Positions 1 through 52,186 of a stretch of 52,186 nucleotides of DNA are shown here, in pieces. Location of the stretch: positions 1-52,186 of the IMG/VR virus record IMGVR_UViG_3300032334_000367; one strand, 5' to 3'. This DNA is from a virus. The notes under the pieces are model-generated. The model did no database searches. It saw only the letters and a program-made list of their open reading frames with translations, and was not told the DNA's origin. A program made the translations under genes and the position numbers. The number at the start of each line of letters is the position of its first letter. Position 1 is the stretch's first letter.

Positions 1-24
1 AACAACAATAAACTTATTCATAAT

Positions 25-699
25 TTAATCCCATAGTCCATCATAATACTTAGCAAACAAGCGACGACCATTATTGATGCGCTCTTGATGCTTCTTCATA
101 CCGTCAGAATCAACCTTGAAAGTATGTTTGGGTCCATCAACCAACCGTGTATATGTTGACCCTTCAACTTTCTCAGAGCGCATGTCAATCTCACCGCTAT
201 AGTAGCTATTTTCCCATTCGTTGTTATCTTGCTCAAATGCCCAAATCATTTCGTCCATAACCCATTCCCAACGTAGGAAATGATTGCCATCAGTATCCCA
301 TTCATTTTCTTTCGGTGGTGCCACAGTAGAGCGCAGGTTTTCGGGAACATCCTCATCATCTGTCCATGGTGCACCGTGCTTGTTTTCTTTTAGTTGCTTG
401 AGCATAGGAACAACAATCAAAGAAAGAGTGCTGTTCATATTCCAGGTATCATAGTTGTCAAGATTAATCACGACATTGCGCTTACGCTTGCTGTCGATCC
501 ACTGGCAAAAACGCAGCAGCAAAGAAGGATTGGTATTTTTACCCAACCATTGGTCAGGTTCCTTGACATAGTCGCCAGAAAGCCAGCGCCCCAATTTATG
601 CACGGAATCATCTTCATGCTTGTTCTTCCAGAAGAGAATCTTTTCTGCAATCTGGTACGGACCGATGAAGTCTTTATATGGACCAATTTTTACGCGCAT
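25..699 (-). CDS. Conserved phage protein of unknown function
   Basis: The 224-residue product has no domain I can name. It is rich in Trp, Asp and Asn, has no signal peptide or membrane segment, and looks like a soluble globular protein. Proteins of this general appearance are common conserved hypotheticals of marine T4-like phages, but I do not recognise a function. It starts with ATG behind a GAGG-type ribosome site and has its own sigma70-like promoter about 35 bases upstream. It is therefore transcribed separately from the dCMP deaminase operon. The gene is complete and ends 24 bases from the window edge. Confidence 0.75.
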   Translation of the reverse strand: MRVKIGPYKDFIGPYQIAEKILFWKNKHEDDSVHKLGRWLSGDYVKEPDQWLGKNTNPSLLLRFCQWIDSKRKRNVVINLDNYDTWNMNSTLSLIVVPMLKQLKENKHGAPWTDDEDVPENLRSTVAPPKENEWDTDGNHFLRWEWVMDEMIWAFEQDNNEWENSYYSGEIDMRSEKVEGSTYTRLVDGPKHTFKVDSDGMKKHQERINNGRRLFAKYYDGLWD

Positions 700-733
700 A
701 AGAATACCTCACAATTCTACAACTTATAGAACT

Positions 734-762
734 ATTATACCCTCAGAGGGGCTAAAAGGCAA
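734..762 (-). promoter_or_regulatory. Sigma70-type promoter, TTGCCT-N17-TATAAT
   Basis: On the minus strand a -35 TTGCCT (757-762) and a -10 TATAAT (734-739) are separated by exactly 17 bases. GGG sits directly before the -10. It lies between the dCMP deaminase stop and the start of the unknown gene at 699. It belongs to a family of similar promoters in this window (near 12362, 12815, 14142, 16581, 20003 and 23059). Confidence 0.8.
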
Positions 763-791
763 AAGATTATTTCTTCAATGAAATCAACAAC

Positions 792-1322
792 TTACGGCAT
801 CCCGTTTAAACGTTCTTGAACAGAAATAACCATACCATATTGAGGTCTAGGTGGAGGCGTCTTCACCACTTCTATTTTCGCAGATTTAAGCGTATTAATA
901 CCAGTATCATCTCTATAATCATGCTGATAATAGACTTTTTCAATTCCGCTTGCAATAATCATTTTAGCGCAATCTGCGCAAGGTGCATGCGTAATGAAAA
1001 TGGTTGCACCCTTAGTTGAGTCGCCAGATGCTGCGACCTTGGCAATTGCATTAATCTCAGCGTGAATAACTTCAGGTTTAGTTACCCATGAAACTCTTTT
1101 GATTATGTATGGTGGACTGCCTTCATCTAAAATCCATTCTTGTTCTTTTTCAACTGTATTCTCACAGTTATTGTCGAAACCTTTCGGCATTCCATTATAA
1201 CCATATGATAAGATGCGGTCATCTTTTACAATGACCGCACCTACCTGTAGACGCCTAGCATGAGAGAGTTCAGCAACTCTCTCAGCAGTTTCAGCATAAA
1301 ATTTTATAAATTTATACTTCAC
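792..1322 (-). CDS. cd: Deoxycytidylate (dCMP) deaminase
   Basis: This enzyme converts dCMP to dUMP, feeding dTMP synthesis in the host cytoplasm during infection. The 176-residue product shows the zinc-dependent cytidine-deaminase signature: HAE at residues 87-89 (zinc ligand and catalytic Glu) and PCADC at 114-118 (two Cys ligands). The N-terminal GYNGMP segment is also typical of the family. The start is GTG, and the gene directly follows the Hsp20 gene with 2 bases between. dUTPase lies in the same cluster and supplies the same product, dUMP. It is slightly shorter than T4 Cd (193 residues). Confidence 0.93.
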   Translation of the reverse strand: MKYKFIKFYAETAERVAELSHARRLQVGAVIVKDDRILSYGYNGMPKGFDNNCENTVEKEQEWILDEGSPPYIIKRVSWVTKPEVIHAEINAIAKVAASGDSTKGATIFITHAPCADCAKMIIASGIEKVYYQHDYRDDTGINTLKSAKIEVVKTPPPRPQYGMVISVQERLNGMP

Positions 1323-1324
1323 AT

Positions 1325-1747
1325 TTATGCCTTATTGATCGCTATCTTGCGAGGCTTCTGCTCTTCAGGAATTACATTATGCAATTCGACAGAAAGAATT
1401 CCATCAGCAAGATTTGCGTTACCGACAACGACAGTATCTGCTAGAACAAAGCGACGTTCAAAAGAACGACCAGCAATACCCTTAATCAAATAAGTGCGTT
1501 CATCGGTTTCTTCCTTCTTGCCTGAGATCTTCAGTAGATTCTTTTCTGCCTGGATTTCAACTTCATCTAGTTTGTATCCAGCAATTGCAAGTTCAACGAC
1601 GAAATTATAGTCGTCGACGCGAACAACGTTGGCTGGCGGGAATGCCACATTAGATGAATTTAGGACATCTGATGCATGATCGAGAATATCGAACATACGT
1701 TCAAATCCTAGAGCCGATGGTAGGAAACGATTGTATTGATTACCCAT
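1325..1747 (-). CDS. hsp20: Hsp20 / alpha-crystallin small heat-shock protein
   Basis: This is an ATP-independent holdase chaperone. In marine T4-like phages such proteins are thought to help scaffold folding or protect host proteins. The 140-residue product carries an alpha-crystallin domain at roughly residues 40-135, including a strand with the family's G-x-L pattern (DGILSVEL) and a C-terminal extension with the IxI-like RKIAI. Residues 1-35 form the variable arm. It starts with ATG behind a strong AAGGAG site. It lies between dUTPase and dCMP deaminase, so it is probably expressed with nucleotide metabolism genes. Confidence 0.92.
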   Translation of the reverse strand: MGNQYNRFLPSALGFERMFDILDHASDVLNSSNVAFPPANVVRVDDYNFVVELAIAGYKLDEVEIQAEKNLLKISGKKEETDERTYLIKGIAGRSFERRFVLADTVVVGNANLADGILSVELHNVIPEEQKPRKIAINKA

Positions 1748-1780
1748 ATATTAATACTCCTTTTTAAGCAAGTTAAAATA

Positions 1781-1801
1781 CTGAGCCCATATGGCACTCA
1801 G
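1781..1801 (-). terminator. Weak hairpin after dUTPase, possible terminator
   Basis: An inverted repeat CTGAG/CTCAG encloses an 11-base loop containing the palindrome CCATATGG. On the minus strand it is followed by TATTTTAA. It sits between the dUTPase stop (1807) and the Hsp20 ribosome site. The stem is short and the U-tract is interrupted, so it may only attenuate. Confidence 0.35.
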
Positions 1802-1806
1802 CGGTT

Positions 1807-2361
1807 TTATGACCCAGTGGAACCGAACCCGCCAGTTCTATTCATAAAAGGCTCCGGACGCGAGTCCGTTTCAACAAATGCGAAGGTTTCATTCTTCACA
1901 ATTTCTGCTTGGCAGATTCGTTCGTGCAGCTGGATCTTCTGCACAACTTTCGATGTATTAACCATAAGAGCGTACACTTGCTCCTGATAGTCAATATCTA
2001 CAACACCCTCGCTATTTGCGAGAATCAATCCGCGTTTTAATGCCATCCCTGAACGAGCATGGAGGCGAATTGAGTAGGTGCGAGAAATATGTAAATCTCT
2101 TACTGGAACATCAATCTTAAAGATTAATCCAGTAGGAACTAGCAAACGCTCACCTGGATATATAGTCAACTCTCGCGAATCTTTCGGAAGAAATCTCTTA
2201 ATTGGCGTATTATTTTCATCATACCCAGAGACTACATCACTAGCGGGAGAAAAAGTTAAATCGAAACAGGTCGAACCATTAGTACCCCAAACTGGTGTTG
2301 GGACATCAGGCGACATCTTATAAAATTTCAAATTACAATTATTAGCACCTTCTACATACAT
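1807..2361 (-). CDS. dut: dUTP diphosphatase (dUTPase)
   Basis: This enzyme hydrolyses dUTP to dUMP and pyrophosphate, keeping uracil out of phage DNA and supplying dUMP. The 184-residue product is a trimeric-type dUTPase. Motif 1 is degenerate (TCFDL near 31-35), motif 2 is ARSGMA (102-107), motif 3 is GVVDIDY (119-125), motif 4 lies around residues 145-154, and motif 5 is the C-terminal Gly-rich RTGGFGSTG (175-183). It is somewhat longer than typical bacterial dUTPase because of an insertion near residues 40-65. It has an ATG start with an AAAGAGA site. Confidence 0.93.
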   Translation of the reverse strand: MYVEGANNCNLKFYKMSPDVPTPVWGTNGSTCFDLTFSPASDVVSGYDENNTPIKRFLPKDSRELTIYPGERLLVPTGLIFKIDVPVRDLHISRTYSIRLHARSGMALKRGLILANSEGVVDIDYQEQVYALMVNTSKVVQKIQLHERICQAEIVKNETFAFVETDSRPEPFMNRTGGFGSTGS

Positions 2362-2367
2362 AATATT

Positions 2368-2937
2368 TTATCTCTTTATTTCTGTTATCCAACAACCATT
2401 ATTCCATGGATCAGCATAATTGCCGACACCAAAGACATCATCAACTGCTTTTCTAATTGGCGGTGCCCAACCATAATCATGTCCAGCTAAAACACCACCA
2501 TTTTTAACTTTAGGTAGCCAAGCGATAATGTCACGCTTAACTCCTTCATAAGTATGATCAGCATCAATGAATACGAAATCTAGGCTTCCATCTTCATATA
2601 AACTAGCAGCTTCTGCAGAATCCATCCTAATCGGATTAATTATCTCTTTAACTGGAGAAATATTACTGATGAATGTTTCATAGAGAGTGCCGCTTACAAT
2701 TTCTTGTATTTCGTTATGTTCACCCTCAGTTCCCACCCAAGTATCGATACAATCGAATTTAATATTTTTGCCAGAATTTACAATTTCTACTGCCATGTAT
2801 GCAGAAGATTTTCCTTTCCAAGATCCAACCTCAACAAAATGACTTTCTGTTGAAAATTCGCTAACCATAAAAGAATATAGAGTTGGGTATGTAAACCAGT
2901 CCTCGCCCATGTGAGGTAAATGATAAAAGTGTTCCAT
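2368..2937 (-). CDS. Class I SAM-dependent methyltransferase (Methyltransf_24-like)
   Basis: The 189-residue product has a Rossmann methyltransferase core: motif I FVEVGSWKG (about 34-42), and a later acidic strand FIDADHTYEG typical of the Methyltransf_24 / class I family. The substrate cannot be read from the sequence. Relatives are often glycan or small-molecule O-methyltransferases. I chose the ATG at 2937 because it has a strong GAGAGGA site and lies just after the regA stop; a longer reading frame to 3012 would overlap regA. It ends 6 bases before dut. Confidence 0.8.
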   Translation of the reverse strand: MEHFYHLPHMGEDWFTYPTLYSFMVSEFSTESHFVEVGSWKGKSSAYMAVEIVNSGKNIKFDCIDTWVGTEGEHNEIQEIVSGTLYETFISNISPVKEIINPIRMDSAEAASLYEDGSLDFVFIDADHTYEGVKRDIIAWLPKVKNGGVLAGHDYGWAPPIRKAVDDVFGVGNYADPWNNGCWITEIKR

Positions 2938-2938
2938 G

Positions 2939-3340
2939 CTATTCCTCTCTTTTTTTCTTTCCAATATTGTACTTAGCAACCAATTCCCAATCATTCTTAT
3001 CCTTGTGTGCAATAATCTTAATTTGGGAAAGAGGAGCTCTTAGTTCTTCAATTCTTTCTGGGGAAACAATCTTAATTAGACCCCATTCTGAGAGAAGGTT
3101 AATGATGGTGTTGCGACGAGCAACATCATTCTCAACAATGCTTGATGGCTTACCATCCAAAGCAAATAGTTCTTTAAAGTGTACAATATAATACTTACCC
3201 TGCTTATGCAGGATATGGCAAGATTGGTAAAGTACATTTTCTTTTTTAGCAGCAACGCCGATTCGAGTAAGAGTTTCGCGAATTTTTAGGAAATCGTCTT
3301 TCTCGGCTAGAGTAACTTCGATTAAATTTTCCACACTCAT
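2939..3340 (-). CDS. regA: RegA translational repressor
   Basis: RegA binds early phage mRNAs near their start codons and represses translation, including of replication genes. The 133-residue product aligns along its length with T4 RegA (122 residues). Conserved blocks include TLTRIG, LYQSCHIL (about 38-45) and YYIVHFKEL (about 51-59), and the C-terminal KYNIG. It sits directly downstream of gene 62, the same place as in T4. It starts with ATG, 2 bases after the gene 62 stop. Confidence 0.95.
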   Translation of the reverse strand: MSVENLIEVTLAEKDDFLKIRETLTRIGVAAKKENVLYQSCHILHKQGKYYIVHFKELFALDGKPSSIVENDVARRNTIINLLSEWGLIKIVSPERIEELRAPLSQIKIIAHKDKNDWELVAKYNIGKKKREE

Positions 3341-3342
3341 AT

Positions 3343-3723
3343 TTAATCACCTATAGTTGTTTTAATTCTAATAGAGGTGATCTGTTCTTCAGTTAAAAGT
3401 TTGATAGCTTCTCTAGCTTTTCTATCAGAATAACCAAAAAATAACTTAATAGCTTCCAGATCACTTTGCTTTTCAGGCTTAAACCATTTAGCAAATGGTC
3501 TTTTTGATGCCCGTATGCTATTTATAAGATAGTCATATTGCGCTCTACTGTGCAACTGGTAGTTTTTATTCATTTCGTTGGCAAACATTACACAATCAAC
3601 ATAATTAGATAGTGCTTTATTTACAACATATGAATTATATTCTTTAATCGAATCATCATCAGTTAGAACATCTTGCTTTGTGTTGAGTATACTTGGGATA
3701 ATATCCTTAAATAAATCTGTCAT
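3343..3723 (-). CDS. gp62: Sliding-clamp loader small subunit gp62
   Basis: gp62 forms the clamp loader with gp44 and places the gp45 clamp on primer-template DNA. The predicted product is 126 residues, clearly shorter than T4 gp62 (187), as in other marine T4-like phages. The N-terminal MTDLFKDI and the block around FAKWFK resemble the family. I selected ATG 3723 because of its AAGGAAG site; a longer open frame upstream is low-complexity and overlaps the CxxC gene in another frame. It overlaps that gene by 17 bases, suggesting coupled translation. Confidence 0.85.
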   Translation of the reverse strand: MTDLFKDIIPSILNTKQDVLTDDDSIKEYNSYVVNKALSNYVDCVMFANEMNKNYQLHSRAQYDYLINSIRASKRPFAKWFKPEKQSDLEAIKLFFGYSDRKAREAIKLLTEEQITSIRIKTTIGD

Positions 3724-4024
3724 ATACTTCCTTTGTATTTCGATTCTTTCGATTATTTTTCTTTCTATTATCCCAACACTCAATACAAACAGACTCAAAA
3801 TCATATTCTGGATGAGATGGGATTTGGTTTTTACGCTTAGATTTGGATTTTGCGTAGAAATAATCGATAGGCAATAACTTAATACATTCAGAACAATTTT
3901 TCTCAATCAGCATATAGTTAAAGCCGAACGCTTCAGTAAAGAAGTTATTCGTGTTTGCAACTGGCTCAGAAGAAACTTTACGCCAAACACGAGCCAAATT
4001 ATGCTTTCTGGCTTTGATTGGCAT
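3707..4024 (-). CDS. Small zinc-ribbon-like protein between genes 44 and 62
   Basis: The 105-residue basic protein contains two CxxC pairs (C44/C47 and C80/C83), suggesting one bound zinc ion, and a Lys/Arg/Asn-rich tail that could contact nucleic acid. The second CxxC followed by basic residues resembles the first half of some HNH-type zinc modules, but no HNH catalytic motif follows. It overlaps gene 44 by one base and gene 62 by 17, so it is embedded in the clamp-loader operon. In T4, 44 and 62 are adjacent. Function unknown; a replisome role is only inferred from position. Confidence 0.7.
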   Translation of the reverse strand: MPIKARKHNLARVWRKVSSEPVANTNNFFTEAFGFNYMLIEKNCSECIKLLPIDYFYAKSKSKRKNQIPSHPEYDFESVCIECWDNRKKNNRKNRNTKEVYDRFI

Positions 4025-4965
4025 TATTGCACCTCACACTCAATCATCATTTCGGTGAGGAATGCTAATAAATTAATTTCCTGATCAGCCACAAATGCAG
4101 ACTGATACTGATATTTTGCCAGAAGAATTACTGCCATTGGAATAGTATCTTTCTTCAGGTTCTCATACAATCCATCATAGATTTCACGATAGATTAGATT
4201 GGCATCATTATCAGAATTTGAGGCAATCCACTTACGGATCTCAGTAAAGTTTTTTTCTTTGAGAAGCCCCATCAATTCCTTGATTCGAGTATTAGTATTG
4301 ACAGACAAGATACCTGTATCTACCTTACCTGAAACAGAATACCGCTGGAGTTCATTTAGAACTCGACGATAGTCTGGGAAATACTTGCTGACGACTTCAG
4401 CAATTACCTTACCTTCATAATCGATCTTCTCAGTCTTAAGAATCTGCTCGATACGCTTGAAGAAGGCAGTTGCCATCTTAGCCTTATCGCCATTCTTTAA
4501 CTTAAAGTCGATGATTGCACAACGCGAGTGGAGCGGCTGGATGATTCGATTCTTGAAGTTGCAGGTAAAGATAAAAGAACAATTACCCGAGAACTCTTCA
4601 ATAACTCCGCGGAAAGCTGCCTGAGCGTTTGGCGTCAGATAGTCAGCCTCATCGATAATAATAACCTTACGACCACCCATCAACGAAACAGATGAGGCAA
4701 ACCCCTTCACTTTCACACGCAGAGTGTCAATGCCTGACTCATCTGAGCCGTTGATTAGGATATAGTCGCAACCAATTTCTTCACACATGGCTCGAGCGAC
4801 GGTAGTTTTACCGACACCTGCCGAGCCAGTGAGAATCATATTTGGAATTTCTTTCTTCTTAACGTACTCGAGAAATGGCTTCTTCAGACTATCTGGAAGA
4901 ACGCACTCATCAATGGTGCCAGGACGATACTTTTCAACCCACAAAATCATATCATTATCATTCAT
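4024..4965 (-). CDS. gp44: Sliding-clamp loader ATPase gp44
   Basis: This AAA+ subunit of the clamp loader uses ATP to open and load the gp45 clamp. The 313-residue product (T4: 319) has Walker A GSAGVGKT (47-54), Walker B with DEAD (105-108) and the SRC motif (147-149) that supplies the arginine finger. The C-terminal collar region is present. It starts with ATG 19 bases after dsbA and its stop overlaps the next start by one base. It belongs to the 45-dsbA-44-62-regA replication operon. Confidence 0.97.
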   Translation of the reverse strand: MNDNDMILWVEKYRPGTIDECVLPDSLKKPFLEYVKKKEIPNMILTGSAGVGKTTVARAMCEEIGCDYILINGSDESGIDTLRVKVKGFASSVSLMGGRKVIIIDEADYLTPNAQAAFRGVIEEFSGNCSFIFTCNFKNRIIQPLHSRCAIIDFKLKNGDKAKMATAFFKRIEQILKTEKIDYEGKVIAEVVSKYFPDYRRVLNELQRYSVSGKVDTGILSVNTNTRIKELMGLLKEKNFTEIRKWIASNSDNDANLIYREIYDGLYENLKKDTIPMAVILLAKYQYQSAFVADQEINLLAFLTEMMIECEVQ

Positions 4966-4983
4966 AATATAAAACTCCTCAAA

Positions 4984-5241
4984 TCACTTATTTTCAAATA
5001 CGGTATCGTAAGTTTCGGCGAACTCAGTATCTTCCGCGATTACCTCCTGTACGTTACGCTTATGGTAAGCCTTTGCTAATTTACGAGCCATCTTTGGTGG
5101 GATCTCATATTCATCTTTAAGATCAACAAAGATGTCTTTGACTAAGTCTCGTTCAGCAGAGACTCGAGTCCAAGAGTTGCTAATTTCAGTAAACCTATTT
5201 TTGATTTCCTGCAGGTCAGTAGGAGTATAGCCACGTGCCAT
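4984..5241 (-). CDS. dsbA: DsbA-like double-stranded DNA-binding protein
   Basis: T4 DsbA is a small dsDNA-binding protein that binds near late promoters. The 85-residue product matches it in length (89) and in the C-terminal half: a PKMARKL-type segment, AYHKRN (about 58-63) and the terminal YDTVF motif (79-83) correspond to the T4 sequence. The N-terminal half is helical and less conserved. It lies between the clamp gene 45 and gene 44, separated from 45 by 2 bases. Confidence 0.82.
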   Translation of the reverse strand: MARGYTPTDLQEIKNRFTEISNSWTRVSAERDLVKDIFVDLKDEYEIPPKMARKLAKAYHKRNVQEVIAEDTEFAETYDTVFENK

Positions 5242-5243
5242 GA

Positions 5244-5915
5244 TTACTTACCAAAACTCGAGGAAGCCTGTTCGATGGCAATCCAGTAAGTCACATTCTT
5301 ATTAGTGAACTTGCTGACACCAATCGCAGAAACTTTAACATCATATGCACCAGGAATGACCTTGAGGTTTTCAATTTTAAGAACTGCCTGGAATGAAATA
5401 TCCGAGCTGCCATCGACCTTAACGCTAGCGTCGTCGACGATCTCACCCTTAACGTCCATTGCCCAAATATTAATATCCTGACCCTTACCGTCACACTTTA
5501 CAACAACGTTGGGACACTTGAGGATAGATGCAGTGCTGAAAATCCAGCTCAGCACTTCTGCTGAAAGATTAAACTTAACATCGTAATCAGGAATATTGAT
5601 ATTCTTATTCGGAGGAGTGAGAATAAGAGCTGCTGGAGTATAGCGAAGGCGAACCTTACCTACCGAACGGCAAACAAGGAATTCTTTTTCAAACTCAACT
5701 TCTGCGCCAGTCTTATTCTGTGAAAGAATACCCAGCATCTTGTTGAGATCGTAGATACCAAACTCATTGGGAAACGATTCCTCAACGGTGGCTTCTGCGA
5801 GAATAGCCTTGTTAGACGAAATGGTACGAAGAATGCTTCCTGGCTTTACAACAAGCCCTTGATTGATAGAAGCGAAGTTCTTAAGAACCGACAATGTATT
5901 ATCACTTAGTTTCAT
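5244..5915 (-). CDS. gp45: Sliding clamp gp45
   Basis: gp45 is the trimeric DNA polymerase processivity clamp, and in T4 it also activates late transcription. The 223-residue product (T4: 228) begins with MKLSDNTLSVLKNFASIN, matching the T4 N-terminus, and keeps the YDLN..LGIL block near residue 55-65. The open frame extends upstream to a TTG at 5927, but ATG 5915 aligns with T4 and has a GAGG site 8 bases upstream. A consensus promoter inside the end of the preceding dNMP kinase gene drives it. Confidence 0.93.
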   Translation of the reverse strand: MKLSDNTLSVLKNFASINQGLVVKPGSILRTISSNKAILAEATVEESFPNEFGIYDLNKMLGILSQNKTGAEVEFEKEFLVCRSVGKVRLRYTPAALILTPPNKNINIPDYDVKFNLSAEVLSWIFSTASILKCPNVVVKCDGKGQDINIWAMDVKGEIVDDASVKVDGSSDISFQAVLKIENLKVIPGAYDVKVSAIGVSKFTNKNVTYWIAIEQASSSFGK

Positions 5916-5931
5916 TTTATACCTCAAAAAT

Positions 5932-6570
5932 TTAAGTAGAACGATTATTATATACTAAATTGACCAAAGAGTCAACCTTTTCAATTAGGTCTTCTAGTGT
6001 GCTATTGTTAGCAATTTCAGCATCAATATCTGACCCAATCCAAGCCCATTCGCTGAAATGTACGTTGGGGTATTGTTCTGCCATACCGTAATAGTTGTTC
6101 TTTTTATTAACTTTAAGAGCAACATTGTACCATTCAGGCTCATCACCACGCTTCACTCGAATTACAATACCACCTGCTTCCCGAATGGCTTTAATTTCAT
6201 TCGGGAAACGAACATCAGCAATTACATAATTGTTCCAAGGTGCATTCTCGCACCGACGCAGAACAGTATGAACCCAGAGGTCAGGGTGAAATACATCACG
6301 TCCTGCCTCTGTGCCCATAAGTTGTAGAGCTAGTCTTGGGGAGAATGATTTACCAAGTTTCTCAGACCAGAACTTATCGTCCTGCTCTCTCCATGCTCGC
6401 GACTCGGGTGTATCGCCTTCAAGGAGAGCACGATCCCAGCCAAAAATAACTGAGACCGCATCCTTAACACTATTGGCAAAGCTTTCTTTAAAAAAGTCGT
6501 GTCGATCTACTAAAAGATCGGCAACGGCTCCCTTGCCTGCCCCAATAAAGCCAACTAGCCCTACTATCAA
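5932..6570 (-). CDS. gp1: Deoxynucleoside monophosphate kinase (T4 gene 1-like), TTG start
   Basis: T4 gp1 phosphorylates dTMP, dGMP and 5-hydroxymethyl-dCMP to diphosphates. The 212-residue product has the P-loop GFIGAGKG at residues 7-14, an FGWDR segment and an ADVRFPNE motif, all characteristic of the gp1 family. The only plausible start is TTG at 6570, because the P-loop begins seven residues in and no upstream ATG precedes it in frame. That TTG overlaps the TGA of the glycosyltransferase gene, implying re-initiation. It is the last gene of the putative hypermodification cassette. Its 3' end contains the gene 45 promoter. Confidence 0.9.
   Translation of the reverse strand: MIVGLVGFIGAGKGAVADLLVDRHDFFKESFANSVKDAVSVIFGWDRALLEGDTPESRAWREQDDKFWSEKLGKSFSPRLALQLMGTEAGRDVFHPDLWVHTVLRRCENAPWNNYVIADVRFPNEIKAIREAGGIVIRVKRGDEPEWYNVALKVNKKNNYYGMAEQYPNVHFSEWAWIGSDIDAEIANNSTLEDLIEKVDSLVNLVYNNRST
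5947..5975 (-). promoter_or_regulatory. Consensus sigma70 promoter for the gene 45 operon, TTGACT-N17-TATAAT
   Basis: The minus strand has TTGACT (5970-5975) and TATAAT (5947-5952) separated by 17 bases, a near-perfect host sigma70 promoter. It lies inside the last codons of the dNMP kinase gene and points at gene 45 (start 5915). Unlike the TTGC promoters, it lacks a G-run before the -10. Confidence 0.82.
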
Positions 6571-7379
6571 AGAGCACCCACATAGTTGGCAACAGCTGCC
6601 ATATCACCAGTGAACGCATAGCTTCCGATGTGGTGAGTCTTCATCCATGGGCACAACCAAATCTTGCCACCCATGTTACGCCACCACTGACAGAACATAT
6701 AGTCTTCAGAGAGATAACGATCAGATCCTTTACCACCATTTTCAACTGTATCAATTACGGTATCGAAGTATGCATGGATGTAACGCGAACCATCAAAGTT
6801 TGCCTGACCAACATGGTCTGGTTTGTATCGAAGATTTGGATAGTTCTCTTCAAACTTAGCAAAAACCTCGCGCTTAACCATCATGAAACCAGTACCGATT
6901 TCCATAACTTCTAGAGGCTCACCAACATTAAACTGACCAGTACCAACTACAGCATTGAAGACATAATCTCCACAAACCTTTTCGAGTTCTGCTCCAGTGA
7001 TGTTTGGGTTACGCTTAACAGCTTCAACAACAGAACCCCACTTAATGGTTTTCTTTGGGTATGGTCCACCAATAACTTCCTTATCAATTGCCATCATAGC
7101 AATAACATCGCGAGGATCGAAGTGAATATCGCTGTCGATAAACAGGAGGTGGCTGAAGCCAGAACGTAGATACTCATCTACAAGATAATTACGAGCGCGA
7201 GTAATTAGGGATTCATTAAAGATAAATGAGAATCTAACTTCAATCCCATACTGAGAACATAGTGCCTGCAAATCAAGACACGACTTAGCATACATGCCAT
7301 GATTCACACCACCATACATTGGTGTGGCGACAAATAGTTTATTCTTGCGCAATGTTTCAACGGAAATTTCCAGCTTCAT
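6567..7379 (-). CDS. GT-A fold glycosyltransferase, putative
   Basis: The 270-residue product looks like a nucleotide-sugar glycosyltransferase of the GT-A fold. It opens with a beta strand (LFVATPMYGG), has a DSD metal-binding motif at 82-84 in the context FIDSD, and a later SEDYMFCQW segment resembling the family's acidic catalytic region. The acceptor is unknown. It sits inside a run of putative DNA-modification genes and overlaps dNMP kinase by 4 bases, so a modified base is a plausible acceptor; this is inference. Cell-surface or protein glycosylation are alternatives. ATG with a GGAG site. Confidence 0.78.
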   Translation of the reverse strand: MKLEISVETLRKNKLFVATPMYGGVNHGMYAKSCLDLQALCSQYGIEVRFSFIFNESLITRARNYLVDEYLRSGFSHLLFIDSDIHFDPRDVIAMMAIDKEVIGGPYPKKTIKWGSVVEAVKRNPNITGAELEKVCGDYVFNAVVGTGQFNVGEPLEVMEIGTGFMMVKREVFAKFEENYPNLRYKPDHVGQANFDGSRYIHAYFDTVIDTVENGGKGSDRYLSEDYMFCQWWRNMGGKIWLCPWMKTHHIGSYAFTGDMAAVANYVGAL

Positions 7380-7381
7380 TA

Positions 7382-7954
7382 TTATTCACTCCAGGTAAAA
7401 AAGTCTTTGACTGTATCAATAATCTTAGTTTGGTCATCGTAAGTTTCGTTGACCATTGTTTCTATATAGCCCATGAGAACTAGCGAACTACAAATATTTG
7501 AGATTTTCGTTTCACGGCTGTTCTTAAATTTATCGTCTTGATCGTCTTTTCTATCCACATGACGCTTCTCTTTCTCATCATGGGACGCCCTCAAAACTAG
7601 AACTTTAAAGTTTTCTTCTAGGACATTATCTGCAATATGTTCTAGAAATTTACCGTTGAATAAACGGTCACCTTCAAAAATCACATTGACCTTTTCAGCA
7701 TTTTGCCGCAAGTCATCAATAAACTTAACTGCATCAGGCTGAACAGCCATGCTTAGACGGTCAGTCCCTTGGAATACATTACCATCTTTTTCATATTTAC
7801 CTAGAATATAGGTGCGCAACTTTTCGCTGTATAGCGCATCAAGGAGTTTCTGAGGCTTGCAAACTTTCCAATCGTCAGCCATGGCAATGAGTTTAAAAAT
7901 TAATGTCGTTTTTCCTGTGGCAGGTTCACCACCCAATGCAATCACCTTAAGCAT
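7382..7954 (-). CDS. P-loop kinase, putative (possible 5-hydroxymethyl-base DNA kinase)
   Basis: The 190-residue product has an N-terminal strand and Walker A GGEPATGKTT at about 8-17. A candidate acceptor/Walker-B strand NVIFEGDRLF lies near residue 90-99, and a basic lid-like region (KRHVDRKDD) near 130-140. This is the layout of small nucleoside/nucleotide kinases. It overlaps the preceding helical-domain gene by 8 bases. 5-hydroxymethyl-dU DNA kinases of hypermodifying phages are P-loop enzymes of similar size linked to such a helical domain. That assignment is inference; an ordinary nucleotide kinase is the alternative. Confidence 0.7.
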   Translation of the reverse strand: MLKVIALGGEPATGKTTLIFKLIAMADDWKVCKPQKLLDALYSEKLRTYILGKYEKDGNVFQGTDRLSMAVQPDAVKFIDDLRQNAEKVNVIFEGDRLFNGKFLEHIADNVLEENFKVLVLRASHDEKEKRHVDRKDDQDDKFKNSRETKISNICSSLVLMGYIETMVNETYDDQTKIIDTVKDFFTWSE

Positions 7955-8960
7955 AAAAAGCCTCCAAGCCAGTTGTCACTGGTTTTTCATCGTCAAACAT
8001 CCACTCTAATTTAGATATTCTACCTGAATTCAAGTAAGAAGTAAACATTTCTTTGTTAATATTTTTAACGCCAGCTAATGGTGGTTCAAGAGTTTCATTG
8101 CGAGCTTGCCATAAAACATTCCAATCAATACCATGCCAGCCATCTTTTTCTGCCTGTTGAATTTCTTCAGACTGTCTATCAAGATAGTATCCCAAATATC
8201 TTCCATGATGTTCGCGGAAGATTTTCTTAAATGAGCAAAGGCAAGTTTCCATTGTAAAGAAATCAATCTCATCTCTCAATGATGGGAACCTAATTTTCAT
8301 CTCGATGAGAATATCTTGTGCATTTCCTTCAAGAATTCCATATTCCTTTGCAGTAAGTTTTGAATCATATTTGTCATCTTGCCCAAGCGCAAAATGTAAA
8401 CCATTACGATGTGAACGAGACCCAGAATAATCGTCCAACATAAGAGAAGTAGGCTCAACTCTAATATTAGCAGTGTGGTAAAGATGCTGGAGATAAAACC
8501 AAGTGGAATAACGACCAAACTTGTAAAGACCGTTTTTAATAGCTCCCCATAAATTGTCGAATGATTGGTGTTCGTTGTCTCCATAATAACTCTCCAAAGC
8601 TTCACGTTGAGATCTATTTCCAATAAATTTTTGATATGATTCGAACATCACGGGAAGATGTCCCTTGTTCCACTTGGTGTCAGTTTGATATCTTAATCGT
8701 TTATAGTTTTTTGTGTTCCACTGCGTGATTCTATCCACAGTAGCAAGTTCAAAGTCTGGGAATTCATTCTTCAGAACCCATGTGGTTGGAAGCTGATATG
8801 TATTACCATACAACCAGCAAATCCAAATTCTTTCTTCGTCGTTGTGTTCATATCTTTTATTAAGATAGTTTGTAAGCCATACAGCAGGGTCGCAATCTTT
8901 ATATTGCAGCGACCAAGCATACCACCGAATAAATTGTTCTAGACGTTCTTTATTAATCAT
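7947..8960 (-). CDS. Putative 5-hmdU DNA kinase helical-domain / aGPT-Pplase2-like protein
   Basis: The 337-residue product is mostly alpha-helical. Conserved-looking blocks are FGRYS (148-152), DDYSGSRSHRNGL (176-188), and a CLC..FKK..R...RY segment at about 240-255. This pattern resembles, from memory, the helical family described with alpha-glutamyl/putrescinyl-thymine pyrophosphorylases and 5-hmdU DNA kinases (Iyer et al. 2013 nomenclature). I cannot confirm it without a profile search. The adjacent separate P-loop kinase fits a split version of that system. It overlaps the GNAT gene by 4 bases and the kinase by 8. Trp and Tyr are abundant. Confidence 0.55.
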   Translation of the reverse strand: MINKERLEQFIRWYAWSLQYKDCDPAVWLTNYLNKRYEHNDEERIWICWLYGNTYQLPTTWVLKNEFPDFELATVDRITQWNTKNYKRLRYQTDTKWNKGHLPVMFESYQKFIGNRSQREALESYYGDNEHQSFDNLWGAIKNGLYKFGRYSTWFYLQHLYHTANIRVEPTSLMLDDYSGSRSHRNGLHFALGQDDKYDSKLTAKEYGILEGNAQDILIEMKIRFPSLRDEIDFFTMETCLCSFKKIFREHHGRYLGYYLDRQSEEIQQAEKDGWHGIDWNVLWQARNETLEPPLAGVKNINKEMFTSYLNSGRISKLEWMFDDEKPVTTGLEAFYA

Positions 8961-9484
8961 GATAACTCATCGAAAATTTCTGCGCAACCACCCTTACCCT
9001 TGCGGTAAATCGCCTTTCGTATTGTAGGGTCTGCAGTATCATATATTCCAGTGTTAATAGTTAAACCATTAATTCTAAAGATGCTTAGTTGACATTTGCT
9101 CTTTTGAGCGCACCAAAATTTAAATCCAATCTTTTTATAGAAAGCGACAGCATCAGGTTCTGCTGAAACTCTGAAATACTCAGCGTGTTTAGAAATAGAG
9201 TCATTAAAAGAATATTCGCAAAGATACTTACCGACTCCACGACCTCTAAATTTAGCAAAGGTGTGCAGTAGTTGTAGATTAGCAACATGCGGTGGACGTT
9301 TCGATATTGTGGTTATAATCGCTCCAGCTAACTCATCGTCAACAAACGCACCAAGACATTCAGACCATTGGTCTTGCATATTTGCTTTAGATACAAAAGT
9401 CTTTGCGAATGAATCAGCTTTATCTGAGCTAATAGCTGGAATAAATTCTTCTTTCGTTATCTTTCTGATGTCAAACAACGGCAT
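8957..9484 (-). CDS. GNAT-family N-acyltransferase
   Basis: The 175-residue product is a GCN5-related acyltransferase: motif A, the acetyl-CoA pyrophosphate loop, is RGRGVG at about 80-85, followed by a helix. A VAFYKKIGF-like motif B block lies further on. The transferred group and acceptor are unknown. I chose ATG 9484, which has a GGGAA site; an open frame to 9559 would overlap the amidoligase by 89 bases. The chosen start overlaps it by 14 and the next gene by 4. Acetyltransferases recur in systems that decorate amino-modified bases, but that link is inference here. Confidence 0.82.
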   Translation of the reverse strand: MPLFDIRKITKEEFIPAISSDKADSFAKTFVSKANMQDQWSECLGAFVDDELAGAIITTISKRPPHVANLQLLHTFAKFRGRGVGKYLCEYSFNDSISKHAEYFRVSAEPDAVAFYKKIGFKFWCAQKSKCQLSIFRINGLTINTGIYDTADPTIRKAIYRKGKGGCAEIFDELS

Positions 9485-10343
9485 GAAATTCCCGATGCTT
9501 ACTTCCACGCTCTTTAGGATACTTGGTTGCTTCCCAACCAGTGTAGAGATCATGGTCATACACTAGAGGTGGGAAATTATATCCTTGCTGTAAAATAACA
9601 TCTACATCAGGACCATCGTTCAGCGCAGCATCAATAAACTGAGATGCGAATCTAAAGCAGTTTGAAATTTCAACCTTATTGGTAGATGACCTGAAACAAC
9701 GGAACTCGATAGTTCCTGTATGCTTCATGCAATATGTATTGATAGCATGACGGAATGGACGACCCATTGAAGCGCCATCCTTACCTGCTGCGTGAAGTTT
9801 GATGAAGTGATCAAAATCAGTAGCCAGATTGATGATATTGCTGCACATGTAATCTGGCATTGGACGTCCGCCGTCCCACTTCAAATAAGTGCGAGCAGTC
9901 TTCGTGTCTTTCATGGCATAATGTTCTTTATACTGATAACATGCCTTGATAGTTTGCTCTTGATTGCGCTGAATGTATGCAATGAGGCTCTTTAGCGCAC
10001 CAATATCATCTTTAAGACCAGGAACAAATACATGGAGATGTCCATGATTTACACAAGATGAGGTGGGCTCATTACCGCTAGCTGCAAACAAGTCATGAAT
10101 CTCCATGATTCTATCAACTTGTTCAACCCAAGTCTTTGTTGGTTTGGTATTAATCTCACCGCCAAAAGGTGGCTCCAATCCAAGAGGATCGCAGGCAACG
10201 CCACGATATGGGTCGCGCTCATTGACAATATCAGTTTCTGCATATTCCCATTTTCCTAGATGTTCAGGAATTTGAAAATTACGAGGGATATCACCCCATT
10301 CTATCTCATAGCCATAGGTAAACGTGTCAGGAGAATATTTCAT
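9471..10343 (-). CDS. Amidoligase (glutamine-synthetase-like fold)
   Basis: The 290-residue product has the signatures of the COOH-NH2 amidoligase family, distant relatives of glutamine synthetase that use ATP to form amide or peptide-like bonds. These are YGYEIEW (10-16, metal-binding Glu), GGEINTKP (61-68), CVNHGHLHVFV (97-107, His pair) and TGTIEFRCFRSS (209-220). Family knowledge: these enzymes often neighbour class II glutamine amidotransferases and acetyltransferases, exactly as seen here. The substrate is unknown: candidates are a carboxylated DNA base, a peptide or a small metabolite. ATG start; 2 bases after the amidotransferase stop. Confidence 0.85.
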   Translation of the reverse strand: MKYSPDTFTYGYEIEWGDIPRNFQIPEHLGKWEYAETDIVNERDPYRGVACDPLGLEPPFGGEINTKPTKTWVEQVDRIMEIHDLFAASGNEPTSSCVNHGHLHVFVPGLKDDIGALKSLIAYIQRNQEQTIKACYQYKEHYAMKDTKTARTYLKWDGGRPMPDYMCSNIINLATDFDHFIKLHAAGKDGASMGRPFRHAINTYCMKHTGTIEFRCFRSSTNKVEISNCFRFASQFIDAALNDGPDVDVILQQGYNFPPLVYDHDLYTGWEATKYPKERGSKHREFHAVV

Positions 10344-10345
10344 AA

Positions 10346-10975
10346 TTACACCATTTGTAAATCTTTAGTATCACTTCCGCATGGAACAATATCAGCTTTA
10401 TACTTTCTACCAGAAGCTCTGTACATAATATCTGCAGTAGAAGTTATGATGTAGCCATTGTCCAATTCAGTTTTATATAGGGGACGTTTACCGTTGCGAT
10501 AATATCTCATCTCCCCACAAGCATGTAGCTCAATAGCAGCAATGCTAGCATTTCTCCAAAGAAACAGAGGGGTCCTATCCACTGTATGCAGTAATAACTC
10601 GCTGTCATTTTTAGTTTGTGTATCAATTTCATATAGCTTTTTCCAATTTTCAGGAAGTTCTTGAGAAATTACGCCATTATGTACAATGGCAACATGATTA
10701 GTGTATAGCGGCTGGTTGTACTCTAGGTCACTAGTGCTATACCGACAATGACCGATTAACTTAATAGATTTTCCGCAAAGCTTTTCAAGCTTCTCTAGGT
10801 GAGAAAAATTATCTGATGATACTGGTTCTTTGAATGTAAGAAGTTCTTTCTTACTTAAGATTGTCATACCAGTTGCATGTAATCCTCTAATCTTAGACTC
10901 TATAAAAACTCTGCGGATTAGTTCAAACTGCTCAGCAGTAGGGTTTTCAATATTAACACCAATTACAGCACACAT
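10346..10975 (-). CDS. Class II glutamine amidotransferase (Ntn hydrolase)
   Basis: The 209-residue product is a stand-alone glutaminase domain that releases ammonia from glutamine for a partner enzyme. Cys2 follows the initiator Met and would be the N-terminal nucleophile. RG (30-31), GHCRYST (75-81) and HNG (99-101) form the substrate pocket of the GATase II family. No synthetase or phosphoribosyltransferase domain is attached, so the partner is likely the adjacent amidoligase. Its start overlaps the dioxygenase stop by one base, so the two are co-translated. Confidence 0.9.
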   Translation of the reverse strand: MCAVIGVNIENPTAEQFELIRRVFIESKIRGLHATGMTILSKKELLTFKEPVSSDNFSHLEKLEKLCGKSIKLIGHCRYSTSDLEYNQPLYTNHVAIVHNGVISQELPENWKKLYEIDTQTKNDSELLLHTVDRTPLFLWRNASIAAIELHACGEMRYYRNGKRPLYKTELDNGYIITSTADIMYRASGRKYKADIVPCGSDTKDLQMV

Positions 10976-12333
10976 TAACCGAACAATGCCTCTAGTGAGC
11001 TTTCCTTGGTGTTAGCTTTTGGATGATACTTGTCAAGCATTTCTCGACCACCATGAGTTTCAAGATAGTCATACCATTCTTTAGTTTCCCACATCCCTTC
11101 ACTTACACCATTCCACAACTTACGTTGCATTGGGTGCTCAGGATTTTTGCGACGAAATTCTACAAACTCAAAGCGATGGTTTTCATATTCATATGAGCCA
11201 AGTTCAAGCATCTTCTCACGAAGATAACAAACAAGGCTGATACGCTCACCGTCATCATATGTTTCAATAGGAGTGTTACCATGAATAATCTCATGATTGT
11301 TCACAAGTAATAGATCGCCTGGACGAACATTTACCGCAATGCGATACTCTGGGAAAATAAGGTAGCCACCACGATACTTTCCATTATTAGAGAGCACAAG
11401 AAGATTGCTTAGACCATCGCTGAAATCTCCAGCATCACGATGACATGCAGTACGGAAAGTCTTGTTCACAGTAATAGTTGTGAATACAGTTTCAGGAACT
11501 AGGAATCGCTGGTCAATTTTATCAGCTGCAGCTCTCTGATTACCCCAACGCGAAGGTAGAAGTTCTTTAAACCCTTTGTCGAGAGTTTGTAGGAAGGGGA
11601 ATGCCATTTTGAATTTATCAAAATGATTCTTGGTGTAAGCAGTAGCGCGACCATATGGGATGCGAGGATAACGATCGAACCAACCAGCAATACCAGAGTT
11701 TACTGCATTAGCATAGGTTGTATCAGAAATATATTTGTCTAGAGTATCTCTAGCAGAACTACGAATCTGAGCTTTATCTTTAAGCTTAAGAACGCCTTTC
11801 AACCAACCATCAAAGTTAAAATTATTTTTTTCAACTTCAGAAGCCAACCAAACCAGACCACGAGTCGAGGAGTTATCCTTTGTCTTTTGCTTGACCAATT
11901 CAATTTCTGTTTTAAGGTCTACTTGAATTACAGTTTCTTGTAGATCCGCTAGGAGCTCTAAAGTTTGAATTTGATAATCTGTAACCCATTCACGCTGGGC
12001 GCACTTTTCGCCTCTTGGTCCAGAAGCCAACCCACGATTCTGCGATGGAGTTGCGGCTTCTCGCAAACCAAGATATGCTTGTTCTTGTTCTTCTTTGCTG
12101 AAGAAATTCTTTCTGAACATGAAAGCGATACGCTTTTCATCTTTGGTATTCTTAGACTTGCAATCTTTGCAGTCTGATTCTTTACACTGAGCTTTCTCGA
12201 ACGGAGAGCAATCTGCTTCATAGTAGCAGTCAGTGTCTGACTCAATAAGTGTATCATAATGAGTCTCATCTACAAATTGTCCAAGTAGATGTTCACAATC
12301 AATTTTAGTTCTAGCGACAATTACATTAACCAT
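10975..12333 (-). CDS. TET/JBP-like 2-oxoglutarate/Fe(II) dioxygenase
   Basis: The 452-residue protein has a double-stranded beta-helix dioxygenase domain at about 205-372. Metal ligands are H298 and D300 (CHRDAGDFSDG) and H351 (HEIIHGN), and the 2-oxoglutarate-binding Arg is R364 (ERISLV). The upstream RATAYT segment (229-234) and the GG..IFPE and PGDLLL strands resemble TET/JBP base dioxygenases, which oxidise 5-methylcytosine or thymine. The N-terminus has a cluster of Cys (36, 42, 50, 55, 58) that may bind zinc. It is the first gene behind promoter 12362-12390. A protein or free-metabolite hydroxylase is the alternative. Confidence 0.75.
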   Translation of the reverse strand: MVNVIVARTKIDCEHLLGQFVDETHYDTLIESDTDCYYEADCSPFEKAQCKESDCKDCKSKNTKDEKRIAFMFRKNFFSKEEQEQAYLGLREAATPSQNRGLASGPRGEKCAQREWVTDYQIQTLELLADLQETVIQVDLKTEIELVKQKTKDNSSTRGLVWLASEVEKNNFNFDGWLKGVLKLKDKAQIRSSARDTLDKYISDTTYANAVNSGIAGWFDRYPRIPYGRATAYTKNHFDKFKMAFPFLQTLDKGFKELLPSRWGNQRAAADKIDQRFLVPETVFTTITVNKTFRTACHRDAGDFSDGLSNLLVLSNNGKYRGGYLIFPEYRIAVNVRPGDLLLVNNHEIIHGNTPIETYDDGERISLVCYLREKMLELGSYEYENHRFEFVEFRRKNPEHPMQRKLWNGVSEGMWETKEWYDYLETHGGREMLDKYHPKANTKESSLEALFG

Positions 12334-12361
12334 TACATTCTCCGACTCTCAAGGTAATTCT

Positions 12362-12390
12362 ATTATACCTCTTACTTATGCAGAAAGCAA
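12362..12390 (-). promoter_or_regulatory. Sigma70-type promoter of the hypermodification cassette, TTGCTT-N17-TATAAT
   Basis: TTGCTT (12385-12390) and TATAAT (12362-12367) on the minus strand are 17 bases apart, with AGAGG right before the -10. The dioxygenase start at 12333 follows with a GGAG site. It is the only promoter I see for the eight overlapping genes down to 5932. Confidence 0.82.
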
Positions 12391-12396
12391 ACTCGA

Positions 12397-12427
12397 AAAC
12401 GATGTGGGGGGCAAAAAGCCCCCCACA
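12397..12427 (-). terminator. Intrinsic terminator after the wHTH-like gene
   Basis: On the minus strand a perfect 10-bp stem (TGTGGGGGGC / GCCCCCCACA, 12403-12427) with a T5 loop follows the stop of the gene ending at 12460. Only a short T-rich stretch (CGTTTTC) follows, so strength is uncertain, but the stem is very stable. It insulates the small gene from the cassette promoter immediately downstream. Confidence 0.7.
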
Positions 12428-12459
12428 ATTACGAAATAAATCGTAAGTAATTGCCACTA

Positions 12460-12741
12460 TTAGGCAGCAATAGCATCGCGATAAAGAGACTTACGAGCGC
12501 GAGCAATATGCCGCGACTCAATGCTCTTCATAAACGATTCGCTTGGGGTGCCAAGACGATAGGCGAAAGTCTTCTCACCACGGCTATTGGTCACACGATT
12601 GGTGTAAACAGCAACGCCCTGATTGCGTAGACGATAGACTAGGTCAGCGACATTCTCGACCTTGAAAAGAGTACGAGCCTGACGCGAAGTCACCTGATTT
12701 CCGTTAGCGAGATAACGGTACATAGAAAGAACAGCAGACAT
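12460..12741 (-). CDS. Small winged-helix-like protein, putative DNA-binding
   Basis: The 93-residue basic product looks like a small helix-turn-helix protein: a helix-turn-helix-like stretch at about residues 8-40 (VTSRQARTLF then VADLVYRLRNQGVAVYTN) followed by a beta wing. Such small proteins are common in marine T4-like phages, and a regulatory role is plausible but unproven. I chose ATG 12741, which has a TTGAGGA site 8 bases upstream; a longer open frame to 12777 lacks such a site. It has its own promoter (12815-12843) and terminator, so it is a single-gene unit. Confidence 0.75.
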   Translation of the reverse strand: MSAVLSMYRYLANGNQVTSRQARTLFKVENVADLVYRLRNQGVAVYTNRVTNSRGEKTFAYRLGTPSESFMKSIESRHIARARKSLYRDAIAA

Positions 12742-12814
12742 ATTAAAATCCTCAACTACAAACACCGCGCAATTCAACTCTACTGGGGTGCGGCTTACTC
12801 AGTAGATACATTAT

Positions 12815-12843
12815 ATTATACCCTAGTTGGAGTATAATAGCAA
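12815..12843 (-). promoter_or_regulatory. Sigma70-type promoter, TTGCTA-N17-TATAAT
   Basis: Minus-strand TTGCTA (12838-12843) and TATAAT (12815-12820), 17-base spacer ending in GGG. It drives the small wHTH-like gene, leaving an untranslated leader of roughly 70 bases. Confidence 0.78.
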
Positions 12844-12866
12844 ATGTTTTTTAAAATTATTTTCTA

Positions 12867-14090
12867 TTACATTTGAGTGGTGGTTTCTTCAACCACCGCC
12901 GCAACAGGCTCAGGAGTTACAACAACCTCAGGATTGATAGAGGCATCGATTGCCTGATAGAATTCCAAGAAAGAATTCTTGGTATCAGTATCGAAACGAT
13001 TCAAGCAAAGCTCGATCGCTTTCTTACGATCCTGGAAGATAGAAAACGTCTTAATAATATGAACAAGACGACGAGTTGAAATTAGCTCATTAATAGAGCC
13101 ATCGACGAATGCTTTACGGATAATTTCAGCCCAGGTGCAAAGATGAGTCGCAAAACCATCATCAAGGCACCCGAGCTGTTCCATGTTCTTCATGACGATT
13201 TTCTTTTCAATCGCAGAAGTAGGATACTCTTGTTCCATCGTAATACTGAAACGCTCAAGGAACGCTTCGTTCATAACCTTGGTGCCGACGAAACGACCAT
13301 CGTCACTACCCTTACCCTTGGTGTTACCAGTGATGAAGATATTGAAACCTTCAGCAGGATGAACCATTTCACCAGTCTTCTTATTAAGATATGGCTTACC
13401 TTCAAGGATCGGCATCAAACAAAGAATCTTAGTATTATTCAAGTCACCTTCGTCGATAAGAAGAACCGAACCAGTACGCATTGCAAGAATGACTGCACCT
13501 TCGCGGTAAACCGTATTGCCATTCACCAGCTCAGTACCACCAAGCAAGTCGAGTTCGTCAGTTTCTTCGGTGACATTGATGCGCAAAATTTGACGCTTCA
13601 GCTTTGCGCATGCCTGAACGATGGACATCGTCTTACCATTACCCGACATACCAGTTACATAAACTGGGAAGAAAATCTTGGAAGAGATAATCTTTTCAAT
13701 GTCAGAATAGTTGCCAAACGGCACATAAGTGGGATCGCGGTCAGGAACCGTGCAGGAAATATCTGCCTGCATGGAAGTGGGACCACCAGAGATAACAGTG
13801 CGAGCCTGTTCAATAACCACAGGAGCAGGTGCCTCTGCCCTGCTGACTTTCTTCATCGGAGGAAAGGGTGTCATGGGCTTGAATGCGGCAACCACTGACA
13901 TCGCAACACTATACTTACCACGAGCAACCTTTCGGTTGGCGTCACGATAGATGAAGTATGGGAAAGCTGAACCAGTGTTTTCAACATAAGAACGAATCTG
14001 GTTATTGTCCAAAACTTCAGTGCCGTAGTGGCTAGAGATTTCGGTCAAAAACTGATTCTGCTGTTCAGCATTATAAGAAAGTTTCGGCAT
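12867..14090 (-). CDS. cobS: CobS-like AAA+ ATPase (MoxR-type)
   Basis: The 407-residue product is an AAA+ ATPase with Walker A GMSGNGKT (147-154), Walker B LLIDEGD (210-216) and a sensor-1 FITGN block (252-256). It resembles the CobS subunit of cobaltochelatase and is a common gene of marine T4-like phages. Bacterial CobS with CobT drives cobalt insertion during B12 synthesis. Whether the phage protein does so, or instead remodels other targets like MoxR ATPases, is unknown. Residues 1-120 are a variable N-terminal region. It has its own promoter (14142-14170) and follows the CobT-like gene in transcription order. Confidence 0.88.
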   Translation of the reverse strand: MPKLSYNAEQQNQFLTEISSHYGTEVLDNNQIRSYVENTGSAFPYFIYRDANRKVARGKYSVAMSVVAAFKPMTPFPPMKKVSRAEAPAPVVIEQARTVISGGPTSMQADISCTVPDRDPTYVPFGNYSDIEKIISSKIFFPVYVTGMSGNGKTMSIVQACAKLKRQILRINVTEETDELDLLGGTELVNGNTVYREGAVILAMRTGSVLLIDEGDLNNTKILCLMPILEGKPYLNKKTGEMVHPAEGFNIFITGNTKGKGSDDGRFVGTKVMNEAFLERFSITMEQEYPTSAIEKKIVMKNMEQLGCLDDGFATHLCTWAEIIRKAFVDGSINELISTRRLVHIIKTFSIFQDRKKAIELCLNRFDTDTKNSFLEFYQAIDASINPEVVVTPEPVAAVVEETTTQM

Positions 14091-14141
14091 AAATTATTTC
14101 ACCCTCACATTTAATAACATAATATTTCAACCTATAAGAAT

Positions 14142-14170
14142 ATTGTACTCTATTAGGGCTAAAAAGGCAA
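14142..14170 (-). promoter_or_regulatory. Sigma70-type promoter, TTGCCT-N17-TACAAT
   Basis: Minus-strand TTGCCT (14165-14170) and TACAAT (14142-14147) with a 17-base spacer ending in GAG. It drives the CobS-like gene. The -35 lies within the right arm of a terminator-like hairpin (see 14149-14190). Confidence 0.78.
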
Positions 14171-14190
14171 GCCTTAAAAACCCTAATAGA
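14149..14190 (-). terminator. Nested inverted repeat, terminator overlapping the cobS promoter
   Basis: A 10-bp perfect inverted repeat (TCTATTAGGG at 14149-14158, its complement at 14181-14190) encloses a second hairpin AAGGC-TT-GCCTT (14164-14175). On the minus strand the inner hairpin is followed by TTT, so it can terminate transcription of the CobT-like gene (stop at 14200). The same bases provide the -35 of the next promoter. Confidence 0.55.
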
Positions 14191-14199
14191 ATCAATAAC

Positions 14200-16551
14200 T
14201 TACGCAGCTATGTTTTGCATGAACCGACTTAAGAACATTCGCTGAATGTTGCGGTTTTTGACGGAAGCCATGAATGCTTTGGCCAACTTGCTCTTGGTCG
14301 CATCTTCGGGAACAACAATCTTCTCATCTTTAATTTCAAGACTATCGTTCACAACAAAGAAATATTCATCAAACCCAAATTTGTCACAAGACATAAAATT
14401 GTCAACCGCAATTTTATTGCGAAGATTTCGCATCTGCTGACGGAAAATATCCCTCTGAGCATCAGTTTCATTACGATTTGTTCTAGGATCAACAAACTCA
14501 TAAGGATATACTAGATTCGGAATATCGGTTTTACGACAAATGTAATATCCAGTATACTTTGCTCCAGTAACCTTTTTGGCAACTTCAATTAGAGCGCGAG
14601 TAGATATGAAACGGTCATCACCATACCTATAGGTACTCTTCATCTTATCTTCATAACGAACGCGAACATTCGTTCCAGGATATTGGATATAAAAAGAAGA
14701 CTTACTATTTTTGTCAATATGTACATATTCTTTTCTTCCCTTATTGTCAGAGAAATATTGACGGGTTGTGACACCTTCACCATCAGTCAAGAAAATGCAA
14801 TTTACAATATCGAGACGATTAGACGTTTTGAAGTTACTCACAATTTCAATAGATGAAGCAACTGCCTCATCGAGCGGAGTTCCATGTAGCTGTTCAGAAC
14901 ATGGAATAGCACTCTCACGAACAGTATAGTCTATATTTTGAGCTTTACCAAGGTAAATTAAATTCATGCATGATTCGCGATAATCATTTTGATTCATGCT
15001 GCTGCTAAGATAATGTTTCAGATGAAAACAATCATCTGAAAGATCTAGAACATCTTTCTCGATTACAATCTTGCGAAGAGCGACTCTAACATCATCATAT
15101 ACGACAGCCGATTTAGGATTGTTACTGAACCCATATACATCAAATGGAATATTTACTTTTTTGCAAAACATGGTAAGAGCAATTGCTTGCTCAAAAGTCT
15201 TCAAAAGAATGTCACTCATAGAACCAGAAAGGTCGATGAATAGAACAAGACCGTGATTCTTTCCCTGCTGGATAGTGGTAACACGTTTGAAAATGTCAGC
15301 ACCGAGCGAGTACCGAGAAAGTTTACCCACATCGACTTCACCAGACTTAGAAACTTTTGCGCGAGAAAGCTGAGACGCATTTTTGCGCATCTCAAATTCC
15401 TTAACCATGTAATTTACCATAGGTCCACTGCGCGAAATAAAATCGCGATATGCGACGTTTCTCATATTATGGATTAATACAGAAGGAACATACTCATTCA
15501 TGTAGCTGTAAATGGTATCATGAGTGGCAAAATCTTCGATATGATTTTTGATCGCACTATGCACTTTCTTGTAATTTACGACAGTATGTGGTTTAAAGCG
15601 AGGAACGAAAACAGTCTTGCTGTGGATAGAACCATCAATAAGATTTTTCTCATTCATTCGGAATGCATTATCGGTAATAGAAGTTAGATCGTCATCATCA
15701 GTTTCAGATTCTCCCAAAGAGTTCAATTTTGATTCTTTTTCGTCTTCATCTTCGTCCTCATCAGAATCCTTAAATTCATCAGATTCTTCAGAGTCGTCGG
15801 AGTTATCGGAGTTGTCAGTTTCTTCAGATTCATAAGAATTGTCAAAGTTATCAGAGTCTTCAGAGTCATCAGAATCATCAGATTCTTCCGAATCTTCAAA
15901 TTCATCATATTGACCATTGTTATTCCAACTATCAAATTCGTCAGATTCATCATCTTCAGGAGACTTATCTTTCATCTCGTTTTTCTTTTTCTGCCACTCT
16001 TCTTTTGCCAGAGCGTGCAAATCGGTTGCGATGTTATGTACATCTTCCCAAGTTTGGGCAGCATTAATACGATCGACGAATTTCAGTTCGTCTGGGCTGA
16101 ATCCCACAGTAACGTGCGCACCCAACTTGTAGAAAATATTGATGCGGTCAATGAGACGTAAAGTCTTGACGTCGATTCCAGAAAGACCGAAGAAATCTTG
16201 CTCATGGAGCTTTCTGTATGCAAGATTGAACGAACGACGCAGACCAGGATACTTTTCCTTGATCTTACGTTCGATGCGAGCATCTTCAACGACATTAAGA
16301 TAAGACTTGAGAGACCTATTGTTCTCGACGGCAGAATGCCAACCTTCTGCCGGAGTGTAAAATGCGTGACCAACTTCATGACCCGTCATCAGGTCATAAG
16401 TGTCAGAATCCATCTCTCTGTAATTTGGGAGAACGATCGTGCGAGTCTCGAGGTCGAAATACGCAGTCGGAACATTACGATGCTCCACTGACAAATTTTC
16501 CTGCGCGAGCAATTTCGCGAGGGTAGATTTACGTTCGAATAGATTTTCCAT
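14200..16551 (-). CDS. cobT: CobT-like protein with HExxH and VWA domains
   Basis: The 783-residue protein has an N-terminal region with HEVGH (about 58-62) followed by LNVVEDARIERK (about 86-97), a zinc-metallopeptidase-like arrangement. An extremely acidic Asp/Glu/Ser linker spans about 196-290. The C-terminal von Willebrand A domain has the MIDAS motif DLSGS (440-444). This matches CobT-like partners of MoxR/CobS ATPases. The ATPase gene is the next one transcribed. ATG 16551 has an AAAGGAA site; the frame extends 10 codons further without support. Role in B12 synthesis is not shown by the sequence. Confidence 0.85.
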   Translation of the reverse strand: MENLFERKSTLAKLLAQENLSVEHRNVPTAYFDLETRTIVLPNYREMDSDTYDLMTGHEVGHAFYTPAEGWHSAVENNRSLKSYLNVVEDARIERKIKEKYPGLRRSFNLAYRKLHEQDFFGLSGIDVKTLRLIDRINIFYKLGAHVTVGFSPDELKFVDRINAAQTWEDVHNIATDLHALAKEEWQKKKNEMKDKSPEDDESDEFDSWNNNGQYDEFEDSEESDDSDDSEDSDNFDNSYESEETDNSDNSDDSEESDEFKDSDEDEDEDEKESKLNSLGESETDDDDLTSITDNAFRMNEKNLIDGSIHSKTVFVPRFKPHTVVNYKKVHSAIKNHIEDFATHDTIYSYMNEYVPSVLIHNMRNVAYRDFISRSGPMVNYMVKEFEMRKNASQLSRAKVSKSGEVDVGKLSRYSLGADIFKRVTTIQQGKNHGLVLFIDLSGSMSDILLKTFEQAIALTMFCKKVNIPFDVYGFSNNPKSAVVYDDVRVALRKIVIEKDVLDLSDDCFHLKHYLSSSMNQNDYRESCMNLIYLGKAQNIDYTVRESAIPCSEQLHGTPLDEAVASSIEIVSNFKTSNRLDIVNCIFLTDGEGVTTRQYFSDNKGRKEYVHIDKNSKSSFYIQYPGTNVRVRYEDKMKSTYRYGDDRFISTRALIEVAKKVTGAKYTGYYICRKTDIPNLVYPYEFVDPRTNRNETDAQRDIFRQQMRNLRNKIAVDNFMSCDKFGFDEYFFVVNDSLEIKDEKIVVPEDATKSKLAKAFMASVKNRNIQRMFLSRFMQNIAA

Positions 16552-16580
16552 TTGGGTTCCTTTACCAACTCTATAGGACA

Positions 16581-16609
16581 ATTGTACTATATCTTAGCTG
16601 GAAAAGCAA
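16581..16609 (-). promoter_or_regulatory. Sigma70-type promoter, TTGCTT-N17-TACAAT
   Basis: Minus-strand TTGCTT (16604-16609) and TACAAT (16581-16586), 17-base spacer ending in TAG. It lies between the deformylase stop (16631) and the CobT-like start (16551). Confidence 0.78.
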
Positions 16610-16630
16610 CCCCTAAAAACTTGAACAGAA

Positions 16631-17209
16631 TCAATAACTTACGGGTGTTTCTTTTTCAACTGTCTTTTTCATAATCTTAAGGTTTTTCTTAATTTTTTTC
16701 TTTTCTCTTTCTAATGTTAGAGATGAAACTTTCTTGGTGTAGAATATTCCATCTAAATGATCAATTTCGTGCTGAATGCAAACTGCTGCCATTCCATCAA
16801 AAGATTGTACCACTTTGTTTCCCTGAAAATCAAAAGACTCAACAGTTACTGCTTCTGCTCTGGGAATATTTAAAAATAGTCCTGGAAAAGAAAGACAGCC
16901 TTCTTTGAGATTAGAGACACCGAGACGATTTACAATTTTAGGATTAAACATTACATATGCAGTTGCTCCCATATTAAGAACACAAACACGATATGGTAAT
17001 CCGACTTGATTAGCAGATAATCCAACTCCTTGTTTTTTTGCCATAGTTTCAACTAAAGAGAATGCCAAATAATGCGGGTTAACCTGAGGGTTGGAGAAAT
17101 TAAATTCTTCAGTTGGTTTGTGTAGAATATCGTCATATTTGTCTACAAGATCGTAGATCTCATATTCAACCATATTACCATCAATAAATTTAAGTTTCTT
17201 TGTGCCCAT
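16631..17209 (-). CDS. def: Peptide deformylase
   Basis: This enzyme removes the formyl group from N-terminal fMet of new proteins. All three family motifs are present in the 192-residue product: GVGLSANQVG (61-70, with Ser in place of the more usual Ala), EGCLS (103-107, Cys metal ligand) and QHEIDH (146-151, two His ligands and catalytic Glu). The Lys-rich C-terminal tail (about 160-185) is longer than in most phage deformylases. The start overlaps the stop of gene 46 by one base. Marine phages commonly carry a deformylase, presumably to process phage or photosystem proteins quickly. Confidence 0.95.
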   Translation of the reverse strand: MGTKKLKFIDGNMVEYEIYDLVDKYDDILHKPTEEFNFSNPQVNPHYLAFSLVETMAKKQGVGLSANQVGLPYRVCVLNMGATAYVMFNPKIVNRLGVSNLKEGCLSFPGLFLNIPRAEAVTVESFDFQGNKVVQSFDGMAAVCIQHEIDHLDGIFYTKKVSSLTLEREKKKIKKNLKIMKKTVEKETPVSY

Positions 17210-18912
17210 TATACGATCCTCGAAAAATTCTTAATCTTATCAAATTTAATTACGCTGCGGAACTTATCGACTAGGATATCACCCTTATGGCTAATAACGA
17301 AGACATTAGTTTCATTCAATGTATTAATCAGTTTCATAAACTCTTCAGTACCGCTATTATCTAGCGAACTGTCGAATACTTCATCAAGAATTAACAAGTT
17401 GGTATTCATACTATTTTTCATCTTAGCAATCGCTCGCCAAGTAAATAGTAGAGCCAAGTCAATTCTCATCTTTTCACCTTCAGAAAAATTCTGATAGCTG
17501 AATTCATCTCTAAATCTTGATTTAATCGTTTCTTTAAACTCTTCATTAATTTCAAAGTTAACAAAGAAGTCCATAGAAGCCAAATATTTATTGACCAGCT
17601 TATTGATGATGGGAAGATACTGTTTAATAATCCTAGCCTTAATACCAGTATCTTTCAATAGGGTAGCTGATACATCTATGTATGTCTTAGTTTCAGAAAG
17701 CTTAATTTTTTCACTATTGAGTTGTTCTAGTTTATCGACTAGTTCCTTTGACACAGTCATCATATCATCGCTGAGAACTTTCTTGTCTTTAAGTTCTTTA
17801 ATTTCAGCTAAAAGTTTCTTCATGTACTTTTGTATTTGGGTTACACTTGCATTAGTTTCAGATACAGCATTACCATGCTTAATTATTTTCTTGTTTATCG
17901 CAGTAATTTCAGTAAGCCGTTCACTAACCTTATTGTATTCATCAGTGAGCTTTTCCAATCCATCATTCAATTCATCAATCTTAGAATTGCATTGGTGAAC
18001 CTTTTCGTCTTTGTTATTAATAGTTTGGTCACAAGAAGGGCAAGTGCTATTCTTGGTGTAGAACTCGATATCCTTTTTGAACTTGCCAATATTGTTTTCA
18101 ATTTTAGCTTCAAGCTGACTCAGTTTCTTTTGCTTATCTTTAACCTTAGATTCATCTTCAACTTTCTTCATCAGGATATCAATATGACGCTGAACCAACG
18201 TAACGTCAGATTGTAACTTAGTTACTTGGGCTTCTTGTTCAGCATATTCAGTTTCTTTCTTTAGAACTTGTTCATCGTTATTCTTTTTTGCATCAGCAAT
18301 AAACTTCTTTTGCAACTCAATCTTCTGAAGAGTAGATTCAAGTTCCTGCTTAAGCTCTGTGGCTCTCTGCTTAATTGCATTAGATTTTTCTTTCACGACA
18401 ACGTTCATTGCAGAGAAGATATTGATGTCCAGTAGATCCTCAATAATAGTTCTACGATCAGAAGCAGAAAGCTGCATGAATGGAGTAAAAGATGCGCTAC
18501 CAAGAATAACAATTTGAGTGAATGCTTTATAGTTAAACTTTAGGATTTGGTCTTCTAAAACTTCTTGATAATCCTTGCTAGCAGCTTCCTGATTTATCAA
18601 TACACCATCAGAATAGATCTCAAATATATTTGGTTTAATTCCTCTCACAATTTTGTAATTTCTATTCAGGGTTCGGAATTCAACTTCAGCAACGCAATCT
18701 TTTGCATTGATTGAATTTACAAGAGTTGGCTTATTGATATTTCTAAATGGCTTACCAAATAGAACAAAGGTGAGTGCATCCAACATAGTGGACTTACCTG
18801 CACCATTCATACCAATAATCAATGTATTAGGAGACTTATCGAGTTTAATCTCTGTAAATACATTACCAGTAGAAAGAAAGTTTTTAAACCTTAATGTCTT
18901 GAACTGAATCAT
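17209..18912 (-). CDS. gp46: Recombination endonuclease subunit gp46 (Rad50-like)
   Basis: gp46 with gp47 forms the Rad50/Mre11-like complex that resects DNA ends for recombination-dependent replication. The 567-residue product (T4: 560) has Walker A GMNGAGKS (34-41), a long coiled coil, a zinc hook CPSC at 291-294, an ABC signature FSEGEKMR, and Walker B LLILDEVFD near the C-terminus. Its start overlaps the gene 47 stop by 4 bases. Confidence 0.97.
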   Translation of the reverse strand: MIQFKTLRFKNFLSTGNVFTEIKLDKSPNTLIIGMNGAGKSTMLDALTFVLFGKPFRNINKPTLVNSINAKDCVAEVEFRTLNRNYKIVRGIKPNIFEIYSDGVLINQEAASKDYQEVLEDQILKFNYKAFTQIVILGSASFTPFMQLSASDRRTIIEDLLDINIFSAMNVVVKEKSNAIKQRATELKQELESTLQKIELQKKFIADAKKNNDEQVLKKETEYAEQEAQVTKLQSDVTLVQRHIDILMKKVEDESKVKDKQKKLSQLEAKIENNIGKFKKDIEFYTKNSTCPSCDQTINNKDEKVHQCNSKIDELNDGLEKLTDEYNKVSERLTEITAINKKIIKHGNAVSETNASVTQIQKYMKKLLAEIKELKDKKVLSDDMMTVSKELVDKLEQLNSEKIKLSETKTYIDVSATLLKDTGIKARIIKQYLPIINKLVNKYLASMDFFVNFEINEEFKETIKSRFRDEFSYQNFSEGEKMRIDLALLFTWRAIAKMKNSMNTNLLILDEVFDSSLDNSGTEEFMKLINTLNETNVFVISHKGDILVDKFRSVIKFDKIKNFSRIV

Positions 18913-19976
18913 TTAGTTTCCAAATTTTGCGCTTCAAGATATATTTCACGGATTTGATTCTTCAGCTTAGACTTATCCAAGTCAATCTCTAAGCCGTCGA
19001 TATACTTGTCCAATAGCGTTACAGTATCATCAGATTGATCGACGATGTCGTCATCAGAAATTTCTGAGTAGTCAGTGAAATCTTCTACGATTGTGAGGTC
19101 AAGAGGAGAGACCTTATATAAGTTGTCTAAGAACATATCATACAATACAGGATTTGATTTGCTCGCAACAATCACCTTTACCATAGCGTTTTTGTATTGC
19201 TCATAGTCTTTATTTGCGATTGTTTCTAGTGTTTCCTGCTTCTCATCGTACAGAACCTTGTGGAACATACGATAAGGGTTTTCAATGAAATCAAGTTCAC
19301 GGGTTGCTGTATCGAATATATGAAACCCGCGCTTATCGTTATAGTCTGCCCAAGTCATTTCATAAGTGTTACCCAAATATGTAACATGACCATCAGTAGA
19401 CTTATGATGAAAGTGTCCTGAATAAACTATATCAAACTTATCGAACATCTCTCGCGAGAGACCTTCATGACACACATTACCGCGATCCATTTCAAAGCCA
19501 GAAATTTCAAAGTGTCCAAAACAAATTTGGGCTGGTGATTGCTTTATGTATTCTAAGATATCATTCATATTAGTATGATTGATCCATGGAATAAGAGATA
19601 TATCAGTACCATCAAACGTTACAGTTTTAGGTGATGAATAAATCTTCAAGTTATCTTGTAACGAAAATAACTCTTCCATCGCATTCACTTCATTGGTGTT
19701 ACGATAAGGGACGTCATGGTTGCCCACAATCACATGGAAGTCAATGTTCATCTCTTTTAATCTAGAGACAAATCGCTTGCGGAGGTTATGTAACGTAGTG
19801 AAATTAATAAAACGTCTACGGTCTACGATGTCACCAAGGTGAACAACAGTTGTAATGTTATTCTCTTGCAAGTAAGGGAAGAAAGTGTTCTCCCAAAACT
19901 TGAAAAAGAATTCATTAAATGCTGGATTATCGCCGCGAGCACCGAAGTGTGTGTCTGTTATAAGTGCTAATTTCAT
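18909..19976 (-). CDS. gp47: Recombination endonuclease subunit gp47 (Mre11-like)
   Basis: This is the nuclease partner of gp46. The 355-residue product (T4: 339) is a calcineurin-type phosphoesterase with DTHFG (8-12), GDIVDRR (48-54) and GNHD (85-88) metal-binding motifs, plus later GHFE and GHFHH His motifs. It starts with ATG behind a AGGAG-like site, and its stop overlaps gene 46 by 4 bases. A promoter lies directly upstream, so 47-46-def form one unit. Confidence 0.96.
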   Translation of the reverse strand: MKLALITDTHFGARGDNPAFNEFFFKFWENTFFPYLQENNITTVVHLGDIVDRRRFINFTTLHNLRKRFVSRLKEMNIDFHVIVGNHDVPYRNTNEVNAMEELFSLQDNLKIYSSPKTVTFDGTDISLIPWINHTNMNDILEYIKQSPAQICFGHFEISGFEMDRGNVCHEGLSREMFDKFDIVYSGHFHHKSTDGHVTYLGNTYEMTWADYNDKRGFHIFDTATRELDFIENPYRMFHKVLYDEKQETLETIANKDYEQYKNAMVKVIVASKSNPVLYDMFLDNLYKVSPLDLTIVEDFTDYSEISDDDIVDQSDDTVTLLDKYIDGLEIDLDKSKLKNQIREIYLEAQNLETK

Positions 19977-20002
19977 AGGAGTACTCTTGAGTGAGAGCTC
20001 TT

Positions 20003-20031
20003 ATTATACCTCATCTTTCAATGATATACAA
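20003..20031 (-). promoter_or_regulatory. Sigma70-type promoter, TTGTAT-N17-TATAAT
   Basis: Minus-strand TTGTAT (20026-20031) and TATAAT (20003-20008), 17-base spacer ending in GAGG. It lies between the gene 55 stop (20039) and the gene 47 start (19976). Confidence 0.75.
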
Positions 20032-20038
20032 AATGTTT

Positions 20039-20614
20039 TTATACTTGAGCGTCGAGCGCCACGTCAAGCACCACTACCTCATCTTCATCTATCAATAGTT
20101 CAAGCGACTTCTTGACTTTTTTCTTCTTATTCATTTTGGTTTGCTCATAGTTCTGTATGAACTCAGAGATATTATCATACATTTCAAATTGCCTACTTGA
20201 GCCACCATTCTCTTCATGCTCGAATTGCTCATACTCATCCAATACACCGATCTGCTCTGTAGACTTATACTTTACATACAGCTGCTTCTTTTCCTTATGG
20301 ATCCGACGGATGAAAGCGAAGTAAATAATTTGAGTGAAATATGCGAATGGATTCTTGGATTTCTTTGGGTCAAAGTTATCAAAGTACATCACACAATTTT
20401 CAATGCCATCGGCAATCATTTCATCTCTAAAAGAATATGATATGAAATTGGGCTTGTGTGATAGATTTTCAGCGATTAGCATCAAGCATTTACCCACATA
20501 GTCTGGGATCTTTGGTTTGGTTGTGCCTTCACGTTTCGCTTTCCTGCAGTCCTTTTTGTATTGAATAAGTGCTTTCAAAAAGTCTGCGTTGTTTACATAA
20601 TGATTCTTTGCCAT
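20039..20614 (-). CDS. gp55: Late-transcription sigma factor gp55
   Basis: gp55 is the sigma-like factor that directs host RNA polymerase to late promoters. The 191-residue product (T4: 185) shows the family's core-binding helix around NCVMYFDNFDP and KNPFAYFTQIIYFAFIRRI (about 88-120), equivalent to sigma region 2. The acidic and hydrophobic C-terminal end could be the clamp-binding tail. It starts with ATG, and TATAAATA-like late motifs elsewhere in the window are its expected targets. Confidence 0.94.
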   Translation of the reverse strand: MAKNHYVNNADFLKALIQYKKDCRKAKREGTTKPKIPDYVGKCLMLIAENLSHKPNFISYSFRDEMIADGIENCVMYFDNFDPKKSKNPFAYFTQIIYFAFIRRIHKEKKQLYVKYKSTEQIGVLDEYEQFEHEENGGSSRQFEMYDNISEFIQNYEQTKMNKKKKVKKSLELLIDEDEVVVLDVALDAQV

Positions 20615-20678
20615 AAATTATTTGACCTGCAGGTGATAAGTGGGTACAATAGACTGTGTCGGGCTTTATGAATAACTC

Positions 20679-20686
20679 TATTTAAA
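20679..20686 (-). promoter_or_regulatory. Possible late-promoter-like octamer TTTAAATA
   Basis: A 7-of-8 match to the T4 late consensus TATAAATA lies just after the stop of the upstream gene, about 65 bases before the gene 55 start. The 74-base gap holds no other clear promoter. AT-rich DNA gives such matches by chance. Confidence 0.25.
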
Positions 20687-20688
20687 GA

Positions 20689-21093
20689 CTATTCTATACT
20701 ATTTTTAGATCCAGGGAAAGTAATTACCTTAGAATTATTATTAGAGAGAACCTTTTCTTTTTTATCAGTTCTCTTATAAGTTCCCCGATCTTCAATCATT
20801 TCAAAGACTACACCTTTATAGTAGTCTATAATATCTTCCTCAACCTCGGCAGTAAAGATAATATCTTTCAAATTGAGGTTGCATCCATTGTCTTTAGCGA
20901 TGCCTTGTGGCATCCAGTTATGCATATAGATTGTCTGTTTACCTGCATCTAAGTCAGCGTCAACAATCACACGCATAGGATTTTCTACCAAAAAAGAAGA
21001 TCTAGTAGAGCCTTTAATTACAGCTATAATATCTTCTCCATTGGAGAGTCTGAGAAACTTAACTTTAGTTTCTTCTGTTTTTGTATCAGACAT
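20689..21093 (-). CDS. Conserved phage protein, possible Sm/LSm-like beta fold
   Basis: The 134-residue acidic product starts with a charged segment, followed by FLRLSNGEDIIAVI, VENPMRV and a later W-containing strand, suggesting a small beta barrel of Sm/LSm-like type. That is a visual impression only. Residues after about 110 are polar and likely disordered. It overlaps uvsW by 8 bases upstream and lies before gene 55, so it is expressed with recombination and late-transcription genes. Function unknown. Confidence 0.7.
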   Translation of the reverse strand: MSDTKTEETKVKFLRLSNGEDIIAVIKGSTRSSFLVENPMRVIVDADLDAGKQTIYMHNWMPQGIAKDNGCNLNLKDIIFTAEVEEDIIDYYKGVVFEMIEDRGTYKRTDKKEKVLSNNNSKVITFPGSKNSIE

Positions 21094-22591
21094 TTTTTAT
21101 TTCTACCTTATAAGTTGAGATTTTAAATTTCTCCGCATGATATATTTTTACACGTTCAGCGTAATGATTCATAGTATAGTTTGTGTAATTTCCAATTCGA
21201 AGGTCATCAGAAATATCGTAAAGCGTTGCTTTGTCTTTATCTTCTCCTAAACGGAGACCTCTACCGATTGACTGTAAATTTCTAATTTTAGATTTACTTG
21301 GAGAGGCGAATACTATATTATGTAGGCGACGAATATTTACGCCTGTTGAGAACACACCATAGGAGGCAACGATGATAGCATCGTTTTCTTTCTCAGTAAT
21401 ATGTCTAACGTTTTCTCGATCTTCTGCTTCAGTTTGACCACAAACAAAAAAGATCTTTCTATTAAGATTTTGGTTTTTCTCCACAATCATATTGTGAAGA
21501 ATTTTACCGTGCTTCTCAACATACTGAAACAAAATTAGGCTGTTACCTTTTTGATCTAATGCAAGATTAGTGATAAACCTATTTCTCGATTCATTAGTTA
21601 CAATAAAGTCCATCTCTTGTTGAAAGTCCATTTCTTTAACCATTTTACATAGTTGTTCAGGATACTTCAATACAAGACATTTAATTTCAAAGTCTGATAA
21701 TTGTTTCTTATCAATAAGTTCTTTGGTAGTTACAAGTCTAGAGGCTGGACCAAAGTGCCCCTCAAGAACAAGCTTGTGAACTTCAGAGTCATCTATAGTA
21801 CCAGTAGTTCCTAATCTATACTTAGCGTTGGTAGATTTGGTCATGATGGATGAAAGTGACTTTGCTTTGAAGCTGTGAGCTTCGTCGCCAATTATAAAGT
21901 CAAATTGCTCAAAGAATTTCTTGGGTAATTCATGTATAGATTGCCATGTAGAAATAGTTAGAGGAACATTAGCGAACTTATCTTGTCCTTGATAAATCTT
22001 GTGGCAATATTTTTCTACATCCCATTTATTGACTGAAGAATAATCTTTAAAGTCACCATACATCTGCTCAACTAGAGAGATAGTTGGAACAATTAGTAAT
22101 CCTCTTTTGCATTTATTTTTTAGCAAGTGACGCATTATCATATAAATGATAAGCGACTTACCAGAAGCAGTCGGAGAAAGAAGCAGTATCTTTTTATACT
22201 TGATTGCTTTGATTAAACCAGTAAGCTGATAGTCATGTGGTTGAATTGGTTTATTTCTTGAATGTAAGTCTAGCGACTTTGCAAACTCAGTTGCTTCTTC
22301 AAGAGTAAATTTGTCAAAGCTTTGCGCAGCAGAATCAACAGCAACTTTTAAATTTCGTTCCTTAGCAAACTCTTTGAGATAACGAATTAACCCACCATAA
22401 AGGTATGCTGTCTTTTTGCTGAAAAGATATATCTTCCCGTTCCAAATTTTCTTTTTGTATAGGGGACTAAATTGATAGTTAGGAGCAAAGAATGAGAAGT
22501 AATCACTCAGTTCTGCTTTCACAGAGTCTTCACAAACTAATTGAACAAATACCTCATTTACTTTGTTAACTATAATATCAATGTTGTCCAC
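21086..22591 (-). CDS. uvsW: UvsW-like DNA/RNA helicase
   Basis: UvsW is an SF2 helicase that unwinds R-loops and branched DNA, and in T4 it shifts replication from origins to recombination. The 501-residue product (T4: about 503) aligns with it: an N-terminal DNA-binding region, Walker A SPTASGKS (139-146), GDEAH near 235-239, and C-terminal motifs ASYGVFSTG and QSIGRGLR. It overlaps uvsY upstream by 14 bases and the small gene downstream by 8. Confidence 0.95.
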   Translation of the reverse strand: MDNIDIIVNKVNEVFVQLVCEDSVKAELSDYFSFFAPNYQFSPLYKKKIWNGKIYLFSKKTAYLYGGLIRYLKEFAKERNLKVAVDSAAQSFDKFTLEEATEFAKSLDLHSRNKPIQPHDYQLTGLIKAIKYKKILLLSPTASGKSLIIYMIMRHLLKNKCKRGLLIVPTISLVEQMYGDFKDYSSVNKWDVEKYCHKIYQGQDKFANVPLTISTWQSIHELPKKFFEQFDFIIGDEAHSFKAKSLSSIMTKSTNAKYRLGTTGTIDDSEVHKLVLEGHFGPASRLVTTKELIDKKQLSDFEIKCLVLKYPEQLCKMVKEMDFQQEMDFIVTNESRNRFITNLALDQKGNSLILFQYVEKHGKILHNMIVEKNQNLNRKIFFVCGQTEAEDRENVRHITEKENDAIIVASYGVFSTGVNIRRLHNIVFASPSKSKIRNLQSIGRGLRLGEDKDKATLYDISDDLRIGNYTNYTMNHYAERVKIYHAEKFKISTYKVEIKNV

Positions 22592-23018
22592 TTATGAATC
22601 TCTCCCATCCCATAAACTCTTTAAGCTGCCAAGTGCGGTTATTAAGTTCTTTCAAAATTAAATTACAAACTTCTACAGCTTGTTCGTGTAGAGCTCTCTT
22701 TGCGATAATTTTCGCAAGATCCTCATCTGACTCAAGATAAGTTGAAACATCGCCTTTTAGAGTAAACCTGAATGGTTCTAGGTTGTACTTCTTGAGCATC
22801 TCATCATCACCGTTTAATTTTCCGGTGTAATATTCCCATTTAATCTTTTTTATCTTAGAAAACTCAATACCACAAGACTTTACAGCAAGAGAATGCGCAG
22901 TAAGTTGGGTAACGTACTTAGAGTGTAAGACAGGAATTCGAATAATTTCTGCACTAGGGTCAGTTCGATCGACCACAGAGTCTTTCTCCCACATCTGGAG
23001 AATTTCGTTAATTTGCAT
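22578..23018 (-). CDS. uvsY: UvsY recombination mediator
   Basis: UvsY loads the UvsX recombinase on single-stranded DNA coated with gp32. The product of about 146 residues (T4: 137) matches T4 UvsY: the N-terminal QINEILQMWEKDS, the AHSLAVKSCGIEFSKIKK block and the following WEYYTGKLNGD. I chose ATG 23018 because it aligns with the T4 N-terminus and has GAGAG just upstream; ATG 23027 and TTG 23039 are in-frame alternatives. A promoter lies at 23059-23088. Confidence 0.9.
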   Translation of the reverse strand: MQINEILQMWEKDSVVDRTDPSAEIIRIPVLHSKYVTQLTAHSLAVKSCGIEFSKIKKIKWEYYTGKLNGDDEMLKKYNLEPFRFTLKGDVSTYLESDEDLAKIIAKRALHEQAVEVCNLILKELNNRTWQLKEFMGWERFISGQH

Positions 23019-23058
23019 AGCTCTCATAATATTACTCAATAAAAAACAAATAATCTAT

Positions 23059-23088
23059 ATTATACCCTTTCTACATCATAATAGGCAA
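23059..23088 (-). promoter_or_regulatory. Sigma70-type promoter for uvsY-uvsW, TTGCCT-N18-TATAAT
   Basis: Minus-strand TTGCCT (23083-23088) and TATAAT (23059-23064) with an 18-base spacer ending in GGG. It overlaps the last codons and stop of the structural gene ending at 23060, so recombination genes can be expressed independently of late capsid transcription. Confidence 0.72.
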
Positions 23089-23593
23089 ATTTAAATGTCG
23101 CATCTCCAGTAATAATTACGTCAGCATTATCCTGAGTTGAATACCGAATAGATGAAAGACTTATAGGAAAACAATCTCTAAATTTAACTCGAATGTTTGG
23201 ATTGTTCTTATTTGTATATAGAGTTAATACTGCATCACTATATTGAGGCTTTTCGGAATTTTTAGCCAACATTGATTGTGGGCTTGATGGTTGTTGTAAC
23301 TTTAAGTTCTTATATTCTTCGAATGATGTTGGAAATGTTATACCGCGAATCCAATCATGAACTGTAAACCAAGAGCGATAGTCTTCATCAACCAAGAATG
23401 AAATGTCTAGTGGCTCATATTCAATTTTATCTCCAGGAACCGCAAGGTCTGAGAATGGAGTACTCTGTTGAGTGCTTCCAGCTGAAACGCCAGGAAGATT
23501 GACCGCACTACAGAAGAATGTAACATATGGCAGTCTAGAGAATATTAATGTAAATTTAGTGCTTTGCGCTAAACTTTGATTTAATGGTTGCAT
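23060..23593 (-). CDS. Tail-tube-related structural protein (gp19-like fold; position of gp3)
   Basis: The 177-residue product has the pattern of tail-tube-type proteins: NLPGVS, a PGDKIEYEPLDISFLVDEDY-like block (about 53-73) and W-rich HDWIRGITFP (about 78-88). Tail tube gp19 and baseplate-tube proteins share this fold. Its length and its place directly after gene 23 also fit the gp3 tail-completion protein of marine T4-like phages. I cannot decide between them. A late-promoter-like CCTAAATA lies just upstream. Confidence 0.7.
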   Translation of the reverse strand: MQPLNQSLAQSTKFTLIFSRLPYVTFFCSAVNLPGVSAGSTQQSTPFSDLAVPGDKIEYEPLDISFLVDEDYRSWFTVHDWIRGITFPTSFEEYKNLKLQQPSSPQSMLAKNSEKPQYSDAVLTLYTNKNNPNIRVKFRDCFPISLSSIRYSTQDNADVIITGDATFKFAYYDVERV

Positions 23594-23618
23594 GTTTAGT
23601 TTCCAAAACCTTGTATAC

Positions 23619-23626
23619 TATTTAGG
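23619..23626 (-). promoter_or_regulatory. Late-promoter-like motif CCTAAATA
   Basis: CCTAAATA on the minus strand (6 of 8 bases of TATAAATA) lies about 26 bases before the start at 23593 and just after the gene 23 terminator. The same octamer precedes gene 13 (38586-38593), which supports its being a genuine variant. Confidence 0.5.
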
Positions 23627-23630
23627 CAAT

Positions 23631-23658
23631 AAAAAAGGGAGGCATTTCTGCCCCCCTT
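23631..23658 (-). terminator. Strong intrinsic terminator after gene 23
   Basis: On the minus strand a 10-bp stem (one G-U pair) with a GAAA tetraloop spans 23635-23658 and is followed by a T-tract (TTTTTT including stem bases). It lies 39 bases after the major capsid stop, as expected for a very highly expressed gene. Confidence 0.88.
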
Positions 23659-23696
23659 AAACTTCTAACTTTCGTTATTGTTTTTAGTTTACGCTA

Positions 23697-25094
23697 TTAA
23701 CGTAGGTTGATAACACCGAACTTGCGGTAGTACACATTGCTATTAGCAGATAGTGCACCAGACGAAGCGGTTGATCCTTCCGAGAATGGATTCATGACTA
23801 GACCATAACGTGTCTTGAAGCCGATCTTAGGCTGGAAGGTGTTAGGATCAATTGCACGAACCATCTGTAGAGGAACGTATGGGCAGTAGAACAAGCCAGC
23901 GTCATAAGCGACGTTACCCTTGTAACCAACCACAACGTAGTCTGTACCAGCTACCGAGTATGGGTCAACATAAACCTTAACGCGACCAAATAGAGTACCA
24001 GCAAAAGTATTGCCAGTGTCGTCAACGGTTAGGTTTGTGCCATTGGTTAGAGCTCCCTGATAATCAAGAAGACCAGTCATTGCTAGGGCTGATGCGACAT
24101 CTGTTGAGCAGATGACGATATTACCCTTGCCGCGACGAGTGTCTTTAGCGATGCGGTTAGCTTCGCGCTCGATCTGGAACATTAGACCCTTATACTTTTC
24201 AACAGCCCAACGACCATCTGTGTCACCAGCGTTTGGCACGCCAACTGCTGATGTTAGAAGACCAGAAGTACCAAGGTTGTATAGACCTGGAGTATTAGCA
24301 GTATTAGCACCAGTCTTAGCGATCGCGTATACAGAACGAACAACCTCACGGTTAATTTCAGCAAGAATTTCTGTTGAAAGAATATTTGCTAGTTCTGTTT
24401 CTGCATCTAGACCGTGAACAGCCTTAAGGTCCTGTGCGAGCTCAAGGGTATACGATGCTTGTAGAGCACGTGTCTTGGCTGTTACAGTTACCTTCTCAAT
24501 TGAGAACCCCATTGCGTTCATGTTTGAAGCAGCAGTTAAATCTTCACCTGTTGTGGTCAACATACCAGCAGCAACGTTTGCCATGTTACCAGCAAATGCA
24601 GCTAGACCAGGGTTATTGCTTAGGGTTCCACCTGGGTTGCCACCAGCAATAAAAGTTGTGTTACCAGAGAACGCAGTATTGGCTTCGTTATATAGAGCTT
24701 CATTAGTGCCGCCCTGTGTAACGTTACCTGTTGAAGTTGGAGCATACTGGCTACGCATTGCAAAGATTAGCCCAGTAGGACCAGTCATTGGCTGAACGCC
24801 GCAGATATCATATGCCATTAGGTTGGGTAGTGAACGACGAACTAGGCTGATTAGAATCGGATCAAAACCAGCAACTGGTGAGCTTGCAGCACTACCAAAG
24901 CCAGCTGACGGATTGCTACCACCAGTAACCATTGTTGTCTCGTGCAACATGCCAGCTTCTTCACGAAGTGCACGCTCTTGATTCTCGAGCACAACTGCAG
25001 TTACTGAACGCTTGTATGGGTCGGTGATAGCACCTAGATCTGGGTGATCTAGGACTGGCGCCCACTTATTTTGAATTGCTTCTGAAAGATACAT
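23697..25094 (-). CDS. gp23: Major capsid protein gp23
   Basis: gp23 forms the hexamers of the T4-type prolate head. The 465-residue product (T4: 521) is Ala/Gly/Asn-rich. It has the N-terminal helical region (about 1-65) normally removed by the gp21 protease, and conserved blocks such as LIRRSLPNLMAYDICGVQPM-type sequence (about 82-103, with Leu-Val in this phage), TGLIFAMRSQY and the C-terminal GFKTRYGLVMNPF. It has the usual place after gene 22 and before a strong terminator. Confidence 0.97.
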   Translation of the reverse strand: MYLSEAIQNKWAPVLDHPDLGAITDPYKRSVTAVVLENQERALREEAGMLHETTMVTGGSNPSAGFGSAASSPVAGFDPILISLVRRSLPNLMAYDICGVQPMTGPTGLIFAMRSQYAPTSTGNVTQGGTNEALYNEANTAFSGNTTFIAGGNPGGTLSNNPGLAAFAGNMANVAAGMLTTTGEDLTAASNMNAMGFSIEKVTVTAKTRALQASYTLELAQDLKAVHGLDAETELANILSTEILAEINREVVRSVYAIAKTGANTANTPGLYNLGTSGLLTSAVGVPNAGDTDGRWAVEKYKGLMFQIEREANRIAKDTRRGKGNIVICSTDVASALAMTGLLDYQGALTNGTNLTVDDTGNTFAGTLFGRVKVYVDPYSVAGTDYVVVGYKGNVAYDAGLFYCPYVPLQMVRAIDPNTFQPKIGFKTRYGLVMNPFSEGSTASSGALSANSNVYYRKFGVINLR

Positions 25095-25111
25095 TTAATT
25101 CTCCTAAAAAA

Positions 25112-26377
25112 TTAGTTTGGTAGAGTTCTAGAGATTGCGCGAACATAACGATCCATTACAGAGTTAGACTCTGCAATTTGAACAGGCTCAACACTTTCTG
25201 TTAACGCGACTTGATTCGAAGCCTGTTTCACCTTTGACTGGTCAGATGAATTATTTGTGAAATAGCTCTCACGAATAATCTTGACCTTCTCAGCATATTC
25301 ACCCTCTGTGGTGAACTCTACACCCTCTGCGAGTGTCTTTACTTTTTCAGCTTGAGTGGCGGTGAGACCCTCGCAAACTGATGATACGATTTCAGACTTA
25401 GCTGCTTCTGTAACTGCCTGGGCAAGCTCAATGTTGTCATTGATGGCTTCATTTAGCTTGTCGTTTAGGGCAGCAATTTCTGCAGCCATTTCTTCCATTA
25501 CATCTACTTGTTCTTCTGGAACATTAATATTATGTTCAGCAAATAGATTCTTTAGACCTTCAATGAATTCTTCTGTAATTTCATTCTTTAGACCCGAGCT
25601 GATTGCAACTTCGTTGTCTTGTACCCACTGCTCAACCATATAGTTGAGGTAGGAATCAACCTGCTCTTCGAGCTCTTGCTTGATTACTTCTACTGATTGC
25701 TCAGCAGCTTCTAGAATGTCTTTTTCTAGTTCTTCAACAACTGTTACAGCGCGAGCAATAACTGCGCCTTCGAAGATTGTTGTAGCCTTTGTGCGGAACT
25801 CTTCTGATAGTTCTTCGCCGTTGAAGAGAGCGTTGATATCTTCCTGAACGCCCATTTGGCTCATCTTCTCTCTTACAAGAGCATACTTAGCCTCGCGGAT
25901 TTCAGCAAGTTCTTCTTCTGAAAGCTCTTCTTGCTCTTCTGAATCATCTTCATCAGAAAAGTCTTCTACATCTTCAACGTCATCTGAATCATCTTCAGCA
26001 AGAACATCTTCTTCATCAACATATTCTTCTTCAGCAATTGCCCTGCCATGAATGTTTGGAGACATTAATGGAGTTTCTGTATTGCCTTGAATATCTTCTG
26101 GGTTAGCTAGTGCCTTAACAGAATTTTGTGGCTGTGGAGAAAGCTTCTTCATGCCTTCCTGACCAATTGGTGCTGGCTTGCCTGGAGCAGCAGCTCTACC
26201 GACTAATGCGGCAGCTCTTGCGCCAATATCCATATTACCATTTGGATCCTGTAATGTTGAACCACCAAGGTCGACAAAATTTGCGCCTTGTAAATTCTTC
26301 ATTGGTTCTGCTGGCGATGAGCTCTTTGATCTTGCTAGAACTTCAGCGGCAGCTTCTGCTAGTGTGCGAACTGTCAT
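25112..26377 (-). CDS. gp22: Prohead core scaffolding protein gp22
   Basis: gp22 is the main scaffold around which the head shell assembles and is degraded by gp21. The 421-residue product is much longer than T4 gp22 (269), very Glu-rich and predicted mostly coiled coil (about 150-370), with an acidic stretch around 120-155 and a Pro/Gly/Ala-rich N-terminal part. Length expansion of gp22 is common in marine relatives. It lies between genes 21 and 23 behind a perfect late promoter motif. Confidence 0.88.
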   Translation of the reverse strand: MTVRTLAEAAAEVLARSKSSSPAEPMKNLQGANFVDLGGSTLQDPNGNMDIGARAAALVGRAAAPGKPAPIGQEGMKKLSPQPQNSVKALANPEDIQGNTETPLMSPNIHGRAIAEEEYVDEEDVLAEDDSDDVEDVEDFSDEDDSEEQEELSEEELAEIREAKYALVREKMSQMGVQEDINALFNGEELSEEFRTKATTIFEGAVIARAVTVVEELEKDILEAAEQSVEVIKQELEEQVDSYLNYMVEQWVQDNEVAISSGLKNEITEEFIEGLKNLFAEHNINVPEEQVDVMEEMAAEIAALNDKLNEAINDNIELAQAVTEAAKSEIVSSVCEGLTATQAEKVKTLAEGVEFTTEGEYAEKVKIIRESYFTNNSSDQSKVKQASNQVALTESVEPVQIAESNSVMDRYVRAISRTLPN

Positions 26378-26401
26378 GAGTAAACTCCTATGATTGTATC
26401 T

Positions 26402-26409
26402 TATTTATA
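26402..26409 (-). promoter_or_regulatory. T4-type late promoter TATAAATA for gene 22
   Basis: A perfect TATAAATA on the minus strand lies 25 bases upstream of the gene 22 start, in the short gap after gene 21. This is the consensus recognised by gp55-RNA polymerase in T4. Confidence 0.75.
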
Positions 26410-26412
26410 AAA

Positions 26413-27057
26413 TTAAAGTTTTGAGAGAAAGCTCTCAAATTGACGTAGCTTAATTTCTTCCAACTGCTTTTGTTTTGCACGAACGATAACTTCTTTCATT
26501 GAAGCAATTTCTGCTTCTTTGATTAAACCATTATCCCATACCCACTCTTTGTTTTCCATAATACCATTAACAAAAGCACCTGGAGCTGAAGGATCAGCCA
26601 CAATATCTGCCGCTGTGGCTAGATAAAAATCTGGTTGAACGTAATTAACACCATTCTTGTTTACAAGAGATCCCATGCCTCTTGATGAAACTCCAACAGA
26701 ACCACCACCTTCAATAAGGCTCTTGGCAATCTTACCCATTGGCGTTTCTAAAATCTTTGCCTTACCAATCCAGACATTTCCTTCTTGTGTAAGGTTTGTA
26801 ATTAAATGTGACACTCTATCTAGGTTGATAGATGGACCGTCTGGATGCCCCAATTCACCAAATGCGCGGTTTTTGTCAACATACTCTTCAGTATAGCGAC
26901 CAACCTCACGTTTCATAATATGAGTTTCGTAAATTCTTCCGTTACGATTTTTTGTCTCAGCAACAAGGAATGGACCTTGAATGTAAAGGCTCTTTACACC
27001 ATTACTTTCTTCGGTAAGATATTTTACTTCTTCTAATGTTTCTGTAATTAGCTTCAT
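26413..27057 (-). CDS. gp21: Prohead core protease gp21
   Basis: gp21 is the maturation protease that cleaves gp22, gp23 and core proteins. The 214-residue product (T4: 212) carries the expected catalytic elements of this serine protease family: His71 in GELGHP, Ser124/125 in VGVSSRG and an Asp at about 151-155. It starts with ATG, follows the basic core protein gene and precedes gene 22. Confidence 0.94.
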   Translation of the reverse strand: MKLITETLEEVKYLTEESNGVKSLYIQGPFLVAETKNRNGRIYETHIMKREVGRYTEEYVDKNRAFGELGHPDGPSINLDRVSHLITNLTQEGNVWIGKAKILETPMGKIAKSLIEGGGSVGVSSRGMGSLVNKNGVNYVQPDFYLATAADIVADPSAPGAFVNGIMENKEWVWDNGLIKEAEIASMKEVIVRAKQKQLEEIKLRQFESFLSKL

Positions 27058-27069
27058 TATAGTTATCCT

Positions 27070-27393
27070 TTAACCCCATCCCTCTCTGCGCGCATTACTC
27101 TGTTTCCATCTTCTAAGTCTTTGCGCAGACTTTGTTTTTGCTCTACGAAATCCCATTCTACGATTAGGATTCTTCTTTGATCTTGCTCTAATTTCTTGAG
27201 CAGTCATTCTTCTTAATTGTGTACCAACTAGTTTGTAACCTTTAATTTTTTTGTTACGAACCCTTTTATTTCTTTGAACAACAATTTGCCCTTTAGGATT
27301 TCTGCGAATACGACGCGCAATGCGCATAACTCTAGCACCAGCTTTCTTTGGCGCTTTAGTATTCTCAGAAAGAAAAGCCTTAAATGTTTTCAT
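27070..27393 (-). CDS. Very basic small head protein, possible prohead core (gp68-like)
   Basis: The 107-residue product is dominated by Arg and Lys throughout (for example RRIRRNPKG and RRMGFRRAK), with an N-terminal MKTFKAFLSE that resembles the start of other core proteins here. Such a protein would neutralise DNA or the acidic scaffold. Its place between gene 20 and gene 21 corresponds to T4 genes 67 and 68. Assignment to gp68 is by position and charge only. It overlaps the preceding gene by one base. Confidence 0.65.
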   Translation of the reverse strand: MKTFKAFLSENTKAPKKAGARVMRIARRIRRNPKGQIVVQRNKRVRNKKIKGYKLVGTQLRRMTAQEIRARSKKNPNRRMGFRRAKTKSAQRLRRWKQSNARREGWG

Positions 27394-27839
27394 TAGCCTG
27401 CAGCGCCACCAGCAGCAGAATATGCACTCATACCATTAGCAAAACCTGCAACCTTGGTGAAAGTTAGTACCATTGAATAAGAATCTAGAGGAACTAACCC
27501 CATCTGTCTCAATACAAGATTTCCGGTTGGACTGGCTGCAGTATTAAACACAGCGGCGCTTAATGTACCTGCTTGTGTTCTACCAATTGTATAGATTGGA
27601 GTATTAGCAGAAGCTCCTTCCCAAGCTAACTGAATATATCCATTAGCACTTACTGAAAACTCAGCCCCAGCTAAAGCGACTAAACATGTTTGTTGAGTGT
27701 TTGCGAAAGCAAGAGTTTTAGGATTTAGAAGAAGTGCATTCGTAGTAGTGACTGCAGCATCATAATATCCTGTGACTTTAATTGCTGTTTGAAATGCAGT
27801 ATCAAATACAGTAACTACTTCTGGTGAATTTACAGCCAT
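27393..27839 (-). CDS. Virion-associated protein of unknown function
   Basis: The 148-residue product is rich in Ala, Thr, Val and Asn with a beta-rich pattern and a Gly/Ala C-terminus, typical of a structural or decoration protein. It has no Cys pairs or catalytic motif beyond a single CLVAL stretch. It lies in the head gene cluster between the gene ending at 27852 and the basic core protein. Function not recognised. Confidence 0.65.
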   Translation of the reverse strand: MAVNSPEVVTVFDTAFQTAIKVTGYYDAAVTTTNALLLNPKTLAFANTQQTCLVALAGAEFSVSANGYIQLAWEGASANTPIYTIGRTQAGTLSAAVFNTAASPTGNLVLRQMGLVPLDSYSMVLTFTKVAGFANGMSAYSAAGGAAG

Positions 27840-27851
27840 TTTCTATACCCT

Positions 27852-28331
27852 TTATTGATTAGCTGTTGTAAAATCAACAGCTGTTTTAAAATCTTGTGGA
27901 TTACCGCTCACATATCTTGTAAACTTAACCCTGTTTGTAAAATGTAATTGCTTTGTCAAATTAACTAGTCTTGCTGCCACAGCTGGCTGCACTTGCGCAG
28001 TTGTACCATTTCCAAATTCAACATTGTCAGGTTGTCCAGTACGAACAATCTTTAATAACCTTTTCATAATAGTTTCATTGATGGTGTCAAGAGGCAATTC
28101 AATTTCCTCTTTCATAACAGCAAGTGGAACTTTTATATTACCAACCTTTCCAGGAAAATAAGGAACGCTAACATCAAGATTGAGCTTGCTGTTGCGATAC
28201 AATGCAATTCTTTCGCCTGTTGGAAACATGCGAATTCCTATGCGTCGTAAGACAACAACAGGTGGAGGGTCTGGCAGCTTGACGTACTCAGCCTCGAGCA
28301 GCGTTCCTCTGATTTCCTTAAAAGATTTCAT
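27852..28331 (-). CDS. Conserved head-cluster protein of unknown function
   Basis: The 159-residue product begins MKSFKEIRGTLLEAEY, similar to the N-terminus of other core proteins in this cluster, followed by a beta-rich domain (about 20-155) with Pro-rich LPDPPPVVVLRR. It is basic overall. By position it may be a prohead core component or minor head protein. No specific family is recognised. Confidence 0.65.
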   Translation of the reverse strand: MKSFKEIRGTLLEAEYVKLPDPPPVVVLRRIGIRMFPTGERIALYRNSKLNLDVSVPYFPGKVGNIKVPLAVMKEEIELPLDTINETIMKRLLKIVRTGQPDNVEFGNGTTAQVQPAVAARLVNLTKQLHFTNRVKFTRYVSGNPQDFKTAVDFTTANQ

Positions 28332-28826
28332 TTATTCCGATACGACCAACTTAGCTTCGCGACCTGTAGCCTTGTGCCAAGATTTACCATCTTTTAACGC
28401 AGCTTCTGGAGAAGGGTGCTTTTGTGTTGACTTCTTACCATTATGCATGTGAAGAGTTACATTAGATCCATGAACATGAACCTTAGCAATATGGTCTACC
28501 ATACCCTCATCAAGCTCGACTTCTTCCTTAACTCCACCGTCATACTTTTCTTTCTTTCTTAGATGCTTTGCTCTGTCTGCCTTTTTCTTGGCAAGGCGAG
28601 CATTATTCTTAGCAACGATGTCAGCAATAGCAGCGCCAGTTGCGCGACCACCGCGAGTCATCTCAATCTTTTCTTCAGCAATTGCTGGATCTTCGAACAT
28701 TGTCGCAGCAATTTCAACTTTCTTAGCATCTAGTGCATCAGAAACTTTTTGGGAAAGAACTTCCTGGAAAAGATCCTGGAAATCGAGAGCATTTTTGTCT
28801 AGTGCTAGGTCAGTAAATCTGTTCAT
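28332..28826 (-). CDS. Prohead core component candidate (gp67-like position)
   Basis: The 164-residue product has a helical N-terminal half with an ALDAKKVEIAATMF segment (about 33-46), a Lys-rich stretch near 75-95 and a C-terminal domain with several His (HVHGSNVTLHMH). Gene 67 lies directly after gene 20 in T4, the same position as here; its start overlaps the gene 20 stop by one base. The assignment to gp67 is positional and uncertain. Confidence 0.6.
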   Translation of the reverse strand: MNRFTDLALDKNALDFQDLFQEVLSQKVSDALDAKKVEIAATMFEDPAIAEEKIEMTRGGRATGAAIADIVAKNNARLAKKKADRAKHLRKKEKYDGGVKEEVELDEGMVDHIAKVHVHGSNVTLHMHNGKKSTQKHPSPEAALKDGKSWHKATGREAKLVVSE

Positions 28827-30472
28827 TATTGATTACCTTTAATAAGTTGGGCAACTTTTTTATTTATATCATCTGGTTGTTTAGGTCCACCAGATGATGG
28901 TGTATTTGCTGATGTATCATCAGGATTATCTTCTTGAGGTTGGTCACCTTGCTGCTGTTGCATTTCAGCTTGCTTCTCAGCCTCTTCTTCTGCTTCTTTC
29001 TCTATCTGTTCTTGCATAATCTGAACTTCTTCTTCATTCAACTGAAGAACATTTTGTAATACCCACTGCTTGGAGAAGTACTGTCCGATATATGGTTGAA
29101 TCACATTTAGAGTGTTAACTCTATTTTGAATTAGTTCAGCTTCCTTCAACTCAACAAAGTTATTGTCTTTGATGAAGTCATAATGAATGTATTGCTTAAA
29201 TTGCTGCCACTCATCAAGAGTGCAAATACCCTTTAGTGCTAGTTGACGAGACATTAGCTCATCAAACATAACAGAAAAACGAGCACGCAACTTGTCGATG
29301 AACTTGTCAAACTTTAATTCATCTCTTGTAATTTCATTCGAACGACCAAGGCTAAATCCTTGTTGTTGCTCGAGTCTTGACACAGGCACATTTAATGCCT
29401 TGTAAAGCTTTTGCTCAAAGTATTTTACATCATCCATCTGACCAAGATTTTGTCCAGCAGGAAGCGTAGTAATTTCAGTAGACTTACCTTCACCACGTCG
29501 AGGCATCCAGAAATCTTCAAGCATAGAAAGTTGACGACGGTCATCACGAATTTCACCTGTTACTGAGTCATATGTTAATTTGTTACGGAACTTTGTCATT
29601 GTATCGCGAAGATACTGCTCTGCTTTTTGACGAGGCATATTGCCAACGTCAACATAGAACACACGACGTTCTGGTGCACGCGAAACACGATAGATTACAG
29701 TAGCGTCTTCAACGAATCTCAATTGATTCATTGGGCGAATTGCTTTATGAATGTAAGAAAGAACTGTAGACTTGGCTGGGTCAAATAGACCCGATGAAAT
29801 ATAAACAACAGAGTCATCTGTTAATTTAGTTCCACCAGCATAGCTGCCTAGAATTTGTGGTGACTGTACGTTATTATTAACAACTTTTTCGTTGTAAAGA
29901 TAGAACGTCTCAATCTTGTCTACCATCTCCATACCATTTTCTTTTTTCTTCTTGATATGGCGAATCTTACGAATACGTCTTGGGTCGACATAGATGAGCT
30001 GCATAATACCAGCTCTTGGATTGTCTGGATCGATAACTATATTGTAATATAGTCTACCATCAACATACCAACGACGGAAAATATCTGAGCCAAAGTTTCC
30101 AAAGTCAAGGAGCCTCATAACTTCCTTGAACTCATCGCGAATCATTTTCTTGATTTTATCTGGTTGTTGTAATTCATCTAGAACAATCTTAACTGTTTCA
30201 CCACGAGTATCGTGGACAATTGATTCATTAATAATATCTTCAATTGCAGACTCAATTTCAGGCTGCATTGCCATTGTTCTATATTTGGTAATTAAGTCTA
30301 CTTCTGAACGATAGGTTCCATCAAGATCGACATAAATGCCATAATGGGAACCAGACTGAATATTGATGGAGCCATCTTCAGTTTGTGGAGTGACGACTGA
30401 TGGAAGCTGCTCTTGCTCATCAGACTTTTGTGAATTGCGGACTAGTTCAAAGCCGAAGAATTTTAGTGCCAT
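28826..30472 (-). CDS. gp20: Portal vertex protein gp20
   Basis: gp20 forms the dodecameric portal through which DNA is packaged and the tail attaches. The 548-residue product (T4: 524) matches along its length, with the N-terminal FFGFELVR, EPEIESAIEDI-type helix (QPEIESAIEDIINE), YVDGRLYYN, PRRIRKIRH and LEDFWMPRRGEGKSTEI blocks. The Gln/Glu/Pro-rich C-terminal tail (about 480-548) is likely disordered. It starts with ATG and a TGAGGA site after a terminator. Confidence 0.97.
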   Translation of the reverse strand: MALKFFGFELVRNSQKSDEQEQLPSVVTPQTEDGSINIQSGSHYGIYVDLDGTYRSEVDLITKYRTMAMQPEIESAIEDIINESIVHDTRGETVKIVLDELQQPDKIKKMIRDEFKEVMRLLDFGNFGSDIFRRWYVDGRLYYNIVIDPDNPRAGIMQLIYVDPRRIRKIRHIKKKKENGMEMVDKIETFYLYNEKVVNNNVQSPQILGSYAGGTKLTDDSVVYISSGLFDPAKSTVLSYIHKAIRPMNQLRFVEDATVIYRVSRAPERRVFYVDVGNMPRQKAEQYLRDTMTKFRNKLTYDSVTGEIRDDRRQLSMLEDFWMPRRGEGKSTEITTLPAGQNLGQMDDVKYFEQKLYKALNVPVSRLEQQQGFSLGRSNEITRDELKFDKFIDKLRARFSVMFDELMSRQLALKGICTLDEWQQFKQYIHYDFIKDNNFVELKEAELIQNRVNTLNVIQPYIGQYFSKQWVLQNVLQLNEEEVQIMQEQIEKEAEEEAEKQAEMQQQQGDQPQEDNPDDTSANTPSSGGPKQPDDINKKVAQLIKGNQ

Positions 30473-30486
30473 GTTTTCCTCATATC

Positions 30487-30517
30487 AAAAATGGGGGGAA
30501 CAAAATAGCTCCCCCCA
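30487..30517 (-). terminator. Intrinsic terminator after gene 19
   Basis: Minus-strand stem TGGGGGGA/TCCCCCCA (30492-30517) with a 10-base loop, followed by TTTTT. It sits between the tail tube stop (30527) and the portal start (30472). Confidence 0.8.
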
Positions 30518-30526
30518 ACAAGTCAA

Positions 30527-31117
30527 TTAAGTGCCAAGAACTTCGCCGAGAGCAGATAACACATTACCAGCTGTGCTATTGTTCTCTGCTGATGTCCAGT
30601 ACTGATATGCAAAGGTGATTGAGAATTCTTCAATCTGATCGTTTGCACTCCAGTTAACTTCGATTGGTGATACATCTACTGGGAACATTCCAACAAACTT
30701 ATAAGTCTTTAGAACATCTCCCTTCTTGCCGTATTGAATTACAGTAGCATCAGCGCCATATCCATTGTCAACAGTTCCTGCTGAAGCAGCACGAATGTTA
30801 GCAACAGGATCTGATAGACCATTAATCCAACGCTCCATGGAATTGCGTACTGTAAAATCTTCGTCGTTAATTACGTTGATTGTCCAGTCTGGATATTGTC
30901 TATTGCCAGCAACCTTTACTTCACGACCGAAGTAGTATGTTGGTGCAATTCCTACTGTTGAGCCAGGTAGCTGAGCAGAGTTACACATGAAGGAGATCTT
31001 ACGATCTACTCCATTTGTCTTTGCATAACCTGGAACGTTCATACGAACTTCAAACAGATTAGGACGTGCACCGTCACCAATAAGTTGTTGTCTAAATTGA
31101 TTTACATTAAAAGCCAT
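30527..31117 (-). CDS. gp19: Tail tube protein gp19
   Basis: gp19 hexamers form the inner tube of the contractile tail. The 196-residue product (T4: 163) shows typical features: N-terminal ARPNLFEVRMNVPG, AQLPGSTVG and a W-containing DWTINVINDEDF block, ending with EFSITFAYQYW. It follows the sheath gene 18 and is followed by a strong terminator, consistent with very high expression. An AATAAATA late-promoter-like motif lies just upstream. Confidence 0.93.
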   Translation of the reverse strand: MAFNVNQFRQQLIGDGARPNLFEVRMNVPGYAKTNGVDRKISFMCNSAQLPGSTVGIAPTYYFGREVKVAGNRQYPDWTINVINDEDFTVRNSMERWINGLSDPVANIRAASAGTVDNGYGADATVIQYGKKGDVLKTYKFVGMFPVDVSPIEVNWSANDQIEEFSITFAYQYWTSAENNSTAGNVLSALGEVLGT

Positions 31118-31142
31118 TTGACTCTCCTAGAGTTCTTAAAGG

Positions 31143-31150
31143 TATTTATT
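31143..31150 (-). promoter_or_regulatory. Late-promoter-like motif AATAAATA for gene 19
   Basis: A 7-of-8 match to TATAAATA on the minus strand, 26 bases before the gene 19 start and overlapping the gene 18 stop codon region. Confidence 0.55.
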
Positions 31151-32897
31151 AGAACTTACCAACAACTTCATCAAACGAAACACCCGTTCTTACAGCAACA
31201 AAGTTCAACTGGATATAGTTGATGCTTCTTGCTGGCTTAATGTAAATATCACCGACAAACTCATTGCGATCAATTAAGTCAGGAGTATTGTTTGTTGTGT
31301 CGCAAACTACGCGGAAATCATAGATTCCACGACGACCCTGTACAGTTCTTAGGAATGGCTCAACCAAACTTACAAACTGAGCTCTTGTAAACTCATCATT
31401 GAACTCGAAGAGGCTTGCCTTAGCAGCACGAGAAATTGCCTTCTCAAGAACAATAAACAAGCGACGTACATTAATACGATCGAAAGCAGAAGTTCTTGAT
31501 AGCAAGGTCTTGTCACCGAATAGTACAGTACCTTCGCCTGGGAACGCAACAACTGGATTGATACCAGCCTTATATAGGGTGTCGCGATCTGTCTTGCTTG
31601 GGTTAAACTTCAACTTGACAACGTTCTTAATTACACCACGTTGATAACCTGCAGGAGAGAACCATGGATCTCTTTGGCTATCAGTGCGAGCGCATAGACC
31701 AGCAATGTCACCATTTAGAGGAACCCAACGATACTTGTCGTTGTACTTGTCGTACATGTACTTCCAGCCAGAGTCCATAATTGCATATGAAGAGCTAGCA
31801 TTCAGAGTTGTATTTCTATAGTTAGTGATATTGCTTAATGTATCAGCCTTATCTAACGGAGGTGATAGTAAAACAACGCAGTCTTTTCTTGATTCAGCAG
31901 TTGAAATTAGCGCGGTAGCAATATTAACGTCGCCAGTTCCCTGCATGATTAGAGAAACATCAACATATTCTGGATTAGAGAACTGAGCATAAGCATTTAC
32001 TACATTAGCTGATGAAACCGTTCCGTCAGCACCAGCAGTGAACGATACTGTAAAGTTATTGCTATTTGCACCAACAGAAGCTCCGCCAAATACTGTATTG
32101 TTAGCAGTAGCGCCCCAATTTACAGTATTTGTTGCAACTGCATCATTATTGGTTGGGTGATTCATCCAGTAAACATACTTCGAATTTTTCCACAGAACTT
32201 CTTTATAATAGTTGCTTGAACCATCATCTGTTCTAGCATCAGAAGCTTTCGATACAAATGGGAATTTTTCTAGAACAGTTCCTGGAGCTCCACTGATCAA
32301 ACCATCTTCATCAACAACGATAATGTGCATTTCGTCACCAGAACCGCCACGTGCAGCAACATATGGTGATGTGCTTGGGGCAGAAGGGAAGTTAGATGCA
32401 TATGCCCAAGGAACGTATGCAGCACCTGTTGCAGTATTGCCGACGAAAGCGTTAGGTGATGGGCAGATAGAAATCCTTAAAGAATTACCTAGAGAACCTG
32501 CATAGCGAGCAGCGAACGAAGTGTTGGCGCTTGCTGTTCCAGTATACTCATTAGTAAAATATGTTTCCTCATTTTTAACTAATGTTCCAGTTGCCTGTAA
32601 TGAATTATTTGCATTAGCAACAGCATTTAGTAGACCTGCTCCGGTTGAACGAACAACTAGGAGATCGCTTGAGTAAGAGAGAAAGCTGGTTGCCGTTAGA
32701 TATAGAGCAGCTGTGCTATCGTTTGGTGTGTAAAATCTTGAAGCTAATTGAGCTTCGCTTGAAACTGGGGTCAAAAATTCGACTGGTCCCCATCTAAATT
32801 CGCCAGCAATAGCGCCAGTTGATGTAGATACTGCGGGAATGCCAGCTGTTAAGTCAATTTCTGAGACGTTAATGCCTGGTGATACTTGAAATGCCAT
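31149..32897 (-). CDS. gp18: Tail sheath protein gp18
   Basis: gp18 forms the contractile sheath around the tail tube. The 582-residue product (T4: 659) has the family N-terminus SPGINVSEIDLT, followed by GAIAGEFRWGP, and the conserved C-terminal domain with RDTLYKAGINPVV, FGDKTL, INVRRLF and the final DEVVGKF region. It starts with ATG behind a perfect late promoter. Confidence 0.96.
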   Translation of the reverse strand: MAFQVSPGINVSEIDLTAGIPAVSTSTGAIAGEFRWGPVEFLTPVSSEAQLASRFYTPNDSTAALYLTATSFLSYSSDLLVVRSTGAGLLNAVANANNSLQATGTLVKNEETYFTNEYTGTASANTSFAARYAGSLGNSLRISICPSPNAFVGNTATGAAYVPWAYASNFPSAPSTSPYVAARGGSGDEMHIIVVDEDGLISGAPGTVLEKFPFVSKASDARTDDGSSNYYKEVLWKNSKYVYWMNHPTNNDAVATNTVNWGATANNTVFGGASVGANSNNFTVSFTAGADGTVSSANVVNAYAQFSNPEYVDVSLIMQGTGDVNIATALISTAESRKDCVVLLSPPLDKADTLSNITNYRNTTLNASSSYAIMDSGWKYMYDKYNDKYRWVPLNGDIAGLCARTDSQRDPWFSPAGYQRGVIKNVVKLKFNPSKTDRDTLYKAGINPVVAFPGEGTVLFGDKTLLSRTSAFDRINVRRLFIVLEKAISRAAKASLFEFNDEFTRAQFVSLVEPFLRTVQGRRGIYDFRVVCDTTNNTPDLIDRNEFVGDIYIKPARSINYIQLNFVAVRTGVSFDEVVGKF

Positions 32898-32936
32898 GGT
32901 TTTCTCCTAACTATAGGCGGAGGTAATATTCTTTTA

Positions 32937-32944
32937 TATTTATA
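32937..32944 (-). promoter_or_regulatory. T4-type late promoter TATAAATA for gene 18
   Basis: A perfect TATAAATA on the minus strand lies 40 bases upstream of the gene 18 start, in the 62-base gap after gene 17. Confidence 0.75.
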
Positions 32945-32959
32945 AAAAGCCCTGTTTCA

Positions 32960-34672
32960 TTAATTATACTTAAAAAAATCGTTGGCATAAGAGTTAAAGT
33001 CAGAGTTTGATTCTCCAATGTTTTCCCACATTAAGCCTCCATCTTTAAAGTATTTTTGACCGTTATCGGTCTCAAAGCCAGAACTCATTAAAGGGATTGG
33101 AGGTAATTCGTCCTCCATTTGTTGCATCTTCTCGTCATAAAGCTTCTTTCGGATGTCAAAGTTAGTCATATCTCTAAAATAAGGCTGAGTTGTCAACCAA
33201 GAGAATAGAACTAGACACATTGCTAAGTCGTCGTGAGATCCTTCCTCGGCTCCATAATACCCACTCGGGAGTAGAACAAAAGTAGAAAGTTCTTCAATAA
33301 TGTTAAAATCTGGGATTAAAAGTCTTTGATTCTCAATCAAATCTTTAAGGGTATTACATCCCTGACGTTTAACTTTTTTAGTCGTCTTAACGCCTAACTG
33401 TTTCGTCTTTCCGAACTGAGAAAGATTAAAACGACCATTCATTCTATACTTTACGTTTCCACTTTCTTCGCCGTGGAACATATTTTCGTATTCTAATTCA
33501 TTATGCACGACCATAGCGATTTGAGAACCAATATCGTTATTCTCAATTAGCAAATATGCATCGTGGTAGTATCTCGCAGCTTGTACGATGATATTTGGGA
33601 ACAAGAGCGGAGAAACCACATTACTTCTATATTTAGCCACAACTTTAAATGGTTGGGCAGTAACGTCAACTATCACAAATGCTGAATAGTCTAGACCGAC
33701 TCCTCGAGCAGTGTCGACAGTAGAGATATAAAAGTGGTTTGGCTCTGGCTCATCATATACGTCTAAGCCTTCCATAATAGAACGCAAAGGTCGACCAAAA
33801 ACTAGATTTCCTAAAGCACCAGCTGAAATGAGGGTTCCTGCTGAACCGAGGAACGTACATTCCATTTCTTGCAAGAATTTTTGTTCTCCAAGAACACGCT
33901 TTTGTTCTAATGCCCACTCTTCAGTTCTTCCCGGAACCTGACGCCAGTTAGCCTCAATTGTATGGAAACCGTTAACTTCTTCCTCGGCTTCTTTCCAGAT
34001 TCGGTAGAAGTGGTTCATACCATTAGGAGTAGATGAAATTAATACCTTAGAGGTTTTACCAGAAGAAATCGTGGGATAAACTGAGGTAAAGAATTCTTCT
34101 GCTACGTTGTTTGGAACGAACGCAAATTCGTCGAGATACAGGAAGTTAATTGAGTAACCACGAGCAGCAGATGATGCAGTAGAGTCAGCTAAAATGCGGC
34201 ACTTATTTTCTAGTTCGATGTCACCTTTGTTCCAACCACTAACACCTTGCTGTAACCATAGAGGTAAAGACTCATAAGCAAGTTTAATTCTATTAAGAAT
34301 TTCACGAGATGTCTTAGCCTTGTTAGCAAGAAGAGCAATGAGCTTATCTTCCTCAAAAAGAATGTACCAAACAATATATCCAACCACAGTGGTAGTTTTA
34401 CCGACCTGACGACCAGCCTTCATTACTACGAAACGATTATCTTGAATGTCTCTGATAGTTTGTTCTTGGAATGGATAGAGGTCGATCTTAACGAAACCGC
34501 GATCGAGTGTAACGATCTTGACATAGTTTTGAATAAAATATACGGGATCGTTTTTACACTTAACATATTCCTCTAATTGTTCCTCTGTAATAGAAACAGA
34601 AACCCCAACTTTTTTAAGTTTAGGATTGTTTAGGTAAATATCTTTCTTATTAGGTCTTTCGTTATTGAGCAT
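32960..34672 (-). CDS. gp17: Terminase large subunit gp17
   Basis: gp17 is the DNA packaging motor and headful nuclease. The 570-residue product (T4: 610) has Walker A AGRQVGKTT (86-94), Walker B FLYLDEFAF (D181/E182), and a C-terminal RNase H-like nuclease with STVDTARGVGLDYSAF and a later SHDDLAM acidic motif. Its start overlaps gene 16 by 11 bases. No intein is evident. Confidence 0.97.
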   Translation of the reverse strand: MLNNERPNKKDIYLNNPKLKKVGVSVSITEEQLEEYVKCKNDPVYFIQNYVKIVTLDRGFVKIDLYPFQEQTIRDIQDNRFVVMKAGRQVGKTTTVVGYIVWYILFEEDKLIALLANKAKTSREILNRIKLAYESLPLWLQQGVSGWNKGDIELENKCRILADSTASSAARGYSINFLYLDEFAFVPNNVAEEFFTSVYPTISSGKTSKVLISSTPNGMNHFYRIWKEAEEEVNGFHTIEANWRQVPGRTEEWALEQKRVLGEQKFLQEMECTFLGSAGTLISAGALGNLVFGRPLRSIMEGLDVYDEPEPNHFYISTVDTARGVGLDYSAFVIVDVTAQPFKVVAKYRSNVVSPLLFPNIIVQAARYYHDAYLLIENNDIGSQIAMVVHNELEYENMFHGEESGNVKYRMNGRFNLSQFGKTKQLGVKTTKKVKRQGCNTLKDLIENQRLLIPDFNIIEELSTFVLLPSGYYGAEEGSHDDLAMCLVLFSWLTTQPYFRDMTNFDIRKKLYDEKMQQMEDELPPIPLMSSGFETDNGQKYFKDGGLMWENIGESNSDFNSYANDFFKYN

Positions 34673-35102
34673 CGTACTTCTTCAGCGCCTTCAATAATTC
34701 AGCAGTAGAACCTATGAACACAGCTTTATCAACATTAACTTCTGTAACTGAAGTTGACTTACCAGTAGCAACTTCTATAGCTGCTTTTGTTTTTTGTAAA
34801 GCAACAAGCTTATCAGTTAGGTCTGCGATGTTCTTAATAAGATTTCCAGCAACTTCAAAAGCTCTTGGGTGTTGAGATTCTGTAGCGACATCTAATGCTT
34901 TATCGACAGCATCACTGCCTTTCTCTATAAGCCCATAAAGATTTTGCCTGACATATTCAAAATCTCTTTGAGCCTCAGGAGATACAATTGTTTCAGCAAT
35001 AGGAAAAGTGTTAGATTCTGAAACAGTTACTGTGGTTACAGGAATTGGCTCTACATCAAATACTTCAGCTAGTGGATCTTCATGGTATGTTTGGTGATTC
35101 AT
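34662..35102 (-). CDS. gp16: Terminase small subunit gp16
   Basis: gp16 recognises DNA ends and stimulates gp17. The 146-residue product (T4: 164) has an acidic, Thr/Val-rich N-terminal arm (about 1-40), a central coiled coil (about 45-110) with the ARHPRAFEVAGNLIK-like SQHPRAFEV segment, and a short C-terminal region. It overlaps gene 15 by 23 bases and gene 17 by 11. Confidence 0.9.
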   Translation of the reverse strand: MNHQTYHEDPLAEVFDVEPIPVTTVTVSESNTFPIAETIVSPEAQRDFEYVRQNLYGLIEKGSDAVDKALDVATESQHPRAFEVAGNLIKNIADLTDKLVALQKTKAAIEVATGKSTSVTEVNVDKAVFIGSTAELLKALKKYDAQ

Positions 35103-36087
35103 AAATTACTTCTGTATATCCAAAATCATCACTTGCGTTAGCCGTTGGAGGTTTCGGTGTAACGCTTATGTAAACAAGCTGTTGTGAAACAGGAAGAACG
35201 CTATTAATGTTACGTTTCGTATTACTTATCGTGCCAATAACATTACTGTTTGCAGTAAATTTACCAATAGTATTGGTGACCTTTAATATTTTGGTAGAAG
35301 TATTCCAAGCTAGAACGTCAGCTGTCACTGAAGAAGCTTGAGTCGTTTCGCCAACATAAACAGTTTCACCGAGTCTATAGGTTCCATTGCCTGAAGCAAG
35401 ATTCAATTCTATGACATCTGAAGAAGTCTTTGTATCTGAGTATACATTTGCAGTAGACTTTCTGATTAACTTGGCAGTATTTACTGGACCAAAGAAATAG
35501 GTTTTAACTTTAAATGTTAAAGTCCACACTATAACTCTAGTAGTTTCTTCTGCTCCTTCATAGGTTGTATCCTCAGAAACACTTTCTAAAATAATAGGAA
35601 TGTCTCTTTGAATATTCAACTCATCAACATAATTCATTGTTAACGTATAGTCAGGATTAAAGAAAGGTAGAATTTGTTCTACAATTTGAGTTCCATCTTC
35701 AACGTTACGAACATAGAGGTACAGCTCAAATTGTAAATCGTATGGAGTTCCAGCATATTGCTGATATTGAGTGCTATTTGAACCAGCAACAGAGTGGAAA
35801 CTGCTTGTAAAAGAAGATAGTTTTCTAGAAGGATCGTAACTTATTCCTACCATCTTAAAAGACATTCTAGGTAGAGTTATTTGGGTTGGATTATGTAAAT
35901 CTGGATTGCCCAAAAGTCTCGTTAAGAAATTTTCTTTAGCATCATATGAAAGCGGCACTGTAGTACGACTGACTTCCTCAAAGGAGTCTTTCGTGTACTT
36001 GAACAATTCAATATCTTTAAATATTGTGCCGAAAGAAATTACTGTCTTTCGTATTGTTCGATGATAGAAATGGTTCTTACTTAACAT
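35080..36087 (-). CDS. gp15: Tail sheath terminator gp15
   Basis: gp15 caps the sheath and joins the tail to the head. Residues 1-205 align with T4 gp15 (272): HFYHRTIRK, GTIFKDIELF, LPRMSFKMVGISYD and QIVEQILPFFNPDYTLTMN-type blocks, then WTLTFKVKTYFFGPV. The product is longer (335) because of a C-terminal extension with a small beta module (235-290) that resembles one in gp14. Confidence 0.93.
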   Translation of the reverse strand: MLSKNHFYHRTIRKTVISFGTIFKDIELFKYTKDSFEEVSRTTVPLSYDAKENFLTRLLGNPDLHNPTQITLPRMSFKMVGISYDPSRKLSSFTSSFHSVAGSNSTQYQQYAGTPYDLQFELYLYVRNVEDGTQIVEQILPFFNPDYTLTMNYVDELNIQRDIPIILESVSEDTTYEGAEETTRVIVWTLTFKVKTYFFGPVNTAKLIRKSTANVYSDTKTSSDVIELNLASGNGTYRLGETVYVGETTQASSVTADVLAWNTSTKILKVTNTIGKFTANSNVIGTISNTKRNINSVLPVSQQLVYISVTPKPPTANASDDFGYTEVIYESPNIP

Positions 36088-36110
36088 TGTTTAGCCTATA
36101 ACGTAGAAAA

Positions 36111-36851
36111 CTAAAACCCAAATACTGCTGCAATTAATTCCCATTTTGCAGCAGTAGAATTGTAAATAAAGCCTATGTAATCGCGTTTACTGCTGCCGCT
36201 AGACACAGATGGTAACGTAAGATCCGTTGAACCTATGAACACAGAATTCCAGGAGAATGTTTGCACATTGGTTGATTGTAATCTTATCATGAGTTTTTGG
36301 CCATTTGATAATGTGCCCGTCGGCGCATTTATTGTTAATGTTCCAGTAGCTTGTGTATTAGTGTGTGTCGCTAGTTCTGTTGTGTTGGCATTAATTGTAA
36401 TTGAGGTTCCATCTGCATAATCAACGACTTTTAATCCCCATGGAACACCTTGAGATCCTTGAACACCAAAAGCACCTTGAGCGCCAACAGCACCTTGTGC
36501 GCCTTGTGCGCCAGTAGCACCTTGTGAGCCAACAGCACCCTGAACACCAACAGCGCCTTGTGCGCCAGTAGCACCTTGTGAGCCAACAGCACCCTGAACA
36601 CCAACAGCGCCTTGTACGCCAGTAGCACCTTGAGCGCCAACAGCACCTTGAACACCTTGTGCGCCCTGAACACCCTGAACACCAACAGCGCCTTGGACAC
36701 CTTGACGACCTTGTGCTCCTTGAGCACCCTGCACGCCACGCATATCATATAATTCTGAGAAATTGCTATTGACCTTTACAAAAGCATCTCTTAATTTATC
36801 GCCCTTGCCGTCATTAGGAGTGACACCAAGATTAATTGTAAGTCTAGCCAT
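36111..36851 (-). CDS. Collagen-like structural protein between genes 14 and 15
   Basis: The 246-residue product has an N-terminal globular part (1-38), a collagen-type Gly-X-Gln/Ala repeat region (about 39-142, units such as GVQGAVGAQGATG) and a C-terminal beta-rich domain (about 145-246). Such repeats form trimeric rods in phage fibres. The N-terminal sequence (LGVTPNDGKGDKLRDAFVK) resembles anchor segments of phage fibre or neck proteins. It sits in the neck/tail cluster, so a neck whisker or short fibre is plausible. Repeat number may vary between relatives. Confidence 0.75.
   Translation of the reverse strand: MARLTINLGVTPNDGKGDKLRDAFVKVNSNFSELYDMRGVQGAQGAQGRQGVQGAVGVQGVQGAQGVQGAVGAQGATGVQGAVGVQGAVGSQGATGAQGAVGVQGAVGSQGATGAQGAQGAVGAQGAFGVQGSQGVPWGLKVVDYADGTSITINANTTELATHTNTQATGTLTINAPTGTLSNGQKLMIRLQSTNVQTFSWNSVFIGSTDLTLPSVSSGSSKRDYIGFIYNSTAAKWELIAAVFGF
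36420..36738 (-). repeat. Collagen-like Gly-X-Y coding repeats
   Basis: Short tandem units (multiples of 9 bases, higher-order units near 60 bases) encode GVQGAVGAQGATG-type triplets inside the gene at 36111-36851. Exact boundaries are approximate. Confidence 0.75.
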
Positions 36852-36853
36852 TT

Positions 36854-37795
36854 TTAAATCTCATCTACTGATATTGGGGTGGAATCGACACTATACTGAA
36901 TCATGTCAGCAGAATTATCTGCTACAACAGTCGGTTCACCAAACGGATTAGTTTCTGAGAAATCTAGTATTCCATCAGTAACGCCCAATTCTCTATTATT
37001 ATCAAGGAAATTATTTGTATTGTTGAGTAGATCTACTCTATTCAATGAATAATCAGTACCGGAATAAATTCCAACAATTCTAGTATTCGCTAAAAATACA
37101 CCCTTGATATCTTTAAGTTCTAATGTCAATGCAGGTCTATCCCATGTAACAACAGAAGCAGTAGCAGTAGCGACATTTGCATTTGCTCCCTGATAGACAG
37201 TTTCATTTAAAATATATGTCGCATTAGCATAAGTTGAATTATTATTTAAAATAAAGCTATATGTTGTAGCGACAGTATTAATTGCATCTTGAACTTCTGT
37301 AATACCAGAATCAAATCTTTCATTACTATATCGGAATCTTTCGCATATTAATTCAAAGCCATAGAAATTTTGGTTTCCGAAAGCATAGAAAAAGTGTTGT
37401 TGGTTTACAAATTTAATTTCAAACAAAGCTTGAAAATTGGGAAGCCAAACAAGATCACCTTCTCTTGGTCTACCATATGTGGAAGGAACTCTGCTCTTAA
37501 ATGACCTTGTGGTCATCATGAATCTCATTTGATGCTGAATTTCTAAACCAAATTTACTAAACAATTCATTACCTTCAAAACTGTCTACGTTTTTAACATA
37601 AACTTCTACAGGATAAGATTGGCTAAATTTCTTTGTTGGATCATCACCAAAAATTAAGTCGATTGAAGACTCAGAAGATCTCGGTAGATAATAACAATCT
37701 ATCCCCCACTGTTTAATTGTCTCATTGATGAGATCTTCGTAAAGGCGTTGTTCACCCTTAGCACCATAATTGTTAAAATACACTGATACTGGCAT
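36854..37795 (-). CDS. gp14: Neck protein gp14
   Basis: gp14 forms the lower neck ring that completes the head. The 313-residue product (T4: 256) matches T4 in GIDCYYLPR, SIDLIFGDDPTKKF, FEGNELFSKFGL and the EGDLVWLPN..LFEI block. A beta module at 193-250 is additional and resembles one in gp15. The C-terminus ends with acidic, variable sequence. It lies 3 bases after gene 13's stop. Confidence 0.93.
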   Translation of the reverse strand: MPVSVYFNNYGAKGEQRLYEDLINETIKQWGIDCYYLPRSSESSIDLIFGDDPTKKFSQSYPVEVYVKNVDSFEGNELFSKFGLEIQHQMRFMMTTRSFKSRVPSTYGRPREGDLVWLPNFQALFEIKFVNQQHFFYAFGNQNFYGFELICERFRYSNERFDSGITEVQDAINTVATTYSFILNNNSTYANATYILNETVYQGANANVATATASVVTWDRPALTLELKDIKGVFLANTRIVGIYSGTDYSLNRVDLLNNTNNFLDNNRELGVTDGILDFSETNPFGEPTVVADNSADMIQYSVDSTPISVDEI

Positions 37796-37798
37796 GCG

Positions 37799-38557
37799 CT
37801 AGCCCACTTCAAACATCGGGGGTTCTTCGTACATATCTCTCAATTCTACCTCTAGATCTGCACATTCTTTGGTCGCCTCATCATAAATTTGCTGACCATT
37901 AAGAACAATACCACCAGGAAGTTGAACGCCAGCAAACTTCTTAAGATTGCTTCCCCACTGCTGCTTAATTAGTGCAGTCCCATATCGTTTTAGCCAAACA
38001 TCATTCCATAATTTTGTATTGCTCTCAGGAAGAACAACATAACACTCAGCAATAAAATATTGACCAGCAGTGAGCTTTCTTTTCCATGGAGAATCTAGGT
38101 ATAACTTACCCGCATGTTTATTGAAGCGAATTGGAACTTCGCCAATAAACAACATTTCCATTGTCCTTAGATGCTGATTCGCTAATGAGAAATAGACGTA
38201 ATCAGCAGAAGTGAAGTCATACAATTCATTTAATCTTAACTGATATGTTAAGTCAAACATATTGAAACTTAAGCTTCCTCCAGGACCAACTTGTGTTGCC
38301 GAGAGAGTAAAAATTTTATTGATTCCGATAACATCATCAGAAACTGAAATATAATTATTAGCAATATCACCATCTGTAACTAAGTGTTTTAGATAAGTTT
38401 TTTCCATGGAATCAAAGTTAAATGTTCGAAAGAGGTCTAACGCCTCATCAATACGATCTTCTACCTGATCGTCGTCGAGATTCATTTCTACTACAGGGAA
38501 CCCGAGCTTTCTCAAGCAGTAATCTTTAAAGGTAGAACGGCTATTAGGTATTGCCAT
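37799..38557 (-). CDS. gp13: Neck protein gp13
   Basis: gp13 forms the upper neck connector, binding the portal. The 252-residue product (T4: 309) has the N-terminal FKDYCLRKLGFPVVEMN, DRIDEALDLFRTFNFD and KYGTALIKQQWG-type (RYGTALIKQQWGSNL) blocks. It is the first gene of the 13-14-collagen-15-16-17 late operon, with a CCTAAATA motif upstream. Confidence 0.93.
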   Translation of the reverse strand: MAIPNSRSTFKDYCLRKLGFPVVEMNLDDDQVEDRIDEALDLFRTFNFDSMEKTYLKHLVTDGDIANNYISVSDDVIGINKIFTLSATQVGPGGSLSFNMFDLTYQLRLNELYDFTSADYVYFSLANQHLRTMEMLFIGEVPIRFNKHAGKLYLDSPWKRKLTAGQYFIAECYVVLPESNTKLWNDVWLKRYGTALIKQQWGSNLKKFAGVQLPGGIVLNGQQIYDEATKECADLEVELRDMYEEPPMFEVG

Positions 38558-38585
38558 TTTTAATTCCTGAAATGGGTAATAATTG

Positions 38586-38593
38586 TATTTAGG
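38586..38593 (-). promoter_or_regulatory. Late-promoter-like motif CCTAAATA for gene 13
   Basis: CCTAAATA on the minus strand lies 29 bases before the gene 13 start, in the 113-base divergent region shared with the plus-strand sugar operon. The identical octamer occurs at 23619-23626. Confidence 0.5.
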
Positions 38594-38605
38594 TAATTAA
38601 ATATA

Positions 38606-38634
38606 TTGACTTTTTTGTAGGAATACGGTATCAT
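38606..38634 (+). promoter_or_regulatory. Consensus sigma70 promoter of the sugar operon, TTGACT-N17-TATCAT
   Basis: Plus-strand TTGACT (38606-38611) and TATCAT (38629-38634) are 17 bases apart. The cupin gene starts at 38671 with a GAGGG site. It is the only plus-strand promoter I can support, and it differs from the TTGC promoters. Confidence 0.8.
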
Positions 38635-38670
38635 ATATATAGATGAATTTATGCTATCGAGGGTTTTATA

Positions 38671-39033
38671 ATGTTATTGAAATCGGCAAATATTGTGGCT
38701 AAAGGTTGGGGACACGAGCAAATTTGGGTTAGCAATGACCTTTATTGCGGTAAAATTCTCCACTTCGAAGAAGGTAAGTCTTTCTCGATGCACTTCCACG
38801 CCAAAAAACATGAAACTTGGTATGTAATGTCTGGTGAATTTGAAGTCCAGTGGATCGATACCAACGACGCAAAGTGGCATGTTCAAAGCCTGTTTCCAGG
38901 AGATGTTTGGGAAAATGAACAGCTATTTCCCCATAAATTAATCTGCTTTAAGGCTGGTTCAATTATGGAAGTCTCAACCAAAGATACGGTTGAAGATAAT
39001 TACAGAGTTATGCCTGGAGATTCCCAAAAATGA
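38671..39033 (+). CDS. Cupin-fold protein (sugar isomerase-like)
   Basis: The 120-residue product is a single cupin domain. Cupin motif 1 is textbook: G35, H41, H43, E48 and G55 with the standard spacing, and motif 2 lies around GDVWENEQLFPH (about 86-97). It resembles the mannose-6-phosphate isomerase type II cupin. It begins a plus-strand operon with a HAD phosphatase and an epimerase, so a role in making or modifying a nucleotide sugar is likely. The exact reaction is not visible. Confidence 0.82.
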   Translation: MLLKSANIVAKGWGHEQIWVSNDLYCGKILHFEEGKSFSMHFHAKKHETWYVMSGEFEVQWIDTNDAKWHVQSLFPGDVWENEQLFPHKLICFKAGSIMEVSTKDTVEDNYRVMPGDSQK

Positions 39034-39326
39034 TTTACATGGTAGATATCGACGGCACTATCTGCAATAGTAGTGGTGGAATGTATAAGAGTGCTTCCGC
39101 ATACTCAGTTAGAATTGAGTATGTGAATAAGTTGTACGACGAGGGGCATACTATCATCTACTGGACTGCAAGAGGTGGGAATAGTGGCATAGATTGGAGC
39201 GAACTAACTAAACAACAATTAGATGCTTGGGGTTGCAAGTACCATGAGTTGCGAATGAAGAAGCCTGTATATGACGTTTGGGTAGATGATAAGGCAATCA
39301 GCGATAAGGCGTTTTTCCCAGTATGA
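39030..39326 (+). CDS. HAD-superfamily phosphatase, small
   Basis: The 98-residue product is a short HAD hydrolase: DIDGT at 6-10 supplies the nucleophile and acid/base Asp, TARGG (about 46-50) the second motif, and DVWVDDKA near residue 86-93 the acidic metal site. It has no cap domain. Relatives include capsule and LPS sugar phosphatases. It overlaps the cupin gene by 4 bases and the epimerase by 4, so all three are co-translated. Confidence 0.82.
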   Translation: MIYMVDIDGTICNSSGGMYKSASAYSVRIEYVNKLYDEGHTIIYWTARGGNSGIDWSELTKQQLDAWGCKYHELRMKKPVYDVWVDDKAISDKAFFPV

Positions 39327-40102
39327 ACATAGTAACTGGATATATGGGATTTATTGGGTCTCATATCTGTGATCGCATATCAGATATTTTTGCAGTAGAG
39401 CAAAATGATTGTTTTGAGTTCTTGCAAAATTTTAAAGATTGGTCAAAAGTAAAATTTATATACCATCTTGGTGCGATAAGCGACACCACTTGCACAGACA
39501 TTGCAAAGATATACAAGTATAACATAGACTTCTCATTACAACTTTTTGAGAAGGCTATTGAATATCAAATTCCAATTCGTTATGCTTCTTCAGCCTCTGT
39601 ATATGGAAATACTTATGGGTCTATTAATCCATTAAATCATTATGCTATGTCAAAAGCAAGCATCGACTTGTGGGTAGAAGACAATATGCATCGGTTTAAT
39701 CATATCCAAGGGTTGAGATTCTTCAATGTATATGGTAACGGTGAAGAACACAAAGGCAATCAGGCAAGCCCTGTATCTAAGTTTCGTAAAGAAGTAAAAG
39801 AACGCGGAACAATTTCCATATTTGAAGACTCTGAGTCGTACTATAGAGATTTTATTTGCGTGGAAGATCTTGTCGATATTATGGTAGACAATAAATTAGC
39901 TTCTGGAATCTATGATTTGGGAACAAGTAACCCAGTCTCATTTTGCGATGTTGCAAATTCTATTCAACAAAGATATGGTGGAACTATAAAGGTCATACCT
40001 TTTCCGAACCATTTAGTTGGTAAATACCAAAAGTCCACAAAAGCAAAACAAGTATTCCCACATACATTTAAGACTGTTTCTCAATGGCTTGATGAGAACT
40101 AA
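39323..40102 (+). CDS. NAD-dependent sugar epimerase (ADP-heptose epimerase-like)
   Basis: The 259-residue product is an extended SDR enzyme: GYMGFIG (6-12) binds the dinucleotide, and Y107-x3-K111 (YAMSK) is catalytic. The FFNVYGNGEEHKGNQAS block resembles HldD/RfaD, which converts ADP-D-glycero- to ADP-L-glycero-manno-heptose. It is shorter than bacterial HldD (about 310). With the cupin and phosphatase it suggests heptose-type sugar synthesis, but other NDP-sugar substrates remain possible. Its 3' end overlaps the convergent glycosyltransferase gene by 35 bases. Confidence 0.85.
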   Translation: MNIVTGYMGFIGSHICDRISDIFAVEQNDCFEFLQNFKDWSKVKFIYHLGAISDTTCTDIAKIYKYNIDFSLQLFEKAIEYQIPIRYASSASVYGNTYGSINPLNHYAMSKASIDLWVEDNMHRFNHIQGLRFFNVYGNGEEHKGNQASPVSKFRKEVKERGTISIFEDSESYYRDFICVEDLVDIMVDNKLASGIYDLGTSNPVSFCDVANSIQQRYGGTIKVIPFPNHLVGKYQKSTKAKQVFPHTFKTVSQWLDEN

Positions 40103-40898
40103 ATTTATCCCACAAAGCTCTCCAGTTAAGGTATGGATCTCTAGTTGAATCATCTTGGAGATGTAAAGCTAAACTTGGTATTGGGGTAAATAGCAAGTGT
40201 TTAATTTCTCTTATTGGGTAACTTTCCATATTTTGAAAAAGTCTATTAATAGATCTATCCTCGCAAGTTTCATCATACACAGATCTACCCATTGCATCAA
40301 ATAGATCCCAGTTCTCGACGATAGTTTTATGACTGACTAAAAAACAAGAAGCTGTATGGTATGCAGTTCTCCAATGACGCTTTGAGCCCAAAACAACTTT
40401 TGTGGGGTATTTCAAATATTGATTCCCATATCGATATGGATCATCATATGGAAACAGACACACTTCCATTTGAGTTAGATTCGCAAACCTGTAATAAGAA
40501 TCTACAAGCTCCCAGATAGCACTATCGAAATACAAATAATCATCTTGAACAAAATAGACTAGATCTTTTCCTTTTTCTTTTCCAATTTGATATTGCTTTA
40601 AAATATTTTGCATCAATCCAGGAGTTTCTGAGTTTATAATCTCGATCGTAAACTTTTGAGATTTACTTGTTTCTGACACCAATGATGTAAACTCAGTTTC
40701 AGATCTATCGTCTAAAACAATGAGCTTGATGGTTATCGGTGCCTGCTTATTGTCGAGGCAATATTGAACTGAATTTACCAAAGATAGAAAGCTTCTTTTT
40801 GATATCTCTACTTTTGATGCATTTACATAGCGAGAACTATCTTTATGGTTCGTGTTGTTTTTTGCATGCGCTTGCATGACGATTAATAAATCAATCAT
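40068..40898 (-). CDS. Glycosyltransferase, GT-A-like, putative
   Basis: The 276-residue product starts with a typical strand, has a LIVLDDRSE segment near residue 59-67 and a FVQDDYLYFDS block near 119-129, where DD probably binds metal and nucleotide sugar. A later TASCFLVSHK strand and a DETCEDRS segment complete a GT-A-like layout. It overlaps the next gene upstream by 8 bases and converges on the epimerase. The acceptor is unknown; it may glycosylate a fibre protein or host glycan. Confidence 0.7.
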   Translation of the reverse strand: MIDLLIVMQAHAKNNTNHKDSSRYVNASKVEISKRSFLSLVNSVQYCLDNKQAPITIKLIVLDDRSETEFTSLVSETSKSQKFTIEIINSETPGLMQNILKQYQIGKEKGKDLVYFVQDDYLYFDSAIWELVDSYYRFANLTQMEVCLFPYDDPYRYGNQYLKYPTKVVLGSKRHWRTAYHTASCFLVSHKTIVENWDLFDAMGRSVYDETCEDRSINRLFQNMESYPIREIKHLLFTPIPSLALHLQDDSTRDPYLNWRALWDKFSSHQAIEKQS

Positions 40899-41499
40899 TA
40901 AGATTCACATTAAACGCTATTGATATTCTAGTGTCATCAGAATTATTTTTATTGACACTATGTGGCATCCAAGATTGGAACATTATTATTTTTCCTGGAA
41001 TGGGTTCATAGCCCACGGAAGTAGAATTAAGAGGATTTTCTTCTTTTTTATTTTTCAGATAAATTCCTTTCCACATATCTCTCTCAGCTGTCGCATCAGG
41101 GAATACTATATTTCCTGATCCTTTTGGTGCGCTCACATAATAGCACCCAGAAAGAAAACTCCCATAATGTGTATGCTGGTTTTCAGTTTGACCTTTCTCG
41201 AAGAAGTTTATCCATGAATGTATGGTGTATGAACCTCTATAGTTTAGCCCCATCGCCTGACAGAAATAATTCGTACAATAAATTATCTCATTGTAAAGTT
41301 CTAAAAGATCGCAAATTTCTATGATATTATGTGTAGCGTGATATGAAGTTTTTAAATTCTCTTCTGGACTGACTATCAAATACTTTGCAATATTTTCGGG
41401 AGTAGACCAAGAATCTACCTTTGATGAAATAGCTTCTCTTTTATTTCCATCAATTTGATGAATCAAAATTGGAGTGGGAAACCAACATTCAATATTCAT
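40891..41499 (-). CDS. 2OG-Fe(II) oxygenase-like protein
   Basis: The 202-residue product resembles the phage 2OG-Fe(II) oxygenase family often annotated next to tail genes. It has NQHTHYGSFLSGCYYV (about 108-123, first metal His region), G.IVFPD (about 129-135), an MPHSVNKN segment with H180, and R191 in RISIAFN. Such proteins are predicted hydroxylases of proteins or glycans. It overlaps both neighbours by 4 to 8 bases. It is not related closely to the TET/JBP-like protein elsewhere in the window. Confidence 0.75.
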   Translation of the reverse strand: MNIECWFPTPILIHQIDGNKREAISSKVDSWSTPENIAKYLIVSPEENLKTSYHATHNIIEICDLLELYNEIIYCTNYFCQAMGLNYRGSYTIHSWINFFEKGQTENQHTHYGSFLSGCYYVSAPKGSGNIVFPDATAERDMWKGIYLKNKKEENPLNSTSVGYEPIPGKIIMFQSWMPHSVNKNNSDDTRISIAFNVNLND

Positions 41500-42830
41500 T
41501 TTTTCATCTCAATATCAATAAGTTCTCTCGCTCGCCATAAAGGTTCGCTCCAGTCTCTTGGTTTTTTTTGTTTCAGCACAGTAAAATTATCACCATACCA
41601 TGGAGTAGACTCATCTTTTCTTGTAGAAGTCCATGTGTAATATTCTGCAATGGGTGCTATCACTATCGTTCTCTTTCCAAGTGCACCAGCAGCGTGTACC
41701 AAACTAGTGCAAGAGCTGACAATAATATCCATTTGATCAATGTAATCAAGAGTGTCCTCCCAACTATCTAACTTATCGTTTAAGTTGATGCATCCTGGGT
41801 GAGTCTTTTCTTTGTCAAAATAATATAATGAGACGTTCTCAGGCATCACAGCCAGCATTTCTTCTATAGGTATTTTTCTATAAACATCTTGATCGAAATA
41901 TGGATTACCATTACACTTAAATCCAATTTTAAATTTTGTATCATTAAGTCTATTTTTTTCTTGCCTTAATGGTTTTAGATATGGTCCTTTCCATAATTGA
42001 TTCTCACTTAAACCCATATACGCAGGAAGCGCCATCATGTGCGTCCATAGATAATCTTTCTTAAAGAAACGATTATATGAGACCACCTCATGACCGTGGC
42101 GAGAAAATAAATTCGTCAGGTCAGGTCTATATTTGTACCAGCTTGAGTATAGAATTGGATGCATTCCATGATCTTTAAACCAATCAAGGAATCTGAAATT
42201 AATAATTTCATCACCAATTCCACCCTCACCATTTATAACGATAGTTCTTCCAGGAAAAACACCACCATCCCAAAACTTAAGTTTCAGTTGATCTTCAAAT
42301 AAAGAATTTTTTGGCTTAAATTTAGTGATAAAATTACCAATACCTTTAGCAGTTTCTCCATTCCTTATTTGTCGACCAGAAAGTGCATACTCTAGAGACT
42401 CTGCTTGTTTTGGATCATCAGTTTGAATTTTCATCAGAATGCTTTCAGCCTCTTCTCTTCTACCAAGAAGAGAAGTATTAAATGCCTTATACATTAAAGT
42501 TTCAGTATCGTTAGGAGTTTGTCTTAAATTTAGGTCGACATAAAATAGTGCTTGTTCTGGTTGATTGATTGCGTTATATATTTTATATAAATTTTCTCTA
42601 GATTTTCTTAACTGCTCTCTATTTGTAGAATGACTATAAACATATTTGGCAGCTTTAAGGCGCAAATCATCGTGTTTTGCTAGTATGCTCAATTCACCTA
42701 GAACATCATAATCTGAAATTGATTCAGCGTTCTCGGCAAAAATATCAAGCACTTTGCAAGCGAGAGGATAGTCATAATCGTTGACAACAATCCGCTCAAT
42801 AACATATTTCAGTTTATCTCGGTCAATCAT
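41496..42830 (-). CDS. TPR-containing glycosyltransferase (GT9/GT41-like)
   Basis: The 444-residue product has an N-terminal helical region (about 1-180) with TPR-like helix pairs (NQPEQALFYVDLNLRQTP) and a C-terminal GT-B domain beginning with GRTIVINGEGGIGDEI (about 199-213). It ends with a nucleotide-sugar-binding segment (DIIVSSCTSLVHAAGALGK, about 372-390) like heptosyltransferases or SPINDLY/OGT-type enzymes. It lies close to the heptose-type sugar operon, so heptosyl transfer is a reasonable inference. Its start overlaps the methyltransferase gene by 8 bases. Confidence 0.78.
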   Translation of the reverse strand: MIDRDKLKYVIERIVVNDYDYPLACKVLDIFAENAESISDYDVLGELSILAKHDDLRLKAAKYVYSHSTNREQLRKSRENLYKIYNAINQPEQALFYVDLNLRQTPNDTETLMYKAFNTSLLGRREEAESILMKIQTDDPKQAESLEYALSGRQIRNGETAKGIGNFITKFKPKNSLFEDQLKLKFWDGGVFPGRTIVINGEGGIGDEIINFRFLDWFKDHGMHPILYSSWYKYRPDLTNLFSRHGHEVVSYNRFFKKDYLWTHMMALPAYMGLSENQLWKGPYLKPLRQEKNRLNDTKFKIGFKCNGNPYFDQDVYRKIPIEEMLAVMPENVSLYYFDKEKTHPGCINLNDKLDSWEDTLDYIDQMDIIVSSCTSLVHAAGALGKRTIVIAPIAEYYTWTSTRKDESTPWYGDNFTVLKQKKPRDWSEPLWRARELIDIEMKK

Positions 42831-43374
42831 AATTTTTAATTGCTACCAATTTTATGTTAACTTCCATTACGATATTGTTGTGTTCTCTTATGTAAGGGAC
42901 AACCTGATCTGCTGGCTTTCCCTCAAAAGCTTTACGATAATATTCATCAGGAATATCTTGAGAATCTACAACCTCAAAATCTACGCCATAGTAATATGCT
43001 AATCTTGAAGCTCTTGTGCCAGCTTTTATTTGAATGTCATTATACTTTTTACTGAATAGCCATAGACCGGGAACTGTTATTGGTCGACGATGTGTTGGGT
43101 CATCAGCAAAATGCTCATGTCTATGGTGCGGTACGCGAATATCAATCATAGCTCCATGCTTACAAACTCTATAGAGTTCTTGCATCACATGGAAATAACC
43201 CTCGCCAAGATGTTCAAGGACATGATGCGCAATAACTTCATCTACGGAGTTATCTTCAAATGGCCAAGGATCTTTTTCTATATTGAAACAATAATCTGGA
43301 TTAGAATTTTTATCATAGTCAACGCTCACATAACCTGGTATTTTCTCATCACCAGCACCAATATTTAATTTCAT
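42823..43374 (-). CDS. SAM-dependent methyltransferase
   Basis: The 183-residue product begins with the SAM-binding motif LNIGAGDEKIPG (3-14) and VDYD, and has the EVIAHHVLEHL motif (about 47-57) of class I methyltransferases. The following PHHRHEHFADDPTHRRP stretch is seen in a family of phage and glycan-cluster methyltransferases. The substrate is likely a sugar or glycan, by context only. Confidence 0.85.
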   Translation of the reverse strand: MKLNIGAGDEKIPGYVSVDYDKNSNPDYCFNIEKDPWPFEDNSVDEVIAHHVLEHLGEGYFHVMQELYRVCKHGAMIDIRVPHHRHEHFADDPTHRRPITVPGLWLFSKKYNDIQIKAGTRASRLAYYYGVDFEVVDSQDIPDEYYRKAFEGKPADQVVPYIREHNNIVMEVNIKLVAIKNYD

Positions 43375-43388
43375 ATATCACCTATCAA

Positions 43389-44546
43389 TTAAGCAACCCA
43401 ATATCCTGTGTTTAATGAGTTTGAAAGAAGAAATAAATCTTCATGGTTTTCTGTTGGGTATAGTTCATTAGTGAGTTGAACAGCCTCTTGGATATTTAGA
43501 GGCGTTAAAATATCAACATTATTTTTTATAGCATTTTGCAAATTCATTTTATTTGGTATATAATTATGTCTTTCTATAAATGAGAATATGTCAAATGGAG
43601 AATTACCAGCATTTTTAAGATGAGCTGGTGCAAACTCAATAATTATATGAGGTCTGTGTTTACGAAAGAACTCTTTACCACCCTGAAGAACCTTAGCGTC
43701 AGATCCTTGAGCATCAATTTTAATCAATTTAATTCTAATTAAATCTTGATATGTGAGCGACTCAAAGAAATCATCGAGAGAAACGCACTCAATTTTTGGA
43801 CCAATGTAATGATCCTTAGCTGCAAAATTAACTCTATGGTCACCAAAATTAATTCTAGACCTCATCAAAGTTGCTGTCTTACTTTCTTCCATAACCGCTT
43901 TTTGAATAAGAATTACATTAGATAATTCGTTCATCTCAATGTTATACTTGAGAAGCTCAAAGTTTTTTGCATCAGGTTCAAATGCATAAACCTTTCCTGT
44001 GGGACCAACAAGCTTGGATGCAATAATTGCATTGAATCCAATGTTAGCTCCAACATCAATATAAACATCACCGTTTTGTAAAAACTTAGTATACGTTGCG
44101 ACATCGTCTAGATCTGGAGTGCCATGAAATCTTATTATATAAGAATACAACTCATCTTCTTCATGAAGCTTCATCTTAAAATTAAAACCAAAAAGATTAA
44201 ACTCTTGTATTTTCTTAAATTTATTTGTAATTGTTTGATGACTTGTTTCTGGGTTTCTACAGTCGAATTGACGACATGAGATAGGTCTATCGTTGTAGAT
44301 ACTACACTTATTGTTGACCAGGTACATACAGCCGCCGTGAACTGCCTTAGGAATTGTTATAACTGGTTCCTCTGAAAGAGGTGATTGCATAAAAGTATAC
44401 GCATATTTACCAGATTTAAATTCCTCATCAGTTAGATGTGGCGTTAACTTTGAACAGCAGTCAAAACAACTTCCACATGGGACATCTGATATTGGTAAAT
44501 CATTTTTTATTGTGATTCCCTTAAATTGAAAAGTTTTCATTTCCAT
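43389..44546 (-). CDS. YkgJ-type Cys cluster fused to FkbM methyltransferase
   Basis: The 385-residue product is a two-domain fusion. Residues 20-100 have the YkgJ-type pattern CxxCxxCC (C24, C27, C30, C31) followed by C73, C81, C91 and C96 in the order CxIYNDRPxxCRxFxC, expected to bind an Fe-S cluster or zinc. Residues about 150-385 are an FkbM-type methyltransferase (DVGANIGFNA and VYAFEPD). FkbM enzymes methylate sugars or other hydroxyls. The fusion is unusual to me. It lies 4 bases from the sulfotransferase gene. Confidence 0.83.
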   Translation of the reverse strand: MEMKTFQFKGITIKNDLPISDVPCGSCFDCCSKLTPHLTDEEFKSGKYAYTFMQSPLSEEPVITIPKAVHGGCMYLVNNKCSIYNDRPISCRQFDCRNPETSHQTITNKFKKIQEFNLFGFNFKMKLHEEDELYSYIIRFHGTPDLDDVATYTKFLQNGDVYIDVGANIGFNAIIASKLVGPTGKVYAFEPDAKNFELLKYNIEMNELSNVILIQKAVMEESKTATLMRSRINFGDHRVNFAAKDHYIGPKIECVSLDDFFESLTYQDLIRIKLIKIDAQGSDAKVLQGGKEFFRKHRPHIIIEFAPAHLKNAGNSPFDIFSFIERHNYIPNKMNLQNAIKNNVDILTPLNIQEAVQLTNELYPTENHEDLFLLSNSLNTGYWVA

Positions 44547-44549
44547 AAT

Positions 44550-45323
44550 TTAGCGCCAAACCTCAAGTCCAGAAAACTGATGAAATATATCAGGAGGAAG
44601 TATTGTGTTTCTTGGTATATATTCAACCTTTTTTCTTATTTTGTGCAACCCGTTAATTCCCGCAGCATCATCAAACTCATCATAAGAAGTTTCAACATTG
44701 TTAAAATCATGATTATAATAATCCTCGCCAATAAAATTATATAACGATCTCATTGTTTGTTCTGGATTTTTAGATATCTGCTCATACTCTACTAGAAATA
44801 TTTTATGTTTATGGGGACCAGTAATTGCTTCTTTTAAACAATCGTATGGAAATCTTAAACTGTGTCCAGGGCTCATCAAAGAATTAGCTCTGGTATAAAC
44901 TGTTTCTCGATCTTGATCTGTAAAAAGGCGAGAATGCGTAAATGGATTTTTACGAAATAAAACCTCAAAAGAATCTAGTATCCATGGGATATCTCTAACA
45001 CAACAAATTAATTTAGCGTCAGGAAAAGTTTGATCTAACATTGGAAGTAATACGCTCCACCCACGATTTGTGTTAAAGCAAACTTCTTTGTTATAATCTG
45101 CGTGATAAGTCTCAATAAGATTTTTTATTAAATTTATTCGTTTCGATTCTGGACATTCAATTGAATAACCTGGACCTGAATATGTTTCCACAACAACAGA
45201 ACGAACAAACCTTGCGAGAGGATTTGATATTGTAGAGTAAAATTTAGGGTTTTGATTTAAAATAGAAGTCAATAAAGTCGAACCTGATCTTGGAAGACCA
45301 GAAATAAAATGATATTTTGTCAT
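44550..45323 (-). CDS. Sulfotransferase family protein
   Basis: The 257-residue product starts with the PAPS-binding loop GLPRSGSTLLTS (about 9-20). A CCVRDIPWILDSFE segment (about 91-105) fits the 3'-phosphate-binding motif of PAPS-dependent sulfotransferases. The acceptor is probably a glycan or protein tyrosine; not visible. Sulfotransferases of this kind recur near tail-fibre genes of marine T4-like phages. It lies between FkbM and the first RCC1-like protein. Confidence 0.82.
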   Translation of the reverse strand: MTKYHFISGLPRSGSTLLTSILNQNPKFYSTISNPLARFVRSVVVETYSGPGYSIECPESKRINLIKNLIETYHADYNKEVCFNTNRGWSVLLPMLDQTFPDAKLICCVRDIPWILDSFEVLFRKNPFTHSRLFTDQDRETVYTRANSLMSPGHSLRFPYDCLKEAITGPHKHKIFLVEYEQISKNPEQTMRSLYNFIGEDYYNHDFNNVETSYDEFDDAAGINGLHKIRKKVEYIPRNTILPPDIFHQFSGLEVWR

Positions 45324-45329
45324 AAATCC

Positions 45330-47165
45330 TCAATAATATGTTATAATCACCGCACCATTAGATCCTGGATTTCCTGCTGTAGCGTCAACTAATATACCAC
45401 CACCACCAGCACCATATCTAAGTGCATTTCTACCAGCAATTCCAACACCACCATTACCAGCACCTAAACTTCCATCACCACCTGCATTTCCTGCAGTGTT
45501 AGCGTCTGTTCCACCTGTAGCAGTATTTGCTGGACCACCAGCACCATTACTTATATCACCATAAAAACCGCCACCACCACCATTAGCAGTCATTTTTGTT
45601 ATTGTATATGTTAATGATGAGATTGATGAGACATTTCCAGGTAAGCCAATACCACCATTAGTTGGTGCATATCCACCATCTCCTCCCTGACCAATGAGCA
45701 AAGAAATTGTTTTGCCACCTTGGTATCTTACATCGGCAGAAGTTCTAGCATATGCTCCGCTTGCTCCTCCACCACCTCTAAATATGCTATATCCATCTCC
45801 TCCTCCCCCACCACCAGCCCAAACTTCAAAAAATGCACTAGCCATTCCAGTGGGAATAGTCTCAGTAAATGAGCCTGGGACTGTATATGTACTTATTTGA
45901 GGAAAACTCGCATCATTTTCCACCAATCCTAACATAAACACTTGGTTTCCTGTTGGAGAATCTGCGACAGATATTTGCTTCCAATTTAAGGGGTCAATAT
46001 AGATAATTGATGCTGGAGAAGATCGATTAAACGTTGTACCACTACCTAATATCCCAACAGAGTTATTACCCCAAGTCCAGAGAGTTCCATCTGTTTTAAT
46101 AGCCGATGCACAATTACCAGTCATATAAACCTGTTTCCAAGTTGTGCCGCCACCAGCAACTGTTCCTGGAGAAGATCGATCTGATGTTAAATCATTTCCC
46201 AGCACACCTGACGAGTTTTTACCCCAAGTCCAAAGAGTTCCGTCAGTTTTAATTGCAGCAGAAGAATAAATTCCACAAGAAATATCTTTCCATTGATATG
46301 AGTTCGCAGGAACAATTAAAGATCCTGGTGAATTTCTAGCTGACGTGTCTCCTGTGCCCAGCTGACCACTACCATTTCCACCCCAACTCCAAAGAGTACC
46401 ATCAGTTTTGATACCAAGTGTGTGCGTATTAGCTGCACTATTATCAGGAGCGAGTGTAATTTTATCCCACTCTCCACCACCAGCAACAAGAGATGGACTT
46501 AATCTTGATGTTGTTACACCAACTCCCAATTGTCCTGATGTGTTATTGCCCCATAGATATAAAGCGCCATTGGCTTTAATTGATGCTGCATATCCTCCAG
46601 TGCCGAAGCCTCCAGCTGCAACATATTTCCAATCATTGTTAGCGCCAGAACCTGGTAAACCTGCGAATATTATTGTGCTAGGAGAAGATCTAGCTACTGT
46701 GCTGTTTATGCCCAGTTGCCCTGTACCATTATTTCCCCAAGTCCATAAACTTCCATCATTTTTGACACCAATCCCGAAAGATGATGCACATGCAACTTGA
46801 TCCCAAGTTACACCACCACCAGCAATTGTTCCTGGTGAAGATCTATTTGTTGTGCTACCAATACCCAACTGACCAGTATCGTTAATACCCCAAGTCCAAA
46901 GAGTTCCGTCAGACCTTACAGCTGCTCCCCATCCTGGACCAGCTGCAGCATTTTCCCAAGAGACCATGCCCATACCAAATAAAGATGCAGGAGAAGATCT
47001 ACTTGTTGTTGTATTGTCACCCAATTGACCTACCGTATTAAACCCCCATGAATATATTCCTGATGAGCTGAAGTATTCTCTGCGCACAAGAATATTTGAA
47101 AGATCAACACCAGAAAATCCTAGTGTTGTATTGCTATTGGTATATTGTACGGGAGTAACAGCCAT
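45330..47165 (-). CDS. RCC1-repeat tail protein with Gly-rich C-terminal domain
   Basis: The 611-residue product has seven RCC1-like repeats (about 35-400; each with a LWTWG.N..G.LG-type core), enough for one seven-bladed beta-propeller. A Gly-rich C-terminal domain follows (about 450-611, runs of GGGG and GNGG) resembling the receptor-binding loops of T4-type adhesins. The N-terminal 30 residues (GVDLSNILVRREYF) resemble the attachment segments of the other two RCC1 proteins. It is probably a host-recognition component. It overlaps the next gene by one base. Confidence 0.82.
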   Translation of the reverse strand: MAVTPVQYTNSNTTLGFSGVDLSNILVRREYFSSSGIYSWGFNTVGQLGDNTTTSRSSPASLFGMGMVSWENAAAGPGWGAAVRSDGTLWTWGINDTGQLGIGSTTNRSSPGTIAGGGVTWDQVACASSFGIGVKNDGSLWTWGNNGTGQLGINSTVARSSPSTIIFAGLPGSGANNDWKYVAAGGFGTGGYAASIKANGALYLWGNNTSGQLGVGVTTSRLSPSLVAGGGEWDKITLAPDNSAANTHTLGIKTDGTLWSWGGNGSGQLGTGDTSARNSPGSLIVPANSYQWKDISCGIYSSAAIKTDGTLWTWGKNSSGVLGNDLTSDRSSPGTVAGGGTTWKQVYMTGNCASAIKTDGTLWTWGNNSVGILGSGTTFNRSSPASIIYIDPLNWKQISVADSPTGNQVFMLGLVENDASFPQISTYTVPGSFTETIPTGMASAFFEVWAGGGGGGDGYSIFRGGGGASGAYARTSADVRYQGGKTISLLIGQGGDGGYAPTNGGIGLPGNVSSISSLTYTITKMTANGGGGGFYGDISNGAGGPANTATGGTDANTAGNAGGDGSLGAGNGGVGIAGRNALRYGAGGGGILVDATAGNPGSNGAVIITYY

Positions 47166-47665
47166 TATACTTCTTTAAGTTTGAAAATTTGAATTAAGCC
47201 GCTGGTGAACGAATGAAATAGCCATGGTCTAAAAAATATTCCTTGACCTGGTTCTAGGAGATGATTTAACTTTAAATCCCATTCAAACAAATTTCTATAT
47301 GCTAACTGATAATTTTCTGTTGCATTTTTAGCTCCAGATTTATGCTCAAAAACATTAAATGTTGTGTGGTCTATAGCAACAACGAATAACCAATCTTTAT
47401 TAGACTCAAATTCTTCAAAATGAATAAACCCTGATGAGTTAGGTATTCTGAATACCCCAGACTTATCTTTATCCACAGTAATTTTTCTATTTAGAACATT
47501 TGAAAAAACTTCATCAGCATCTTCTGGGACCATATTAAAATTTAGTAAATCTTGTCCGAAGTCATTTTCTTCAAATTGAAGAAGAGGAAGTATTACCTTA
47601 CTTAGCATAAGCCCTTCTTCTTTGGTATAATAATCATCAATCGTAATAGTTTTAAGAAATGCCAT
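47165..47665 (-). CDS. Small DSBH/cupin-like protein between RCC1 genes
   Basis: The 166-residue product has a C-terminal beta-rich part with LEPGQGIFFRPWLFHSF (about 137-153), the pattern of a cupin or 2OG-oxygenase jelly roll, and an earlier GFIHFEEF strand. A clear HxD is not visible, so catalysis is doubtful. It overlaps the first RCC1-like gene by one base. It may be a modifier or chaperone of the adjacent fibre protein; no family is recognised with confidence. Confidence 0.55.
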   Translation of the reverse strand: MAFLKTITIDDYYTKEEGLMLSKVILPLLQFEENDFGQDLLNFNMVPEDADEVFSNVLNRKITVDKDKSGVFRIPNSSGFIHFEEFESNKDWLFVVAIDHTTFNVFEHKSGAKNATENYQLAYRNLFEWDLKLNHLLEPGQGIFFRPWLFHSFTSGLIQIFKLKEV

Positions 47666-47668
47666 ATA

Positions 47669-48901
47669 TCACCAATCATCCTCTTCTTTGATTGCACAAA
47701 GAGTTCCATTGCCTGCGGCAACCACTTTCCAACTTGTTACGGGTAATGCAGTTTGCGCAGGAGAAGTTTTACTGTTAGATGTGTTTCCATCTCCACATTC
47801 TCCAGAAAGATTCGCACCCCATGTCCAAAGACTTCCATCAGATTTTATGCCACCACTAGATGATGCTCCAGCATGTACACGAATCCAATTTAAACCAGCA
47901 CCAGTTACTGTGTCTGGAGAAGATCTACTTGCACCAGAAGCACCAAATCCTAATTGACCAAAATCATTTTTACCCCACGTCCAAACAGAACCGTCTGATT
48001 TAACTGCAACAGTATGCGAGTATCCACATGACGCAAGTTTCCAGTTTGTACCACCACCAAGTGTTGTGGTTGGGCTTGATTTGTTGACAGTAAATCCATC
48101 ACCAAGCTGATAGTTACCATTTAATCCCCAAGTCCAAAGCCTACCATCATTAGTTATTCCAACTGAAAAGCTTGTTCCAGCGGCAACAAAATTCCAAATA
48201 TTATTTGCAGCTGCAGGAAAACTTACTGCAATACTTACTGGTGAAGATCTATTTGTTGTTGATCCAGAACCTAATTGTCCGTTGGTATTCACTCCCCACG
48301 AATAAAGATTTCCGTCAGTTTTTATTGCTAAAACGTGAGTGTCTCCTGCAGCAACTTGTTGCCAAGTATCTGCAGCACCACCAGTGGGAGCTCCTGCCAT
48401 AGTAGATGGACTGGTTCTTGATGTTGTGTTACCTGTCCCTAATTGCCCTGATGTGTTCAATCCCCAAGTCCACATTGAACCATTAGATTGTATTGCTGCA
48501 GTGTAACGAAGCCCACAAGAAACCTTAGCCCAAATTGTTAAGTTAGTTCCAGCTGTTGTTAAGGGGGAAGATCTATTTGCTGTTGCACCAGAACCTAATG
48601 CTCCATATGTTCCAGCGCCCCATGTCCAAAGACTTCCGTCTTGGCGAATTCCTGCGACATGCAGTGCTGCATCAACGGTTTTCCAGTTTGATGCTCCACC
48701 AAAAACTGTTCCTGGGCTAGATCTAGATGTGTTATTGACATTATCTCCAAGTTGCCCAGATGAGCCAATTCCCCATGTCCACATTGATGGCATGTTGGAG
48801 TGTGTAGCAATATTTGGATATCGATCAATAAGATATTCTTTGGTAACGTACTTGCCACCAACATCAATTCCATCGTTATCTGTAAAACCTAATGTTGCCA
48901 T
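47669..48901 (-). CDS. RCC1-repeat tail protein (second copy)
   Basis: The 410-residue product contains seven RCC1-like repeats (about 40-400), each with a WTWG-type core, a GQLG turn and a TxxRSSP linker, as in the neighbouring paralogues. The N-terminal DNDGIDVGGKYVTKEYLIDRYP segment is typical of marine T4-like tail proteins and probably anchors it to the baseplate or fibre. No Gly-rich domain follows. Likely a host-recognition propeller; divergence from its paralogues suggests different ligands. Confidence 0.82.
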   Translation of the reverse strand: MATLGFTDNDGIDVGGKYVTKEYLIDRYPNIATHSNMPSMWTWGIGSSGQLGDNVNNTSRSSPGTVFGGASNWKTVDAALHVAGIRQDGSLWTWGAGTYGALGSGATANRSSPLTTAGTNLTIWAKVSCGLRYTAAIQSNGSMWTWGLNTSGQLGTGNTTSRTSPSTMAGAPTGGAADTWQQVAAGDTHVLAIKTDGNLYSWGVNTNGQLGSGSTTNRSSPVSIAVSFPAAANNIWNFVAAGTSFSVGITNDGRLWTWGLNGNYQLGDGFTVNKSSPTTTLGGGTNWKLASCGYSHTVAVKSDGSVWTWGKNDFGQLGFGASGASRSSPDTVTGAGLNWIRVHAGASSSGGIKSDGSLWTWGANLSGECGDGNTSNSKTSPAQTALPVTSWKVVAAGNGTLCAIKEEDDW

Positions 48902-48902
48902 G

Positions 48903-49529
48903 TTATTCTAAATCGATTAAATTTAATTCTTCATGAGTAGAAGCTAAATCTATTTCTATATGCTTATTTGCTTCCCAATCAAATTGCTGTTGAACATGAT
49001 CAGAGATACATTGAGAAATAGTAGCCATATCATTCTTAGTTAGAGTTATCCAAAAATCTCCAAATTTCCAATCAAGTGTTTCATTATCTCCTAACATAAG
49101 ATATCTTTGAATGTAATTTCCTCTATTTTCGCGAGATGTGCTGATATTGATAACAGTGTTTTGTATTGTGCATGTAGTTCCTGCAACTTCTTTGTTATAT
49201 CTATTTGCGGTTACAATTTCTCTAAATGCACCTTTAACAGAATCAATATGATTTCTTTCTACTGTATATGAACCTATAGCAACATTTCCACTAAGATCCC
49301 AAAACGGACCATGTAAATATTCTATCTTAGGATTGTGTATGGGATTTTCATCATAAATTGCTGGAAGAATCTTAACAGTTTCAGTGATAAAGATCGGTTC
49401 CCCATCTGTTTTATTTGATGGAAGAGCATAATTTATGTTTAAATCGTCTCTTAGAGTTCGCTCAAATGAACGAAAATTCCAAGGTCTTGGTCCATTTAAA
49501 ACATAATTATTAGATACTAAAACGTACAT
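48903..49529 (-). CDS. DUF4376-like tail protein
   Basis: The 208-residue product has a mixed fold with a WDLSGNVAIGSYTV block (about 76-89), NRYNKEVAGTTCTIQNTVINISTSRENRG-type sequence in the middle, and a C-terminal QQFDWEANKHIEIDLA helix (about 179-194). This resembles the DUF4376 proteins that accompany phage tail fibres. It is presumably a fibre-associated or chaperone protein. It lies between two RCC1-like genes. Assignment from memory. Confidence 0.6.
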   Translation of the reverse strand: MYVLVSNNYVLNGPRPWNFRSFERTLRDDLNINYALPSNKTDGEPIFITETVKILPAIYDENPIHNPKIEYLHGPFWDLSGNVAIGSYTVERNHIDSVKGAFREIVTANRYNKEVAGTTCTIQNTVINISTSRENRGNYIQRYLMLGDNETLDWKFGDFWITLTKNDMATISQCISDHVQQQFDWEANKHIEIDLASTHEELNLIDLE

Positions 49530-49535
49530 CTTAAC

Positions 49536-50810
49536 TTATCCTCCGCCAATGAAAAGGGCGATCCCTAGAGTCTCATTAATATTAGCTCCTGCACCATCAG
49601 TAGATCCTGAGCAAGAAACTGCAGTCCATTCAGCAACACCACCAACTATTGTTCCAGGAGAAGATCTACCAGTTATATTTCCTGTTCCAAGATTTCCTTG
49701 AGAATTAGTGCCCCAAGTCCAAAGAGATCCATCAGTTTTAATAGCTCCTGTGTGTCCATAACCACAAGAAACGTGATCCCAATTTGTTCCACCTCCAGCA
49801 ACAGTCGCTGGCGAAGATCTTGGGCTTGTAGATCCATCTCCAAGTCTACCGTTTGTATTAGAACCCCATGTCCAAAGTGTACCATCTAATTTGACACCTG
49901 CCATATGAGTCGAAGATGCAGTACTGATAGAAACTTGTTTCCAAATTGATCCTCCACCAACAACTGATCCTGGAGAAGATCTATCTGTTGTCGAGCCGTC
50001 ACCTAAAACTCCAGTTCCTACTGGAATAGAAGAAATTGATATTGCATTTCTACCCCAAGTCCAAAGAGTTCCATTATTTTTAATTGCAGCTGAACTTTGT
50101 CCGCCAGCTGCGATTTTATACCAATCAAATGAACTACCAGCAACTTGTGTTGGAGTTGATTTATTGATTGTTGATCCATCGCCTAATTGACCATTAGCAT
50201 TAAATCCCCATGCCCAAAGGCTTCCATCAGTTTTAAGACCAAGTGTGTGTCCACTTCCTGCCCAATATTGAGATGATGCGATATCATACCAACTGTTATT
50301 TGTAACTGATCCTGAAACTATGACGACCTGTGCTGTTGACCTATTTGTGGTGTTGCCTGTGCCTAATTGACCCTGAGTATTAAACCCCCAAGTCCAAAGA
50401 GATCCATCTAACTTTAATGCTGCTGTAAAACCTGTGCCTGTTGTAACTCTTGACCAATCTGTTGTTGTATTAGAAGTTTGAGCAGGTGATGATCTACTTA
50501 CTGTTGACGCATTACCGAGTTGCCCAAGAGAATTAACTCCCCAAGTCCAAAGAGTGCCGTCTGTCTTAACACCCGCGCCAAATGATGTTGTTGTGCTTAT
50601 AACAGCAGCAGAAACCTGTTTCCAGTTTGACCCAAGTCCACTAAAATCTACAAAACTAGATTTACTTACTGCAGTTCCGTCACCCAATCCACCGATAAGA
50701 TTGGCACCTGTACCAAATGCTCTGTTTCCAATATATCTGTCAATTAATTGAGTATCAGTGAAAAAGATACGATCAAAATTTTCTCCATTACTGTAAAATG
50801 ATGATGCCAT
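49536..50810 (-). CDS. RCC1-repeat tail protein (third copy)
   Basis: The 424-residue product has seven RCC1-like units, the first degenerate (FGTGANLIGGLG) and six with WTWG/WAWG cores (about 30-410). The N-terminal FDRIFFTDTQLIDRYIG resembles the anchor of the second copy. The C-terminus is short and hydrophobic. Its start overlaps the S74 fibre gene by one base. It is probably a propeller-type adhesin exposed on the tail. Confidence 0.82.
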   Translation of the reverse strand: MASSFYSNGENFDRIFFTDTQLIDRYIGNRAFGTGANLIGGLGDGTAVSKSSFVDFSGLGSNWKQVSAAVISTTTSFGAGVKTDGTLWTWGVNSLGQLGNASTVSRSSPAQTSNTTTDWSRVTTGTGFTAALKLDGSLWTWGFNTQGQLGTGNTTNRSTAQVVIVSGSVTNNSWYDIASSQYWAGSGHTLGLKTDGSLWAWGFNANGQLGDGSTINKSTPTQVAGSSFDWYKIAAGGQSSAAIKNNGTLWTWGRNAISISSIPVGTGVLGDGSTTDRSSPGSVVGGGSIWKQVSISTASSTHMAGVKLDGTLWTWGSNTNGRLGDGSTSPRSSPATVAGGGTNWDHVSCGYGHTGAIKTDGSLWTWGTNSQGNLGTGNITGRSSPGTIVGGVAEWTAVSCSGSTDGAGANINETLGIALFIGGG

Positions 50811-52186
50811 TATTCACCTCTCGATTTTCTCTCGAGATCATTTACTCTTGATGAGAGATTTTTCACAGCCTCAATCAAGATTGCGATAATGCCTGAATAG
50901 TTGACTGTTTTATTATTCTCATTTGTTTCAACAAGTTCTGGTAGAACTTTTTCTAATTCTTGCGCAATAACACCAATAGATGGAAGACCAGTATCTCTCC
51001 AATTAAACTTAACGCCGCGCAATTGATCAACAATTTCTACAGCGCGTTTAATAGTCTCAATATTTTCTTTTCGTAAAATATCAGACAAGCTGTTGAAAGT
51101 TGTTGCGCTTAATGTACCAGTTGATGGATTAAACGATAGTTGCGTTGCAGAAGTATTTAATGACGCTATTGTACCAGAAGAAACATCAACGAATAGTGGA
51201 TATCTAGTAGCATTAACAGTATCTGGTACAACAGTTGAAGAAGAAGCACCAGAAGCACCTTGTGCGCCCCTGTCACCAGTTCTACCGAACACAATAGACA
51301 TTAATGTATTGTTAGCAGCTGGGGCTATACCAGAAACGCCAGTTACAGGAACACCACAATAATTTGCATTTCCTATAATAGTGCCTGTAATTTTAAATAT
51401 ATTAACGAGAGTGCCATTTGCAGGCTCATCTTGAATCACAAGATACCCAGCATTAGCAGTGGTAGTTGAGTCGTCCCACTGCATAATATAATTGTTAACA
51501 TCTACACCAGCACTAGTATTAGAAATATAAATTGTGGCAGATATATTTGTTAATGCTCCAGTTACACTATATGCAAAACTGTTAGCTCCTGGATTTGTAT
51601 TTGTAGTATTAGTGATAAACTTGTATACTAAACCGCCCTTATAACCAGTAGAACCTTGTGCACCTTGAACACCACTTCCAGGTGCACCTTGGAAGCCCTG
51701 AGTTCCTTGGAAACCTTGAGCACCTTGGAATCCTTGATTACCTTGGTTGCCAATGTTACCTTGTGTTCCTTGAAAACCTTGGTTGCCTTGGTTGCCAATG
51801 TTACCTTGTGTTCCTTGAAAACCTTGGTTGCCTTGGTTGCCGATATTTCCTTGTGTGCCTTGGAATCCTTGGTTGCCTTGGTTGCCGATATTGCCTTGTG
51901 TGCCTTGGAATCCTTGGTTTCCTTGATTACCAATATTGCCTTGTGTACCTTGGAAACCCTGATTACCTTGGTTGCCAATGTTACCCTGAGTACCCTGGAA
52001 TCCTTGATTGCCTTGGTTGCCAATATTTCCTTGAGTGCCTTGGAATCCTTGATTGCCTTGGTTGCCAATGTTACCCTGAGTACCCTGGAATCCTTGGTTT
52101 CCTTGGTTGCCAATGTTACCCTGAGTACCCTGGAATCCTTGGTTTCCTTGGTTGCCAATGTTACCCTGAGTACCCTGGAATCCTTG
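50810..52186 (-). CDS. Collagen-like tail fibre with S74 chaperone domain (5' truncated)
   Basis: The frame is open to the window edge, giving 458 residues with no start seen. Residues 1 to about 181 are a collagen-like Gly-X-Y rod made of a 15-residue unit. A beta-rich region follows. The C-terminus is a Peptidase_S74 intramolecular chaperone: SDILRKENI with the catalytic Ser368/Lys373 dyad, then IGVIAQELEKVLPELV and a C-terminal helix. S74 domains trimerise fibres and then cleave themselves off. An ATG at 51484 is internal, because the same frame continues upstream without a stop. Confidence 0.88.
   Translation of the reverse strand, partial: QGFQGTQGNIGNQGNQGFQGTQGNIGNQGNQGFQGTQGNIGNQGNQGFQGTQGNIGNQGNQGFQGTQGNIGNQGNQGFQGTQGNIGNQGNQGFQGTQGNIGNQGNQGFQGTQGNIGNQGNQGFQGTQGNIGNQGNQGFQGTQGNIGNQGNQGFQGAQGFQGTQGFQGAPGSGVQGAQGSTGYKGGLVYKFITNTTNTNPGANSFAYSVTGALTNISATIYISNTSAGVDVNNYIMQWDDSTTTANAGYLVIQDEPANGTLVNIFKITGTIIGNANYCGVPVTGVSGIAPAANNTLMSIVFGRTGDRGAQGASGASSSTVVPDTVNATRYPLFVDVSSGTIASLNTSATQLSFNPSTGTLSATTFNSLSDILRKENIETIKRAVEIVDQLRGVKFNWRDTGLPSIGVIAQELEKVLPELVETNENNKTVNYSGIIAILIEAVKNLSSRVNDLERKSRGE
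51737..52186 (-). repeat. Ten tandem copies of a 45-bp unit coding a collagen-like rod
   Basis: Ten in-frame 45-bp units encode QGFQGTQGNIGNQGN with mostly synonymous differences. The array runs off the window edge, so the total number is unknown. It ends at 51737 in a degenerate Gly-rich segment. Being a coding minisatellite, it is prone to slippage in whole units that keep the frame. Confidence 0.92.

Follow-up and report, generated by a model that had tools for sequence, protein, structure and literature searches.

TET/JBP-generated hydroxymethyl pyrimidines were reportedly predicted by Iyer et al. in 2013 to be starting points for hypermodification systems, and Burke et al. are said to have described a phage TET acting on 5-methylcytosine (5mC) in PNAS in 2021. 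No demonstration of a phage TET acting on thymine was found in the literature covered. The ParB/TET/aGPT-Pplase/kinase operon of Rhodococcus phage Tonitrus was considered a probable thymidine hypermodification system (PMC11955845), and a 2019 paper notes the lack of any report of glucosylated 5-hydroxymethyluracil (5hmU) from phages (PMC6449724). Here, a TET/JBP gene and its neighbours are compared with these systems. They are located in a stretch of viral DNA of 52,186 nucleotides (IMG/VR record IMGVR_UViG_3300032334_000367, positions 1 to 52,186), which is called the window in the following.

The TET/JBP protein

The open reading frame at 10975–12333, in which the initial annotation had recognized a TET/JBP-like dioxygenase, is real, starts with ATG and encodes 452 amino acids; its strand was corrected to minus, and all coordinates of the TET gene, its residues, the operon and the two genes next to its end given below refer to the minus strand. 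A search with the Pfam profile Tet_JBP (PF12851), which had been suggested as a check, yielded 77.5 bits (E = 8.9e-22), more than twice the curated cut-off of 34.9. The residues proposed for the 2OG-Fe(II) site were exactly placed: the Fe(II) ligands H298-x-D300 (11434–11442) and H351 (11281–11283) and the 2OG-binding R364 (11242–11244) were invariant in 82 aligned sequences, i.e., the window TET, its re-fetched copy and 80 IMG/VR homologues. The segment RATAYT (residues 229–234) was found within a strongly conserved stretch, with R229, T231 and T234 invariant in 52 aligned sequences.

An AlphaFold model of the protein (mean pLDDT 83.9) showed a double-stranded beta-helix fold closest to that of TETs. 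VIA-align Z scores were 19.9 for TET2, 18.6 for NgTET1, 18.3 for CcTet and 18.0 for CMD1; these four proteins filled the top 16 rows of structural matches (Z 17–20), followed by AlkB/FTO at about 12–13. A best match to prolyl or small-molecule hydroxylases had been named as the result that would speak against the assignment. TETs ranked first, and prolyl 4-hydroxylase appeared only far down the Foldseek list; such hydroxylases are therefore out by fold ranking. Profile, residues and fold agree, and the window protein is a phage TET/JBP dioxygenase, for which oxidation of a 5-methyl-pyrimidine in DNA is predicted.

Apart from Tet_JBP, no Pfam domain, such as SNF2 in JBP2, was matched by the window TET. 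The GenBank label "SNF2 DNA repair protein", which is carried by the TET relatives of phages DLP6, Cr30 and S-CBWM1, was not adopted, since the window homologue is without an SNF2 match. The label "queuine tRNA-ribosyltransferase" (phrog_6059, gp2 of phage Zemanar) was also rejected; that protein matches Tet_JBP, though below the cut-off.

Five Cys in residues 36–58, which had been noted as a possible zinc module, are indeed present (C36, C42, C50, C55 and C58), but they are not a constant feature of the family. C42, C50, C55 and C58 were all found in 55 of the 82 rows; C50, C55 and C58 were all missing from the other 27, two of which keep C42. C36 and C13 varied independently of this set. This joint presence or joint loss speaks for an optional C-x7-C-x4-C-x2-C metal module (C42–C58, 12160–12210), which is likely the unit, with metal binding putative; the model was weak over residues 41–60 (pLDDT about 64). 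A constant zinc finger is ruled out by the optional presence. The module is missing even from relatives with 91% identity and is, therefore, dispensable for the core activity.

The operon and its exchangeable tailoring slot

The TET gene heads a tightly packed operon in the order TET, GATase, amidoligase, GNAT, AADT and kinase, with gaps of −1, +2, −89, −4 and −8 bp. The second gene (10346–10975) encodes a class-II (Ntn) glutamine amidotransferase (GATase_6, PF13522, 7.9e-10) with invariant Cys2, GHxRYST, HNG and ND. It is followed by an amidoligase-like protein (Amidoligase_2, 9471–10343), whose own score is below the Pfam cut-off; in its family, 9 of 18 members matched PF12224 (best 2.6e-8), and the motifs GxExExG and HxH are invariant. 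The GNAT acetyltransferase (8957–9559; PF13673, 1.4e-12) overlaps the amidoligase by 89 bp, and its true start may be internal. The amino acid:DNA transferase (AADT; Pfam name ADDT) at 7947–8960 passed the cut-off of PF18724 (6.9e-20). All 31 members of its family matched this profile, and three of them also matched the "putrescinyl thymine" family PF18746.

The last gene of the operon (7382–7954) encodes a P-loop protein of the nucleotide-kinase fold with the Walker A motif GEPATGKT. Its own score is below the Pfam cut-off, and 24 of 29 family members matched Ploopntkinase3 (PF18751, best 2.3e-13); the model (pLDDT 93) had (d)NMP kinases as structural matches. It is the candidate 5hmU DNA kinase, or hydroxymethyl-base kinase, of the operon and has a Ploopntkinase3-type kinase fold; it is not of the HMUD2 type. 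In PHROG 800 and GenBank this kinase (window 7382–7954; NC_025422; NC_042035 gp4) carries a terminase label. The designation "terminase small subunit" (phrog_800; one Cr30 record and Zemanar) is contradicted by the P-loop kinase profile, with 239 bits for Ploopntkinase3 in Zemanar, and by the fold.

Past the kinase follow a conserved glycosyltransferase-like protein (6567–7379; phrog_1574, Anp1 below cut-off), a T4 gp1-type deoxynucleoside monophosphate kinase (5932–6570; PF21448, 5.9e-10; phrog_139, 9.7e-46), the gp45 clamp, DsbA and the gp44 and gp62 clamp loaders. Together with matches to gp23 elsewhere in the window, these genes bear out the T4-like setting that had been proposed. The phrog_1574 gene, with 60 neighbourhood ORFs, adjoins the slot described below irrespective of the slot type, and it occurs in phages of Synechococcus and Sinorhizobium as well.

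In 80 IMG/VR loci with a related TET, the tailoring slot contained AADT plus kinase (40 loci), a GT4 glycosyltransferase (20 loci) or the TET-associated glycosyltransferase TAGT, PF20691 (13 loci); the remaining seven were mostly truncated or had other candidate tailoring genes. AADT and kinase occurred together in 40 of 40 loci and never apart. Two slot types at one locus were not found (0/80); when 60 distinct TETs were shuffled 20,000 times, ignoring relatedness, no shuffle reproduced this result. On the TET tree the slot type switches at least 17 times, and the near-identical TETs of loci L043/L044 and L045 carry GT4 or TAGT. A constant oxidase combined with interchangeable decorators would be expected if the product of TET is a hydroxymethyl-pyrimidine.

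Further genes were noted at several loci. Six of these loci (L069, L070, L071, L076, L078 and L083, the latter from phage Cr30) contained, downstream of TET, a divergent AADT (20–25% identity to that of the window in L070, L071 and L076), a myo-inositol-1-phosphate synthase, a protein of 126–129 amino acids and the kinase, which suggests inositol as another decoration there. In phage C48C1 (L084:13356–15388) the genes after TET encode a possible glycosyltransferase, for which Pfam gave no match, and a protein which, by eye, resembles UDP-galactopyranose mutase; decoration with galactofuranose is possible. An ORF between GNAT and AADT (L063:13518–14858), with 11 similar ORFs (430–490 amino acids), had no Pfam match; the protein reads like GIY-YIG plus a ParB-like part, as is also the case for the product of the gene that follows TET in Melnitz. 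One divergent member (L047:4333–5010) had an N4/N6 DNA methyltransferase-like protein, recognized by eye, between TET and AADT.

Thymine or cytosine as substrate

The statement that no DNA methyltransferase is visible in the window is true for cytosine-C5 methyltransferases (C5-MTases). A small Methyltransf_24 protein (2368–3012) is present; it is not supported as a source of 5mC, since its family is not that of C5-MTases. A look for C5-MTases or hydroxymethylases elsewhere in the genome had been recommended and was carried out in relatives, the window record being a 52-kb fragment. C5-MTases (PF00145) were not found in 14 long contigs of the window clade, in complete DLP6, Cr30, C48C1 and S-CBWM1, or in another 17 records, among them the complete genomes of HTVC112P and P12024L, i.e., in 0 of 35 long or complete non-Melnitz TET-bearing records; in the positive control, Melnitz-3, the same search gave a match. 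Nine complete related phages were without them. At the level of the locus, a C5-MTase was present in 0 of 80 cases in the window clade versus 65 of 71 in the Melnitz-type TET clade; for the TETs of small phages, it was located some kb away in 5 of 131 loci, which speaks against thymine. In Pelagibacter phage HTVC112P (L172:6973–9195), which has a complete genome of 32 kb without a C5-MTase, genes for a ParB-like protein, TET and an FkbM-type methyltransferase adjoin.

The thymidylate synthase/hydroxymethylase family (PF00303) was absent from the TET-bearing records searched, except for Cr30, where the match (372.9 bits) was TS-like; ThyX, which supplies dTMP, was present in 15 of 19 records. 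The complete phages Zemanar and LittleMunchkin possess TET, AADT and Ploopntkinase3 without PF00145 and PF00303. Salmonella phage SFP10 has PF00303, 5-hmdU DNA kinase 2 (HMUD2) and AADT without TET, and Vibrio phage D533 has PF00303 and an AADT-like gene, also without TET. From this reciprocal pattern in complete genomes, it appears that TET takes the place of the hydroxymethylase. Since only thymine, among the 5-methyl pyrimidines, is surely available in these phages, oxidation of T to 5hmU in DNA is the most economical reading. The substrate, which the initial annotation had left open, is narrowed by the lack of C5-MTases in the relatives and by the AADT and kinase module, which had escaped notice; given a TET that hypermodifies DNA, thymine is its probable substrate.

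Evidence for cytosine comes from the base pocket. D303 (HxD+3, 11425–11427), invariant in the clade, is by motif spacing the equivalent of CMD1 D350, NgTET1 D234 and TET2 N1387, which contact N4 of 5mC (PMC7854593), and docking in CMD1 indicated that Asp there is unfavourable for O4 of thymine (PMC7854593). By analogy, D303 argues for cytosine and against thymine. Another base-pocket position is R372 (R+8, 11218–11220), whose role is suggested by CMD1 R418 (PMC7854593). Eight residues after the 2OG-binding Arg, an Arg was found in all TETs of the window clade and nearly all of small phages, and Asp or Gly in the Melnitz-type TETs linked to C5-MTases. R+8 may thus, by analogy, be a pocket determinant that marks different pockets. 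As an independent substrate marker it was discounted, since the split between Melnitz and the rest may be one evolutionary event.

The foremost rival explanation is a cytosine route, where TET would oxidise 5mC, made by the host or by an unrecognised methyltransferase, to 5hmC, with subsequent action of kinase and AADT or of glycosyltransferases, as in phages whose TETs reportedly act on 5mC. Besides D303, it can draw on the Melnitz-type phages, which pair a C5-MTase with TET, often together with a kinase of the P-loop family; since this family also occurs beside C5-MTase and TET there, it is no marker for thymine. Against this route stand the C5-MTase counts given above. Moreover, host 5mC would mark only few sites, and AADT accompanies hmdU enzymes in SFP10-type phages. 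On balance, we regard the cytosine route as rather unlikely, though more probable than the other alternatives.

Proposed pathway and comparison with known systems

The best explanation as a whole, to which we assign a probability of roughly two in three, is that TET starts a DNA-base hypermodification by the thymine route, which leads to a bulky base directed against restriction. The order of steps would be as follows. TET would hydroxylate the 5-methyl group of thymine, the presumed base, in already made DNA, yielding 5hmU, and would thereby take over from the dUMP hydroxymethylase, which in other phages acts before replication. Judging by its family and position, the P-loop kinase would phosphorylate the hydroxymethyl group, and AADT, as is known for its family, would exchange the phosphate for an amino acid or another amine. 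The GATase/amidoligase pair could then amidate the adduct and GNAT could acylate it. The resulting bulky base should block host restriction enzymes; camouflage against the DNA-cutting defences of the host is most likely the function of the modification.

A sparse or regulatory mark similar to base J, or an action on host DNA instead of a genome-wide camouflage, is improbable: JBP does make a rare mark in kinetoplastids (PMC6449724), but tailoring genes that are co-inherited, exchangeable and located next to replication genes are reminiscent of the hypermodification systems of phages. The least probable of the alternatives is a 2OG oxygenase for a protein, a small molecule or RNA which is merely a neighbour of the AADT operon; 2OG folds are versatile, and prolyl-hydroxylase-like structural matches exist at low rank, but profile and fold are specifically those of TET/JBP, and the DNA-tailoring genes AADT and TAGT adjoin TET in distant phages too.

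Following the thymine route further, we tentatively suggest that thymine in DNA is hydroxylated directly by a widespread phage TET/JBP family, which supplies interchangeable tailoring modules with its product. The branch of the window might produce an amidated and acylated amino-acid adduct, and inositol might perhaps be attached in the relatives with an inositol-1-phosphate synthase; this would mean new bases and a post-replicative route in place of a dUMP hydroxymethylase. Cultured relatives, e.g., Caulobacter phage Cr30, mycobacteriophage Zemanar and Nonlabens phage P12024L, make the question of the substrate directly testable. Should it be thymine, the enzymes would be new tools for marking T within DNA, and with its exchangeable content the slot would represent a natural collection of enzymes from which new DNA bases could be made.

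Compared with the ParB-TET-AADT/aGPT-Pplase-kinase operon of actinophages (Tonitrus; Coopervirus Zemanar; Gordonia phage LittleMunchkin), the common elements are TET, the amino-acid transferase family and a P-loop kinase. Like the relatives of the window, Zemanar and LittleMunchkin are without a C5-MTase and a dUMP-hydroxymethylase-type gene. The actinophage genomes are smaller (63–71 kb for Zemanar and LittleMunchkin), and the window is T4-like; an N-terminal region with the optional Cys module distinguishes its TET, and genes for GATase, amidoligase and GNAT are added in its operon. With the thymidine hypermodification of phages ViI, M6 and phiW-14 (PMC6449724) and of Ackermannviridae such as SFP10, the locus shares the AADT family and, putatively, the step of a hydroxymethyl-base kinase. 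However, 5hmU is made there at the nucleotide level before replication; SFP10 has the PF00303-type enzyme and the HMUD2-type kinase mentioned above and no TET. The Melnitz-type TETs and the phage TETs reported to act on 5mC have the TET/JBP fold and adjacent tailoring genes in common with the window, but in the Melnitz type the cognate C5-MTase is next door, and Asp or Gly is present at R+8 instead of Arg. Kinetoplastid JBP1 and JBP2, which form base J, share the TET/JBP domain, the proposed conversion of T to 5hmU in DNA and subsequent tailoring, by a glycosyltransferase in the relatives with TAGT or GT4; in contrast, the window TET contains neither SNF2 nor another further Pfam domain, and tailoring involves here mainly AADT and kinase. 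As a prediction, TET-based thymidine hypermodification predates this analysis; the locus described here is its T4-like version, distinguished by an added amidation module and an exchangeable slot.

Follow-up and report, generated by a model that had tools for sequence, protein, structure and literature searches.

Three genes of the window analysed here, a viral record of 52,186 b whose head, neck and tail genes are T4-like, encode repeat propellers that are most likely mounted on the virion, at the tail or baseplate, and serve as host-surface binding heads with a diversifying face. We infer the virion location, the outward orientation and the ligand of these heads from a pattern that fits such a role: a fixed mount, an interchangeable head and one fast-evolving face. 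The major capsid protein of the window is ~58% identical to its counterparts in cyanophages and in Pelagibacter phage HTVC008M. All three genes lie on the minus strand. RCC1-alpha (49536..50810) consists of an anchor in residues 1 to ~33 (FFTDTQLIDRYIGN) followed by a seven-bladed RCC1 propeller; RCC1-beta (47669..48901) has the same layout, with an anchor in residues 1 to ~38 (KYVTKEYLIDRYPNI); and RCC1-gamma (45330..47165) adds to its own anchor (DLSNILVRREYFSSSG) and seven-bladed propeller a C-terminal Gly-rich domain (45336..45884, minus strand; PF21722, residues 428-610, E 9.7e-9). The preliminary description had read three open reading frames with seven repeats each at these places, a LIDRY motif in two of the proteins and an added Gly-rich domain in one, and all of this is borne out. 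RCC1/RLD Pfam matches reach E 1e-48 to 1e-75 per protein, PF00415 and PF25390 score above their curated cut-offs in all three, a genome-wide scan confines the RCC1 repeats of the window to these genes (19 matches), and a blade HMM trained on other genomes, the window left out, finds 21 blades, seven per gene. The motif reads YLIDRYPNI in beta and QLIDRYIGN in alpha, and gamma is without it. In two relatives (L075 and L086) a Gly-rich stretch is placed N-terminal to an anchor, as against its C-terminal place in the gamma of the window.

An AlphaFold2 model of beta, built from an input alignment of 26 relatives, has a mean pLDDT of 88 and 28 strands arranged as seven blades of four, with a short helical segment of lower certainty at residues 14-32. 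Its best matches among solved structures are HERC2 RLD2 (Z 54.5), UVR8 (51) and RCC1 (49.6), with an rmsd of 1.6-2.2 Å across ~360 residues for HERC2 and RCC1; the match to BLIP-II is weaker (Z 31.5). As modelled, beta is thus an RCC1-like seven-bladed beta-propeller, as the preliminary description, which had proposed structure prediction as a check, supposed, and judging from their sequences alpha and gamma share this fold. Blade number is constrained: 272 of the 309 complete RCC1 open reading frames, redundant contigs counted, have seven blades, and the remaining counts include 14 or ~21/28, which correspond to tandem propellers. Five loci have, at one cassette position, chains of 14 to ~28 blades that look like two to four propellers in a row (L071, L081, L089, L061 and L026). 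At another (L038:6493-9996) an alpha-type propeller is, by eye, fused behind a subtilase-like region, so that the anchor is not always N-terminal, and in L059 a beta-type propeller (L059:10681-13665) carries a ~600-residue N-terminal extension ahead of its anchor, the gamma of the same locus being likewise extended.

The three genes belong to a cassette with the order RCC1-alpha, DUF4376, RCC1-beta, an optional small protein and RCC1-gamma, usually followed by a sulfotransferase. Relatives were gathered by scanning IMG/VR for DUF4376 and for the small protein, and are mostly metagenome contigs, in which repeats can be misassembled. Complete alpha, DUF4376, beta and gamma genes were present in 65 sequences, which reduce to 39 distinct ones at 95% DUF identity. 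Since the trio is common to 39 distinct virus sequences and its anchors are position-specific, it is an old cassette and not a local duplication, and the earlier reading of the genes as duplicated needs correction. One isolate carries the cassette, the freshwater Synechococcus phage S-SRM01 (Kyanoviridae), whose paper does not mention RCC1. Every RCC1 repeat of its genome falls within gp335, gp337 and gp344, genes for the baseplate wedge and the long tail fibre come immediately before the cassette, and the order S74 fibre, RCC1-alpha, DUF4376, RCC1-beta, RCC1-gamma and sulfotransferase is that of the window, with corresponding anchors. It differs in lacking the small protein, in the six other genes that separate beta from gamma, and in an alpha (L009:13288-14322, 344 aa) of six blades instead of seven; its propellers are 70% alike within the genome and ~43% identical to those of the window.

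The setting of the cassette is a tail-fibre region. Directly before alpha lies a gene for a collagen-like fibre with a terminal S74 intramolecular chaperone (50810..52186, minus strand; S74 E 1.3e-12), whose open frame extends past the end of the window and which contains a tandem repeat (51713-52186) of at least 10.5 copies of a 45-b unit, cut by the window end; the RCC1 genes likewise follow an S74 fibre in S-SRM01, L013, L015 and L016. A search for the T4 late-promoter motif TATAAATA found none near the cassette, and its count is at chance level. The DUF4376 gene (48903..49529, minus strand; PF14301 E 9.3e-10; phrog_10508, annotated tail fiber), noted earlier as standing between RCC1 genes, does so, and always occupies the alpha-beta interval in the compared cassettes. 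Its product is modelled with a pLDDT of 96, but its best Foldseek match in the PDB has an E of 0.1 and a weak prefoldin-like match a VIA Z of 7.5; we make no claim on its fold because these scores are within the range of models without a clear match. We regard it as a candidate assembly factor or adaptor that may help the propellers to assemble. Between beta and gamma sits a small conserved protein of 166 aa (47165..47665, minus strand), present in ~16 of the 39 cassettes, which gave no Pfam or PDB match even when searched as a profile. The jelly-roll likeness first attributed to it was not confirmed, and the impression of a cupin came from a by-eye PGQGIFFRPWLFHSF motif only.

The cassette usually continues with the sulfotransferase (44550..45323, minus strand; PF13469 E 2.1e-17), which lies directly downstream of gamma, the two being no more than 100 b apart in 29/39 sequences. 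A profile search of solved structures placed TPST1 (1.1e-11) and TPST2 (1.9e-7) ahead of other sulfotransferases, so that its closest solved relatives are tyrosylprotein sulfotransferases. We take the catalytic Glu of TPST2 to be E99, shortly after the PAPS loop; a check of our alignment, by eye only, noticed no conserved Glu at that place. Beside the cassette (40068-44546) lies an island of sugar- or surface-type genes, with an FkbM methyltransferase fused to a CxxCxxCC domain, a second methyltransferase, a TPR-like protein and a 2OG-Fe(II) oxygenase; an epimerase on the other strand (39323-40102) goes with it, and a comparable island follows the cassette in S-SRM01 and at other loci. Neighbours that resemble surface-sugar modification (sulfotransferase, FkbM methyltransferase, epimerase), together with the indirect nature of the virion assignment, would suit proteins that are secreted or displayed on the cell surface during infection, acting on the host or excluding rival phages, and that are not virion parts. 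We consider this quite unlikely: the N-termini of alpha, beta and gamma start with anchors and, by eye, show no obvious signal peptide, the gene order of S-SRM01 follows on from baseplate and fibre genes, and distant RCC1 relatives are virion proteins, detected by MS in virions of W70 (PMC11370258) and GAP32 (PMC5259590).

The most variable columns of the 51-residue blade are 5, 7, 8, 18, 39 and 40. When these same six columns, chosen on 27 genomes, were tested on seven disjoint close pairs, dN/dS, obtained by simple counting on these few pairs, was 1.98 (bootstrap 1.13-3.12), against 0.10 in the opposite-face loops (columns 27-31 and 47-49), 0.15 in the strands, 0.22 in DUF4376 and 0.11 in the small protein. 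Strands in the beta model run from columns 50 to 4 (s1), 21 to 26 (s2), 32 to 37 (s3) and 41 to 46 (s4), an order that, by strand topology, puts the s1-s2 and s3-s4 loops on one face and the s2-s3 and s4-s1 loops on the other. Both ends of the chain leave via the conserved face, which the anchor would therefore hold, turning the variable face outward. In an alignment with UVR8, columns 39-40 coincide with the Trp-Arg of its GWRHT motif, residues that line the UVR8 dimer interface. Tyr makes up 21% of the hypervariable residues, followed by Ser, Asn, Phe and Gly; a TPST-like sulfotransferase adjoins the gene of a propeller with a Tyr-rich variable face. Within the window itself the 21 blades average 2.81 bits at the variable columns versus 1.92 in the opposite loops and 1.47 in the strands, a less sharp contrast; columns 28-31 and 34 vary there too.

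This asymmetry bears on two other accounts of the genes. In one, the propellers would be a baseplate scaffold or structural decoration without a ligand, varying by neutral drift on an exposed surface; exposed loops do tolerate change, and both the anchors (by class) and the blade number are conserved. Drift, however, predicts a dN/dS of about 1 or below, whereas the preselected columns reach ~2, with a lower bound of 1.13, against 0.10 in the loops that these blades have on the other face, which makes this account improbable. The other, put forward by the authors of the jumbo-phage and W70 studies on the strength of the RCC1 name (PMC7247149; PMC11370258), takes such proteins to condense DNA or to form an inner body of the head. 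Eukaryotic RCC1 does bind nucleosomes and the median propeller pI of the family is ~9, but the propellers of the window are close to neutrality (net charge +1, +2 and 0; pI 8.0, 8.4 and 6.5), their genes come after a tail-fibre gene and together with DUF4376, whose PHROG is a tail fiber one, and members of the RCC1 fold such as UVR8, BLIP-II and HERC2 are general protein binders. Diversifying selection on one face would also be unexpected for DNA packing, and we hold a DNA-condensing role to be very improbable; no eukaryotic partner, Ran or nucleosome, is expected for these propellers.

Anchors and propellers have followed separate evolutionary paths. The anchors form three position-specific classes, with 3 class changes on the tree versus 47 by chance, and homology among those of alpha, beta and gamma amounts to a weak profile match only (66% probability for alpha-beta). 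The propellers keep almost no positional signal: they change class 49 times versus 47 by chance, and orthologues are no more alike (0.5297) than shuffled ones (0.5290). Propellers of the same genome, on the other hand, share an identity of 0.628 versus a null of 0.532, a value reached in 0/1000 shuffles, and all three are monophyletic in 9/33 genomes. The effect remains in 24 genomes (0.592 vs 0.516) once the nine with exact repeats of at least 60 b are removed. Synonymous codons agree as well, at 0.618 against the 0.483 expected from codon usage; convergence of the proteins was therefore rejected as the source of this likeness, and the homogenisation within genomes takes place at the DNA level. 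S-SRM01 shows the same likeness, its longest exact match being at most 42 b. In the window, propellers are 0.468 identical among themselves versus 0.456 to other genomes, with a small codon excess and a longest exact match of 22 b, values that do not show recent homogenisation in this phage.

Close relatives, all of them metagenome contigs, differ in ways that point to recombination. One pair (L110/L141) shares 97% of DUF4376 and 99% of both the small protein and gamma, yet only 68.5% of alpha and 81% of beta; another (L019/L020) is 100% identical in beta, small protein and gamma, with 62% in alpha and 83% in DUF4376; and two gamma proteins (L047 and L064) are each short by exactly 50 residues, one blade, compared with near-identical sisters. 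Together with the likeness of propellers within a genome, such whole-gene swaps and single-blade losses argue for concerted evolution via recombination, and the swaps, together with a dN/dS of ~2, for adaptive diversification on one propeller face in the relatives. The diversification supposed at the outset thus holds in relatives, although its route had not been foreseen, combining mainly within-genome homogenisation, gain and loss of blades, exchange of genes and point change on one face. A diversity-generating retroelement was rejected as the mutagen because the changes are not A-directed: in the hypervariable columns, an A takes no part in ~39% of nucleotide changes.

We propose that seven-bladed propellers would be mounted on the tail or baseplate of a T4-like, cyanophage-type virus by a short N-terminal anchor, specific to its cassette position and entering from the conserved face, and that the outward face, with two hypervariable loops per blade forming a fourteen-loop ring, would bind the target. 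Variety would arise from three sources: point change on the outward face under diversifying selection; recombination among near-repeated blades, leading to homogenisation within a genome and to gain or loss of single blades; and the swapping of entire propeller genes among related phages. While propellers vary, anchors and the DUF4376 partner would stay fixed, and the cassette probably serves as a set of host-binding heads that can be interchanged. Host recognition by adhesins, as first suggested, is favoured indirectly, by the tail-fibre position, the one-face selection and virion proteomics of RCC1 proteins elsewhere (PMC11370258, PMC5259590). It is possible, if rather doubtful, that the cassette is a self-diversifying array in which three virion mounts trade blades by gene conversion and so spread binding solutions, and whose TPST-like enzyme may sulfate the Tyr-rich face.

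Several known systems resemble this one in part. Most of the sets in W70 (237-239), GAP32 (gp1), phAPEC6 and 121Q have several RCC1 propellers per genome, like the window, but their authors read them as DNA condensation and report neither anchors of the window type nor a DUF4376 cassette. BLIP-II, UVR8, RCC1 and the HERC2 RLD share the seven-blade fold, yet are cellular binders without phage anchors or cassette. The receptor-binding protein of Staphylococcus phage phi11 is likewise a phage protein with a beta-propeller, reportedly five-bladed, of unrelated sequence, encoded by one gene and built from a non-RCC1 repeat. Repeated blades have given rise to new propellers across families, some viral RCC1/BLIP-II members among them (PMC9218822). 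In Podospora, the HNWD genes het-d and het-e combine concerted blade evolution, a few hypervariable codons diversifying on the binding surface and changes in blade number (PMC12222747); they work alike, but are fungal immune sensors with WD40 blades, not viral, and we claim no homology. The open-licence literature yielded no paper that connects RCC1 with both bacteriophage and host recognition, and the matches inspected included none on concerted evolution in propellers of phages; text matches for RCC1 with cyanophage seem mostly to be numbers of culture collections. Two things appear to be new: the cassette of three positions, each with its anchor, and the evolutionary split measured between anchor and propeller.

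Phage annotations list RCC1 genes here and there as 'regulator of chromosome condensation', a misleading name, and the roles guessed at in print concern DNA packing. If our reading is true, these proteins would be a widespread class of host-recognition heads, and the cassette would be a clear phage case of a repeat propeller in which concerted evolution is joined to diversifying selection at specific sites, a route to receptor-binding variation without a retroelement. S-SRM01 and its Synechococcus host make the host-binding reading testable.
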